42,970 bases of DNA from an uncultured Bacilli bacterium. GTDB taxonomy: Bacteria > Bacillota_I > Bacilli_A > RF39 > UBA660. The DNA lies in the NCBI GenBank assembly GCA_947628065.1, contig CANQYK010000004.1:1-42970 (forward strand), in the 5' to 3' direction. Positions 1 to 42,970 of the stretch are shown piece after piece (the stretch's first letter is position 1; each line of letters starts with the position of its first letter). Both the position numbers and the translations under genes were made by a program. The notes under the pieces were generated by a model, which saw only the letters and a program-made list of their open reading frames with translations, was not told the DNA's origin and did no database searches.

Positions 1-1365
1 CCTGGATTTAAAAGACTAATTGCTGATATTGAAAGTGGAAAAATAAACTGTGTTATCACGAAAGATTTATCAAGACTTGGAAGAGATTATATTCAATGTG
101 GTTATTATGTTGAACAATATTTTCCAAGTAAAAATGTTAGATATATTTCTATAATTGATCAAGTTGATACATTTTTAGAAACTGCTAATAACGATATAGC
201 ACCATTTAAAGCGTTATTTAATGATATGACTAGTAAGGATACATCTAAGAAAATTCGTTCTATATTACGCAATAAAAAAGAACAAGGAAAGTTTATTGGA
301 AGTAAGCCATGCTATGGTTATATGAGAGATCCAAAGGATAAAGGACATTTGATTCCTGACCCAGAGGTTGCTCCCTATGTTAAGATGATGTTTAATATGG
401 CATATTCAGGAAAAGGTATAAGTGATATTGTTAGTTATTTAAATGATAATAATATTCTTAGCCCTAGTATGTATAAAAATACTAAAGCATCATCAAAGCA
501 TAAAGTAAATATATGGACAGTTTCATCTGTTAATAAGATATTGAAAAATCGAATGTATACCGGTGATATGGTACAAAATGTTCAAATGAAATTAAATTAT
601 AAATCTCAAAAGAAGATAACACTTGAAAAGCAATATTGGATAATTGTTGAAAACACACATGAGCCACTTGTTAATAAAACTATTTTTGATAGCATACAAA
701 ATACTCCATCAAGAACTAGAACTACTTTTAAAAATAGAGAAAAAAGACTTTTTGAAAATTTATTATTTTGCAAAGAATGTGGAAATGCTTTAAGTATAGC
801 ATATCGAAAAAATCATAAATATTGGACTGTTAATTGTAATAAATATTCTAGAGATCCAAGAAGACATCTATGTGAACCACATTTTCATGCTTATGATAAA
901 TTAGAAAAAAAATTACTTGAGATAATTAGAAATACCTGTACTAAATATTTGGAAAGCTTAGATATAAAAAATATAACTAATAAAGTTTTATGTGAGCAAA
1001 AAAATAATAAGAAGAAAGAAATACAAGAAAAAACTAATCTTTTAAATAAGTTAGATGAATTAAATAAAAAATTAGATTCATTATATGATGATAGATTCCA
1101 TAATGTCATAACTGCTGATACTTATATGAGAATAGCAACAACCACAGAAAATGAAATAGCTTCGGTTAAAGAAAAAATTACTGAACTTGAAAATCATGAT
1201 GAACAAAAAAAGATAGATATTAAGAAATCAAAAGAGTATCAGGAACAAATTAAAGATTTGCTAGATTTAGAAAATCCAAATAGAGAACTTATGAAAACAT
1301 TAGTTGATAAAATAATTATTGATAAAGATAAAAATATTGAGATTATTTACCGATTTAAATTATAA
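1..1365 (+). CDS. Large serine recombinase (5'-truncated by window edge)
   Basis: The frame is open from base 1, so the gene starts outside the window. It cuts and rejoins DNA at attachment sites to move an integrative element. The first residues contain KDLSRLGRDY (residues 21-30 of the visible part), the conserved resolvase-domain segment; the catalytic serine lies upstream and is not visible. A recombinase domain follows (KPCYGYMRDP onward, then PEVAPYVKMMF). A zinc-ribbon follows with FCKECG and a second cysteine pair around VNC and HLC, then a long lysine/glutamate coiled coil, the usual order for large serine integrases. The gene points toward the truncated amidase at 2644, and an unknown gene lies 30 bp downstream. 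The family is clear; which element it moves is inference. Confidence 0.93.
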   Translation, partial: PGFKRLIADIESGKINCVITKDLSRLGRDYIQCGYYVEQYFPSKNVRYISIIDQVDTFLETANNDIAPFKALFNDMTSKDTSKKIRSILRNKKEQGKFIGSKPCYGYMRDPKDKGHLIPDPEVAPYVKMMFNMAYSGKGISDIVSYLNDNNILSPSMYKNTKASSKHKVNIWTVSSVNKILKNRMYTGDMVQNVQMKLNYKSQKKITLEKQYWIIVENTHEPLVNKTIFDSIQNTPSRTRTTFKNREKRLFENLLFCKECGNALSIAYRKNHKYWTVNCNKYSRDPRRHLCEPHFHAYDKLEKKLLEIIRNTCTKYLESLDIKNITNKVLCEQKNNKKKEIQEKTNLLNKLDELNKKLDSLYDDRFHNVITADTYMRIATTTENEIASVKEKITELENHDEQKKIDIKKSKEYQEQIKDLLDLENPNRELMKTLVDKIIIDKDKNIEIIYRFKL

Positions 1366-1395
1366 AAAATATTCAAATTAAGAAGGAGATAATTT

Positions 1396-2049
1396 ATGAA
1401 AAAAATAATTGATAAAAATAGGCCTTTACCATATAATACAATTTATAAGTATGAAGAGTGTTTTGCTAAGTTGCTTTTAGAACAGCTGTTTCCAGATATT
1501 TTTAAAGATTTAAAGTTATTAGACAAACCTGATTTGCAAAATTTAGAATTGAACTTTGGAATTGAAGTAACTACTGCTATTGAATCTAAGAATTTAGAAT
1601 TAGATAATCTATACACTAGATTAGAATATGATTTGGTACAGAATAGAGAAAATGTTATAAAAAAAATAGAAGCTCTTGGTGGAAAAATTATTAATGGAAT
1701 ATTATTTCACCCAAAGCAAAATAGAGATTTATCAAATATTGAAAAAAGCATTTGTAATAAATTGGATAAATTAAATGGCAATGATTATAAAATATTCTCT
1801 AAAAATTATCTTTTTATAACAACTTACGATTTTCTTTTAAAACAAGAATGTATAGGTTTATTTAGTAAATATAAAGTGTTGCAATGTAATTATAAATATA
1901 AGTATCAGAAAATTTATATTTATTGTTTGGGTGGAGAATTATTTGAATTTGATTTTGTTAATAATAAATACAATATTTATGAAGTAGAGAATGTTTATGA
2001 AAAAAGTATTGAAGCAAGAAAAATGGTAGAAATAAAAGAGTGTGAATAA
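1396..2049 (+). CDS. Uncharacterised protein, possible PD-(D/E)XK-like fold
   Basis: I do not recognise this 217-residue protein. It has a good ribosome binding site (AGAAGGAGAT) and begins 30 bp after the recombinase, so it is probably cotranscribed cargo of the same element. The N-terminal third contains KPDLQN, then about ten residues later GIEVTTAIESK. An Asp followed by a beta-strand-like G-I-E-V segment resembles the core of PD-(D/E)XK nucleases, but the expected lysine is not clearly placed. No signal peptide or membrane segment is visible. The rest is lysine- and tyrosine-rich with alternating hydrophobic strands (NYLFITTYDFLL, KIYIYCLGGELFEFD). A nuclease or defence role would be speculation. 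Confidence 0.7.
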   Translation: MKKIIDKNRPLPYNTIYKYEECFAKLLLEQLFPDIFKDLKLLDKPDLQNLELNFGIEVTTAIESKNLELDNLYTRLEYDLVQNRENVIKKIEALGGKIINGILFHPKQNRDLSNIEKSICNKLDKLNGNDYKIFSKNYLFITTYDFLLKQECIGLFSKYKVLQCNYKYKYQKIYIYCLGGELFEFDFVNNKYNIYEVENVYEKSIEARKMVEIKECE

Positions 2050-2128
2050 TGTAATTATATTTTTTTATTATCTAACGCGTTGTGCTAGTTGAAAGATAAG
2101 ATATCAGAAATGTGTGTATTTCCACCAT

Positions 2129-2330
2129 TTAAGTAGGTAAGTAAATTAAATTAAAACAAAGCAATTTAATTTCTAAATTAGTTTGAAGTCCGATCCTATT
2201 TTTAGGCCTTACTTGTTCTATATCAAAATGTTCTATTAATTGATTAAAAGTTGATTCTGTTCTACGCCTTAATTTAGAAATTTTATTTCGAAAATCTTTA
2301 GGAAGAGGGTTTTTGCTATTATTACGTTTT
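2129..2330 (-). pseudogene. IS982-like transposase, C-terminal remnant
   Basis: On the minus strand an open stretch ends at a TAA (2131-2129). It encodes a basic segment with RRRTESTFNQLIEHFDIEQV followed by RPKNRIGLQTNLEIKLLC. The pattern R-R-x-E-x-x-F-x-Q-L, F-x-I, V-R-x-x-x-x-x-G-L and a hydrophobic end is the C-terminal region of IS982-type DDE transposases. No start codon or earlier catalytic region remains; the frame closes at an 18-bp inverted repeat just upstream, so this is a fragment. Assignment to a DDE transposase is fairly secure; the IS982 family is from recall. Confidence 0.65.
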
Positions 2331-2334
2331 AGTG

Positions 2335-2376
2335 CAGAAATTTTCCCTAAAATTTATTTTTTAGGGAAAATTTCTG
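2335..2376. repeat. Perfect 18-bp inverted repeat, 6-bp spacer
   Basis: Arms 2335-2352 and 2359-2376 are perfect reverse complements around a TTTATT spacer. The repeat lies exactly where the transposase remnant (minus strand) meets a remnant open frame (plus strand). It may be a remnant of mobile-element ends or a cruciform/terminator-like structure. Confidence 0.8.
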
Positions 2377-2465
2377 AAATAAGAACAGCTTTAACTTATT
2401 TGAGAAAAAAAGATTTGATAGAAAATATTGGATCTGATACAAAACCTTTATGGATTGCTAAATAA
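2346..2465 (+). pseudogene. Winged-helix C-terminal remnant
   Basis: An open stretch without a start codon ends at TAA 2463-2465. It encodes LGKISEIRTALTYLRKKDLI followed by ENIGSDTKPLWIAK. This looks like the last helix pair and wing of a winged-helix domain, such as those closing AlbA_2/RecG-like ATP-binding proteins of mobile elements. Everything upstream has been replaced by the inverted repeat and transposase remnant. The family is a guess; that it is a coding fragment is more likely than not. Confidence 0.4.
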
Positions 2466-2467
2466 AA

Positions 2468-2507
2468 CTGCAGAGAATTCTGCAGAGCTCTGCAGAATTC
2501 TCTGCAG
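2468..2507. repeat. Perfect 40-bp palindrome with four CTGCAG units
   Basis: The 40 bases equal their own reverse complement with no spacer. CTGCAG occurs at 2468, 2480, 2490 and 2502, with GAATTC on both sides and GAGCTC at the centre. The GC content is well above its surroundings. The central GCAGA..TCTGC arms also occur in the palindrome at 4264-4285. Confidence 0.9.
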
Positions 2508-2643
2508 AAATACATAAAAGATATGAAGTTATTGCAATTGATAGTAATAACTTTTTGAATGTATTTAAATTAAATCTGCATTAAAAGTCAGTTGGTTATA
2601 ATTTGTAACCAACTTGAATAAAATAAAAAAAGTTACACATTGA

Positions 2644-3810
2644 TTATCGCCAGGTGGGGAAGGTGCTGAAGTAGTTTATGCACTTCGAAACAGTTCTGAT
2701 TTAGCAGAATCTATTTTAAATTCTATTGGTCAAGAAGGACAGATTATGCGAAAATTCTACCAAAGAAGATTACCAGAAAATCCAGAAGAAGACTATTATT
2801 ATATTATAAGAGAGACATCTCCTATGCAGTCATTACTAGTAGAATATGGTTTTATTGATAATCCAAACGATCAAAAGAAACTACAAAATAACCTAGAAGA
2901 TTATGTAGAAGCAGTAGTTCGTGCAATTGCAAATTATGCAGGTGTTACCTACATACCACCTGCTGGTGTTACGACATATACAGTTCAAAAAGGGGATAGC
3001 TTATACAGTATTGCAAATCGTTTTGGACTAACAGTATCAGAACTTCGTAGCTTAAATAATTTAACAAGTGATACTCTACAAATAGGACAAATATTAAAAG
3101 TATCATCAGCTATGAATGATACACAACCAGAAGAAGAAACAGAAATCTATATTGTACAAAGAGGAGATAGCTTATATAGTATTGCAAATAGTCTTGGAAT
3201 AACGGTATCCGATCTTCGAAGACTAAATAATTTAACCAGTGATATCTTACAAATAGGACAGCAATTAAAAGTTCCAAAATCAGAAAACAATGATGATAAT
3301 GATTTTGATGATAGTTTTGAAAATATTACTTATACTGTTCAAAGAGGGGATAGTCTATGGAAAATTGCCAATCAATTTAATATAACAGTAGATGAATTAA
3401 AACAAGCTAATAACTTAAATAGTAATCTTTTAAGTGTTGGACAAGTATTAGTGATTCCAAACCAAAATAATCAAGAAGAAGTTCCATCTATTCCAAGTCC
3501 TACAACCTATACCGTTCAAAGAGGGGATAGTCTTTACCGAATTGCACAGAACTTTGGAGTTAGTGTGGATGCTTTAAAGCGTGCCAATAACTTAAGTAGT
3601 GATATTTTATCCATTGGACAAGTTTTAACCATTCCAACAAGTGAAGAAAGTGAAAGTGCGACCAATGTTTATACTGTCCAAAAAGGAGATAGCCTTTGGT
3701 TGATTGCAAATCGTTATAATACAACTGTAGATGAATTAAAAAGACTCAATAATCTATCCAACAACCTTTTATCGATTGGTCAACAACTCTTAGTACCAGT
3801 AAGAAACTAA
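2644..3810 (+). pseudogene. N-acetylmuramoyl-L-alanine amidase with five LysM repeats, N-terminus lost
   Basis: The frame is open from 2644, after a TGA at 2641. The translation begins inside an Amidase_3 domain (PGGEGAEVVYALRNSSDLAE), includes SPMQSLLVEYGFIDNPNDQK with the late catalytic glutamate region, then runs into five LysM repeats (starting TYTVQKGDSLYSIANRFGL). The N-terminal part carrying the first zinc-binding His and Glu and the SIHxN histidine is missing, so it cannot be an active zinc amidase. An internal ATG (2746) could give a LysM-only protein, but no good ribosome binding site precedes it. The missing N-terminus is replaced by mobile-element DNA, so it was probably disrupted by that element. 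A terminator follows. Confidence 0.85.
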
Positions 3811-3814
3811 AAAA
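3703..3814 (+). repeat. Direct repeat copy A (3' end of LysM gene)
   Basis: These 112 bp recur at 5493-5604 with six mismatches by my alignment. The copy covers the last LysM repeat, the stop codon and four following A residues. Confidence 0.9.
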
Positions 3815-3840
3815 TATTACAGTTTAGATGAAATATGGTA

Positions 3841-3869
3841 AAAAATAGGTAGAATCTATCTATTTTTTC
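3841..3869 (+). terminator. Rho-independent terminator after LysM gene
   Basis: A ten-base stem (AAAAATAGGT with ATCTATTTTT, one G-U pair) closes a seven-base loop and is followed by further T residues. It lies 30 bp after the stop. Confidence 0.75.
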
Positions 3870-3974
3870 TTTGTTTAAAGTTTCTCCTTTATGTTTTGCT
3901 TGACTATCTTGCTTCTTAATATTTTAGATTTTCTATGCTGTAACTTAAAAAATGATAAATTATTTATAAAAACG

Positions 3975-4003
3975 TTGAAATAAGAACAAATGTTTTATAT
4001 AAT
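3975..4003 (+). promoter_or_regulatory. Sigma-A promoter with embedded SOS-type operator
   Basis: A -35 TTGAAA (3975-3980) and -10 TATAAT (3998-4003) are separated by 17 bp. Within the spacer, GAACAAATGTTT (3984-3995) fits the Gram-positive LexA box core GAACRNRYGTTY at every position, although the flanking C and G are absent. A strong AAGGAGGT ribosome binding site follows at 4011-4018. A LexA-repressed promoter is inferred; it now serves a decayed BRO/DinD-like gene. Confidence 0.65.
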
Positions 4004-4037
4004 ATACAACAAGGAGGTAACTTATGAATTAAGATAA

Positions 4038-4190
4038 ATGCATTTAGTAAATAAAATATTTAACAATGAAATAATTAGAACTATTTGGGATAAAGAAAAA
4101 TATTTTATCCGTGTTGTAGATATCGAAGGAATGTTTAGAATTATTGAATCCATTCCTAGTAAAAATGCGGAAGTTTTTTATGCAAAATGA
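4038..4190 (+). pseudogene. BRO-N / DinD-like protein, N-terminal remnant
   Basis: A strong ribosome binding site precedes ATG 4024, which stops after two codons. In another frame, ATG 4038 opens a 50-residue segment with NEIIRTIWDKEKYFIRVVDI and then SIPSKNAEVFYAK, ending at TGA. This matches the start of BRO-N domain proteins of the DinD/antirepressor type, where a strand-rich region is followed by S-I-P-S-x-x-A-E-x-F. The original gene has therefore been frameshifted and cut short. A likely C-terminal piece of the same gene lies at 5326-5484, beyond the YhcG gene. DinD proteins are DNA-damage-inducible, which fits the SOS-type operator upstream. The family is inferred from motif recall. 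Confidence 0.55.
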
Positions 4191-4263
4191 CATGGCTGTT
4201 TTAAACTGCGTTTAAATGATTGCTTTCTACTATAAAATTAGTATTAGAAAATATAAATAATAA

Positions 4264-4285
4264 TTTTGCAGACGCGTCTGCAAAA
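4264..4285. repeat. Perfect 22-bp palindrome upstream of YhcG gene
   Basis: The 22 bases are self-complementary, centred on GCAGACGCGTCTGC and flanked by TTTT and AAAA. It ends 21 bp before the ATG of the YhcG-like gene and could act as an operator or a small hairpin next to its ribosome binding site. Confidence 0.85.
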
Positions 4286-4306
4286 ATTAAAAGAGGAGGA
4301 ATTAAA

Positions 4307-5325
4307 ATGTTAGTAAATGAAGTGAAAGATTTTAAAACTACTATAAATGATATAGTGTCAAAAATTGAAGAAACGCAATTAGCAATATTTCAATCGGCTA
4401 ATGCAAACGTAATGGATTTGTATTTTTATATTGGAAAAGTAATTGATGATAGAATAAAATGGGGAAATAAGTTTATAAATGAGTTATCTATTGAATTGAA
4501 GCTTAAATTTCCTAATGCCAAAGGCTATTCACCTAGAAATCTTCATAATATGAGAAAATATTATTTGGCTGTTAAAGATGATGAAAAGCTAAAAGAATAC
4601 TCTTATAAAATTCCTTGGTCACATAATTCAATAATAATGGACCGGGTTAAGGACAATAATCAAAAAATTTGGTATATAAGAGAAACTTATAATAATGGTT
4701 GGAGTTATGATTATTTAGAAACTCAAATAAAGCGAGATGCATATAGGAGACAAATCCTTGGTGATAAACCTAATAATTTTAAACTAACGCTTCTACAACC
4801 GCAAAGTTCCTTAGCAAAAGAAATTATGAAAGATCCCTATATATTTGATGTTGGTGCTCTACGTGAGAATTTTGTAGAAAAAGATATTGAAAAAGCAATG
4901 ATAGATAAAATTAAAATGACTTTATTAGAATTAGGAAACGGTTTTAGTTTTATTGCGAATCAATATAGAATTACAGTTAATGATGAAGAAAATTTTATTG
5001 ACTTATTGTTCTATCATACGAAATTACATTGTTATATTGCTATTGAACTAAAAAATAAAAGTTTATACCAGAATATGCAGGAAAAATGAATTATTATTTA
5101 TCTGCACTAGATGATATGTTAAAAACAGAACTAGATAATCCATCGATAGGTATTATACTTGTCCGAAATAAGAATAAATTAAATGTAGAATATGCACTAA
5201 GAGATATAAATAAACCAATTGGAGTTAGCTCATATGAATTATCAGAATATTTACCACCTGAAATTTTAAAAGAATTACCAACGGAAGAAGAATTAAATTT
5301 ACATATTGATTTAGAGAATAAATAG
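4307..5325 (+). pseudogene. DUF1016/YhcG-type PD-(D/E)XK nuclease, frameshifted
   Basis: The ATG at 4307 follows AGAGGAGGA; an upstream TTG in the same frame lacks a ribosome binding site. The N-terminal DUF1016_N region includes YFYIGKVIDDRIKWGNKFI and GYSPRNLHNMRKYY. The PD-(D/E)XK core shows FIDLLFYH followed by YIAIELK, so the Asp and E-L-K residues are present. Just after this, in an A-rich run near 5051-5061, one base is missing: the first frame ends at 5089 with nonfamily sequence. The frame one base over continues with FIPEYAGKMNYYLSALDDML, as family members do, to 5325. Restored, the protein would be about 340 residues, the normal family size. YhcG proteins are nuclease-like proteins of uncertain role, often near restriction-modification genes. 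An ATGA overlap could allow partial re-initiation at 5086. Confidence 0.88.
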
Positions 5326-5484
5326 TGTTATTTGAGTTTAAAGAGAGAACTAATTAAACAATGGTTAGCAAAACATAGTGGAAAAATTGCTGGTAATGAA
5401 AGGAAAGATTTGAAACACGAAATAGGTGAAAGTGTGATTACTAGTAACAATGCACTCAACTATGAATATACTGATGAACTCTAA
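5326..5484 (+). pseudogene. BRO/DinD-like protein, C-terminal remnant
   Basis: Directly after the YhcG stop, and in the same frame, an open stretch without a start encodes LAKHSGKIAGNERKDLKHEI followed by GESVITSNNALNYEYTDEL and a TAA. The G-G/S-x-I-A-G-N-x-R-x-x-L/I-E pattern followed by V-I-T/S-x-x-N is typical of the C-terminus of BRO-N/DinD-like proteins. With the N-terminal piece at 4038-4190, it suggests the YhcG gene displaced the middle of such a gene. Confidence 0.45.
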
Positions 5485-5492
5485 AATAGCAT

Positions 5493-5604
5493 ATTGCAAA
5501 ACGTTATAATACAACCGTAGATGAATTAAAAAGACTCAATAATCTATCCAACAATCTTTTATCGATCGGAGAACAACTCTTAGTACCAGTAAGAAACTAA
5601 AAAA
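5493..5604 (+). pseudogene. LysM protein 3'-end remnant (direct repeat copy B)
   Basis: The segment encodes IAKRYNTTVDELKRLNNLSN and then NLLSIGEQLLVPVRN with a stop, matching the end of the amidase/LysM gene at 3703-3814. Four of the six base differences are synonymous and two change residues (N to K, Q to E), so the copies probably diverged as two functional paralogues before this one was lost. No start codon or upstream repeat remains. Confidence 0.8.
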
Positions 5605-5627
5605 CTTGTTAAATTTTGTAAAAAGCG

Positions 5628-5656
5628 TTGCTTTTCCAAGGGTTTCATGCTATTCT
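5628..5656 (+). promoter_or_regulatory. Promoter of HU gene
   Basis: TTGCTT (5628-5633), a 17-bp spacer and TATTCT (5651-5656) precede the HU gene, with AGGAGGT just before its ATG. Confidence 0.65.
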
Positions 5657-5707
5657 TAATATGTAAGCAAGATATGCTTAATAGAAAACATAGGAGGTAT
5701 TTTAGCA

Positions 5708-5980
5708 ATGAAAAAAGTTGAATTAGTTGAAGCAGTAGCAGACAAAGCTGGTTTAACAAAAACAGATGCTACAAAAGCAATTGATGCAGTGTTAGATGTA
5801 ATCAAAGATGCACTTGCAAAAGGTGACAAAGTTCCTCTAGTTGGATTTGGAACATTTGGTGTATCAAAGAGAGCAGCACGTGAAGGACGTAACCCTAGAA
5901 CAGGGGAAACTGTTAAAATTGCAGCTAGAAATGCTGTTACTTTCAAAGCAGGATCTGCTTTAAAAGATGCTGTAAATTAA
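5708..5980 (+). CDS. hup: DNA-binding protein HU
   Basis: This 90-residue protein has the full length and sequence of HBsu-type HU, the histone-like dimer that bends and compacts DNA. It starts MKKVELVEAVADKAGLTKTD (dimerisation helices). The beta-arm region has GFGTFGVSKRAAREGRNPRT, including the RNP turn whose proline intercalates into DNA, and ends FKAGSALKDAVN. The gene stands alone between its own promoter and terminator. It is the first intact core gene to the right of the mobile-element debris. Codon choice suggests high expression. Confidence 0.97.
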   Translation: MKKVELVEAVADKAGLTKTDATKAIDAVLDVIKDALAKGDKVPLVGFGTFGVSKRAAREGRNPRTGETVKIAARNAVTFKAGSALKDAVN

Positions 5981-5981
5981 G

Positions 5982-6003
5982 AAAAAGCCTTAGGGCTTTT
6001 TTC
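5982..6003 (+). terminator. Terminator after HU gene
   Basis: The stem AAAAAGCC/GGCTTTTT with a four-base loop, followed by T residues, starts directly after the HU stop. Confidence 0.85.
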
Positions 6004-6010
6004 TTTGATA

Positions 6011-6019
6011 TGATATACT
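6011..6019 (+). promoter_or_regulatory. Extended -10 promoter element for cca
   Basis: TGATATACT fits an extended -10 (TGn-TATACT). No good -35 is visible because the HU terminator occupies that position. TAGGAGGT follows as ribosome binding site. Confidence 0.45.
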
Positions 6020-6037
6020 ATTAGTAGGAGGTATTAT

Positions 6038-7138
6038 ATGCTTGATACTGCAATAAAACTAATAACAAAAATAGAAGAAAATGGCTTTGAAACATATTTA
6101 ATTGGTGGCTTTGTACGTGATTATTTATTGGGGAGAAAATCAAGTGATGTTGATATTGCAACAAGTGCAACCCCAAAAGAAATACGAGAAATTTTTCAAG
6201 GGGCGTGCTTACCAGGTGAAGATTATGGTTCGGTTACGGTACTATATAAAAATATTCGCTTTGAAATTACAACCTTTCGCCAAGAATCCGATTATATCGA
6301 TCATAGAAGACCCAATAAAATCACCTATATTAAAAGTTTAGAAGAAGATTTAAAAAGACGAGATTTTACAATTAATACAATTTGTATGAACAAAGACAAA
6401 GAAATTATTGATTTGTTAAATGGAAGATGTGATCTTGAGAACAAGTTAGTAAAATCAGTACTAAACCCACAGGAAAAATTTTCCAGTGATGTTTTAAGAA
6501 TTTTAAGAGCCATTCGTTTTTGTACGACGTTAGGGTTTTCTCTAGGAGAAGAGGAAAAAGAAGCCATTATTCAATCGAAGTATTTATTAAAAAATCTATC
6601 ATATCAAAGAAAAAAGGAAGAATTAGACAAAATATTCAGTAGTCCTAATGTTATGATGGGATTATCTCTTATCAAAGAGTTAAAATTAGAGAAAGAATTA
6701 GAGTTAAAAAATCTAAATAAGGTGAAACCTTGCAGTCAAATGATTGGTATTTGGACAAAACTAGAAGTAGATGATATATATCCTTTTTCTAAAAATGAAA
6801 AAGATATGATGAGATCTATTCGTGAGATTTTAAAGAAATCTCCCCTTGATGCTTATTGTCTTTATCAATATGGTCTTTATCCTTGTGTTGTAGCAGGAGA
6901 ACTATGTGGAATAGATAAAAAAGAAATCAATGAAGCATACTCCAACTTGCCAATTTCAAAACAACAAGATTTAGATATTACAACCGATGAGATTCTTGAA
7001 ATCTTAAATATCCCAAAAGGTTCTATTTTAAAGAAAATTTATCAAGGTCTTACAGCAGGTGTTTTAAAAGGAGAAATAGAAAATACCAAAGATGACTTAA
7101 AAAAAGCTTGTGTTTCGCTTTATCATGTATTAGACTAA
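6038..7138 (+). CDS. cca: CCA-adding tRNA nucleotidyltransferase
   Basis: The enzyme builds or repairs the 3' CCA end of tRNAs without a template, using CTP and ATP. The head domain is clear: GGFVRDYLLGRKSSDVDIAT (residues 23-42) carries the G-G glycines and the D-V-D catalytic carboxylates. After it come EITTFRQESDY and the DFTINT segment, the class II nucleotide-selection region. The body region RILRAIRFCTTLGF is typical. At 366 residues it is slightly short compared with Bacillus Cca. It is followed 15 bp downstream by dnaD and probably cotranscribed, as in other Bacilli where these genes lie close together. Confidence 0.95.
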   Translation: MLDTAIKLITKIEENGFETYLIGGFVRDYLLGRKSSDVDIATSATPKEIREIFQGACLPGEDYGSVTVLYKNIRFEITTFRQESDYIDHRRPNKITYIKSLEEDLKRRDFTINTICMNKDKEIIDLLNGRCDLENKLVKSVLNPQEKFSSDVLRILRAIRFCTTLGFSLGEEEKEAIIQSKYLLKNLSYQRKKEELDKIFSSPNVMMGLSLIKELKLEKELELKNLNKVKPCSQMIGIWTKLEVDDIYPFSKNEKDMMRSIREILKKSPLDAYCLYQYGLYPCVVAGELCGIDKKEINEAYSNLPISKQQDLDITTDEILEILNIPKGSILKKIYQGLTAGVLKGEIENTKDDLKKACVSLYHVLD

Positions 7139-7153
7139 CAAAAGGAGAATGAA

Positions 7154-7819
7154 ATGAAAGAAGAAAGATTACAAAGTTTTCTAAAACAAAAAGAAATCCA
7201 TATTCCTCTTTTTTGGTATCAAAATTATGAAAAATTAAAGATTAGTTTAGAAGAGTTGATCTTTCTTATGTATTTAAAAGAGAAAGGAGAAACCTTCTTA
7301 TTTAATCCACAAGAAATGAAAGAGGAATTAGGACTTGATTTACCAAAAATAATGGAGTTTATTTCTAGCTTAGAAGAGAAAAAATTACTTTGTGTAGAAA
7401 CATATAAAAACGATAAAAAAATAGTAGAAGAACGCGTTAATCTAAGTAATTTTTATCAGAAATATCAATCCTTATTTTTGGAAGATATGATGGAAAAAGA
7501 AGAGGTAGTGGATCATAATTTGTTTGAACAAGTAGAAAAAGAGTTTGGAAGAACTCTTAGTCCAAGTGAGATTGAATTTATGAAGGCTTGGATGCAAAAC
7601 TTTAAAGAAGAAATCATTTTAGAGGCTGTAAAAGAAGCATCCTTAAATGGGGTATCTAGCATTCGTTATATTGACCGTATTTTATACGAATGGGATAAAC
7701 AAGGAATAAAAAAGAAAGAAGATGTAGAACACTATTTAATGAAAAGAAAGAAAAAAGAAGAAAAAGAGCCATTAGAAGTGTTTGATTATGATTGGTTTGA
7801 GGAAGATGAAGAAGAGTGA
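7154..7819 (+). CDS. dnaD: DnaD-family primosome protein
   Basis: DnaD helps load the replicative helicase during replication initiation and restart in Firmicutes. The N-terminal half is a winged-helix-like region (EELIFLMYLKEKG, LGLDLPKIMEFISSLEEKKL). The C-terminal half has the DnaB_2/DnaD domain: FEQVEKEFGRTLSPSEIEFM, WMQNFKEEIILEAVKEASL, and the YxxxIL motif in IRYIDRILYEW. The tail is very rich in Lys and then Glu/Asp. AAAGGAGAA precedes the ATG. The end overlaps nth by 14 bp, as expected from the conserved dnaD-nth pair. Confidence 0.92.
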   Translation: MKEERLQSFLKQKEIHIPLFWYQNYEKLKISLEELIFLMYLKEKGETFLFNPQEMKEELGLDLPKIMEFISSLEEKKLLCVETYKNDKKIVEERVNLSNFYQKYQSLFLEDMMEKEEVVDHNLFEQVEKEFGRTLSPSEIEFMKAWMQNFKEEIILEAVKEASLNGVSSIRYIDRILYEWDKQGIKKKEDVEHYLMKRKKKEEKEPLEVFDYDWFEEDEEE

Positions 7820-8444
7820 AAAAGTAGAAAAAATTAGTATTTATTTGGATGAATTGTTTAAAGATCCACAATGTGAATTAAATTATGAGAAAGATTATGA
7901 GTTGTTAATTGCAATTGTATTAAGTGCACAGTCAACCGATAAAAGAGTAAACGCAGTAACTCCTATCTTATTTCAAAAATATAAGACACTAAAAGAGCTA
8001 GCAAATGCTGATACTATGGAATTAGAATCCATTTTAAGACCGATTGGGTCTTACCGGAAAAAGGCCTATTACGTAAAAGAAATTGCAAGAAGAATTGTCG
8101 ATGAGTATGATGGAGTATTACCAAATAAAAGAAAAATATTGGAATCTTTTCCTGGGATTGGTAGAAAGACGGTAAATGTTTTATTTAGTGAATATTATAA
8201 GATTCCTGCTTTTGCAGTTGATACCCATGTTGATAGAATTAGTAAACGATTAAAGCTTGCCAAAGAAAATGATAATGTTACAACCATTGAAGAAAAATTA
8301 AAAAGAACCTTTCCGAGAGAAGAATGGGGAAGAAGACATTTACAACTTGTCCTTTTTGGAAGATATCACTGCAAAGCAGTAAAACCAAATTGTATAGAAT
8401 GTAAGATAAAAGATATTTGTAGATACAAAAAGAAAGACCAGTAA
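7806..8444 (+). CDS. nth: Endonuclease III
   Basis: This base-excision repair glycosylase/AP lyase removes oxidised pyrimidines. I chose ATG 7806 (MKKSEKVEK) over an in-frame upstream ATG because it matches family N-termini and has GAGG just upstream. The protein is then 212 residues, the normal length. The helix-hairpin-helix LESFPGIGRKTVNVL contains the catalytic Lys121, and FAVDTHVDR contains Asp139. The [4Fe-4S] cluster ligands Cys189, Cys196, Cys199 and Cys205 follow C-x6-C-x2-C-x5-C. It overlaps dnaD and faces ponA across a shared terminator. Confidence 0.96.
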   Translation: MKKSEKVEKISIYLDELFKDPQCELNYEKDYELLIAIVLSAQSTDKRVNAVTPILFQKYKTLKELANADTMELESILRPIGSYRKKAYYVKEIARRIVDEYDGVLPNKRKILESFPGIGRKTVNVLFSEYYKIPAFAVDTHVDRISKRLKLAKENDNVTTIEEKLKRTFPREEWGRRHLQLVLFGRYHCKAVKPNCIECKIKDICRYKKKDQ

Positions 8445-8458
8445 TTGGTCTTTTTTTA
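8433..8458. terminator. Bidirectional terminator between nth and ponA
   Basis: AAAGACCA/TGGTCTTT with a five-base loop contains the nth stop codon, with T7 on the plus side and A/G-rich sequence on the other. It can end both convergent transcripts. Confidence 0.75.
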
Positions 8459-11371
8459 TGGAGTAGGTGTTTGTGTAGAAGGAGTAGAATTTTCTCCGCT
8501 TCCACCACTACCAGTATTTCCTCCAGAACCTTCAGGAGTATTAGGTTTTGTTGTAGTAGTATTACCAGTGATCGTAACTTTAATATTACCACTTTCTTTT
8601 TCTTCACCATCATAAGTAAATCGATATTTTAATAAGTAAATACCATCTTCATTTAGTAGTGTATTCAATGGATAAGCCTTTCCATCCTTGGTAACAGAGG
8701 ATAAAGTCCATCCTGTAGTACTTGCAGTTATGTCTTTTCCATCTTCTGTTACGGTCAGATAGTTTTTAATTTGTCCCGTATTAAATGCTTTCGCACTAAT
8801 TGTTTGTTGCTTAATACTTAAAGTTGTACTTACTTTCTTGAGTTCAAAGGTGGCTGGGCTACTTTGCATTCCATCATAACTCTTGAATGTTGCTACTACT
8901 TTATAAGTACCATAAGGATTGTTTGGTTTTGTTACCGTAAAGCTTGTTTTTTCTGTAAATCCAAGCAATGTACTATTAAAGTAAACATTGTAACCAAACG
9001 TTCCATAGTCATCTTCTTTTTCTTTTGGTGTTACAGCATTCCAAGTAAGATTAACGGTATTGCTATTCTTATCGTATGTTGCACTAAGACCACTTGGAGT
9101 ATCTAGTTTATCAGAACTTTGAACATTGGTAGGTTCGCTACCTTTCTTAAAGTATTCATAAGTAACAGAACCACCATAACCATCAGACGCTACTTTCGCA
9201 GGATTGCTTCCTGATATAATTGGAAGTCGAACAACACTGTTTGGCATCTTAAATTCTTCTTTGTTTGTTTCAAAAACTTCTTTTGCAAGTGCTGTAAATA
9301 AATAATCTTTTTGAGCAGAGCAGGTTAGGGTATGACAATAAAGTCCTTGATTTGCTAGGTCTTGTGTTAGATTTGTATAACCATACCACATACCAATTAC
9401 TGTTTTTGATGTATAACCAATAACCCAAGAATCACGAATTGCATCATACAATCCATATTTTTGAATCGTCTCATCCGCAAAGTTAGTAGTACCTGTCTTC
9501 ATTGCAACTTTATCCATGTTACCAGCCCCTGTTAGTGTAACATCATCTAAGATACTTGTAATCATGTAAGCAGTTGCATCACTCATAACTTGTTTCTTTT
9601 CACTTTCGTGTTTGAATTCTTCACCGCTATCACGGAAAACAACTTTACTAACGGTATAAGGTTCATTGTAATAACCACCGTTAGAAAATGCAGCATAAGC
9701 ACCAGCCATTTGTAAGGTATTAACACCAGTGAAGGCACCTAGTGCATGCGCTTCATGTAATTTTCCATTTTCTACCTCTGGCTCAATTCCAAGACTTTCT
9801 ACAAAGTCAATAACTTTTTTATTATCGTTTCTCTGGAATGCTTTTAAAGCTGGGATATTTCTTGATAGGGATAATGCCTTTCGAATTGACATAGCTCCCA
9901 TGAATTTACCATCAGCATTCTTTATAGATTTACCACCAGTATAAGAATAAGGTTCATCGACAAATAATTTATAACTACCATTATCGTTGTATCCATAAGT
10001 AGAAGCATTTCCAAATTCCATTAAAGGACCATAATCGAATAGTGGTTTTGCTGTTGATCCCGGTTGTCTTTTTACTTGTTTTGAAGTAGCAAGACTCTGA
10101 CCTCTTGCAGTAGAAATATTTCGTCCACCACCAACGGCTAAGATCTTACCAGTTGCACTATCAATAACGGTTGCAGCTCCTTGAATGGTATCATTTGCCC
10201 ACTGGAAAGTCTCTCCATTCATAACACGGTTTACGCCTTCTTGTTTTGATCGATCTAAGTTAGTATAAACTTTCATAGGTACCGTATAAGGATTTGCCCC
10301 ATATTTATCTTCACATTCATCTGCGACTGTATCAATATAAGCTTGCCATTTTGATACACCAGTAGAAGCGCCATCATTATAATCAACTAAACTCTCAATC
10401 GGGACACTACTTGCAATTTTTTCTTCTTCTTCTGTAATGTATCCATGACGACGCATCAAATATAAAACAGTATCCCGACGTTTGGTAATCGCTTTCATAT
10501 TTTCTGTATTGGTTGGTTTGTATAAGTTTGGTGCTTTAAACATACCAGCAAGAACTGTTGCTTCTGCTAGGTTTAGATCTTTAATATCTTTATTGAAATA
10601 GGCTTTTGCGGCTTGTTTTACACCATAGATATTACCACCTAAGTTATGATTGTTAACATAAAATTCAATAATTTGTTCTTTTGTATAATTTTTCTCTAAT
10701 TTAAAGATGGCAAGATAAATATCGGTAAACTTACGAATAATACCTTCAATACCACTTGCTTCACTTGATGTAAAGGTATTTTTAATGACTTGCATCGAAA
10801 TCGTAGAAGCACCACCTGCATCACTATGTCCTGCTACTTGACCAAGGGATGCTCTTAAGAATCTTGGAGCATCAAATCCATTGTGTTGGAAAAATCTTGA
10901 ATCTTCTGTCGCAACTAGTGCATCGACAAATACTTCTGGTAATTCATCATAAGAAATTTTTTCTCTTCGTTCACTACCAAGACGTTCAAATTCTTCTCCA
11001 TTAATATCATATAGAATCGATTGTTCTTTGGTATTTAATTGTTTTACATCAAACTTTGGTGCTTTGATTACAACAAAGATAAGAAAGACAATTGCTAAAA
11101 TCATACATAAAATACCAAGGGACAATAAAATAATAATGATAATATTAACAATTTTTTTCTGTTTTGGTTTGTTCCGTACTTTATCTAGTAGTCTTGCAAA
11201 TCCTACAATAATTCCAATTCCAATTCCAAGGAATATTGTAAAGATTAGTCCAATAATAAAATAGCTTACAATCATTAAAATAATAAAACTAAGGAGTAAG
11301 CCAATGGTTAATTTACTGATTGGTTTCTTTGCATCCTTTTTCTTTTTTGTTTTTGCTTTTGCTTTACTCAT
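8456..11371 (-). CDS. ponA: Class A penicillin-binding protein (PBP1A)
   Basis: This bifunctional enzyme polymerises and cross-links peptidoglycan. The 971 residues begin with a basic cytoplasmic stretch. Hydrophobic segments at about 21-57 and 74-103 suggest more than the usual single anchor. The glycosyltransferase domain has LVATEDSRFFQHNGFD with catalytic Glu156. The transpeptidase has SxxK at Ser439-Lys442 (PGSTAKPL), SRN at 503-505 and KTG at 625-627 (AMKTGTTN). The C-terminal tail holds a fibronectin III-like region (PSGLSATYDKNSNTVNLTWN), another beta domain, and a Gly/Ser/Thr/Pro-rich end. Its ATG overlaps the end of recU by 8 bp, the conserved recU-ponA arrangement, so translation is probably coupled. 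Confidence 0.96.
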   Translation of the reverse strand: MSKAKAKTKKKKDAKKPISKLTIGLLLSFIILMIVSYFIIGLIFTIFLGIGIGIIVGFARLLDKVRNKPKQKKIVNIIIIILLSLGILCMILAIVFLIFVVIKAPKFDVKQLNTKEQSILYDINGEEFERLGSERREKISYDELPEVFVDALVATEDSRFFQHNGFDAPRFLRASLGQVAGHSDAGGASTISMQVIKNTFTSSEASGIEGIIRKFTDIYLAIFKLEKNYTKEQIIEFYVNNHNLGGNIYGVKQAAKAYFNKDIKDLNLAEATVLAGMFKAPNLYKPTNTENMKAITKRRDTVLYLMRRHGYITEEEEKIASSVPIESLVDYNDGASTGVSKWQAYIDTVADECEDKYGANPYTVPMKVYTNLDRSKQEGVNRVMNGETFQWANDTIQGAATVIDSATGKILAVGGGRNISTARGQSLATSKQVKRQPGSTAKPLFDYGPLMEFGNASTYGYNDNGSYKLFVDEPYSYTGGKSIKNADGKFMGAMSIRKALSLSRNIPALKAFQRNDNKKVIDFVESLGIEPEVENGKLHEAHALGAFTGVNTLQMAGAYAAFSNGGYYNEPYTVSKVVFRDSGEEFKHESEKKQVMSDATAYMITSILDDVTLTGAGNMDKVAMKTGTTNFADETIQKYGLYDAIRDSWVIGYTSKTVIGMWYGYTNLTQDLANQGLYCHTLTCSAQKDYLFTALAKEVFETNKEEFKMPNSVVRLPIISGSNPAKVASDGYGGSVTYEYFKKGSEPTNVQSSDKLDTPSGLSATYDKNSNTVNLTWNAVTPKEKEDDYGTFGYNVYFNSTLLGFTEKTSFTVTKPNNPYGTYKVVATFKSYDGMQSSPATFELKKVSTTLSIKQQTISAKAFNTGQIKNYLTVTEDGKDITASTTGWTLSSVTKDGKAYPLNTLLNEDGIYLLKYRFTYDGEEKESGNIKVTITGNTTTTKPNTPEGSGGNTGSGGSGENSTPSTQTPTP

Positions 11372-11939
11372 TTTTTTCTACCTCCAATATTTTTTTGATT
11401 ACCCTTAAATAATCAAGTCTAGGATTTAACTGTTCTTTTAAAAGATATCCATGTTGTACAAAATAATGATGAGGAATCGACTTTTTATCACTTGTATTTA
11501 GAAACTGTATCAAATCTTTTTCCATTAAAAGATAAGTTTCACCTAAATTACAAAACCGAACAATTAGAAAACCAATTCCATTCATGTTGGTAATATTTTC
11601 TAAATGTTTTAGTTGATGGGGATGAATATTCGCAAGTGGAAAAGAAGTTTTTAATTTGGTCTCTTTTGCTTCAAAATCAATGTAGTAGCCATCATAGATT
11701 CCATTATAATCCGTTGTTGAAGGTTCCATAAAAAAGGCTTCTTTGATCACAGCTTTTCTTTTTCCTAAATAGTCAACCTTACTAATTTTAATGGGAGTAG
11801 GCTTTTTATAGATATAAGCAATCCCTTTTTCACGATAGTATAGATTGGTTCTATTAAGATCATCTTCTAATGTCATACCACGATTACTATAGTTTGTTAC
11901 ATGCTGAACTTCTTTTTTTACTCCTTTCGGATAATTCAT
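11364..11939 (-). CDS. recU: Holliday junction resolvase RecU
   Basis: RecU cuts four-way DNA junctions during recombinational repair and chromosome segregation. ATG 11939 (MNYPKG) follows AGGTGG at good spacing; an upstream in-frame GTG lies within that site. The 191 residues match the Bacillus family closely: YSNRGMTLEDDLNRTN, KPTPIKISKVDY, STTDYNGIYDGYYIDFEAKE and KTSFPLANIHPHQLKHL. The PD-(D/E)XK catalytic residues are visible as Asp77, Asp88, Glu90 and Lys92. Part of a three-gene minus-strand operon (unknown gene-recU-ponA). Confidence 0.95.
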   Translation of the reverse strand: MNYPKGVKKEVQHVTNYSNRGMTLEDDLNRTNLYYREKGIAYIYKKPTPIKISKVDYLGKRKAVIKEAFFMEPSTTDYNGIYDGYYIDFEAKETKLKTSFPLANIHPHQLKHLENITNMNGIGFLIVRFCNLGETYLLMEKDLIQFLNTSDKKSIPHHYFVQHGYLLKEQLNPRLDYLRVIKKILEVEKNE

Positions 11940-12004
11940 ACCAACCACCTATTATTTATTATATCGTACTCTTTCTATTTTTTCCATCTTTTTGAAAAAA
12001 AAGT

Positions 12005-12628
12005 TTAAGATTTTGGAAAAGGTATAATTTTTCTATTTTGTTTTTTCTTCCAAGGCATACTAAACTCTACAAATTCCTGAAAAAGTGGTATTTCTTCTCC
12101 TAAAAATCCAGTAATGGTAGGACAGGCTTTTTCTAATTCTATGATATAGTTATGTATTTTTTCTTTCTTTAAAATATTGGTACTATTTTTCGTAAAATAA
12201 GGTTGATATGAAGAAGGAACATGATCTTGATAGGTATGGAGTTTGATCCGATCTTTTGTAATATGAAGAAAAACTTCTTCCTCTTCTTCTGTTATCATTT
12301 TAATATTATAGTCTCCTCTTTGGCTTCTTCGCATTTGAAAAGTATAATCTTTGTTTTTTGTATCCCCAAGAGCAAAAGATTCAAAATATAAAGTATTATT
12401 TTCTGTATTTAATGTAAAATCAATGGTTTCGCCAATACAGCGAAGTTTTCTTTCTTGATCCGTAAAAACTCTAATTTCTTCTTTTTTCGCACGAAGGGAA
12501 GCAGTATTATATAGTGTAAGGGAATTGTTTTCTAACTCTATTATTTTATTGATCCCAATCAAAAGAAAACGTATTTTTTTACTTTGTAAAAACTTATCTA
12601 AGTTTACAAAAAGATTTTTTGTTTTCAT
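12005..12628 (-). CDS. Uncharacterised protein, first gene of recU-ponA operon
   Basis: I do not recognise this 207-residue protein. It has a good start (AGGAGGAAGTAGAA before the ATG) and a near-consensus promoter, and ends 65 bp before recU, so it leads the operon. No signal peptide or membrane segment is visible. It appears to be mostly beta-strand with charged patches (RFLLIGINKIIELENNSLTL; EEEEVFLHITKDRIKLHTY), ending in a basic, Pro-containing tail. The position corresponds to no gene I know from Bacillus ponA operons. A role in cell-wall or DNA work is only suggested by context. Confidence 0.75.
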   Translation of the reverse strand: MKTKNLFVNLDKFLQSKKIRFLLIGINKIIELENNSLTLYNTASLRAKKEEIRVFTDQERKLRCIGETIDFTLNTENNTLYFESFALGDTKNKDYTFQMRRSQRGDYNIKMITEEEEEVFLHITKDRIKLHTYQDHVPSSYQPYFTKNSTNILKKEKIHNYIIELEKACPTITGFLGEEIPLFQEFVEFSMPWKKKQNRKIIPFPKS

Positions 12629-12653
12629 TTCTACTTCCTCCTGATTGCTCTAT

Positions 12654-12682
12654 ATTATAACGAATTTTACTTTTTTTGTCAA
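12654..12682 (-). promoter_or_regulatory. Promoter of the recU-ponA operon
   Basis: On the minus strand TTGACA (12682-12677), a 17-bp spacer and TATAAT (12659-12654) are a full consensus sigma-A promoter, 26 bp before the ATG. Confidence 0.85.
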
Positions 12683-12697
12683 AGATTGTCGGATTGC

Positions 12698-12726
12698 TTG
12701 TATCTTTTTTCTCTTTTCTATATTAT
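12698..12726 (+). promoter_or_regulatory. Possible promoter of small ORF
   Basis: TTGTAT (12698-12703), a 17-bp spacer and TATTAT (12721-12726) lie 18 bp before the small ORF, divergent from the recU-ponA promoter. Confidence 0.4.
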
Positions 12727-12743
12727 AGAGAGGGTGATGATAT

Positions 12744-12851
12744 ATGACAAATCGAGAAGTCATTATAATTTTTAATCAAATGTTAGAAAACACGAAAGTA
12801 ATTGAACGATTAAACAGAATACGAAACTTGTCGAAACAATTGACAAAATAG
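12744..12851 (+). CDS. Possible 35-residue small protein
   Basis: ATG 12744 follows AGAGGGTGATG and opens 35 codons (MTNREVIIIFNQMLENTKVI, then ERLNRIRNLSKQLTK). The peptide is a basic, amphipathic helix-like sequence with no family I recognise. Its last codons overlap the gpsB promoter -35. It could be a real small protein, a leader, or chance. Confidence 0.35.
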   Translation: MTNREVIIIFNQMLENTKVIERLNRIRNLSKQLTK

Positions 12852-12869
12852 TCCTTTCTTTGTTAGAAT
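12840..12869 (+). promoter_or_regulatory. Promoter of gpsB
   Basis: TTGACA (12840-12845), an 18-bp spacer and TAGAAT (12864-12869) lie 28 bp before the gpsB ATG. Confidence 0.65.
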
Positions 12870-12897
12870 ATAGATTGTAAAGGGATTGGTGATATTT

Positions 12898-13236
12898 ATG
12901 TATCAAAATAAAATAAGACTTACGCCAGAAGATATTTTAGACAAAGATTTTAAAATTGATACAAGAGGGTATCGTCTAAAAGAGGTTGATCAATTTTTGG
13001 ATACAATTATTTCTGATTATGAACAGTTTTATTCTATTATCAATAGCTTAGAAAAAGAAAAGGCAAATTTATTAAAGGAAATTATGTCTTTAAAACAGGA
13101 ATTAAGAAGTATCTCAAGCAATGTGGAAATCGCAAGAAATACAATACAAGAACCAGCAGAAATTACCAATGTTGATATCTTAAGACGACTAAGTAGGCTT
13201 GAAAAAATCGTTTATGGCGATAGAAGTGACACATAA
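12898..13236 (+). CDS. gpsB: Cell division protein GpsB
   Basis: GpsB is a DivIVA-like adaptor that shuttles penicillin-binding proteins between division septum and side wall. ATG 12898 follows AAAGGGA; the in-frame TTG four codons earlier has no such site. The DivIVA N-terminal domain shows LTPEDILDKDFKIDTRGYRL, then EVDQFLDTIISDYE, followed by a coiled coil. A short variable linker leads to the C-terminal NVDILRRLSRLEKIVYG, the trimerisation helix specific to GpsB rather than DivIVA. The length of 112 residues is normal. As in Bacillus, rnpB follows at once. The PBP it serves may be the nearby ponA product. Confidence 0.95.
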   Translation: MYQNKIRLTPEDILDKDFKIDTRGYRLKEVDQFLDTIISDYEQFYSIINSLEKEKANLLKEIMSLKQELRSISSNVEIARNTIQEPAEITNVDILRRLSRLEKIVYGDRSDT

Positions 13237-13576
13237 TATTTTTGGCAAGTGCTAGGGATACCTAGAGGAAAGTCCATGCTCACACTGTCTGTGATGATAG
13301 TAGTGTTCGTGCTTAGGGAAAAAATAACCTAAGGTCGAGTATTCGAACGGCATAAAATATATCTAAAGAGAAATCCATGGTATATTTTTATAACGTGCCA
13401 CAGTGACGATGTTTTCGGAAACGAAAAAGTGAAACGCGGTAAACCCCACGAGTGAGAAACCCAAATTATGGTAGGGGAGCTTCCATAATGGAATAAGAAC
13501 AAAATGGAAGACTAGAAATAGTAGATAGATACTTGCCACCTAGCAATAGGTACAGAACATGGCTTATAAAAATATT
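13235..13576 (+). ncRNA. rnpB: RNase P RNA
   Basis: This is the catalytic RNA that matures tRNA 5' ends. Conserved blocks are in order: AGAGGAAAGTCCATGCTC, AGTAGTGTTCGTGC, GTGCCACAGTGACGA, GAAACGCGGTAAACCCC, GTGAGAAACCCAAATT with GGTAGGGGA, and ACAGAACATGGCTTAT. These are the CR-I to CR-V landmarks of a Bacillus-like (B-type) RNase P. GGCAAGT near the 5' end pairs with ACTTGCC near 3'. Terminal helix P1 can form from nine perfect pairs, 13235-13243 with 13568-13576, which defines the ends. The 5' strand of P1 overlaps the gpsB stop codon. Confidence 0.96.
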
Positions 13577-13597
13577 AATTGTGAACTAGAGGTGACT

Positions 13598-14095
13598 ATG
13601 AAAGAATTAGGAGAATATTTAAAAGAAACGAGAATAGAGTCGGGTGTAAAGTTAGAAGAAGCAGCCGAAGATCTTGGTATTCGTTATCAAGAACTAGAAA
13701 ATATTGAAAGTGCCAATATGCGAGCTTTCAAAGATGTTTATGAATTAAAACAACGAGTAAAAGAATATGCCAAATACTTAGGATTAGACCCTATTAAAAT
13801 TCAAGAAGAATTTAATGATTTTCTTTTTGAACATACATCAAAAATTTCTTTGGATGATATCTTAGAAGCCAAAAGAAAGAAAGAGGAAGAAGAAGCGTTA
13901 GAAAAAAAGAAAAAAATATCTTCTCCTTATACCAAAGAGTACAAAAAGAAAATTAATTTTATCCCTATTATTGTTTGTCTTTTTGTTTTTCTTATCTTTA
14001 TTGCAATTGCGATTATTGTAATTAAAGAAGGAAATAAAAGACCAGCAATGGACAAAGAATTGAAAGGAAGGGTAGAGTATGAATACACCAACTAA
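13598..14095 (+). CDS. rodZ: RodZ-like helix-turn-helix membrane protein
   Basis: The protein resembles the cytoplasmic half of RodZ, which links the MreB cytoskeleton to the elongation machinery. ATG 13598 follows GAGGTGAC; an earlier in-frame ATG (13559) lies within RNase P RNA and is unlikely. An HTH_25-type domain occupies about residues 1-70 (LGEYLKETRIESGVKLEEAA, ELKQRVKEYAKYLGLDP). A Lys/Glu-rich linker and one membrane helix (FIPIIVCLFVFLIFIAIAII) follow. Only about 20 residues lie beyond the membrane, so the extracellular beta domain of longer RodZ proteins is missing. It overlaps pgsA by 17 bp, the usual order in Bacilli. Confidence 0.8.
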   Translation: MKELGEYLKETRIESGVKLEEAAEDLGIRYQELENIESANMRAFKDVYELKQRVKEYAKYLGLDPIKIQEEFNDFLFEHTSKISLDDILEAKRKKEEEEALEKKKKISSPYTKEYKKKINFIPIIVCLFVFLIFIAIAIIVIKEGNKRPAMDKELKGRVEYEYTN

Positions 14096-14681
14096 GCTAA
14101 CGGTATTACGAATACTTTTAAGTATTGTTATGATTGTTTTACTAATATTTCCTTTTTATGAGGTAGGTATTACATTTCCAAAATACTTAATTGGAGGAAT
14201 TTATGTAAAACTTGAATATTTCATTAGTGGTGGAATCTTTATTGTAGCAAGTCTTACGGATTTTCTAGATGGATATTTAGCAAGACGCAACAAAGAGGTA
14301 ACCGATCTTGGAAAGATGCTTGATGCCATTGCGGATAAAGTTTTGGTAAACAGTGCACTTATTATATTGGCCGTGAAAGGTTTTATTCCTTGTGTTGTAC
14401 CCGTGGTGATTATTTTTCGTGATACGGTTGTGGATGCGATTAAAATGGAAGCTGGAAATAAAGGTCATGTAGTAGCAGCTATCTTTAGTGGAAAATTAAA
14501 AACTGCTGCCATGATGATTGGTGTGGTTTTAACCTTTTTCTATAATTTACCATTTGAAATGTGGAATATTCGTGTGAATGAATTTTTGATCTATTTTGCT
14601 ATGGTAATGTCCATTGTATCAATGATAGAATACTTCAAATTGAATAAAAATGTCATTTTTGATAAAAAAGAAGAGGCCTGA
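14079..14681 (+). CDS. pgsA: CDP-diacylglycerol-glycerol-3-phosphate phosphatidyltransferase
   Basis: PgsA makes phosphatidylglycerol phosphate, the first committed step to phosphatidylglycerol, in the membrane. The CDP-alcohol phosphotransferase motif D-G-x2-A-R-x8-G-x3-D-x3-D is complete: Asp64-Gly65, Ala68-Arg69, Gly78, Asp82 and Asp86. Several hydrophobic segments (for example IVMIVLLIFPFYEVG and MMIGVVLTFFYNL) fit the multi-span topology, and the length of 200 residues is normal. It starts within the end of the rodZ-like gene with GGAAGGGTAGA as ribosome binding site. The cinA gene that often separates pgsA and recA is absent. Confidence 0.95.
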   Translation: MNTPTKLTVLRILLSIVMIVLLIFPFYEVGITFPKYLIGGIYVKLEYFISGGIFIVASLTDFLDGYLARRNKEVTDLGKMLDAIADKVLVNSALIILAVKGFIPCVVPVVIIFRDTVVDAIKMEAGNKGHVVAAIFSGKLKTAAMMIGVVLTFFYNLPFEMWNIRVNEFLIYFAMVMSIVSMIEYFKLNKNVIFDKKEEA

Positions 14682-14767
14682 AAATGGCTTTTTTCTTGCC
14701 TTTTTTGAGGGAATTTTGCAAATTCCGGGGGTTTTTTCGGGGAATTTTGAAAATTCTCCCTTTTTTT
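14672..14767 (+). terminator. Three successive hairpins between pgsA and recA
   Basis: The first (GAGGCC/GGCTTT, then a T run to 14697) overlaps the pgsA stop and looks like its terminator. Two further hairpins follow, GGAATTT/AAATTCC at 14710-14726 and GAATTTT/AAAATTC at 14742-14756. They are followed by a G5T6 run and by CTCCC plus seven T residues respectively. The second and third look like a duplicated terminator insulating recA. Confidence 0.6.
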
Positions 14768-14790
14768 GGGTGGAAAATGGAAAATTACGC

Positions 14791-14804
14791 CAAACGATTG
14801 TTCG
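14791..14804 (+). promoter_or_regulatory. LexA (SOS) box of recA
   Basis: The complement reads CGAACAATCGTTTG, matching the Gram-positive consensus CGAACRNRYGTTYG at 13 of 14 positions. It ends 10 bp before the recA -35, a usual operator position. Confidence 0.75.
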
Positions 14805-14814
14805 AAAAAAATCC

Positions 14815-14843
14815 TTGACTTTTTCTATTGGTACCGATACAAT
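14815..14843 (+). promoter_or_regulatory. Promoter of recA
   Basis: TTGACT (14815-14820), a 17-bp spacer and TACAAT (14838-14843) lie 33 bp before the recA ATG. Confidence 0.8.
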
Positions 14844-14876
14844 GGATATAGAAACGGTTTACAAGGAGGAAAAAAA

Positions 14877-15914
14877 ATGAGTAAAACAACAAAAAATAAT
14901 GCGAACAAGGATTTAGATCAGGTATTAGCTGATATCGAAAAACAATTTGGGAAAGGATCCATCATGTGTCTTGGAGAAGATTCTCATATGAAGATTGATG
15001 TCGTATCAAGTGGATGTCTATCTTTAGATATTGCACTTGGTGTTGGAGGATATCCTAAGGGAAGGATCATTGAAATTTATGGACCAGAGTCAAGTGGAAA
15101 AACAACTTTTGCTCTACAAGCAATCGCATCCGTTCAAAAAGAAGGAGGAAGAGCAGCTTTTATTGATGCAGAGCACGCACTTGATCCAGATTATGCTAGA
15201 AAATTAGGTGTCAATACCAATGAGTTATTGTTATCACAACCAGATACAGGAGAACAAGCCTTAGAGATTTGTGAAGCACTAGTTCGAAGTGAAGCAATTA
15301 GTATTATTGTTATTGATTCCGTTGCAGCTCTAGTACCACAAGCAGAAATTGATGGAGAAATGGGAGACTCTCATGTTGGGCTTCAAGCAAGGCTTATGAG
15401 TCAAGCCCTAAGAAAATTATCAGGTACGATTAATAAAACCAATACTATCGCTATCTTTATCAATCAGTTAAGAGAAAAAGTAGGTGTTATGTTTGGAAAT
15501 CCAGAAACAACACCTGGTGGTAGAGCCTTAAAGTTCTATTCTTCTGTTCGCCTTGATATTAGAAGAAACGAACAATTAAAAGTAGGTGATAAAGTAATTG
15601 GAAACAAAACAACGGTGAAAGTTGTAAAGAATAAAGTCGCACCTCCATTTAAAACAGCAGTTGTGGATATTATGTATGGAGAAGGTGTATCAAGAGAAGG
15701 AGAGTTAGTTGACCTAGGTGTTGAAGCAGGTGTGATTGAAAAGTCTGGAGCGTGGTTTTCTTACCAAGGTGAAAAACTAGGACAAGGAAAAGAAAATGTT
15801 AAAATTCTATTAAAAGATAATGTCGCACTAAAAGAAGAAATCGAAGAAAAAGTAAGAGACTTTTTTGGAATTAGCCTAGGAAAAAGTGATAAAAAACCTT
15901 CAAAGGATAAATAA
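14877..15914 (+). CDS. recA: Recombinase RecA
   Basis: RecA forms filaments on single-stranded DNA, drives strand exchange and triggers LexA self-cleavage. ATG 14877 follows AAGGAGGA; the frame is open further upstream, but that region holds the promoter. Walker A is GPESSGKTT (residues 69-77), and [20 protein letters not shown] is the L2 loop region. The C-terminal tail is Lys/Asp-rich. At 345 residues it is full length. Expression is probably SOS-controlled through the box at 14791. No recX or lexA is nearby. Confidence 0.98.
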
Positions 15915-15924
15915 TATTTAATGC

Positions 15925-15953
15925 TTGAAAAACACCACAAAGTATTGTAATAT
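15925..15953 (+). promoter_or_regulatory. Promoter of the leader/variable surface gene
   Basis: TTGAAA (15925-15930), a 17-bp spacer and TAATAT (15948-15953) would start a transcript near 15960, leaving about 190 nt of leader before the 16154 gene. Confidence 0.55.
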
Positions 15954-16030
15954 GAATATAGGAAAGATAAAGAGTTATAGCAAATAATTTCCAAATTTTA
16001 GAAAAAAATAAGAGAAAGGTGTTGATTTTA

Positions 16031-16081
16031 ATGAGTATAAGTTTACCAAATGTAACCTGGGGGGGGGGTAAAACTATATAG
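16031..16081 (+). CDS. 16-codon leader ORF containing the poly-G tract
   Basis: AGAAAGGTG precedes ATG 16031, which opens MSISLPNVTWGGGKTI and a TAG at 16079-16081. The three glycines and part of the Trp codon are encoded by the G10 run. With one G fewer the frame would extend to a TAG at 16125-16127, inside the loop of the hairpin below. With one G more it would stop at once. It may be a regulatory leader peptide; nothing proves translation. Confidence 0.45.
   Translation: MSISLPNVTWGGGKTI
16059..16068. repeat. Homopolymer of ten G
   Basis: A run of ten G is very unlikely by chance in DNA of about 31% GC. Such runs are typical slipped-strand phase-variation sites. It lies about 86 bp before the surface protein ATG. 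Confidence 0.9.
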
Positions 16082-16115
16082 TAATCAAACATCTTTTCAT
16101 CGTGTAAGAAAGGAT

Positions 16116-16140
16116 AGAATAGGCTAGTTCTATTCTTTTT
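16116..16140 (+). terminator. Terminator-like hairpin (possible attenuator)
   Basis: AGAATAG (16116-16122) pairs with CTATTCT (16130-16136), followed at once by more T residues. The ribosome binding site of the next gene (AGGTGA) starts directly after the T run, so the hairpin lies inside that gene's leader. Confidence 0.6.
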
Positions 16141-16153
16141 AGGTGAAGAAAAG

Positions 16154-17800
16154 ATGAGAAAATTATTTCGAGCAAGTATATCAAAAGTCTATATAGCATA
16201 TTTACTCCTACTTACGACATTTGTAATAGGAACGTATTCTTCTTATGCTTATTTTACAGTAAACAAAGAAAAGAAAAATGCAATTAAAATGGTAACTGGA
16301 AACTTAATAGGAGAGTTAAAAGTAGATGATGTGGTATCGGATAAGTTAGTAGTAAATGCAAGTGAAACAAAAACATTTAAAGTAGAACTATATAATAAGA
16401 ATAATAGGAAAGCAAGATTTAATTTTTATTATAAAGGAAGTTTACCTAATAATGTAGAAGCAGGATATGTAATGGAAGATGGAATGAATAATATGCCCAA
16501 AGAAACAGGAGTAAATCTAACATCAAATGGAACACTAGGATACTTTGTAAGATTTCAAATAAAAGTAGTGAATAATACATCGAGCAGTGTAACCATTCCA
16601 CTAGGATATGAGGTAGGACTTGATTATAATGATTTATTTCTACCAAATAATTGTTATTTGTTTGAAGAAGCAAAAATAGAAACAAAACCAGCAGTAGAAA
16701 CACTACTTGCAGAATTTACGAATCCAGAAAGTACACAAGATTACAATTCAAACTATAATAAACAAGATAAAACAGCAAAAGAAAATAAAATGTATGTGTT
16801 TAATCATACAGCTGGGACTCAACAAAGTGGATGGACGCCTGATGAATTAAAAAGTTATCGATATATAGGAGCTGATCCAAATAATTATATACTATTTAAT
16901 GAAGAAATGTGGAGAATAATAGGAATAGAGACAGTAGATGATGGAACAGGAAAGAAAGAGAAAAGAATCAAACTGATAAGAGATGAACCATTAAATAGTT
17001 TGAGTAATCCAACTTTTATATCATGGGATAATAAGCCAAGTGGAACAGGGTCATCAAATAGTAATTATGGAAGTAGTTGGTGGGGAGATTCCAGACTAAT
17101 GATGGTATTAAATCCAGGATATGAAACAGATAGTTTGCTAATCAGTGGAACGAAAGGAAGTTTGTATTGGAACAGGCAAAGTGGGAAATGTCCATATAGT
17201 GGAAATAATGGAACAACAGATTGTGATTTTACAAGTACAGGATTAACCAGTACAGCCCAAGGAATGATAGGAGATACAAAGTGGTATTTAGGTGGATTAA
17301 ATTGGGAAGAGGCAAGTGTATCAGAGATATATCAAAAGGAAAGAGGAGAGACAGCATATGGAGTAAATGCAATCGCGAATACAACAAGAGGAATTAGTTG
17401 GACTGGAAAAGTTGGGTTAATGTATCCCTCTGATTATGGATATGCAACAAGTGGAGGAAGTAATATGAATCGAAATATTTGTATGACAACTGCAAATTAT
17501 GATGATTATGAAGTGTACGGTCCGTATAGTTGGGTGATAGATGAAATAACTGATGATTGCATAAGAGGAGATTGGTTATATAAACAAGAATATTATGATG
17601 AAGGATATTATGAATGGTTTATCGCCCCGTTTTCGGTCGACTCCGACTACGTGGTGAATCTCTACAGCGACGGGAGTCTCAACTACTCTGGGAGCTACGT
17701 CAACAGCCTGTTTGCGCGTCCAGTCGTATATCTAACATCAGATGTTAAGTATCAACAAGGTGATGGAAGTCAAAGTAATCCTTTTGTCTTTACAAAATAA
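16154..17800 (+). CDS. Secreted/anchored surface protein with variable-repeat-like C-terminus
   Basis: The 548-residue protein begins with a short basic stretch and a long hydrophobic segment (VYIAYLLLLTTFVIGTYSSY), a signal peptide or anchor reminiscent of SipW-type TasA-like proteins. Residues to about 165 look like a beta-rich TasA/CalY-like domain (ASETKTFKVELYNKNNRKAR). After a linker comes a second domain found in many gut Firmicute surface proteins (YIGADPNNYILFNEEMWRII, GKVGLMYPSDYGYATSGG, and RPVVYLTSDVKYQQGDGSQS at the end). Residues 489-523, just before this last motif, come from a GC-rich block with many NNC codons. The domain plan resembles C-type-lectin-like targets of diversity-generating retroelements. 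No sorting motif is seen. It stands alone, with its own promoter, leader and terminator. Function is not known; ligand binding or adhesion is inference. Confidence 0.85.
   Translation: MRKLFRASISKVYIAYLLLLTTFVIGTYSSYAYFTVNKEKKNAIKMVTGNLIGELKVDDVVSDKLVVNASETKTFKVELYNKNNRKARFNFYYKGSLPNNVEAGYVMEDGMNNMPKETGVNLTSNGTLGYFVRFQIKVVNNTSSSVTIPLGYEVGLDYNDLFLPNNCYLFEEAKIETKPAVETLLAEFTNPESTQDYNSNYNKQDKTAKENKMYVFNHTAGTQQSGWTPDELKSYRYIGADPNNYILFNEEMWRIIGIETVDDGTGKKEKRIKLIRDEPLNSLSNPTFISWDNKPSGTGSSNSNYGSSWWGDSRLMMVLNPGYETDSLLISGTKGSLYWNRQSGKCPYSGNNGTTDCDFTSTGLTSTAQGMIGDTKWYLGGLNWEEASVSEIYQKERGETAYGVNAIANTTRGISWTGKVGLMYPSDYGYATSGGSNMNRNICMTTANYDDYEVYGPYSWVIDEITDDCIRGDWLYKQEYYDEGYYEWFIAPFSVDSDYVVNLYSDGSLNYSGSYVNSLFARPVVYLTSDVKYQQGDGSQSNPFVFTK
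17618..17722 (+). other. GC-rich candidate DGR variable repeat
   Basis: Over 17621-17730 I count about 55% GC, against roughly a third in the rest of the gene. Codons switch from A/T-ending to mainly NNC (GAC, TCC, TAC, AGC, CTC, AAC). Many would become AAC if single bases were reverted to A, as expected of a diversity-generating retroelement repeat mutated at template adenines. The block ends just before the conserved ARPVVYL segment. No template repeat or reverse transcriptase occurs in the window. Confidence 0.55.
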
Positions 17801-17838
17801 AGGTTATTGAACAAAGAAACAATAACCTCTTTTTTTGT
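17801..17838 (+). terminator. Terminator after the surface protein gene
   Basis: AGGTTATT (17801-17808) pairs with AATAACCT (17821-17828) around a 12-base loop and is followed by CTTTTTTT. Confidence 0.85.
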
Positions 17839-17924
17839 CAAGTGATGTAAAAAAGAAAGTCTCTTTCTTTTCAAATGGGTAAGAATTTGATAAAGTAATA
17901 ATATAGAATAGGGAGTTGAGAAAA

Positions 17925-18365
17925 GTGGAAATTGAATTTCGAAGAGCAACCGTCAATGACGTACCTGCAATTGTAGATTTATGCAATGAATGCTTTGATG
18001 AGAATACATCAGTTCATGATGCAAAAAAAATAATGATTGATACAAAGAAGGATAAAAATCAAATATATTTGATAGGTCTTATGAACAAACAAGTAATTGC
18101 TCATGCTAAAATAACCATTATTCCAACCATTTATGGAAAAATGAATATTTATTGTATTTTAAACCATGTTTGTGTAAAAGAAGAATATAGAAGAAATAAT
18201 ATTGCTACAAAAATGTTAATCGAATGTGAAAAAATAGCAAGAGAAAATGGTTGTGTATCCATGAAACTATGGTCTTCTAATTTTCGTCATGCTGCCCATG
18301 AATGTTATAAAAGATATGGCTTCAAAATTCATGATGCTGCTTTCTTTACCAAAGAGTTAAGGTAA
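17925..18365 (+). CDS. GNAT-family N-acetyltransferase
   Basis: GNAT enzymes move an acetyl group from acetyl-CoA to an amine; the substrate cannot be read here. I chose GTG 17925 because ATAGGGAG lies about ten bases upstream; the TTG at 17916 abuts that site. The protein is 146 residues. Motif A is visible as NHVCVKEEYRRNNIATKML, with R-R-N-N-I-A as the acetyl-CoA pyrophosphate loop. KLWSSNFRHAAHECYKRYGF is the usual motif B region, with the Y-x-x-x-G-F end. The gene is followed 4 bp later by a rhomboid-type protease gene, so the two are probably cotranscribed. Confidence 0.88.
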   Translation: MEIEFRRATVNDVPAIVDLCNECFDENTSVHDAKKIMIDTKKDKNQIYLIGLMNKQVIAHAKITIIPTIYGKMNIYCILNHVCVKEEYRRNNIATKMLIECEKIARENGCVSMKLWSSNFRHAAHECYKRYGFKIHDAAFFTKELR

Positions 18366-18369
18366 TAAA

Positions 18370-18933
18370 ATGGAAGTATTAGAGTATTTTCAATATAATT
18401 CTATCGTTATTCTATCTTATTTTTTTCTCTCTTTTTTTGCATATCTTTTAAATGTTATAACCAAAGGAAAAAGCAATAAATTATTCTTTTCTAGTATGCG
18501 AGGAAATCCCTTTAATCCTATGACTTATATTCGAATGATCACCCATGCCATTGGACACGCTTCTTGGGATCATTTTATGCATAATTTTTTGCTTATTTTG
18601 TTGATTGGACCAATGATAGAAGAAAAATATGGTAGTATCGAACTCCTTATTATGTTAGTAATAAATGCCTTTATTACTGGTCTTTTGAATGCTATTTTTT
18701 GCAAAAATACGAGAATAAGAGGTGCGAGTGGATCTGCTTTTATGCTTATTGTGTTAAGTTCTTTTGTAAATTATGATAGTGGAAAAATTCCTCTTACTTT
18801 TGTTTTGATCTGTTTGTTTTATATTGTTGGTGAAATAAGAGATGGACTTGTTAAAAAAGATAATATTTCTCATATGGGACACTTAATTGGAGCAATTAGT
18901 GGCTTTGTTTTTGGTTTCTTCATTTTCAAGTAA
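18370..18933 (+). CDS. Rhomboid-family intramembrane serine protease
   Basis: Rhomboids cut other membrane proteins within the bilayer. This 187-residue protein has about six hydrophobic segments. Key motifs are HASWDHFMHNFLLILLIGP (helix 2 region with His and Asn), RIRGASGSAFML with the G-x-S-G nucleophile Ser120, and SHMGHLIGAISGF carrying the catalytic His (His168 by the usual a-H-l-g-G alignment). It is cotranscribed with the GNAT gene. No obvious substrate is adjacent, though several anchored surface proteins lie downstream in the window. Confidence 0.9.
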   Translation: MEVLEYFQYNSIVILSYFFLSFFAYLLNVITKGKSNKLFFSSMRGNPFNPMTYIRMITHAIGHASWDHFMHNFLLILLIGPMIEEKYGSIELLIMLVINAFITGLLNAIFCKNTRIRGASGSAFMLIVLSSFVNYDSGKIPLTFVLICLFYIVGEIRDGLVKKDNISHMGHLIGAISGFVFGFFIFK

Positions 18934-18948
18934 TTCTTCCATCTTTCC

Positions 18949-18977
18949 TTGACAATCTTTTCTTTGATGATTACAAT
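18949..18977 (+). promoter_or_regulatory. Promoter of rny
   Basis: TTGACA (18949-18954), a 17-bp spacer and TACAAT (18972-18977) precede rny by 45 bp. Confidence 0.85.
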
Positions 18978-19021
18978 AGAATTAGGTTATATGGAAAAAA
19001 TATAGCTAGATGGAGGTAAAA

Positions 19022-20575
19022 ATGAATCAAATGATACTCTCCATTTTCCTTATTTTGATTGGATTAATTGTTGGATTTGGGTTAACAGTAATCTATAATT
19101 CTTTAAGAGAAAAAAATACAACCGATAAAATAAATAAGATGCTTGAAGAGGCACAAAAAAATGCAGATAAATTAAAACGAGATGCCATCATGGAAGCGAA
19201 AGAGAAAAATTATCAATTAAAAAATGAAGTTGATAAGGAAATCAAAGAAAAGAAGAGTGAACTAAAAGAAAGTGAAGCTCGTCTTTTACAACGCGAAAGT
19301 AGTATGGATAAGCGCGATGAATTATATCAAAAAAGAGAAGCTACTTTGGATGAACGTGAAAATAAACTAACCCAAAAACAAAAAGAGATTCAAAAAGAAG
19401 AAGAGAAAGTGGAAGACATTAAAAAAGAACAATTAGAAATACTAGAAAAAATATCAGGATTTAGTAAAGAAAAAGCCAAAGAATTGGTAATGAAAAATGT
19501 AAAAGAAGCAATGGAGAAAGAAATTTCGATCTATATTGCCGAACAAGAAGAAGAAGCAAAACTAACCAGTGAGAAAAAAGCAAGAGAATTTATTGTAACA
19601 GCAATGGAAAAATATGCATCCGATGTTGCAAGTGAACAAACCGTAACAGTGGTTACCCTTCCAAATGAAGAGATGAAAGGGCGCTTAATTGGAAGAGAAG
19701 GTAGAAATATTCGAACCATTGAAGCTGTAACAGGTGTTGATCTTATTATTGATGATACCCCAGAAGCCGTTGTATTATCAAGTTTTGATCCACTAAGAAG
19801 AGAAATTGCAAGAGTAACGCTTGAAACATTAATCAAAGACGGTAGAGTCCATCCAACAAGGATAGAAGAAGTCTATGATAAAGTGTGCAAAGAGATGAAA
19901 GAAAAAATTATGGAATATGGTAATTCTGCTTTGTTTGAACTAGGAATTACCAAAATGAGCAATGAATTAATTGAATTAGTAGGACGTCTTCATTTTCGAA
20001 CTAGTTATGGACAAAATGCTCTACAACATTCGATTGAAGTCGCATCCCTTGCAGGATTAATGGCAGGAGAAGTAGGAGAGAATGTATCCCTTGCCAAACG
20101 TGCAGGACTTTTGCACGATATTGGAAAAGCAGTTGATCATGATTTGGAAGGAAGTCATGTTAGTATTGGTGTTGATCTTGCTAAGAAAAATAGAGAAGTG
20201 GATGTAGTTATCAATGCGATTGCATCTCACCATGGGGATGAGAAAGCAACAAGTGTTATTTCTTGTTTGGTTGCAGTAGCCGATGCTCTATCTGCATCTC
20301 GTCCAGGTGCAAGAAACGATTCACTAGAAAACTATGTAAAACGCTTGTCTGACCTTGAAAATGTTGCGAATGGTATTGAAGGAGTTGATCATGCTTATGC
20401 AATGCAAGCAGGAAGAGAACTTCGTGTTATTGTAGAGCCTGAGGAAGTAGATGATCTAAAGGCACATAAAATAGCCCGTGATATCAAAGAAAAAGTAGAA
20501 GAGACCCTAAAATATCCTGGTACCATTAAAATTACTGTCGTAAGAGAGACAAGAGCCCAAGAAGAAGCAAAATAA
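19022..20575 (+). CDS. rny: Ribonuclease Y
   Basis: RNase Y is the membrane-bound endoribonuclease that starts mRNA decay in many Firmicutes. ATG 19022 follows TGGAGGT; an ATG four codons upstream overlaps that site. The N-terminal membrane helix (MILSIFLILIGLIVGFGLTV) leads into a long charged coiled coil, a KH domain (LPNEEMKGRLIGREGRNIRT) and an HD domain (GLLHDIGKAVDHDLEGSH, then SHHGD). At 517 residues it is full length. It lies downstream of recA, as in Bacillus, but separated here by the variable surface gene, GNAT and rhomboid genes. It converges on RNase J across a shared terminator. Confidence 0.97.
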   Translation: MNQMILSIFLILIGLIVGFGLTVIYNSLREKNTTDKINKMLEEAQKNADKLKRDAIMEAKEKNYQLKNEVDKEIKEKKSELKESEARLLQRESSMDKRDELYQKREATLDERENKLTQKQKEIQKEEEKVEDIKKEQLEILEKISGFSKEKAKELVMKNVKEAMEKEISIYIAEQEEEAKLTSEKKAREFIVTAMEKYASDVASEQTVTVVTLPNEEMKGRLIGREGRNIRTIEAVTGVDLIIDDTPEAVVLSSFDPLRREIARVTLETLIKDGRVHPTRIEEVYDKVCKEMKEKIMEYGNSALFELGITKMSNELIELVGRLHFRTSYGQNALQHSIEVASLAGLMAGEVGENVSLAKRAGLLHDIGKAVDHDLEGSHVSIGVDLAKKNREVDVVINAIASHHGDEKATSVISCLVAVADALSASRPGARNDSLENYVKRLSDLENVANGIEGVDHAYAMQAGRELRVIVEPEEVDDLKAHKIARDIKEKVEETLKYPGTIKITVVRETRAQEEAK

Positions 20576-20613
20576 AAGAAGTGATTAGATTTTTTCTTTC
20601 ACTTCTTTTTTTG
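20574..20613. terminator. Shared terminator of rny and rnj
   Basis: AAAAGAAGTGA (20574-20584) pairs with TCACTTCTTTT (20599-20609), with T7 beyond. The rnj stop codon lies in the loop and the stem abuts the rny stop, so it can serve both convergent genes. Confidence 0.8.
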
Positions 20614-22273
20614 CATCTAAGATAACCGGTAATATCAAAGGATGTCGTCCTGTTAATTCCATAATATAGGAAGAAAGTTCTAACGTAATTTGATTTTTAA
20701 TATCATTAAAACTTGCTTTTTTATCTTTTAATTTCGATGTAATAATATTGGTTGCAGACAATTCAATTTTCTTTAACAACTCTTCATTTTCATTAACCAA
20801 AATAAAGCCCCTTGTAGTAATGTTTGGTTTGATTAATAATCGTCTTTTGGAAATATCAACATTTGCAATAATAACTAAGATTCCATCATTGGCCATTATT
20901 TTTCGATCTCGAATAACAGCACTACCAACTTCTCCAACCCGATTTCCATCTACATAAATGGCATTGTTTGGATAACTTTCTCCTTTTGTAATAACATGAT
21001 TTTTTAAAATAAGGCTATCTCCATTTTTTAAGACAAATGTATTTTCTTTGGGAATTCCACATTCTATTCCTAATTCAGCATGTTGTTTTAACATTCGATA
21101 ATCCCCATGAAAAGGCATTAAATATTTTGGATTCAAAAGTCTAATCATTAATTTCAATTCTTCTTGATTGGCGTGTCCTGATGTATGAAGGTTGTTCATC
21201 GTCATATTAGTAAAGACTTTAACACCTTTTAAATAAAGTTTATTAATGGTTTTCGAAATACTAATAGCATTTCCTGGAATTGCACTAGATGAGAAAATTA
21301 CAATATCATCGGGTCTTAATTTAATCTGTTTGTGTGTTCCATCCGCAATTCTTGATAAAGCGGCCAGTGGTTCTCCTTGAGAACCTGTACAAAGAATGGT
21401 TACTTCTCCCGGTTTTAAGTTATTAGCTTCTTCTGCACTAATTAATAATTCTTTGTGGTCAATATAGCCACCTTTCATTGATATTTCAATATTATTTTCC
21501 ATAGAACGTCCAAAAACGCATATTTTTCGATTGTGTTTATAACAAGATTCAAAGATATGTTTTAAGCGATAAATGTTGGATGCAAAGGTTGCAATGATGA
21601 TACGATTGTATTTGTATTTATCAAAAATATCAGTTAAGGCATCGTCAACTCTTGATTCACTAATAGACATTCCTTCGTTTAAAGCATTGGTACTATCACT
21701 AATTAATAAATCAACCCCAAGATGACCTAATTTAGCCATCTTATATAAATCTGCCATTGGACCGATTGGTGTAAGATCAAATTTAAAGTCTCCAGTTGTA
21801 ATCAATCTTCCATCTTTCGTGGTAACACAAATACCATGAGAGTCTGGAATGGAGTGTGTCGTTCTGATAAATTCAATTTCCATACTGTCTAATTTTATTT
21901 TTGTTTGATCATCATATACAAGTAAGTTGTCGTAACGAATATTTCGGTCTTGTAATTTCATTGCAATCAGCTCTTTTGCTTGATTCGGAGCATAGATTAC
22001 AGGAATATTTACATTTTGTAATAAAAATGGAATGGCTCCAATATGATCTTCATGACCATGCGTAATAAAAAGACCTTTGATTTTACTTTCGTTTTCTTTT
22101 AAAAAGGTATAATCTGGAAGGACATAATCAATACCAAATAAGTCTCCTGCAAAAGAAACACCGGCATCAATAATGATTAATTCCTCCTCACACATAACAA
22201 CGTACATATTACGTCCAACTTCTCCTAAGCCACCTAAAACAATAATCTTTGTTCCATTTGACTTATCATTCAT
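20585..22273 (-). CDS. rnj: Ribonuclease J
   Basis: RNase J combines 5'-3' exoribonuclease and endonuclease activity in RNA maturation and decay. The metallo-beta-lactamase motif THGHEDHIGAIPF (His72, His74, Asp76 and His77) binds two zinc ions. IGGLGEVGRNM-like sequence (GGLGEVGRNMYVV) and IDAGVSFAG are typical N-terminal blocks. The beta-CASP part shows TGSQGEPLAALSRIADG and the late SGHANQEELK and PFHGDYRML motifs. At 562 residues it is full length. AAAGGAG precedes the ATG. With RNase Y next door, the two main mRNA decay enzymes are neighbours here. Confidence 0.96.
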   Translation of the reverse strand: MNDKSNGTKIIVLGGLGEVGRNMYVVMCEEELIIIDAGVSFAGDLFGIDYVLPDYTFLKENESKIKGLFITHGHEDHIGAIPFLLQNVNIPVIYAPNQAKELIAMKLQDRNIRYDNLLVYDDQTKIKLDSMEIEFIRTTHSIPDSHGICVTTKDGRLITTGDFKFDLTPIGPMADLYKMAKLGHLGVDLLISDSTNALNEGMSISESRVDDALTDIFDKYKYNRIIIATFASNIYRLKHIFESCYKHNRKICVFGRSMENNIEISMKGGYIDHKELLISAEEANNLKPGEVTILCTGSQGEPLAALSRIADGTHKQIKLRPDDIVIFSSSAIPGNAISISKTINKLYLKGVKVFTNMTMNNLHTSGHANQEELKLMIRLLNPKYLMPFHGDYRMLKQHAELGIECGIPKENTFVLKNGDSLILKNHVITKGESYPNNAIYVDGNRVGEVGSAVIRDRKIMANDGILVIIANVDISKRRLLIKPNITTRGFILVNENEELLKKIELSATNIITSKLKDKKASFNDIKNQITLELSSYIMELTGRHPLILPVILDAKKEVKEKI

Positions 22274-22326
22274 AAATTTTTCTCCTTTCTTTTAAGTTAA
22301 TAACTACAAAGAACTAACCGACGTTC

Positions 22327-22355
22327 ATTATACTATAAAAAATTATTTTTGTCTA
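22327..22355 (-). promoter_or_regulatory. Promoter of rnj
   Basis: On the minus strand TAGACA (22355-22350), a 17-bp spacer and TATAAT (22332-22327) lie about 54 bp before the rnj ATG. Confidence 0.7.
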
Positions 22356-22359
22356 GTAG

Positions 22360-22388
22360 TTTACAAATTACAAACTTTCCTATATAAT
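22360..22388 (+). promoter_or_regulatory. Upstream promoter of the thioester adhesin operon
   Basis: TTTACA (22360-22365), a 17-bp spacer and TATAAT (22383-22388). It abuts the divergent rnj promoter. Confidence 0.5.
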
Positions 22389-22417
22389 ACTGGTTGATTG
22401 AAGAAATTACAAACTTT
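22365..22417 (+). repeat. Two 14-bp direct repeats between the promoters
   Basis: AAATTACAAACTTT occurs at 22365-22378 and 22404-22417, 39 bp apart, just upstream of the downstream promoter. The spacing suggests possible regulator binding sites; no factor is known. Confidence 0.5.
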
Positions 22418-22437
22418 TTGGTTGCTTTAAAAAAAAC

Positions 22438-22466
22438 TTGCAAAAAAAGGGACTTTGTGTTATAAT
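22438..22466 (+). promoter_or_regulatory. Main promoter of the thioester adhesin operon
   Basis: TTGCAA (22438-22443), a 17-bp spacer and TATAAT (22461-22466), with TG before the -10, lie 32 bp before the ATG. Confidence 0.75.
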
Positions 22467-22498
22467 ATAGGCACCAATTGAGTTAGGGGGTAATAGTT

Positions 22499-24100
22499 AT
22501 GAAAAAAAGTAATTTCAAAAAATTGGGAATCATATCGTTACTTGTCGTTATGATTACATCCTTTGTATCTGGACTTTTTGTATTAGATACAGAAGCAAAA
22601 TCAAGTGCACCAGCATCGTTTACAGCAAAAAGTGAAAAACAATTAGCAGGATATATTGCAAATTACCATTTTGGAAAAAAGAAAACAAGCACTGGAAAAT
22701 ATGTTTATTGTAACAATATTCATAAAGGAACACCACATGGAGAAACAATGACCTTAAAAGGAGAAGCTCCAGCAGGTATTGCTTATATTTTACAAAATGG
22801 TTATCCAAGTAAAAGTATTACTGGTAATAGTGATTATGATTATTACATTACACAATCTGCTATTTGGTGGTATTTGGATGATACAACTGGATCAAGTAAC
22901 TTATCCAATAGTTTTAAAACAACAGGAAGTGATCCACACGGTTTAAGAAAATATGTAAAAGAATTAGTAACAGCAGCAAAGAAAGTAAAAGGATATTCAA
23001 CTCCAAGTCTTGATCTTAGCGTAAATACAGAAGATATGACTGAATCAAGTGATGGAAAATACTATGAGTCTAGTGATATTAAAGTATCTGCAAAAGCATT
23101 ATCAAGTAAAGGAGCAACTGTTTCTTTAACTGAAGCACCAAGTGGAAGTGAGATTGTTAGTCCAAGTACTGGAAGCGAAATTTCTACTGTAAAAGCAGGA
23201 GATAGTATTAAAGTAAAAATTCCGGTTGATAAGGTAGAAGTTGGTAAAACAACGGTTAAAGTAAAAGCAACTGCAACAGGAGTAATTAGCAAAGCTTATA
23301 TTTATAAGTCAAGTAGTAGTTCTGTACAAGACGTTTATGGAAGTGCTTTATATAATGATACTACTAGTTTAAATGATGTAGCAACCGTATCACTTACAAA
23401 AGAAGAAATTGCATCAAAAGTATCTATTGTAAAGATTGATTCCAAAACAAAAACCGTTTTAGCAGGAGCAAACTTTGAATTATATGATAGTAAAGGTACA
23501 AAAATTACATCATGGACATCAACAACCAAAGCACATGTAATTCAAAAATTACCAAATGGTACATATACTCTAAAAGAGACAAAGGCACCAACCGGTTATA
23601 AAAAATTAGAAGAAGCAAAAACCTTTACAATTACCGATACCAATCGTGATATAAAAATAGAAGTAGAAAACGAAGCAATTACCAAATTAGTTAATATTGT
23701 AAAAATTGATAAAAAGACAGGACAACCTTTAGTAGGAGCACATTTAGTTGTGAAAAACGAAAAAGGTGAAGTCATCGCTGACTTTATCAGTAAAGAAGAA
23801 CCTTATACCTTAACAGAGCTTGCAGATGGTAAATATAGTGTTTACGAAGTTGATGCTCCAGAAGGATATAAGAAAACAGAAGCTACGTATTTCTTCACCA
23901 TTAGTGACGGTCAACCAGTCGCAAGCGTTACCGTTGAAAATGAAAAGATCGAAGAAGTAGAAGAACAAAAAGAACAAGAAGTAACAGTACCAGATACAGA
24001 TAGCAATAATTCCCTATTATCTACGGTATTAGGAACTATAATTTTAGCATCCGGATTTGGATTTGTATACCATAATGGTAAAAAACAAGAACAAGAATAA
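22499..24100 (+). CDS. Sortase-anchored thioester/Cna-B adhesin
   Basis: The 533-residue protein is a cell-wall-anchored adhesin or pilus-tip-like protein. A signal peptide (IISLLVVMITSFVSGLFVLD) is followed by a thioester domain: Cys71 in YVYCNNIHKGTP and Gln119 in YYITQSAIWWYLD, the TQxA motif that forms a covalent Cys-Gln bond able to react with host surfaces. Two Cna-B/SpaA-type repeats follow (VSIVKIDSKTKTVLAGANFE; VNIVKIDKKTGQPLVGAHLV), each with the K-I-D start and E-x-x-A-P-x-G-Y end needed for isopeptide cross-links. The C-terminus has VPDTDSN, a hydrophobic helix and a weak basic tail, a variant sorting signal. GAGTTAGGGGG precedes the ATG. The gene leads an operon with a sortase and a membrane protein. 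Confidence 0.9.
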   Translation: MKKSNFKKLGIISLLVVMITSFVSGLFVLDTEAKSSAPASFTAKSEKQLAGYIANYHFGKKKTSTGKYVYCNNIHKGTPHGETMTLKGEAPAGIAYILQNGYPSKSITGNSDYDYYITQSAIWWYLDDTTGSSNLSNSFKTTGSDPHGLRKYVKELVTAAKKVKGYSTPSLDLSVNTEDMTESSDGKYYESSDIKVSAKALSSKGATVSLTEAPSGSEIVSPSTGSEISTVKAGDSIKVKIPVDKVEVGKTTVKVKATATGVISKAYIYKSSSSSVQDVYGSALYNDTTSLNDVATVSLTKEEIASKVSIVKIDSKTKTVLAGANFELYDSKGTKITSWTSTTKAHVIQKLPNGTYTLKETKAPTGYKKLEEAKTFTITDTNRDIKIEVENEAITKLVNIVKIDKKTGQPLVGAHLVVKNEKGEVIADFISKEEPYTLTELADGKYSVYEVDAPEGYKKTEATYFFTISDGQPVASVTVENEKIEEVEEQKEQEVTVPDTDSNNSLLSTVLGTIILASGFGFVYHNGKKQEQE

Positions 24101-24725
24101 AAAACAAGTAAGAATATCTTCTAATGCAATAGCGTACATCTCGGCGATTACCATTGTGTTAGGGCTATTCTTACTTTCGTATAACTTCGTAAATAAGCGA
24201 AGAATACTAGCGCATGATTATATCAATGAAAAGATCAATATGGATGTTGAGGTTCGAAATATTGAAAGCAGTGAAGAAGCGATCGAACCTGAGGTAGAAG
24301 ATGATACCGAGACAAACTTAGATTATTACATTGGGTATTTGGAAATACCAAAGATCAATTTTAATAGGGGATTTTACAATGTTGATTCAACACAAAATAC
24401 CGTTGACTCCAACATTCAAGTGATACGTGGCAGTAGTATGCCTACCAAAAGTGGTGGGAACCTAATTATCGCTGGTCATTCTGGTACCGGTTGGCAAGCA
24501 TTCTTCAATGATTTGTATCAATTACAAATAGGAGATGTTGCAATTGTTACCTATAAAGATCATCGTTATACATATACATTAAAAAATATTTATACAGAAT
24601 TAAAAACAGGTCAAATAACAATCAAACGAGACAAAACAAAAACAACCTTAACATTAATTACCTGTACCAATAATAGTAATACCACACAATCGGTTTATAT
24701 ATTAGAACTAAGTGGAAAAGAATAA
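24075..24725 (+). CDS. Sortase-family transpeptidase, divergent active site
   Basis: The enzyme should anchor the adhesin encoded just upstream. ATG 24075 overlaps that gene's end by 26 bp; a TTG six codons earlier is less likely. One N-terminal membrane helix (AYISAITIVLGLFLLSYNFV) precedes the catalytic domain. His135 (IIAGHSGTGW) and Cys197 (LTLITCTNN) are present. The arginine that normally follows the Cys strand is not seen: the sequence continues SNTTQSVYILELSGKE, with Gln205-Ser206 near the expected place. It may belong to a sortase branch that uses another residue, or be impaired. Translation is probably coupled to the adhesin. Confidence 0.88.
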   Translation: MVKNKNKNKKQVRISSNAIAYISAITIVLGLFLLSYNFVNKRRILAHDYINEKINMDVEVRNIESSEEAIEPEVEDDTETNLDYYIGYLEIPKINFNRGFYNVDSTQNTVDSNIQVIRGSSMPTKSGGNLIIAGHSGTGWQAFFNDLYQLQIGDVAIVTYKDHRYTYTLKNIYTELKTGQITIKRDKTKTTLTLITCTNNSNTTQSVYILELSGKE

Positions 24726-24744
24726 AAGAAAGGGGGAGGTTTTG

Positions 24745-25566
24745 ATGAGTCCATTAACATTGCAAGATAAATTAAAGATGGTAGGGGATGTAATATCATC
24801 ATCACCTCTATATACCATCGCATTATTTATCGTATTAATTCTTGTTTATCTATTTGGAACAACAAATAGTACCAATCAAAAACAAAGTAGAAGAACTTAT
24901 TTATTAATCTATTTAGCAGTATTTTTCTTCTTAATGATTCAATATGGAAAGAATTTCACTACGTTAATAGATTATGCAGTAAATCAAGTTTTTGTAGGTT
25001 ATTACTTTCCAAATATTGTTCTTTATATTATCATGTTATTAGTAGCAACAATCATTACTTTGGTTAGTATTTTCCATAAAGAAATAACAAAAACAATAAA
25101 AGTAACCAATTCTATTGTTTATGGATTCTTAGTTTATTTTTTAGTATTAATTCTATCCTTAATCAATAACTTAAAATTAGATGTTTTTGAAATAACAGAA
25201 CTATATAGTAGTGATAAAGTAAGAAGTATCTTAGAGCTTAGTATGTTTCTATTTGTAATTTGGATGGTTTTCCTAATTACTTATCACTTTATTCGAAAAT
25301 ATCAAGAAAAACATAATGTCATTAAGAAAGAAGAATTTATAAACTATAACATCATTCATGACTTTAAAGATAAAACAGTAGAGGCACCAAAAACAAAAGT
25401 ATTTTTTGAACAACCAGTTGTGGAAAATACCAAAGAAGAACCGTTTACACTCGAGGAATATAAAATGATGTTAAAAGTTTTAAAAGAAGAACAGATGAAG
25501 GAAGAAAAAACACAAAGTAATTCATTAACCGAATTAAATAAATTATATCAAAGTATAGAAGAATAA
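24745..25566 (+). CDS. Five-span membrane protein of the sortase operon
   Basis: I do not recognise the family. ATG 24745 follows AAAGGGGGAGG; the frame is open further upstream but without a site. The 273 residues have about five hydrophobic segments: LYTIALFIVLILVYLFG, YLLIYLAVFFFLMIQYG, IVLYIIMLLVATIITLVS, SIVYGFLVYFLVLILSLI and MFLFVIWMVFLITYHFI. A cytoplasmic, Lys/Glu-rich C-terminal tail of about 85 residues ends with EEYKMMLKVLKEEQMKEEK. It follows the sortase by 19 bp. A role in presenting or assembling the adhesin is inferred from the operon alone. Confidence 0.82.
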   Translation: MSPLTLQDKLKMVGDVISSSPLYTIALFIVLILVYLFGTTNSTNQKQSRRTYLLIYLAVFFFLMIQYGKNFTTLIDYAVNQVFVGYYFPNIVLYIIMLLVATIITLVSIFHKEITKTIKVTNSIVYGFLVYFLVLILSLINNLKLDVFEITELYSSDKVRSILELSMFLFVIWMVFLITYHFIRKYQEKHNVIKKEEFINYNIIHDFKDKTVEAPKTKVFFEQPVVENTKEEPFTLEEYKMMLKVLKEEQMKEEKTQSNSLTELNKLYQSIEE

Positions 25567-25618
25567 TGGGAATTTCCTTTTATTCTTTTTATATGTAGCA
25601 ATTTATAGCATTTTACAT

Positions 25619-25661
25619 AATTGACATAATATTACTTGTAAAATATTGTGTCAATTTTTAT
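25619..25661 (+). terminator. Terminator of the adhesin/sortase operon
   Basis: Fifteen-base arms (25619-25633 and 25642-25656, one G-U pair) close an eight-base loop, with T-rich sequence after. Confidence 0.7.
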
Positions 25662-25691
25662 TTTATGTTACTCTTATTAAGAGGAGATAAT

Positions 25692-26360
25692 ATGAAAAAA
25701 ATAATCATTACGAGTATAGATTTATTTTTAGTTATAGCAATGGTTTTATCCATTACAAGCGTAAAAACAAATAAAAAGAAAATTACTATTACTAACAGAC
25801 AATATTATGTCAATAGTAAGAAAATTAAAGTAGAATTAGAAGAAGTTCCTATTGTTAATGTGTCAACAGAAGAACAACAAGAAGATGATAAGGTGCAAGA
25901 ACAGGAAGAAATCAAGGAGGAAGAAGTAATAGAAGAAGAGTCTACAATAGAACAAGAAGAACCAAAAGAAATAGAAGTACCAGAGCAACAAGAAGTAGTA
26001 GAAGAAAAGAAAGAAGAAGTAATAGTACCTTCTATACTAACTGGTAAAGTTAGTGGTTATGGAGCCGATATTGGAGAATATACATCCTATGGATATTCTA
26101 TCAAAGATCGCATTACTTACTTTGATGATACTTATGGAAATCTTAGAATACTAGCAGCAGGATCCGAATATCCTTATGGGACTGTTGTTAAAATAACAGG
26201 AAGCAGTCAAGGTGAAATATTAGGAATTGTTTTGGATCGAGGTCCAAATATTGGAGAAGGAAAAAAATTTCTTTTTGATATCTTATATCAAACAAGTGAA
26301 GAAGCATATAGAACAGGAGTGGAAGAAGTAGAATATCAAATACTTAGAATGGGGTGGTAA
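25692..26360 (+). CDS. Anchored 3D/RlpA-like double-psi barrel protein
   Basis: ATG 25692 follows AAGAGGAGA. The 222-residue protein has an N-terminal signal anchor (IIITSIDLFLVIAMVLSITS) and a spacer extremely rich in Glu (about residues 60-120). The C-terminal domain contains GKVSGYGADIGEYTSYGYSI, RILAAGSEYPYGTVVKI, and GIVLDRGPNIGEGKKFLFDI. This resembles the 3D and RlpA-type double-psi beta barrels that cut peptidoglycan or bind its sugars. The first Asp of the usual D-x-D/3D set is not clearly placed, so activity is uncertain. It is followed 1 bp later by another gene. Confidence 0.75.
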   Translation: MKKIIITSIDLFLVIAMVLSITSVKTNKKKITITNRQYYVNSKKIKVELEEVPIVNVSTEEQQEDDKVQEQEEIKEEEVIEEESTIEQEEPKEIEVPEQQEVVEEKKEEVIVPSILTGKVSGYGADIGEYTSYGYSIKDRITYFDDTYGNLRILAAGSEYPYGTVVKITGSSQGEILGIVLDRGPNIGEGKKFLFDILYQTSEEAYRTGVEEVEYQILRMGW

Positions 26361-26361
26361 T

Positions 26362-26832
26362 ATGAAGGAACTTGGTTTTATAATTACAAAGGATGGAGAA
26401 GAATTTTGCTTTGGAGAATATCATCTTTATAGTGAAAGAGAAAATGATAATAAACATTATTATCATACACCTTCGTTTCAAGAAGAAGTGTTAAAAAACG
26501 AAGAATTTCAAAAGTTGAATTTAAACATACCAATGGATTTTGAAATCTCACATCATCCAAAAACACTTGCCAGTAAAGGCCTTGTAGTTGCTTTAAACCA
26601 AACAGCAGGAACTTATACCAAAGGAGTTCCCACGCTTCTTTTTCTATCACCAGAAGAGTTAAGCGAAAAACAAAAAGAAATATTGCTTGAGAAAGAAGAA
26701 GAACTAACATCTTTTGATTCTGGTCTTTCTTATGTCTATGTCATTGATGAAGAGGAAAAAGAGGTTCGGCAATATGATTTTATGGAAGACTATTTTAATC
26801 AAGAAATAAAAGAAAAAGGGAAAGTACACTAA
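26362..26832 (+). CDS. Uncharacterised 156-residue protein
   Basis: I do not recognise this protein. GGGGTGG precedes the ATG, and the gene begins immediately after the 3D-like gene, so they form a pair. No signal peptide or membrane segment is visible, suggesting a cytoplasmic protein. Features include HYYHTPSFQEEVLKNEEF, LASKGLVVALNQTAGTYTKG, PTLLFLSPEELSEKQKEI and a very acidic C-terminal third (DEEEKEVRQYDFMEDYFN). A weak terminator follows. Confidence 0.75.
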   Translation: MKELGFIITKDGEEFCFGEYHLYSERENDNKHYYHTPSFQEEVLKNEEFQKLNLNIPMDFEISHHPKTLASKGLVVALNQTAGTYTKGVPTLLFLSPEELSEKQKEILLEKEEELTSFDSGLSYVYVIDEEEKEVRQYDFMEDYFNQEIKEKGKVH

Positions 26833-26836
26833 AAAA

Positions 26837-26867
26837 GGAAAAAAGTCAATTCTTTTTTTCTTATTTT
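26837..26867 (+). terminator. Weak terminator before tex
   Basis: GAAAAAAG and CTTTTTTTC flank TCAATT and are followed by T-rich DNA. The stem is nearly all A-T, so the call is weak. Confidence 0.4.
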
Positions 26868-26901
26868 TTCTTTGCTACACTAATAGTGGAGGCAGAAGAA
26901 A

Positions 26902-29046
26902 ATGAACGAGAGAATAATTGATGAAATTAGTAAAGATTTAAACATTACCAAAAAGCAAGTAGAAGTGGTGTTATCTCTTTTAGAAGAAGGAAATACCATC
27001 CCTTTTATTGCAAGATATCGTAAAGAAAAAACGGGTGCTTTGGATGAAGAGGTAATCCGAAAAATAGAAGAAGTTTATGAATATCAAGAAAACTTATTAA
27101 AACGAAAAGAAGACGTAATTCGGTTAATTACAGAAAAAGATATGATGACTGATTCTTTAAAAGAAGAAATCTTAAGTTGTCAAAAATTAGTGGAAGTAGA
27201 AGATTTATATCGACCATACAAAGAAAAGAAAAAGACAAAAGCAACCGAAGCGATTGCCAAAGGGTTAGAGCCGCTTGCTAAAATGATGATGGCATTTCCA
27301 GAAAAAGGAGATCGTGAAAGTCTTGCCAGTAAATTTTTAAATGATAAAGTAAAAACAACAGAAGAAGCAATAGAAGGTGCGAAATATATTATTGCAGAAT
27401 GGATTAGTGATAATGCTAGTTATCGTAAGTGGATTCGAAAGTTTTTATATTTTGAAGGAACCCTTGTAAGTAAGAAAAAGAAAAATAGTGAAGATGAAAA
27501 TGCAGTTTATAAAATTTATTATGATTATAGTGAAGTAGTAAGAACATTAAAACCACACAGAATTCTTGCTATTAATAGGGGAGAAAAAGAGGGTGTATTA
27601 TCCGTTAAAATTGATTTTGATGGAGATAAAATTGTAGAATATTTAGAAAAGAAAATAATAAAAAGAAAATCTTTTGTAGAAGAGGATATAAAAGATGCCA
27701 TCAAAGATAGCTTAAAACGTTTGATATTACCAAGTGTAGAGCGAGAAATTCGAAGTGAGTTAAAAGAAAAAGGAGAAGATCGTGCGATTGTTAACTTTAT
27801 GGATAATGTAGAACATCTTCTATTAACGCCACCATTAAAAGAAAAAACGGTTTTAGGGTATGATCCAGCATATCGAACCGGTTGTAAACTTGCAGTTTTA
27901 GACAAAACTGGAAAACCACTTGAAATTGCCGTTATTTATCCAACAGAACCTCATAATGATATCGAAGGAAGTAAGAAAACGCTTCTTGATTTAATTGATC
28001 GTTATAATATTGATATTATTGCGATTGGAAATGGTACGGCATCAAGAGAAAGTGAAACTTTTGTTGCAGAGGCAATAAAAGATGCGAAAAGAAAAGTAGA
28101 GTATGTTATTGTAAGTGAAGCAGGGGCATCCGTTTATTCTGCTAGTCCACTTGCAATAAAAGAATTTCCCGATTTAACTGTTGAGAAAAGAAGTGCCATT
28201 AGTATTGGAAGAAGAATTCAAGATGCCCTATCCGAACTTGTAAAAATTGATCCGAAAAGTATAGGGGTAGGACTCTATCAACATGATGTACCCGTAAAGA
28301 AACTAGATGAGTCCTTACAATTTGTAGTAGAAAAAGCTGTAAATAGTGTTGGTGTTAATATCAATACGGCAAGCAATAGTTTATTATCCTATGTTTCAGG
28401 ATTAAATAAAAAAGTAATCAAAGAACTTCTTGATACAAGAGATAAAAAAGGTAAATTTTTATCACGCGAAGATATTAAGAGTGTAAAAGGAATGAGCGAT
28501 AAAGTTTATGAACAAGCAATTGGATTTTTACGAATTTTAGATGGTGAAAATCCACTGGATAAGACAAGTGTTCATCCGGAAAGTTATGAGAAAACAGAAA
28601 AATTATTAAAAGCCCTTGGTTTAAAGGTAGAAGATCTTGGTAGTGAAAAATTAATTACGGCACTTGATCTTATGGACAAAGAAAAAATAAGAGAAGAACT
28701 TTCTATTGATCCTTATACATTTGAAGATATTATTAGTAGTCTAAAACAACCAGAACGCGATCCAAGAGAAAAATATCCACAACCCGTTTTACGAAGCGAT
28801 ATTTTACATATTGAAGATTTGAAAAAAGGAGAGAAACTACAAGGAACCGTTCGTAATGTTGTAGATTTTGGTCTGTTTATTGATGTAGGATTAAAAAATG
28901 ATGGACTTGCTCATATATCAAAATTATGCAATGAATATCTTCGTCATCCATCGGAAAAATTTTCTGTAGGTGATATCGTCGATTGTTATGTGGATGATGT
29001 TGATGTCGAAAAAAAGAAGGTATCTCTTAGTCTATTACCATTATGA
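26902..29046 (+). CDS. tex: Tex-family S1 RNA-binding protein
   Basis: Tex is a conserved nucleic-acid-binding protein linked to transcription and RNA quality control. The 714 residues follow the family plan. An N-terminal helical region has KKQVEVVLSLLEEGNTIPFI and ARYRKEKTGALDEE. A YqgF/RNase H-like domain has VLGYDPAYRTGCKLAVLD and AIGNGTASRESE. A helix-hairpin-helix pair has SLLSYVSGLNKKV and FLSREDIKSVKGMSDKVYEQ. A C-terminal S1 domain has LQGTVRNVVDFGLFIDVG and ends at KVSLSLLPL. GTGGAGG precedes the ATG. The gene stands alone amid surface-protein genes. Confidence 0.96.
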   Translation: MNERIIDEISKDLNITKKQVEVVLSLLEEGNTIPFIARYRKEKTGALDEEVIRKIEEVYEYQENLLKRKEDVIRLITEKDMMTDSLKEEILSCQKLVEVEDLYRPYKEKKKTKATEAIAKGLEPLAKMMMAFPEKGDRESLASKFLNDKVKTTEEAIEGAKYIIAEWISDNASYRKWIRKFLYFEGTLVSKKKKNSEDENAVYKIYYDYSEVVRTLKPHRILAINRGEKEGVLSVKIDFDGDKIVEYLEKKIIKRKSFVEEDIKDAIKDSLKRLILPSVEREIRSELKEKGEDRAIVNFMDNVEHLLLTPPLKEKTVLGYDPAYRTGCKLAVLDKTGKPLEIAVIYPTEPHNDIEGSKKTLLDLIDRYNIDIIAIGNGTASRESETFVAEAIKDAKRKVEYVIVSEAGASVYSASPLAIKEFPDLTVEKRSAISIGRRIQDALSELVKIDPKSIGVGLYQHDVPVKKLDESLQFVVEKAVNSVGVNINTASNSLLSYVSGLNKKVIKELLDTRDKKGKFLSREDIKSVKGMSDKVYEQAIGFLRILDGENPLDKTSVHPESYEKTEKLLKALGLKVEDLGSEKLITALDLMDKEKIREELSIDPYTFEDIISSLKQPERDPREKYPQPVLRSDILHIEDLKKGEKLQGTVRNVVDFGLFIDVGLKNDGLAHISKLCNEYLRHPSEKFSVGDIVDCYVDDVDVEKKKVSLSLLPL

Positions 29047-29092
29047 GAAAGTCAAGAAAAACATATAATAAATTATACCAAAAAGTGTCAAT

Positions 29093-29121
29093 TTGACAAA
29101 AATATGATATTTTGGTATAAT
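29093..29121 (+). promoter_or_regulatory. Promoter of glucosaminidase gene
   Basis: TTGACA (29093-29098), a 17-bp spacer and TATAAT (29116-29121) are a full consensus match. Confidence 0.88.
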
Positions 29122-29149
29122 GTATTTGTTCTTGTTTAAAGGAGGATTT

Positions 29150-29929
29150 ATGAAAAAATCAAAAAAAGTTGGCCTGATAGTAATATCACTTAGTGTATTG
29201 TTATTTGGGTTAACGGTATTCTTACAGTACAAGGTATTTCATAAAGAAGAAAGTGAAGAATTGTACAAAAAGGTAACCATGAAAAATTTATCATCTGGCA
29301 AAATAGAACAAGTAAGCAAAGAGAATATGATTGAGGAAGTAGTGGAAAATCCTTTGGTACCAGAAGGACAACAAACACCAACTGTGGAGGAACAACAACA
29401 GCAGCCACAAGTAGAACAGCAACAACAACCAACCGAAGAAGTGGTACCAGAAGAGGAAATTAAAGAAATTACAACCTATGAAGATATTACAACAACACCA
29501 GTAGAACCTGTGGTTTATGATGGACTAACACTAAATCAATTAGCAGAAAAATTGAATCGGTCCCTTAAATCAAATATTGCTGGGAAAGGTTATTTAATTG
29601 CAAGTCATTGTCTTGAGTTAGGAGTCGATCCTTACCTTGCTGTTGCAATTATGTTACATGAGACAGGATGCAATCAAGGATCTTGTAGTAGTTTGGTTCA
29701 AAAGTGTAACAATGTTGGAGGCCAAAAAGGAGGACCTTCTTGTGGAGGAGGAAGTTATAAAGCCTATCCTACACTTGATGAAGGAATTATTGGTTATATT
29801 GATAATTTATATAACAACTATGTATCCAAAGGTCTTACAACAGCAGATCTTATGGGACCAAGATATGCAGCAAGTCCAACTTGGACAAGCAAAGTAAATA
29901 GCTATATTGCACTCGTTAAAAATAATTAG
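29150..29929 (+). CDS. Anchored glucosaminidase-domain protein
   Basis: This protein probably cuts the glycan chains of peptidoglycan at the cell surface. ATG 29150 follows AAAGGAGG. The N-terminal signal anchor (VGLIVISLSVLLFGLTVFLQ) is followed by a spacer rich in Gln, Glu, Thr and Pro (residues 65-120). The C-terminal catalytic region has GKGYLIASHCLELGVDPYLA and VAIMLHETGCNQGSCSSL, in which Glu171 is the likely acid. NNVGGQKGGPSCGGGSYKAY and the closing SYIALVKNN are also typical of Glucosaminidase/LytG-type domains. Five Cys residues in this domain could form disulfides. It is convergent with the class B sortase. Confidence 0.85.
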   Translation: MKKSKKVGLIVISLSVLLFGLTVFLQYKVFHKEESEELYKKVTMKNLSSGKIEQVSKENMIEEVVENPLVPEGQQTPTVEEQQQQPQVEQQQQPTEEVVPEEEIKEITTYEDITTTPVEPVVYDGLTLNQLAEKLNRSLKSNIAGKGYLIASHCLELGVDPYLAVAIMLHETGCNQGSCSSLVQKCNNVGGQKGGPSCGGGSYKAYPTLDEGIIGYIDNLYNNYVSKGLTTADLMGPRYAASPTWTSKVNSYIALVKNN

Positions 29930-29936
29930 AACAAAC

Positions 29937-29965
29937 AAAAATACACTTTTCGGAGTGTATTTTTA
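29937..29965. terminator. Shared terminator (glucosaminidase and sortase B)
   Basis: AAAATACACT pairs with AGTGTATTTT around a six-base loop, with A and T runs on both sides, so it can act in both directions. Confidence 0.85.
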
Positions 29966-30802
29966 TCTTGCTTGTTTTTTAATTAATTTTGCTTGTACTA
30001 CAATTCTTCCACCATCATTGTTTTGACAAGTTGATAATGTTAAAATAGCATCTTTTGTGGATACTGGTGTATCAATTGGAGCTTTGTTTCTTTCTTTCAT
30101 TGTAGAAAGCCATTTTTCTTTTGCTTCGTCTGTTTGAAAATTTGTTGTAATGTAATAACTTTCACTTTGGATGGTATAAATAGAAAAGATTTGAAACAAT
30201 AAATTTTCTTTTGGTGTCGATAACCAAATTACATAATTATCTTTCTGACTTTGCCAACTTTTGGTAAGTGCATTTTTTAAAGATCCAAAGACTGTTTTAT
30301 CGAGTCTTCCATGACCATAAATAACAGTATTATCACTTAATTGATTAATATTATTTCGGTAATCCATAAAAACCCATCCAGCACCATTCTTACTTTTATC
30401 AAAAGCGTGTGTTAAATAGTAAGTATTATTATTTGTTTGTACAACAGGGTAGTTAATGTTACTATTATCCATATGGATGAACGCTACGGTATCCTGATTC
30501 CTAGAAATAAGATCGTTAAAGTCTACTTCATAGAAAGGTAGTCCTACATAATACCAATAATCGCTTACTTTTTCTTCTTCCTCTGGAGGATTAATAAGTT
30601 CTCCTTCTTCCTTTATTTTTTTCGGTTTTATTTCTTTTTTTATTTTCTCTTCTAGTTTTCCAATGTTTTTATTATCGTTATTCCATTTTAATAATTGATA
30701 ACCGGAAAAAATCATGAAACCGAGAAAGAGAAAAAATAATAGGAAAAATACGGGAGGACGTAACCTTGTCTTTTTCTTTCTTTTTTTCTTTTCTTTTGTC
30801 AT
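29963..30802 (-). CDS. srtB: Class B sortase
   Basis: The enzyme anchors surface proteins to the cell wall. A very basic N-terminus and one membrane helix (PPVFFLLFFLFLGFMIFSGY) precede the catalytic domain. NINYPVVQTNNNTYYLTHAF and NTVIYGHGRLDKTVFGSLKN (His164) are SrtB-typical. LTLSTCQNNDGGRIVVQAKL supplies Cys259 and Arg266, so the catalytic triad is complete. The gene is divergent from the two genes at 30988 and 32114, whose products share an ENPDTSD C-terminal motif, so these are its likely substrates. Confidence 0.93.
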   Translation of the reverse strand: MTKEKKKRKKKTRLRPPVFFLLFFLFLGFMIFSGYQLLKWNNDNKNIGKLEEKIKKEIKPKKIKEEGELINPPEEEEKVSDYWYYVGLPFYEVDFNDLISRNQDTVAFIHMDNSNINYPVVQTNNNTYYLTHAFDKSKNGAGWVFMDYRNNINQLSDNTVIYGHGRLDKTVFGSLKNALTKSWQSQKDNYVIWLSTPKENLLFQIFSIYTIQSESYYITTNFQTDEAKEKWLSTMKERNKAPIDTPVSTKDAILTLSTCQNNDGGRIVVQAKLIKKQAR

Positions 30803-30823
30803 ACTATCACCTCAATCGCCTTT

Positions 30824-30852
30824 ATTATAACAGTCCTTCTTTTTTTTTTCAA
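30824..30852 (-). promoter_or_regulatory. Promoter of srtB
   Basis: On the minus strand TTGAAA (30852-30847), a 17-bp spacer and TATAAT (30829-30824), then GAGGTGAT before the ATG. Confidence 0.75.
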
Positions 30853-30931
30853 CTATTTGAAATATTTTTACTTGGTGTTTTTACTATAATATATTTATGT
30901 CTGTAAAGTGCAACTTTTATTTAAAATTTTG

Positions 30932-30961
30932 TTGACTTCGTATAAATGATTATAGTACAAT
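30932..30961 (+). promoter_or_regulatory. Promoter of first sortase substrate
   Basis: TTGACT (30932-30937), an 18-bp spacer and TACAAT (30956-30961) lie 26 bp before the ATG. Confidence 0.7.
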
Positions 30962-30987
30962 GTAGGTGAAAGGAAGGTTTTAAAAAA

Positions 30988-31989
30988 ATGAAAAAAATCA
31001 AAATGTTAGCAATTCTTGTAATTGCAAGTGTACTATTTGTACCAAATGTATTTGCTAATGCAGATCCTAAACTTGGAACCGTTACAGAATACAAACCAGA
31101 AGATTCTGTACAACAAGCAGAAATACCTGTTATTGATAGTAGCAATCAAAACAGAATAACAGTTACGTATTCTGGAATGACAGAACTAAAAGTACAAGCA
31201 CCAGATCCTGATCAAAAACGTTATGAAGAAGCAGCATGGTTTGGATTTACAGTTACTGCTCCAACCGATTTTCAAGCTGACAAAGCAAAACTTCGTCGTC
31301 TTAAAATGGATTCTGATACCAGTGGTGTAGTAGGTGATTACCGAGTATGGACTTGGAATGAAGCAAAAGATGATGATACTTATGTAAATGTTTACACAAG
31401 TGTTACACAAGAGGAATTAGAAGCTGCAGCATCAACGAAAGGTGGAGTAGTTTCAAAAACTTGGGAATTTGACTGGGATGGAGATGGAACTTATGAACAA
31501 GTATTGGAAGTAATCTTAGTTCCAAAAGAAGTAACGCTATTACCAAAAACTGGAAGTACTGATGAGCATACACCTTTGTTTACTCCAGCAAAGTATGAAG
31601 AAATCCAATCTAATATTGTAACCGTTACTTTTGATTTCATGGGACAACAAGAAAGTATGGAAGTTCAAAAAGGTAGTGTATTAGATAAAGAAGGAATTGC
31701 GGGATTGTATGCAATTAATTTGGAAGAATTCGGATTAGAAGGATATGAATTAGATGACTATTATGCTGATCCAGAATTTACAACAAAATATGATTTCACA
31801 AAACCATTTGAGAGTGATGTAACGATTTATATGCATGCAGTAAAGAAAGAAGTAGTTACACCAACTGTTGCAGAACCAAGTGAAGAAAACCCTGATACAT
31901 CAGATATTAATTTGTATGGTCTTCTAGGTATCTTTGCAATTGGTAGCTGTGGACTTGCTTACGCAATCAGAAAAAGAAAATTTAATTAA
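30988..31989 (+). CDS. Surface protein with NPDTSD sorting signal
   Basis: The 333-residue protein has a signal peptide (MLAILVIASVLFVPNVFANA). The middle is acidic and beta-rich, with no family I can name (WFGFTVTAPTDFQADKAKLR). A later domain (VTVTFDFMGQQESMEVQKGS, then YELDDYYADPEFTTKYDFTK) resembles InlB B-repeat/Flg_new modules of Gram-positive surface proteins. The C-terminus is a sorting signal: ENPDTSDINLYGL, a hydrophobic stretch and RKRKFN. The nearby class B sortase likely anchors it. The sequence TLLPKTGSTDE in the middle looks like an LPxTG motif but lacks a hydrophobic tail. Confidence 0.88.
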   Translation: MKKIKMLAILVIASVLFVPNVFANADPKLGTVTEYKPEDSVQQAEIPVIDSSNQNRITVTYSGMTELKVQAPDPDQKRYEEAAWFGFTVTAPTDFQADKAKLRRLKMDSDTSGVVGDYRVWTWNEAKDDDTYVNVYTSVTQEELEAAASTKGGVVSKTWEFDWDGDGTYEQVLEVILVPKEVTLLPKTGSTDEHTPLFTPAKYEEIQSNIVTVTFDFMGQQESMEVQKGSVLDKEGIAGLYAINLEEFGLEGYELDDYYADPEFTTKYDFTKPFESDVTIYMHAVKKEVVTPTVAEPSEENPDTSDINLYGLLGIFAIGSCGLAYAIRKRKFN

Positions 31990-32007
31990 GTTTAAGAATA
32001 GTAAAAA

Positions 32008-32048
32008 GGGGCTGTAATGAAATGATATAATTTCATGAAGTCTTTTTT
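32008..32048 (+). terminator. Terminator between the two substrate genes
   Basis: ATGAAAT (32017-32023) pairs with ATTTCAT (32030-32036); outer bases GGCT and AGTC partly extend it, and T7 follows. Confidence 0.7.
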
Positions 32049-32060
32049 TGAAAAAAATGA

Positions 32061-32089
32061 TTGACTCAAAGATTTTAGTTGAATATAAT
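32061..32089 (+). promoter_or_regulatory. Promoter of second sortase substrate
   Basis: TTGACT (32061-32066), a 17-bp spacer and TATAAT (32084-32089) lie 24 bp before the ATG at 32114. Confidence 0.8.
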
Positions 32090-32113
32090 AATGTGTCAAG
32101 AAAGGAGAAAAAA

Positions 32114-33625
32114 ATGAAAAAGAAAATTGTTTTAGCTAGCATAATGTTTGCTTTTGGTATGTGTATAATACCAAATGTATATGCTCAAAGCCCAGATTCA
32201 ATTCAAAATGGAGAAGAATTGAAAACTTGTTTAGAAGGTGGTGAAGGATCTGTTTGTACCTTAGCTCAAAATATAGTGGATCTAGAAACTTATATTACGA
32301 TAACAGGAAATGTTACAATAAATTTAAATAATCATAATATAACTCGTGACCAAGGAACAGTTCTTTATGTTAACGGTGGTAAATTAACTTTAACTGGAAA
32401 TGGTACTGTAAAATCAAGCGAAAATGAAAGTGCATCTGTGTGGATTAAAGATGGTACTTTAGATGTTAAAGGTAATGCTAAAATTGAAAATGCTGCTAAT
32501 GGTTTTGCGTTAGTTGGTGAATCTAGTATAATTAATATTTCTGAAAATGCTATTATTGAAAATAGTGGAACTGGAACTGGAATTTCAATTAAAGGAGAAA
32601 ATTCTGCACTTAATATTTCTGGTGGTACAGTTAATGCTGATGGAGATGCTATAACATTATTTGGTGATAAGCCTACTGTTAAAATTACTAATGGAAATAT
32701 CACATCACAAAATGGATTTGCAATAAGTGGTAATGGATCAACTGATCCAGAGACAAATACTAGAAATTCTACAATTAATATATCAGGAGGAAAACTTACA
32801 AGTGCAAACCAGGCTGCTATTTATAATCCTCAAACTGGTACAGTAGATATCACTGGTGGCTCTACTACTGGTAAAATAGGTATTGTTGCTCGTCAAGGAA
32901 CAGTTACTGTAACTGGAGGAACCATTACTGCAACAGGTGAAGGTTCTGATAATAAGCTTGCATTACCTAATGGTGTAGCAGTAATCATCGACAACGAAAC
33001 TCCTGGTTATGAAGGAGGAGCAAAAGCTACTATTGGTGGTTCAGCTATCATTAAAGCTACTAATGAAAATCCTGTTTTAGCTTATAGTGATGATGATAAC
33101 GAAAATAACTCAATTATAGTTAATGCTGGTGTACAATTCACTGGATCTAAACCAAAAGATGTATATCTTTCTGAAGATTTAATAGTAGATGAAAGTGGAA
33201 ATGTCATAAAAGAGCAAATAAAAGTTAGCCTTCACTACACAGGAGACAATATGGGTGGAGATTTAACAACAACAGTAGATAAAGGAAGTATTATAACAAA
33301 AGAAGATTTAGAATCAATATTTGCTACTGATTTAGAAGTGCTTAATCAATTAGGTTATCAACTTGTTGGATATTATGCAGATGAAGATTATGCAACAGAA
33401 TTCGATTTTGGAAAAAGACTTGATGATGATGTTGATATCTATTTAAAAATAGTAAAAAAACCAGTTGATAATGAACAAATAATTCCAGTTGAAAATGTTG
33501 TAAAGGATACGACAACTGATGAAATTGTTGAAAATCCTGATACTAGTGATAGTAATGTTTATGGACTTTTCTTAACCTTTATGACAAGTGGATCTGGTCT
33601 TATCTATCTAATGAGAAGAAGATAA
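32114..33625 (+). CDS. Beta-helix surface protein with NPDTSD sorting signal
   Basis: ATG 32114 follows AAAGGAGA; an in-frame TTG further upstream overlaps the promoter. The 503 residues begin with a signal peptide (IVLASIMFAFGMCIIPNVYA). From about 60 to 340 there are imperfect strand-turn repeats (LYVNGGKLTLTGNGTVKSSE, INISGGKLTSANQAAIYNPQ, VTVTGGTITATGEG) typical of right-handed parallel beta-helices found in adhesins and polysaccharide-binding or -cutting proteins. A B-repeat-like module (VSLHYTGDNMGGDLTTTVDK, YQLVGYYADEDYATEFDFGK) resembles that of the preceding gene. The end is ENPDTSDSNVYGL, a hydrophobic stretch and MRRR. The class B sortase at 29963 is the likely anchor enzyme. Confidence 0.88.
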   Translation: MKKKIVLASIMFAFGMCIIPNVYAQSPDSIQNGEELKTCLEGGEGSVCTLAQNIVDLETYITITGNVTINLNNHNITRDQGTVLYVNGGKLTLTGNGTVKSSENESASVWIKDGTLDVKGNAKIENAANGFALVGESSIINISENAIIENSGTGTGISIKGENSALNISGGTVNADGDAITLFGDKPTVKITNGNITSQNGFAISGNGSTDPETNTRNSTINISGGKLTSANQAAIYNPQTGTVDITGGSTTGKIGIVARQGTVTVTGGTITATGEGSDNKLALPNGVAVIIDNETPGYEGGAKATIGGSAIIKATNENPVLAYSDDDNENNSIIVNAGVQFTGSKPKDVYLSEDLIVDESGNVIKEQIKVSLHYTGDNMGGDLTTTVDKGSIITKEDLESIFATDLEVLNQLGYQLVGYYADEDYATEFDFGKRLDDDVDIYLKIVKKPVDNEQIIPVENVVKDTTTDEIVENPDTSDSNVYGLFLTFMTSGSGLIYLMRRR

Positions 33626-33631
33626 AAAAAG

Positions 33632-33672
33632 AAACTGTTACGAAATGAAAAAAAATTTCTAACAGTTTTTTC
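33632..33672 (+). terminator. Terminator of beta-helix protein gene
   Basis: AAACTGTTA (33632-33640) pairs with TAACAGTTT (33660-33668), with inner GAAAT/ATTTC pairs and a T run after. Confidence 0.85.
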
Positions 33673-33715
33673 TTTTGTCTAAAAATGAAAGATAATCTTT
33701 TGTCTATTTTATCCT

Positions 33716-33797
33716 TATCAAACATACCTTTTGATAGGAGGCTAGTCTGAAAAATAATTATTTTCATGACTATGTGTGCCTTGAACGAAGTGAAAGG
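33716..33797 (+). promoter_or_regulatory. Structured leader of the P-type ATPase gene
   Basis: Three successive stem-loops lie before the ATG. TATCAAA/TTTGATA (33716-33736) comes first. A long hairpin follows with TAGTC/GACTA outer pairs and TGAAAA/TTTTCA inner pairs (33743-33772). CCTT/AAGG (33779-33797) is last. No clear promoter is seen between the previous terminator and this region. A metal-sensing riboswitch would suit the gene, but I could not match the sequence to yybP-ykoY, M-box or NiCo consensus. Confidence 0.4.
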
Positions 33798-33811
33798 AAT
33801 GTGAGGTTAAA

Positions 33812-36424
33812 ATGGAAAATAAAAAATTGCAAGGACTAACTCAAGAAGAAGTAAAAAAAGCAAGAGAAACCTATGGAGATAATGCCTTTCTTGAAGTATC
33901 GAAAGATACTTTTTTTAAACAGTTTTTACGAAGCTTAGGAGATCCCATTATTCGTATTTTATTAATTGCTTTGGGAATTAAAACCATTTTTCTAATTCAA
34001 GATTTTGATTGGTATGAAACCGTTGGAATTGTAATTGCTATTTTTCTTGCTTCTTTTATTTCTACGATATCAGAATATGGAAGCGAAAAAGCCTTTCATA
34101 AATTACAAGAAGAAGCATCCAAAACAAAAGTAAAAGTAAGAAGATATGAGGGGGTAGTAGAAATTCCAATTGAAGATGTTGTAGTAGGGGATATTGTACT
34201 TTTAACATTAGGAGATAAAATACCAGCCGATGGATTCTTATTAAAAGGAGAACTTACGCTTGATACTTCAAGTATTACAGGAGAAAGCAAAGAAGTATAT
34301 AAAAAGCCTTTTATAAGTGGAATAAATCCAAGAGAAGAAAATGAACTATTAAGAGGAAGTGTCATTTATTTAGGAGAAGGAGAGATGATAGTAGAGAAGG
34401 TAGGAAGCAATACATTTTATGGAAAAATAGCCAAAGAATTACAAGAGACACAACCAGAAAGTCCCCTTAAACTAAGATTAAGAGAACTTGCCAAAGTGAT
34501 TAGTAAAATTGGTTATTGTGGTGCTTTCTTTGTAGCGTTCTCCTATCTTTTTTCATCTATCGTTATTGCCAATCATTTTAACCTTACAAAAATACTTGCC
34601 TATTTATCCAATACGTCTTTACTATTCGCACATCTTTTGTATGCATTAACACTTGCTGTAACCATTATTGTAGTATCTGTTCCAGAAGGTCTTCCTATGA
34701 TGATTACATTGGTGTTATCTTCGAATATGAAGCGTATGTTAAAAGATAATATTTTAGTAAGACGTCTTGTAGGAATTGAAACTGCAGGAAGTCTTAATCT
34801 TTTGTTTACCGACAAAACAGGAACTCTTACCAAAGGAGAATTAGAGGTAGTAGGAGGAATACTAGGAAGTGGAGTTTCCTTTCAAAATATAGATACCCTT
34901 GAAGAAAATTTTAAAAAGGTCTTTGTTCATGCGATTTTACAAAATACGAGTGCTTCGTATGATGATGCGAAAAAAAAGTGGATCGGAGGAAATACAACCG
35001 ATCGAGCTTGTGTTTCTTTTGTTCAAAAAAGAGAAGAGATTTTACCAAAGTTAAAAACCAAACCTTTTAATAGTCACGATAAATATAGTTATACAACGGT
35101 AAAGGACAAAGAAAAAATAACGTATATTAAAGGGGCACCAGAAGTCCTTTTAAAAAAGTGTCATTCTTATTTATCGATGAGTGGTAAAAAAATACCATTT
35201 CATAGTCATGCTTTTATGGAAAAGGAATTAGAAAAATATACAAAAAAAGGAATTCGTGTTTTACTAATTGGATATACTACAACAAACCTTAATGATATTA
35301 CCCTTCTTGCTTTTTTATTGATAAAAGATGAATTAAGAGAGAATGTAGAGAAAGCTGTAAAGCTTGTGAAGAAAGCGGGTATTCAAGTTGTTATGATAAC
35401 AGGAGACAATAAAAAAACAGCAGAAGCCATTGCAAGAGATGCCGAAATTATAACAAGTGATGAAGATCTTATTTTAACAAGCGATCAGTTAAAAGAGATG
35501 ACAGATGATGCGATTAAGGAAAAGTTAAAAAACATAAAAGTAATCGCACGAGCACTCCCAGAAGATAAAAGTAGATTGGTACGATTATCCGAAGAGATGG
35601 GTCTTGTTGTTGGAATGACAGGCGATGGTGTGAATGATGCGCCAGCCTTAAAAAAGGCAGATGTTGGTTTTGCGTTTGGATCAGGTACAGAAGTTGCCAA
35701 AGAAGCAAGTGATATTATTTTACTCGATAATAATTTTGAAGCCATTGTTTTATCCATCCTTTATGGAAGAACCATTTTTAAAAGTATAAGAAAGTTTATC
35801 ATTTTCCAATTAACGGTTAATTTCTGTGCCGTATCGTTATCGATTTTAGGACCTTATATTGGAGTAGAAACACCGGTTACTGTCATTCAAATGTTATGGA
35901 TTAATATGGTTATGGATACCCTTGCAGGAATTGCTTTTTCCTTTGAGCCACCACTTTTGGAATTTATGGAAGAACGTCCAAAGAAAAGAACGGAAAAAAT
36001 CCTAAACGCTTATATGCTTCATGAAATTTTATTTACAACGGTCTATTCTACCTTGCTTTGTATTTTCTTTCTAAAGAGTCCTTTGATTCATTCCTTTTTT
36101 CGTAGTGGTAGGGAAGATAAATATTTTTTTACTGCTTTTTTTGGCCTTTTCATTTTCCTTAGTATTTTCAATAGTTTTAATGCAAGAACATCAAGATTAA
36201 ATGTTTTTTCGAATCTATCCAAAAATAAAGTCTTCTTATTTGTTATTTTCTTTATTGTCATTGTCCAGCTCCTTCTTATTTATTATGGAGGAAGCATGTT
36301 TCGAACGGCAGGGCTTAGTCTAAGAGAAATCGAGATTATGTTACTTTGTGCTTTTACGGTAATTCCGATTAATGTGATTCGAAAGTATTATTTAAAGCAA
36401 AATGGTAAATTAGGTAGTGTTTAA
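33812..36424 (+). CDS. Calcium-type P-type ATPase (PMCA-like)
   Basis: This membrane pump probably exports Ca2+ using ATP. Family motifs are complete: SITGES (actuator, residues 154-159), VPEGLPM (helix M4 cation site, PEGLP at 291-295, the Ca2+ P2B-type form), DKTGTLT with phosphorylated Asp334, KGAPEVLL (nucleotide binding), and TGDGVNDAPALKKADVGFAF. The helix-M6-like NMVMDTLAGIAFSFEPP contains the N-x-x-x-D pattern. The length of 870 residues and about ten membrane segments fit a PMCA-type pump. GTGAGG precedes the ATG, and an EEP-like gene follows after 15 bp. Specificity is inferred from PEGLP and the M6 pattern. Confidence 0.93.
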   Translation: MENKKLQGLTQEEVKKARETYGDNAFLEVSKDTFFKQFLRSLGDPIIRILLIALGIKTIFLIQDFDWYETVGIVIAIFLASFISTISEYGSEKAFHKLQEEASKTKVKVRRYEGVVEIPIEDVVVGDIVLLTLGDKIPADGFLLKGELTLDTSSITGESKEVYKKPFISGINPREENELLRGSVIYLGEGEMIVEKVGSNTFYGKIAKELQETQPESPLKLRLRELAKVISKIGYCGAFFVAFSYLFSSIVIANHFNLTKILAYLSNTSLLFAHLLYALTLAVTIIVVSVPEGLPMMITLVLSSNMKRMLKDNILVRRLVGIETAGSLNLLFTDKTGTLTKGELEVVGGILGSGVSFQNIDTLEENFKKVFVHAILQNTSASYDDAKKKWIGGNTTDRACVSFVQKREEILPKLKTKPFNSHDKYSYTTVKDKEKITYIKGAPEVLLKKCHSYLSMSGKKIPFHSHAFMEKELEKYTKKGIRVLLIGYTTTNLNDITLLAFLLIKDELRENVEKAVKLVKKAGIQVVMITGDNKKTAEAIARDAEIITSDEDLILTSDQLKEMTDDAIKEKLKNIKVIARALPEDKSRLVRLSEEMGLVVGMTGDGVNDAPALKKADVGFAFGSGTEVAKEASDIILLDNNFEAIVLSILYGRTIFKSIRKFIIFQLTVNFCAVSLSILGPYIGVETPVTVIQMLWINMVMDTLAGIAFSFEPPLLEFMEERPKKRTEKILNAYMLHEILFTTVYSTLLCIFFLKSPLIHSFFRSGREDKYFFTAFFGLFIFLSIFNSFNARTSRLNVFSNLSKNKVFLFVIFFIVIVQLLLIYYGGSMFRTAGLSLREIEIMLLCAFTVIPINVIRKYYLKQNGKLGSV

Positions 36425-36439
36425 AGAAAAGAGGAGAGT

Positions 36440-37180
36440 ATGAAAAATTTAAAAATTCTATCGTTTCCGATGGATAAAAACTATCATCTTGTTAGAAAAA
36501 ACAAACAAGTTCCAATCATTATATCATTACTAGAAAAAGAAAATCCTGATATTATTGCATTTCAACAATTAAGACTTCCAATACGAGATGAAATTTTAAC
36601 TTACTTAAAAGATTATAATGCTTGGGCTGAAGCAAGAGGATGTAGAAAACAAGAACATTTTAATACCATATTAGTAAAAAAGAATAGAAACGTTACTTTC
36701 TCAAGGCTTCATTCATTAGGAGAAGATTTAGGTCTTCCTTCTAGTAAGGCAAGGCACGCATGGAGTACAAAAACTTGTAATACTGTTGTTTTGGATTTAG
36801 AAGGAGAAAAATTAACCATTTTTAATACCGAGTTCGATTCTTTTTCGAAGAAAGCAAGGTATGAAGAATTAAACTATTTACAAAATATTTTAGACTTATC
36901 TTTTTATCAAGGAAACAAAATAATAGTAGGTAATTTCCATATGGATATGAACGAAGCTTTTCTTTCCTTTTTAAAGAAAAACAAATTAAAAAATGCGACC
37001 ATTCATCTTGGTACAACAAAAATAGGAAAAGAAGGAAATGCAACCAGTCATATTCTAGTATCCAGTGATCTTCCTTTTTTAGAAACGGAAAAAATAATGG
37101 CAAGCAAAAATAATGTTTTCGCAAGTTCTAATTTTGCGCTTAAAACAAAGATTATAGGTCAAAAGAAAAAGCGTTACTAA
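36440..37180 (+). CDS. EEP-fold protein with degenerate active site
   Basis: The 246-residue protein has the strand order of the endonuclease/exonuclease/phosphatase fold, but every key motif is altered. NPDIIAFQQL has Gln where Glu binds metal. LTIFNTEFDSF has Glu where the N-T-H-L-D histidine sits. KIIVGNFHMDMN has Asn-Phe-His in place of G-D-F-N. ATSHILVSSD has Ser in place of the Asp in D-H-I. It is therefore probably not a nuclease or phosphatase, and may bind a ligand or partner. AAGAGGAGA precedes the ATG. It follows the P-type ATPase by 15 bp and is likely cotranscribed. Confidence 0.8.
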   Translation: MKNLKILSFPMDKNYHLVRKNKQVPIIISLLEKENPDIIAFQQLRLPIRDEILTYLKDYNAWAEARGCRKQEHFNTILVKKNRNVTFSRLHSLGEDLGLPSSKARHAWSTKTCNTVVLDLEGEKLTIFNTEFDSFSKKARYEELNYLQNILDLSFYQGNKIIVGNFHMDMNEAFLSFLKKNKLKNATIHLGTTKIGKEGNATSHILVSSDLPFLETEKIMASKNNVFASSNFALKTKIIGQKKKRY

Positions 37181-37209
37181 TTGCCTTTTTCTTTTTTCTT
37201 TGGTAAACT
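37181..37209 (+). promoter_or_regulatory. Promoter of ABC-F gene
   Basis: TTGCCT (37181-37186), a 17-bp spacer and TAAACT (37204-37209) lie 26 bp before the ATG; GGAAAGGAGT follows as ribosome binding site. Confidence 0.55.
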
Positions 37210-37235
37210 ATATCTAGTTTGGAAAGGAGTAGGTT

Positions 37236-38819
37236 ATGTTACAAGTTCATAATGTAAGTTTAAAATTTGGAAAAAGAACATTGTTTGAAAATGTTAATTT
37301 AAAATTTAGTGATGGTGCGTGCTATGGCTTAATTGGGGCGAATGGTGCTGGTAAAAGTACCTTTTTAAAGTTGTTAACGGGAGAACTTGAGACAACAACA
37401 GGAGAGGTAACCGTTGGAAAAAATGAGAGAATTTCTGTGTTAAAACAAGATCATTATGCTTATGATGATATGCGAGTTTTGGATGTTGTTATTATGGGAA
37501 ATCGTAAGCTTTATGACATCATGAAGGAAAAAGAAGAACTTTATAGTCATACAGAATTTACCGAAGAAGATGGGTATCGTCTCGCTGATTTGGAAGCAGA
37601 GTTTTTAGATATGGATGGATGGAATGCAGAAAGTGATGCTGCAATTTTATTATCAAATCTTGGTGTGAAAGAAGAAAATCATTCCAAATTAATGAAAGAA
37701 ATAGAAATGAAAGATCGTGTGAAAGTCTTACTTGCATCAAGCCTTTTCGGAAATCCAGATATCTTACTTTTGGATGAGCCAACCAATAGTTTGGATCTTT
37801 CTGCCATTAATTGGTTGGAAGAGTTTTTGATTAATTTTTCCAATACCGTAATTGTTGTTAGCCACGATCGTCATTTTTTAAATAAAGTTTGTACCCATAT
37901 AGCAGATATTGATTTTGGTAAAATAAAAATCTATATTGGAAATTATGACTTTTGGTACCAATCAAGAGAACTTGCGTTAAAACAAGTAAAAGATCAAAAT
38001 AAGAAAAAGGAAGAAAAAATAAAAGAATTACAAGATTTTATTGCTCGTTTTAGTGCGAATGCTAGTAAAAGTAAGCAAGCAACATCAAGAAAAAAGATGT
38101 TAGAAAAAATAGAATTAGAAGAAATTATTCCTTCGACTAGAAAATATCCTTATATTGATTTTAAAATAGAACATCCCATCGGAAAAGAGATATTAACCGT
38201 TCGTGATTTAGTAAAAGAAGTAGATGGTAAAAGAATTCTTAATAAAGTATCCTTTACCGTATTAAAAGGCGATAAAATTGCTATTGTATCTGAAAACGAT
38301 CAGGCAAAAACCATGCTTTTGAATCTTTTAGCAGGACAAGAAAAGTACGACAAAGGAGAAATAAAGTTTGGAAAGACCATTGTACCTTCTTATTTACCCC
38401 AAGATAATTCTTCTTATTTTGGAAAAGATGGGACCATTATGGAGTGGATTGGACAATATTATGATATTGATGATGAGACTTATTTGAGAGGTTTTTTAGG
38501 TCGTATGTTATTTTCAGGAGATGATGTTTTTAAAAAAGTAAGCGTCTTATCGGGTGGTGAGAAAGCACGTTGTATGCTTAGTAAATGTATGTTAGAGTCT
38601 CCTAATTTCTTGCTTTTGGATGAGCCAACCAACCACTTAGATTTGGAAAGTATCACATCGCTTAACAAAGGATTAGAAAACTTTCAAGGAGAACTTATTA
38701 TGACAACACGAGATCATGAATTAAATCAAACCGTTGCTAATCGAATCATTGAAATAAAAGAAGATGGAACCATTATAGACCGAAGAGTAACCTTTGATGA
38801 ATACTATCAAAAAAAATAG
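37236..38819 (+). CDS. ABC-F ATPase, YkpA/YbiT type
   Basis: ABC-F proteins are soluble twin-ATPases that act on the ribosome, easing stalled translation or protecting from antibiotics. The 527 residues have no membrane segment. NBD1 has Walker A GANGAGKST, Walker B DILLLDEPTNSLDL and an H-loop SHDRHF, but its signature is degenerate (MKEIEMKDRVKVLLA). The linker has the conserved FIARFSANASKSKQATSRKK. NBD2 has a canonical signature (VLSGGEKARCML) and FLLLDEPTNHLDLES, but an unusual Walker A (SENDQAKTM) and TTRDHEL where the H-loop lies. The overall sequence is closest, from memory, to Bacillus YkpA. The gene has its own promoter and faces the activase operon across a shared terminator. Confidence 0.92.
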   Translation: MLQVHNVSLKFGKRTLFENVNLKFSDGACYGLIGANGAGKSTFLKLLTGELETTTGEVTVGKNERISVLKQDHYAYDDMRVLDVVIMGNRKLYDIMKEKEELYSHTEFTEEDGYRLADLEAEFLDMDGWNAESDAAILLSNLGVKEENHSKLMKEIEMKDRVKVLLASSLFGNPDILLLDEPTNSLDLSAINWLEEFLINFSNTVIVVSHDRHFLNKVCTHIADIDFGKIKIYIGNYDFWYQSRELALKQVKDQNKKKEEKIKELQDFIARFSANASKSKQATSRKKMLEKIELEEIIPSTRKYPYIDFKIEHPIGKEILTVRDLVKEVDGKRILNKVSFTVLKGDKIAIVSENDQAKTMLLNLLAGQEKYDKGEIKFGKTIVPSYLPQDNSSYFGKDGTIMEWIGQYYDIDDETYLRGFLGRMLFSGDDVFKKVSVLSGGEKARCMLSKCMLESPNFLLLDEPTNHLDLESITSLNKGLENFQGELIMTTRDHELNQTVANRIIEIKEDGTIIDRRVTFDEYYQKK

Positions 38820-38840
38820 GATGCAAGTCCTATTTTTATT
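38812..38840. terminator. Shared terminator of ABC-F and activase operon
   Basis: AAAAATAGGA pairs with TCCTATTTTT around a six-base loop. Its arms include the stop codons of both convergent genes. Confidence 0.85.
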
Positions 38841-39783
38841 TTACCATTGCCCCTTTGGAACAACGATTTCCAAAAGCATCTAATTTCTTTCCATCTTTTT
38901 TTACAACGATTACTTCACAGTGATTTGGGCATCCCTTACATTCAACACCCATTGTCTCAAACGATGCATCTTTTAAGGAAAAATCAAAGATGCGTCCCAT
39001 ACTATTTTTCTCTGCTAAAATAGCACTTCCCAAAGCTCCCATTAAATGTCCATCAGGATCGACGAAAATATTACTATCTAATAATTCTTCAAAAGCTTTT
39101 TTAACACCAATGTTTTTACTTACACCACCTTGAAATAGAATAGGGGAGGAAATCTTTTTTCCTTTCGCCACATTGTTTAAGTAATTGCTTGCAACACTGT
39201 AACAAAGACCTGCTACAATATCTTTTTTATCATATCCCATTTGAATTTTATGAACCAAATCACTTTCTGCAAAAACAGTACAACGAGCAGCAATATTAGT
39301 GGGATGTTGACTTGTAAGGGCGATTGTTCCAAAATCTTCTACGTCAATTCCAAGACGCTTTGCTTGACTGGATAAAAAACTACCCGTTCCAGCCGCACAG
39401 AGTGTATTCATAGCATAATCTGTAACAATTCCATCTTCTAGTAAAATAATTTTGGAATCTTGTCCACCAATTTCTAATATTGTTTTTACCTCCGGATATC
39501 TTGAAAGCGTTCCAATGGCGTGTGCTGTAATTTCATTTTTAATACTACAAGCACCAAGCATCGTTCCAATTAGTTTTCTAGCAGATCCTGTGGTACCAAC
39601 CCCTAAAATGGTAATGTCTGTTCCTTTTATTTTTTCTTCTAATTCTACCAGTACTTCTTTTACGGCTTTGACTGGATTTCCTTCGGTCCATAAATAACTA
39701 CTGGCAAGAATTTCATGCTTTTCATTGATAATAACCCCTTTGGTTGAGATCGATCCAATATCAATTCCTAAATAACCAATCAT
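38836..39783 (-). CDS. 2-hydroxyacyl-CoA dehydratase activase (BadF/HgdC-type ATPase)
   Basis: Such activases use ATP and a [4Fe-4S] cluster to push an electron into radical 2-hydroxyacyl-CoA dehydratases or related reductases. The ASKHA fold shows GYLGIDIGSISTKGVIINEK and TILEIGGQDSKIILL. The cluster ligands are in NTLCAAGTGSFLSSQAKRLG and NIAARCTVFAESDLVHK. QGGVSKNIGVKKAFEELL and the tail CKGCPNHC and GNRCSKGAM add further Cys residues, beyond the minimal HgdC. Length 315. It is the last gene of a three-gene operon, 1 bp after the preceding gene. The substrate enzyme is not identifiable. Confidence 0.9.
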   Translation of the reverse strand: MIGYLGIDIGSISTKGVIINEKHEILASSYLWTEGNPVKAVKEVLVELEEKIKGTDITILGVGTTGSARKLIGTMLGACSIKNEITAHAIGTLSRYPEVKTILEIGGQDSKIILLEDGIVTDYAMNTLCAAGTGSFLSSQAKRLGIDVEDFGTIALTSQHPTNIAARCTVFAESDLVHKIQMGYDKKDIVAGLCYSVASNYLNNVAKGKKISSPILFQGGVSKNIGVKKAFEELLDSNIFVDPDGHLMGALGSAILAEKNSMGRIFDFSLKDASFETMGVECKGCPNHCEVIVVKKDGKKLDAFGNRCSKGAMVK

Positions 39784-39784
39784 G

Positions 39785-40849
39785 TTATCCCTCCTTTTTT
39801 AATGTTAACAAATCATAAAAAGCTTCTAGTCTTGTATTCATACCTTCCACGCCTGTTTGTTCATCAAAAGAAAAAAATAAAATAGGAAGACTCATATCTT
39901 TGCTTGCTCTCATAATAATAGGCATGGCACCAATTTCTGGTGTACATCCTGTTGGTTTGGTATGGATTACACCATCAAAATGATGCTTTTTTAACCAAAG
40001 AACACGATATACATTATCCAGTCCATCCGCACCTAATGTATATTTACAATATTTTCTTACTTTGTATTTCATAAAAGGTAAGAGGATAGCTTTTTGATAA
40101 AGCAAGTAAGAAAGATTCGTAAAACGTTTAATTTCAATGTGAAATTTTGCTAAGTTTTTTTCAAGTTCATAGTTGGAAAAGCTCTCCATTGCTGTATAAA
40201 GTTCTCCAATGATTCCAACTTTAAGACAGTTTTTTGGTTTGTTGATTTCTATTTTTTGTAATTTTCTTTTATATTTTTTATAAATTTTTCTTAATTGGTA
40301 GGTGTTTTTTGCTTTATTACATTCTTTTATAAATGCTTTCTTCAGTTTCAAAAAAGAATCTGGTTTTACCTCAAATCCAACGACTTTTCTTATTTTACTA
40401 TCTAGTTTATCAAGATACGTAACATAAAAAAAGGCAAAAACTAAATATTTCAAAAAGCTCCTTCGTTTTAAATCTTTGTTTTGTTTTTTAAAAATTTGAT
40501 AAAGTTCTCTTAATCTTAAGTGATCGCGCTCAATAATTTGAACAAAATGAAAGTCATATCCTAAATCTTTTAAAATTGTCTCTTGTACTTCGGCATAATA
40601 ACGATATCTACAGCCTCCTCCTGCTTGGTATAATACATTGGCTCCTAATTCTAAGGCTTCTATAAAATTGCCTAAATTGTATTTAAAAGGAACGCAGACA
40701 GAGTCCGGTGAATGTTTACTTCCTAATTCAATTGTTTTTTTGGTAATGGGAGGAACAATTAAGACCTCTTTCTTGGTCATATCTTGTAAGAGTCTTCGAA
40801 TCGGATATTGATAATCACCAAGTTGGGGAAAAGCAAGGATTTCTTTCAT
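39785..40849 (-). CDS. 2-hydroxyacyl-CoA dehydratase/DUF2229-related protein
   Basis: The 354-residue protein matches the region of large activase-like proteins that resembles the dehydratase D subunit. Its start, PQLGDYQYPIRRLLQDM, and HSPDSVCVPFKYNLGNFIEA are typical, with Cys57 a likely cluster ligand. YQAGGGCRYRYYAEVQETIL supplies another Cys, and later come PTGCTPEIGAMPIIMRASKD and PILFFSFDEQTGVEGMNTRL. It overlaps the upstream gene by 4 bp (ATGA) and ends 1 bp before the activase, so the three proteins are probably made together and form a complex. The reaction is unknown. Confidence 0.82.
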   Translation of the reverse strand: MKEILAFPQLGDYQYPIRRLLQDMTKKEVLIVPPITKKTIELGSKHSPDSVCVPFKYNLGNFIEALELGANVLYQAGGGCRYRYYAEVQETILKDLGYDFHFVQIIERDHLRLRELYQIFKKQNKDLKRRSFLKYLVFAFFYVTYLDKLDSKIRKVVGFEVKPDSFLKLKKAFIKECNKAKNTYQLRKIYKKYKRKLQKIEINKPKNCLKVGIIGELYTAMESFSNYELEKNLAKFHIEIKRFTNLSYLLYQKAILLPFMKYKVRKYCKYTLGADGLDNVYRVLWLKKHHFDGVIHTKPTGCTPEIGAMPIIMRASKDMSLPILFFSFDEQTGVEGMNTRLEAFYDLLTLKKEG

Positions 40850-41751
40850 AGATGGATTCCTCCTTTTAACATATCAAGAAAGCTTTCTAGTCGTGTGATG
40901 ATTGCGACATCACTATCCAAGTCTTCAAACGTAAGAAGTAAAACTTTTGTATTTTTTTTCTTTCTAAGAATCATTTCATTGGTTAGGGAGTCTGGTCCAC
41001 AAGGAAATGCGGTAATTAAAATAACACCATCAACAAAAGGAGAAAAGTAAGAGAAGGCTCCTAGTAGTTCTTTGTTCATTGTCCAGTGAACCGTTTTGGA
41101 TATTTTTTTAAAGTTATCTATTTTATCTCTTTTTGCTTCATAACTATAGATGACTTCTACATCTTGTTCTTTTAAATAAGTCGTAATTCTTTTTCCCATT
41201 AATTCATCTTCTAATGTATAAGGATGACCCAAAAGAAGAATTTTGGTCTTTTTGCTTTTTAACTTTTCTTCTCCTTTTTGTTCTAGTTTCCTAATGTATT
41301 CCTTCTCTTTTTCTTTGGCAATGTTATAAGCGTGTTGGGATTCTAAAATACTAAATCCTAATTCTCTTCCTAGCTTTAAAAAAGCTTTTTTCTCTGTTTG
41401 ATGTCTTTTTACATCAATATTATAGTTTAAAAGAGGAATATCACTATAAAGATTATGAACCAAATCATACAAGGCATTAAAATTGGTACATACTTGTTCT
41501 TTTTTTTCTAAGGAATAGATTCTGGGAATTAATAGTAAATCACATTTTCCCTTTAAAGCTTCAATGTGTCCAAAAAAAAGCTTCATGGAAAGACACGTCT
41601 CATCAATCGCTTTGTTTTGTCCCATTTTAAGAAGTTCTTTTGTACTTTTTCCACTTTCTATATAAGGAACATCCAAAACATCAAAAAAAGTTTTCCATAA
41701 CGTGTGATAGTGATAATAAAGAAGTGTTTTTGGAATACCAATGGTTTTCAT
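40846..41751 (-). CDS. DUF2229-type dehydratase/activase-related protein
   Basis: This 301-residue protein starts MKTIGIPKTLLYYHYHTLWK, the typical opening of DUF2229 proteins (I-G-I-P-R-x-L-x-x-Y). KAIDETCLSMKLFFGHIEAL contains a conserved Cys, LLLIPRIYSLEKKEQVCTNF a second, and FPCGPDSLTNEMILRKKKNT a third. KILLLGHPYTLEDELMGKRI follows the usual G-H-P-Y/F motif. The last lines (LLLTFEDLDSDVAIITRLES) mirror the end of the next gene's product, suggesting the two are related halves of one ancestral dehydratase-like protein. AAGGAGGAAG precedes the ATG. It is the first gene of the operon, divergent from the thioredoxin-like gene. Confidence 0.82.
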   Translation of the reverse strand: MKTIGIPKTLLYYHYHTLWKTFFDVLDVPYIESGKSTKELLKMGQNKAIDETCLSMKLFFGHIEALKGKCDLLLIPRIYSLEKKEQVCTNFNALYDLVHNLYSDIPLLNYNIDVKRHQTEKKAFLKLGRELGFSILESQHAYNIAKEKEKEYIRKLEQKGEEKLKSKKTKILLLGHPYTLEDELMGKRITTYLKEQDVEVIYSYEAKRDKIDNFKKISKTVHWTMNKELLGAFSYFSPFVDGVILITAFPCGPDSLTNEMILRKKKNTKVLLLTFEDLDSDVAIITRLESFLDMLKGGIHL

Positions 41752-41841
41752 CCGTCTTCCTCCTTTTCGATATAACTTATGATGAAAAAAGAAAAATATT
41801 TCTTAAAAAATAAGAAAAAAAGTGCGAAAAATACCTATTTG

Positions 41842-41850
41842 TGTTATAAT
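41842..41850 (+). promoter_or_regulatory. Extended -10 promoter of thioredoxin-like gene
   Basis: TGTTATAAT is an ideal extended -10 (TGn-TATAAT). No clear -35 is visible. AGGAGGGAT follows as ribosome binding site. Confidence 0.65.
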
Positions 41851-41871
41851 CTTAGTAGGAGGGATGAAAAA

Positions 41872-42444
41872 ATGAAAAATACAGAAACAATCAAGACAGC
41901 TGTAATTATTGTTTTAGCACTTGTTTTAGTATTTGGTGGTAGTTTTATGGCTTCTGAATTAAAAAATAAAAATACAGCAAGTGTTGATAATGCGGAGAAA
42001 GAATCAAGTACATCAAACGATACAGAAACAACAAATAATGAGACAACAAGTGAAGAAAGTAGTGAGGAAGACGAAATTCCAGAAAGTGAGCAAAAAGAGT
42101 TAAAGGAAATTGATATTGATAAATATCTATCATTGAAAAAAGGTGATGATAAGGCAATTATCTATGTAGCACGTCCAACTTGTCATTATTGCCAAGAACA
42201 AGAACCAATTATGAAAAATATTGTTTATGAGTATGATGCTCCTGTTAATTATTTGAATACAGATGAACTTGATGATGATGGACAAAACAAATTAATTAAA
42301 TCCGATGATTACTTTAGTGAAGGATATGGAACTCCACTTATCTTAATTGTTCAAAAAAATGAAATCATTGACAAAATAGAAGGATTATCAACAAAAGATA
42401 ATATTGTATCACTTTTCAAAAAACATGATTTTATTAAGGATTAA
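41872..42444 (+). CDS. Membrane-anchored thioredoxin-fold protein
   Basis: ATG 41872 follows TAGGAGGG; an upstream in-frame ATG overlaps the promoter. The 190 residues have one N-terminal membrane helix (TAVIIVLALVLVFGGSFMAS) and a Ser/Thr/Glu-rich linker to about residue 75. The thioredoxin-like domain has AIIYVARPTCHYCQEQEPIM, with active Cys104 and Cys107 (C-H-Y-C). GYGTPLILIVQKNEIIDKIE supplies the cis-proline (T-P). The C-H-Y-C pair suggests an extracytoplasmic thiol oxidoreductase or redox adaptor. Partners may be Cys-containing secreted proteins such as the glucosaminidase-like protein; this is inference. Confidence 0.88.
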   Translation: MKNTETIKTAVIIVLALVLVFGGSFMASELKNKNTASVDNAEKESSTSNDTETTNNETTSEESSEEDEIPESEQKELKEIDIDKYLSLKKGDDKAIIYVARPTCHYCQEQEPIMKNIVYEYDAPVNYLNTDELDDDGQNKLIKSDDYFSEGYGTPLILIVQKNEIIDKIEGLSTKDNIVSLFKKHDFIKD

Positions 42445-42455
42445 GGTGTAAAAAG

Positions 42456-42899
42456 ATGAGCCAAAAAGAAAAATTGGAAACTTTATTAAATGAGTTTCAC
42501 TCTAAATATCCAATGACAATTGGTTGGCGGTTAAAGAAGAATAGTCGTATTCTTTTAGAACATCTTTATGAAGATGAGAAAATCGAATATGCTTTTTATG
42601 CCCAAAAGAATGACAATCCACTTGATTTTTTAGGAACCGGTGTTGTTGCGCTTACCAATAAACGTTTGGTAATTGGTCGAGATCGAGTTGTGATTGGTTA
42701 TTTCTTTGATAGTATTACACCAGACTTATTTAATGATTTAAAAGTAAAAAGTGGAATCATTTTTGGTAAGATTGAAATCGATATGGTAAAAGAATTTATT
42801 GTATTAAGTAATATTGATAAAAGAGCATTACCAGAAATAGAGAAAAAAGTAACAAACTTTATGCATGAGGCAAAATTAAAATATCAAAATAACGATTAA
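42456..42899 (+). CDS. Bacterial PH-domain-like protein
   Basis: The 147-residue cytoplasmic protein follows the thioredoxin-like gene by 11 bp and is probably cotranscribed. Its middle, VVALTNKRLVIGRDRVVIGY, followed by KSGIIFGKIEIDMVKEFIVL, is the strand pattern of short bacterial PH-like (bPH/YvbH-type) domains, in which A-L-T-N-x-R-L marks the second strands. It ends in a helix (EIEKKVTNFMHEAKLKY). No enzymatic motif is visible. A strong terminator follows. Confidence 0.7.
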   Translation: MSQKEKLETLLNEFHSKYPMTIGWRLKKNSRILLEHLYEDEKIEYAFYAQKNDNPLDFLGTGVVALTNKRLVIGRDRVVIGYFFDSITPDLFNDLKVKSGIIFGKIEIDMVKEFIVLSNIDKRALPEIEKKVTNFMHEAKLKYQNND

Positions 42900-42900
42900 T

Positions 42901-42925
42901 CAAGAGAGCTCTCTTGGTTTTTCTT
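42901..42925 (+). terminator. Terminator after PH-like gene
   Basis: CAAGAG/CTCTTG around AGCT is a perfect hairpin followed by a T run. Confidence 0.85.
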
Positions 42926-42942
42926 TTTTTTCATGGTATGAT
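42914..42942 (+). promoter_or_regulatory. Possible promoter of the gene at the right edge
   Basis: TTGGTT (42914-42919), a 17-bp spacer and TATGAT (42937-42942). It overlaps the preceding terminator, so the -35 is uncertain. Confidence 0.4.
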
Positions 42943-42960
42943 TAAAATGAGGTTGATGGT

Positions 42961-42970
42961 ATGAAAGTTG
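42961..42970 (+). CDS. Start of a further gene (3' end outside window)
   Basis: ATG 42961 follows GAGGTTGAT at a suitable distance, behind a possible promoter. Only three codons (M-K-V) are visible, so the product cannot be judged. Confidence 0.4.

Follow-up and report, generated by a model that had tools for sequence, protein, structure and literature searches.

A poly-G tract in a leader reading frame as a probable phase-variable attenuator of surface protein genes in the genus of Candidatus Onthousia

The stretch of DNA analysed here (the window, 42,970 nt) comes from an uncultured Bacilli bacterium and carries a gene for a 548-aa secreted or surface protein, which is preceded by a leader (table 1). 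A reading made from the sequence alone (the sequence-only reading) had described this leader as a promoter, a 16-codon ORF with ten consecutive G, and a hairpin directly before the Shine-Dalgarno (SD) sequence of the gene, and this layout was confirmed by direct reading. The leader ORF consists of 16 sense codons, with its own ribosome binding site and a simple repeat inside. Reading of the frames also confirmed that the ORF ends at 16081 with ten G, and at the TAG in the hairpin loop (16125-16127) with nine. The early stop claimed for eleven G was found as well, not within the tract as had been stated but directly after it. The surface gene starts 85 nt past the tract and has its own SD; the tract lies outside its coding frame, which rules out a poly-G switch that shifts the frame of the surface gene itself. 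Promoter-like sites upstream of the leaders in general were only mildly enriched. Elsewhere in the window lie a serine recombinase gene (226-1365, at the left end) and a class B RNase P RNA (13237-13571); the latter was the sole match of the whole window to the curated Rfam families, the leader having none.

Table 1. Features of the leader and the controlled gene in the window.
Feature	Position	Strand	Basis
Putative sigma-70 promoter of the leader, TTGAAA-17-TAATAT	15925..15953	+	sequence; consensus scan 9/12
Leader SD, GAAAGGTG	16014..16021	+	sequence; conserved across leaders
Leader ORF, ATG at 16031, product MSISLPNVTWGGGKTI then stop; present G10 state, predicted OFF	16031..16081	+	
G10 tract, proposed slippage site	16059..16068	+	sequence
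TAA reached with eleven G, predicted OFF	16069..16071	+	frame reading
TAG that ends the frame of the present G10 state, predicted OFF	16079..16081	+	frame reading
Spacer segment AATCAAACATCTTTTC with complementarity to the leader SD region; candidate long-range helix that would sequester the SD	16083..16098	+	fold and group comparison
Hairpin, arms 16107-16120 and 16127-16140, T5 run at end; putative intrinsic terminator	16107..16140	+	
TAG in hairpin loop, where the long frame ends if the tract has nine G; predicted ON	16125..16127	+	
SD of controlled gene, AGGTG, directly 3' of terminator	16141..16145	+	sequence
Controlled gene, ATG at 16154, 548-aa secreted or surface protein with SYAYF-type signal region	16154..17800	+	

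The 548-aa protein belongs to a large paralogous family (56 tblastn matches in its own genome). It had no match in Pfam or NCBIfam, and a few of its relatives match DUF6273, Big_2 or Listeria-Bacteroides repeats. The predicted structure (mean pLDDT 45.6) was set aside. In relatives, recA is directly followed by rny, so that the leader and its gene appear to have been added at the recA-rny interval in the lineage of the window.

The window genome (1.55 Mb in 135 contigs) is AT-rich, and has 28 runs of at least nine G, nearly all of them ten long. About 25 of these show the same leader layout before genes for secreted or surface proteins, which is far beyond chance. An RNA model was built from 38 leaders; with just three base pairs it relies chiefly on sequence, and leaders that differ in sequence would escape it. 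Its matches number 31 in the window genome and, across the genus, 378 in 34 of the 35 genomes, where up to 36 dispersed loci occur per genome; it found no leader in 56 other genera of the same family. The layout of the window is thus not a single case, being shared by hundreds of diverged leaders. The genus contains Candidatus Onthousia, uncultured bacteria known from gut metagenomes, and leaders were found on contigs of named Onthousia species. In a genome of another family of the class (G053), G16 and G13 runs lie just after a -35-like TTGACT or TTGACA; such poly-G tracts, located in promoter spacers, would represent another type of phase variation.

The hairpin of the window folds at -13.4 kcal/mol, compared with -5.1 +/- 2.1 kcal/mol for shuffled sequences (z = -4.0). 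It was not called by a simple consensus terminator scan of the window, because its A/U-rich stem has too few G-C pairs. Across the leaders the hairpin covaries: 96% of cells were paired, against 49-75% in slid controls, one pair being C-G in 16 sequences and U-A in 14, and the covariation score was reached by none of 500 shuffles. Directly 3' of the 3' arm follows a nearly invariant U-run. The controlled gene is therefore preceded by a stem-loop with U-run, which is predicted to act as a terminator.

Exactly one of the three frames after the tract was open into the hairpin in 152 of 156 leaders. Among non-redundant leaders (spacers with less than 60% identity) this was the case for 29 of 30, compared with 13.7 (46%) expected from dinucleotide-shuffled spacers (p < 1e-5). 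The stop of the open frame was in the hairpin loop or the 5' arm in 140 of the 152, and the stops of the closed frames lay at least 19 nt upstream of the hairpin (median 31 nt), far enough for it to form. When more leaders were collected through the position of the model match instead of the G tract, 33 of 34 had one open frame, with all 33 stops in the 5' arm or loop. Of 134 leaders, 120 had a distance of 1 mod 3 between the leader ATG and the tract, with twelve lengths represented, a count that weighs less than independent cases would since the leaders are related; such a register, in which indels are mostly triplets, is what translation of the leader would lead one to expect. The sequence just before the tract (16042-16058 in the window; GTTTACAA-N3-GTTACCT in most leaders) was conserved even where the reading frame differs, and may therefore act as DNA or RNA.

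The sequence-only reading had proposed that the frame decides whether the terminator is masked. Frame conservation, hairpin covariation, the triplet register of the leader and the tract-length alleles described below all support this mechanism at the level of sequence, and it is the best-supported account of the data. The leader is thus very probably a phase-variable, translation-dependent transcription attenuator. RNA polymerase would start at the leader promoter and a ribosome on the leader ORF. Strand slippage in the G tract when the DNA is replicated would determine which frame is read beyond it. In two of the three phases, translation would end shortly past the tract and no closer than 19 nt to the hairpin, so that hairpin and U-run could form and transcription would end (OFF). 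In the third phase the ribosome would read into the hairpin, stop in the loop and cover the stem, so that the polymerase could continue into the surface gene (ON). With dozens of copies per genome switching independently, a combinatorial surface repertoire would result.

Some leaders depart from this arrangement. Two G10 leaders at one locus (L004, G000 contig 8, reverse strand, tracts at 380 and 1707) have no usual terminator, and a leader frame runs to a TAA that overlaps the start codon of the next gene (TAATATG). This is the present frame in one copy, while the other would need one G fewer; the switch may thus have a second output, by translational coupling. In four leaders of the window genome (L003, L009, L012 and L023) a different hairpin is followed by a second promoter-like site (TTGACA-17-TAAAAT) before the gene, which may therefore also have a tract-independent promoter.

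Comparison of tract lengths among relatives, which had been proposed as a check, showed that they vary from 7 to 13 G, and that near-identical alleles differ. Four allele pairs, 98-99.7% identical over 600 nt (430 nt for one), differed in tract length: G9 (OFF) and G11 (ON) in L111 and L146, G8 (ON) and G7 (OFF) in L143 and L210, G9 (ON) and G11 (OFF) in L121 and L215, and G11 and G10 (both OFF) in L102 and L205. The predicted state thus switches in three of the four; the pairs were picked because they differ, and show that variation exists, not how frequent it is. As assembled, 21 leaders were ON, 79 would need one G fewer and 32 one G more; with a stricter choice of start (n = 123) these numbers were 12, 81 and 30. 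ON is therefore the minority state (about 10-18%), and most copies are one G above it. In the window genome nearly all tracts are G10 and no standard tract-bearing leader is in the ON phase, which weighs against assuming high mutability there.

This predominance of one register (81 of 123 leaders exactly one G above the long frame), together with the near-uniform G10 of the window genome, would also fit programmed slippage, in which the DNA stays unchanged and either RNA polymerase or the translating ribosome loses register on the tract with constant frequency, giving a small share of long product and a low, steady read-through in every cell. A programmed signal should hold one register, however, whereas tract lengths range from 7 to 13, all three phases are present and near-identical alleles are found in different phases, and this explanation is considered unlikely.

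It was also considered that decayed tracts lock the switch ON. This held for the tract-less leaders of the window genome, where six leaders (L221, L223, L226, L258, L260 and L363) have lost or broken tracts and a frame that runs into or through the hairpin, so that they are predicted to be locked ON. Across the genus most decayed leaders are OFF, and the idea was rejected; the lack of a consistent direction was counted against the attenuator reading.

The hairpin might act on translation instead, by hiding the SD or start codon of the surface gene until ribosomes in the long frame expose it; transcription termination would then play no part. Pairing of CATCTTTTC with GAAAAGATG at the gene start is indeed possible in the window, and the extended fold reaches -25.7 kcal/mol. 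In most relatives, however, the gene starts at least 20 nt beyond the hairpin and the SD lies outside it, and the near-invariance of the U-run after the 3' arm also argues against such translational attenuation, which appears decidedly improbable.

Several leaders carry insertions between the tract and the usual hairpin. They were seen in L201 (4380-5050), L054 and L118, and in L201 a XerD-like integrase gene lies downstream. At this position L119, L121 and L215 contain a short insertion that resembles a remnant (TTATCCTTAAGCATAAAA). A mobile element may thus target the leader. These insertions, the large paralogous protein family and the apparent entry of leader and gene into the recA-rny interval would all be compatible with a leader that serves mainly as a DNA recombination site for the exchange of surface cassettes, as the pilE G4 of Neisseria, its frames being incidental. 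Such a site predicts neither one open frame into a covarying hairpin nor the triplet constraint on the leader, and as the main function it is very improbable, while a recombination role could coexist with the attenuator. An assembly or sequencing artefact is hardly credible: the named records are metagenome-assembled and homopolymer length calls can be off by one, so that single tract lengths are still open to re-reading, but the same tract context, frames and hairpin are present in numerous assemblies made by separate studies, and sequencing error would not conserve frames, which refutes an artefact for the architecture.

The attenuator may include a further element, as there is complementarity between the leader SD region and the spacer that precedes the hairpin, with GAAAGGTGTTGATT facing AATCAAACATCTTTTC in the fold of the window and GAAAGAAGGTAA facing TTACTTTCTTTC in relatives. 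RNAalifold gave only three pairs for the full leader, and the helix was therefore tested by duplex energies. Compared with shuffled spacers, the duplexes had a mean z of -3.2, and 52 of 68 were in the best 5%. Within two leader groups the pairing was strong (-13.6 and -13.5 kcal/mol), and it became weaker (-7.4 to -10.6 kcal/mol) when arms were swapped between them; a third group showed weak pairing and no preference for its own spacers. The helix is thus probable, being clear for two of the three leader types and weak for the third. It would close the leader once OFF-phase ribosomes have left, whereas ribosomes in the ON phase would keep it open. The broader picture, a genus-wide surface regulon of dozens of unlinked genes per genome, each with a poly-G phase-variable attenuator and a self-locking SD-spacer RNA switch that only long-frame ribosomes keep open, so that each copy is strongly bistable, is put forward tentatively, with somewhat less than even confidence.

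If the attenuator reading is true, a type of attenuation switch so far described for two pilus operons in a single species would be a main route of surface diversification in a gut genus. Gain or loss of a single G would decide between stop and read-through, and each cell could show a different, random set of surface proteins. Its copies in front of different genes would show the switch to be a portable module, and it would explain the many G runs in these AT-rich genomes. Since the DNA sequence suffices to predict from the frames whether a locus is ON or OFF, metagenomes could be used to read surface repertoires.

In leader-peptide attenuation of the E. coli trp operon, the position of the ribosome on a short leader ORF decides whether the terminator forms. 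The likeness to the leaders described here is that ribosome position would govern the terminator; the input differs, being a heritable frame here and the level of tRNA charging in trp, and no run of regulatory codons as in trp was seen in the leaders. In classic poly-G systems the tract shifts the frame of the gene itself or sits in its promoter, whereas the tract described here is part of a leader ORF distinct from the gene, and its effect would come about via the terminator. Long G homopolymers, surface functions and many loci per genome are shared with these classic systems of Campylobacter, Neisseria and Helicobacter (e.g. PMC6321876 and PMC3639595).

The closest parallel is pil1 and pil3 of Streptococcus gallolyticus (Danne et al. 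2014; PMC3894217), the sole find in a literature search for poly-G leader attenuators that covered few subscription papers. The remark in the sequence-only reading that no such layout had been described is amended accordingly, as these operons follow the same logic with a GCAGA pentamer. Their repeat tract lies inside a leader ORF, the short leader product stops 39 nt before a hairpin terminator, and an out-of-frame change in the repeats makes the product end within or after the hairpin. Slipped-strand mispairing was proposed for the switching, the controlled genes encode pilus surface proteins, and for pil1 the attenuator logic was shown experimentally (PMC3894217). Common to both systems are a repeat in the leader ORF, an early stop in one frame, another frame that reaches the hairpin, and surface proteins as the output. 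The repeat differs (22 copies of GCAGA in pil1 and 13 in pil3, a G homopolymer of 7-13 nt here), and as the leaders lack the GCAGA repeat they are treated as a variant that would work like the pil1 type, not as a member by descent. The scale differs as well: two pilus operons in S. gallolyticus, but here as many as 36 dispersed loci in a genome and a genus-wide total of 378. The leaders described here further differ in having one predicted ON phase out of three, an ON stop usually in the hairpin loop, and the probable SD-spacer helix. What is new is thus the homopolymer and the dispersed multi-gene regulon across a genus, and perhaps the SD-spacer helix.
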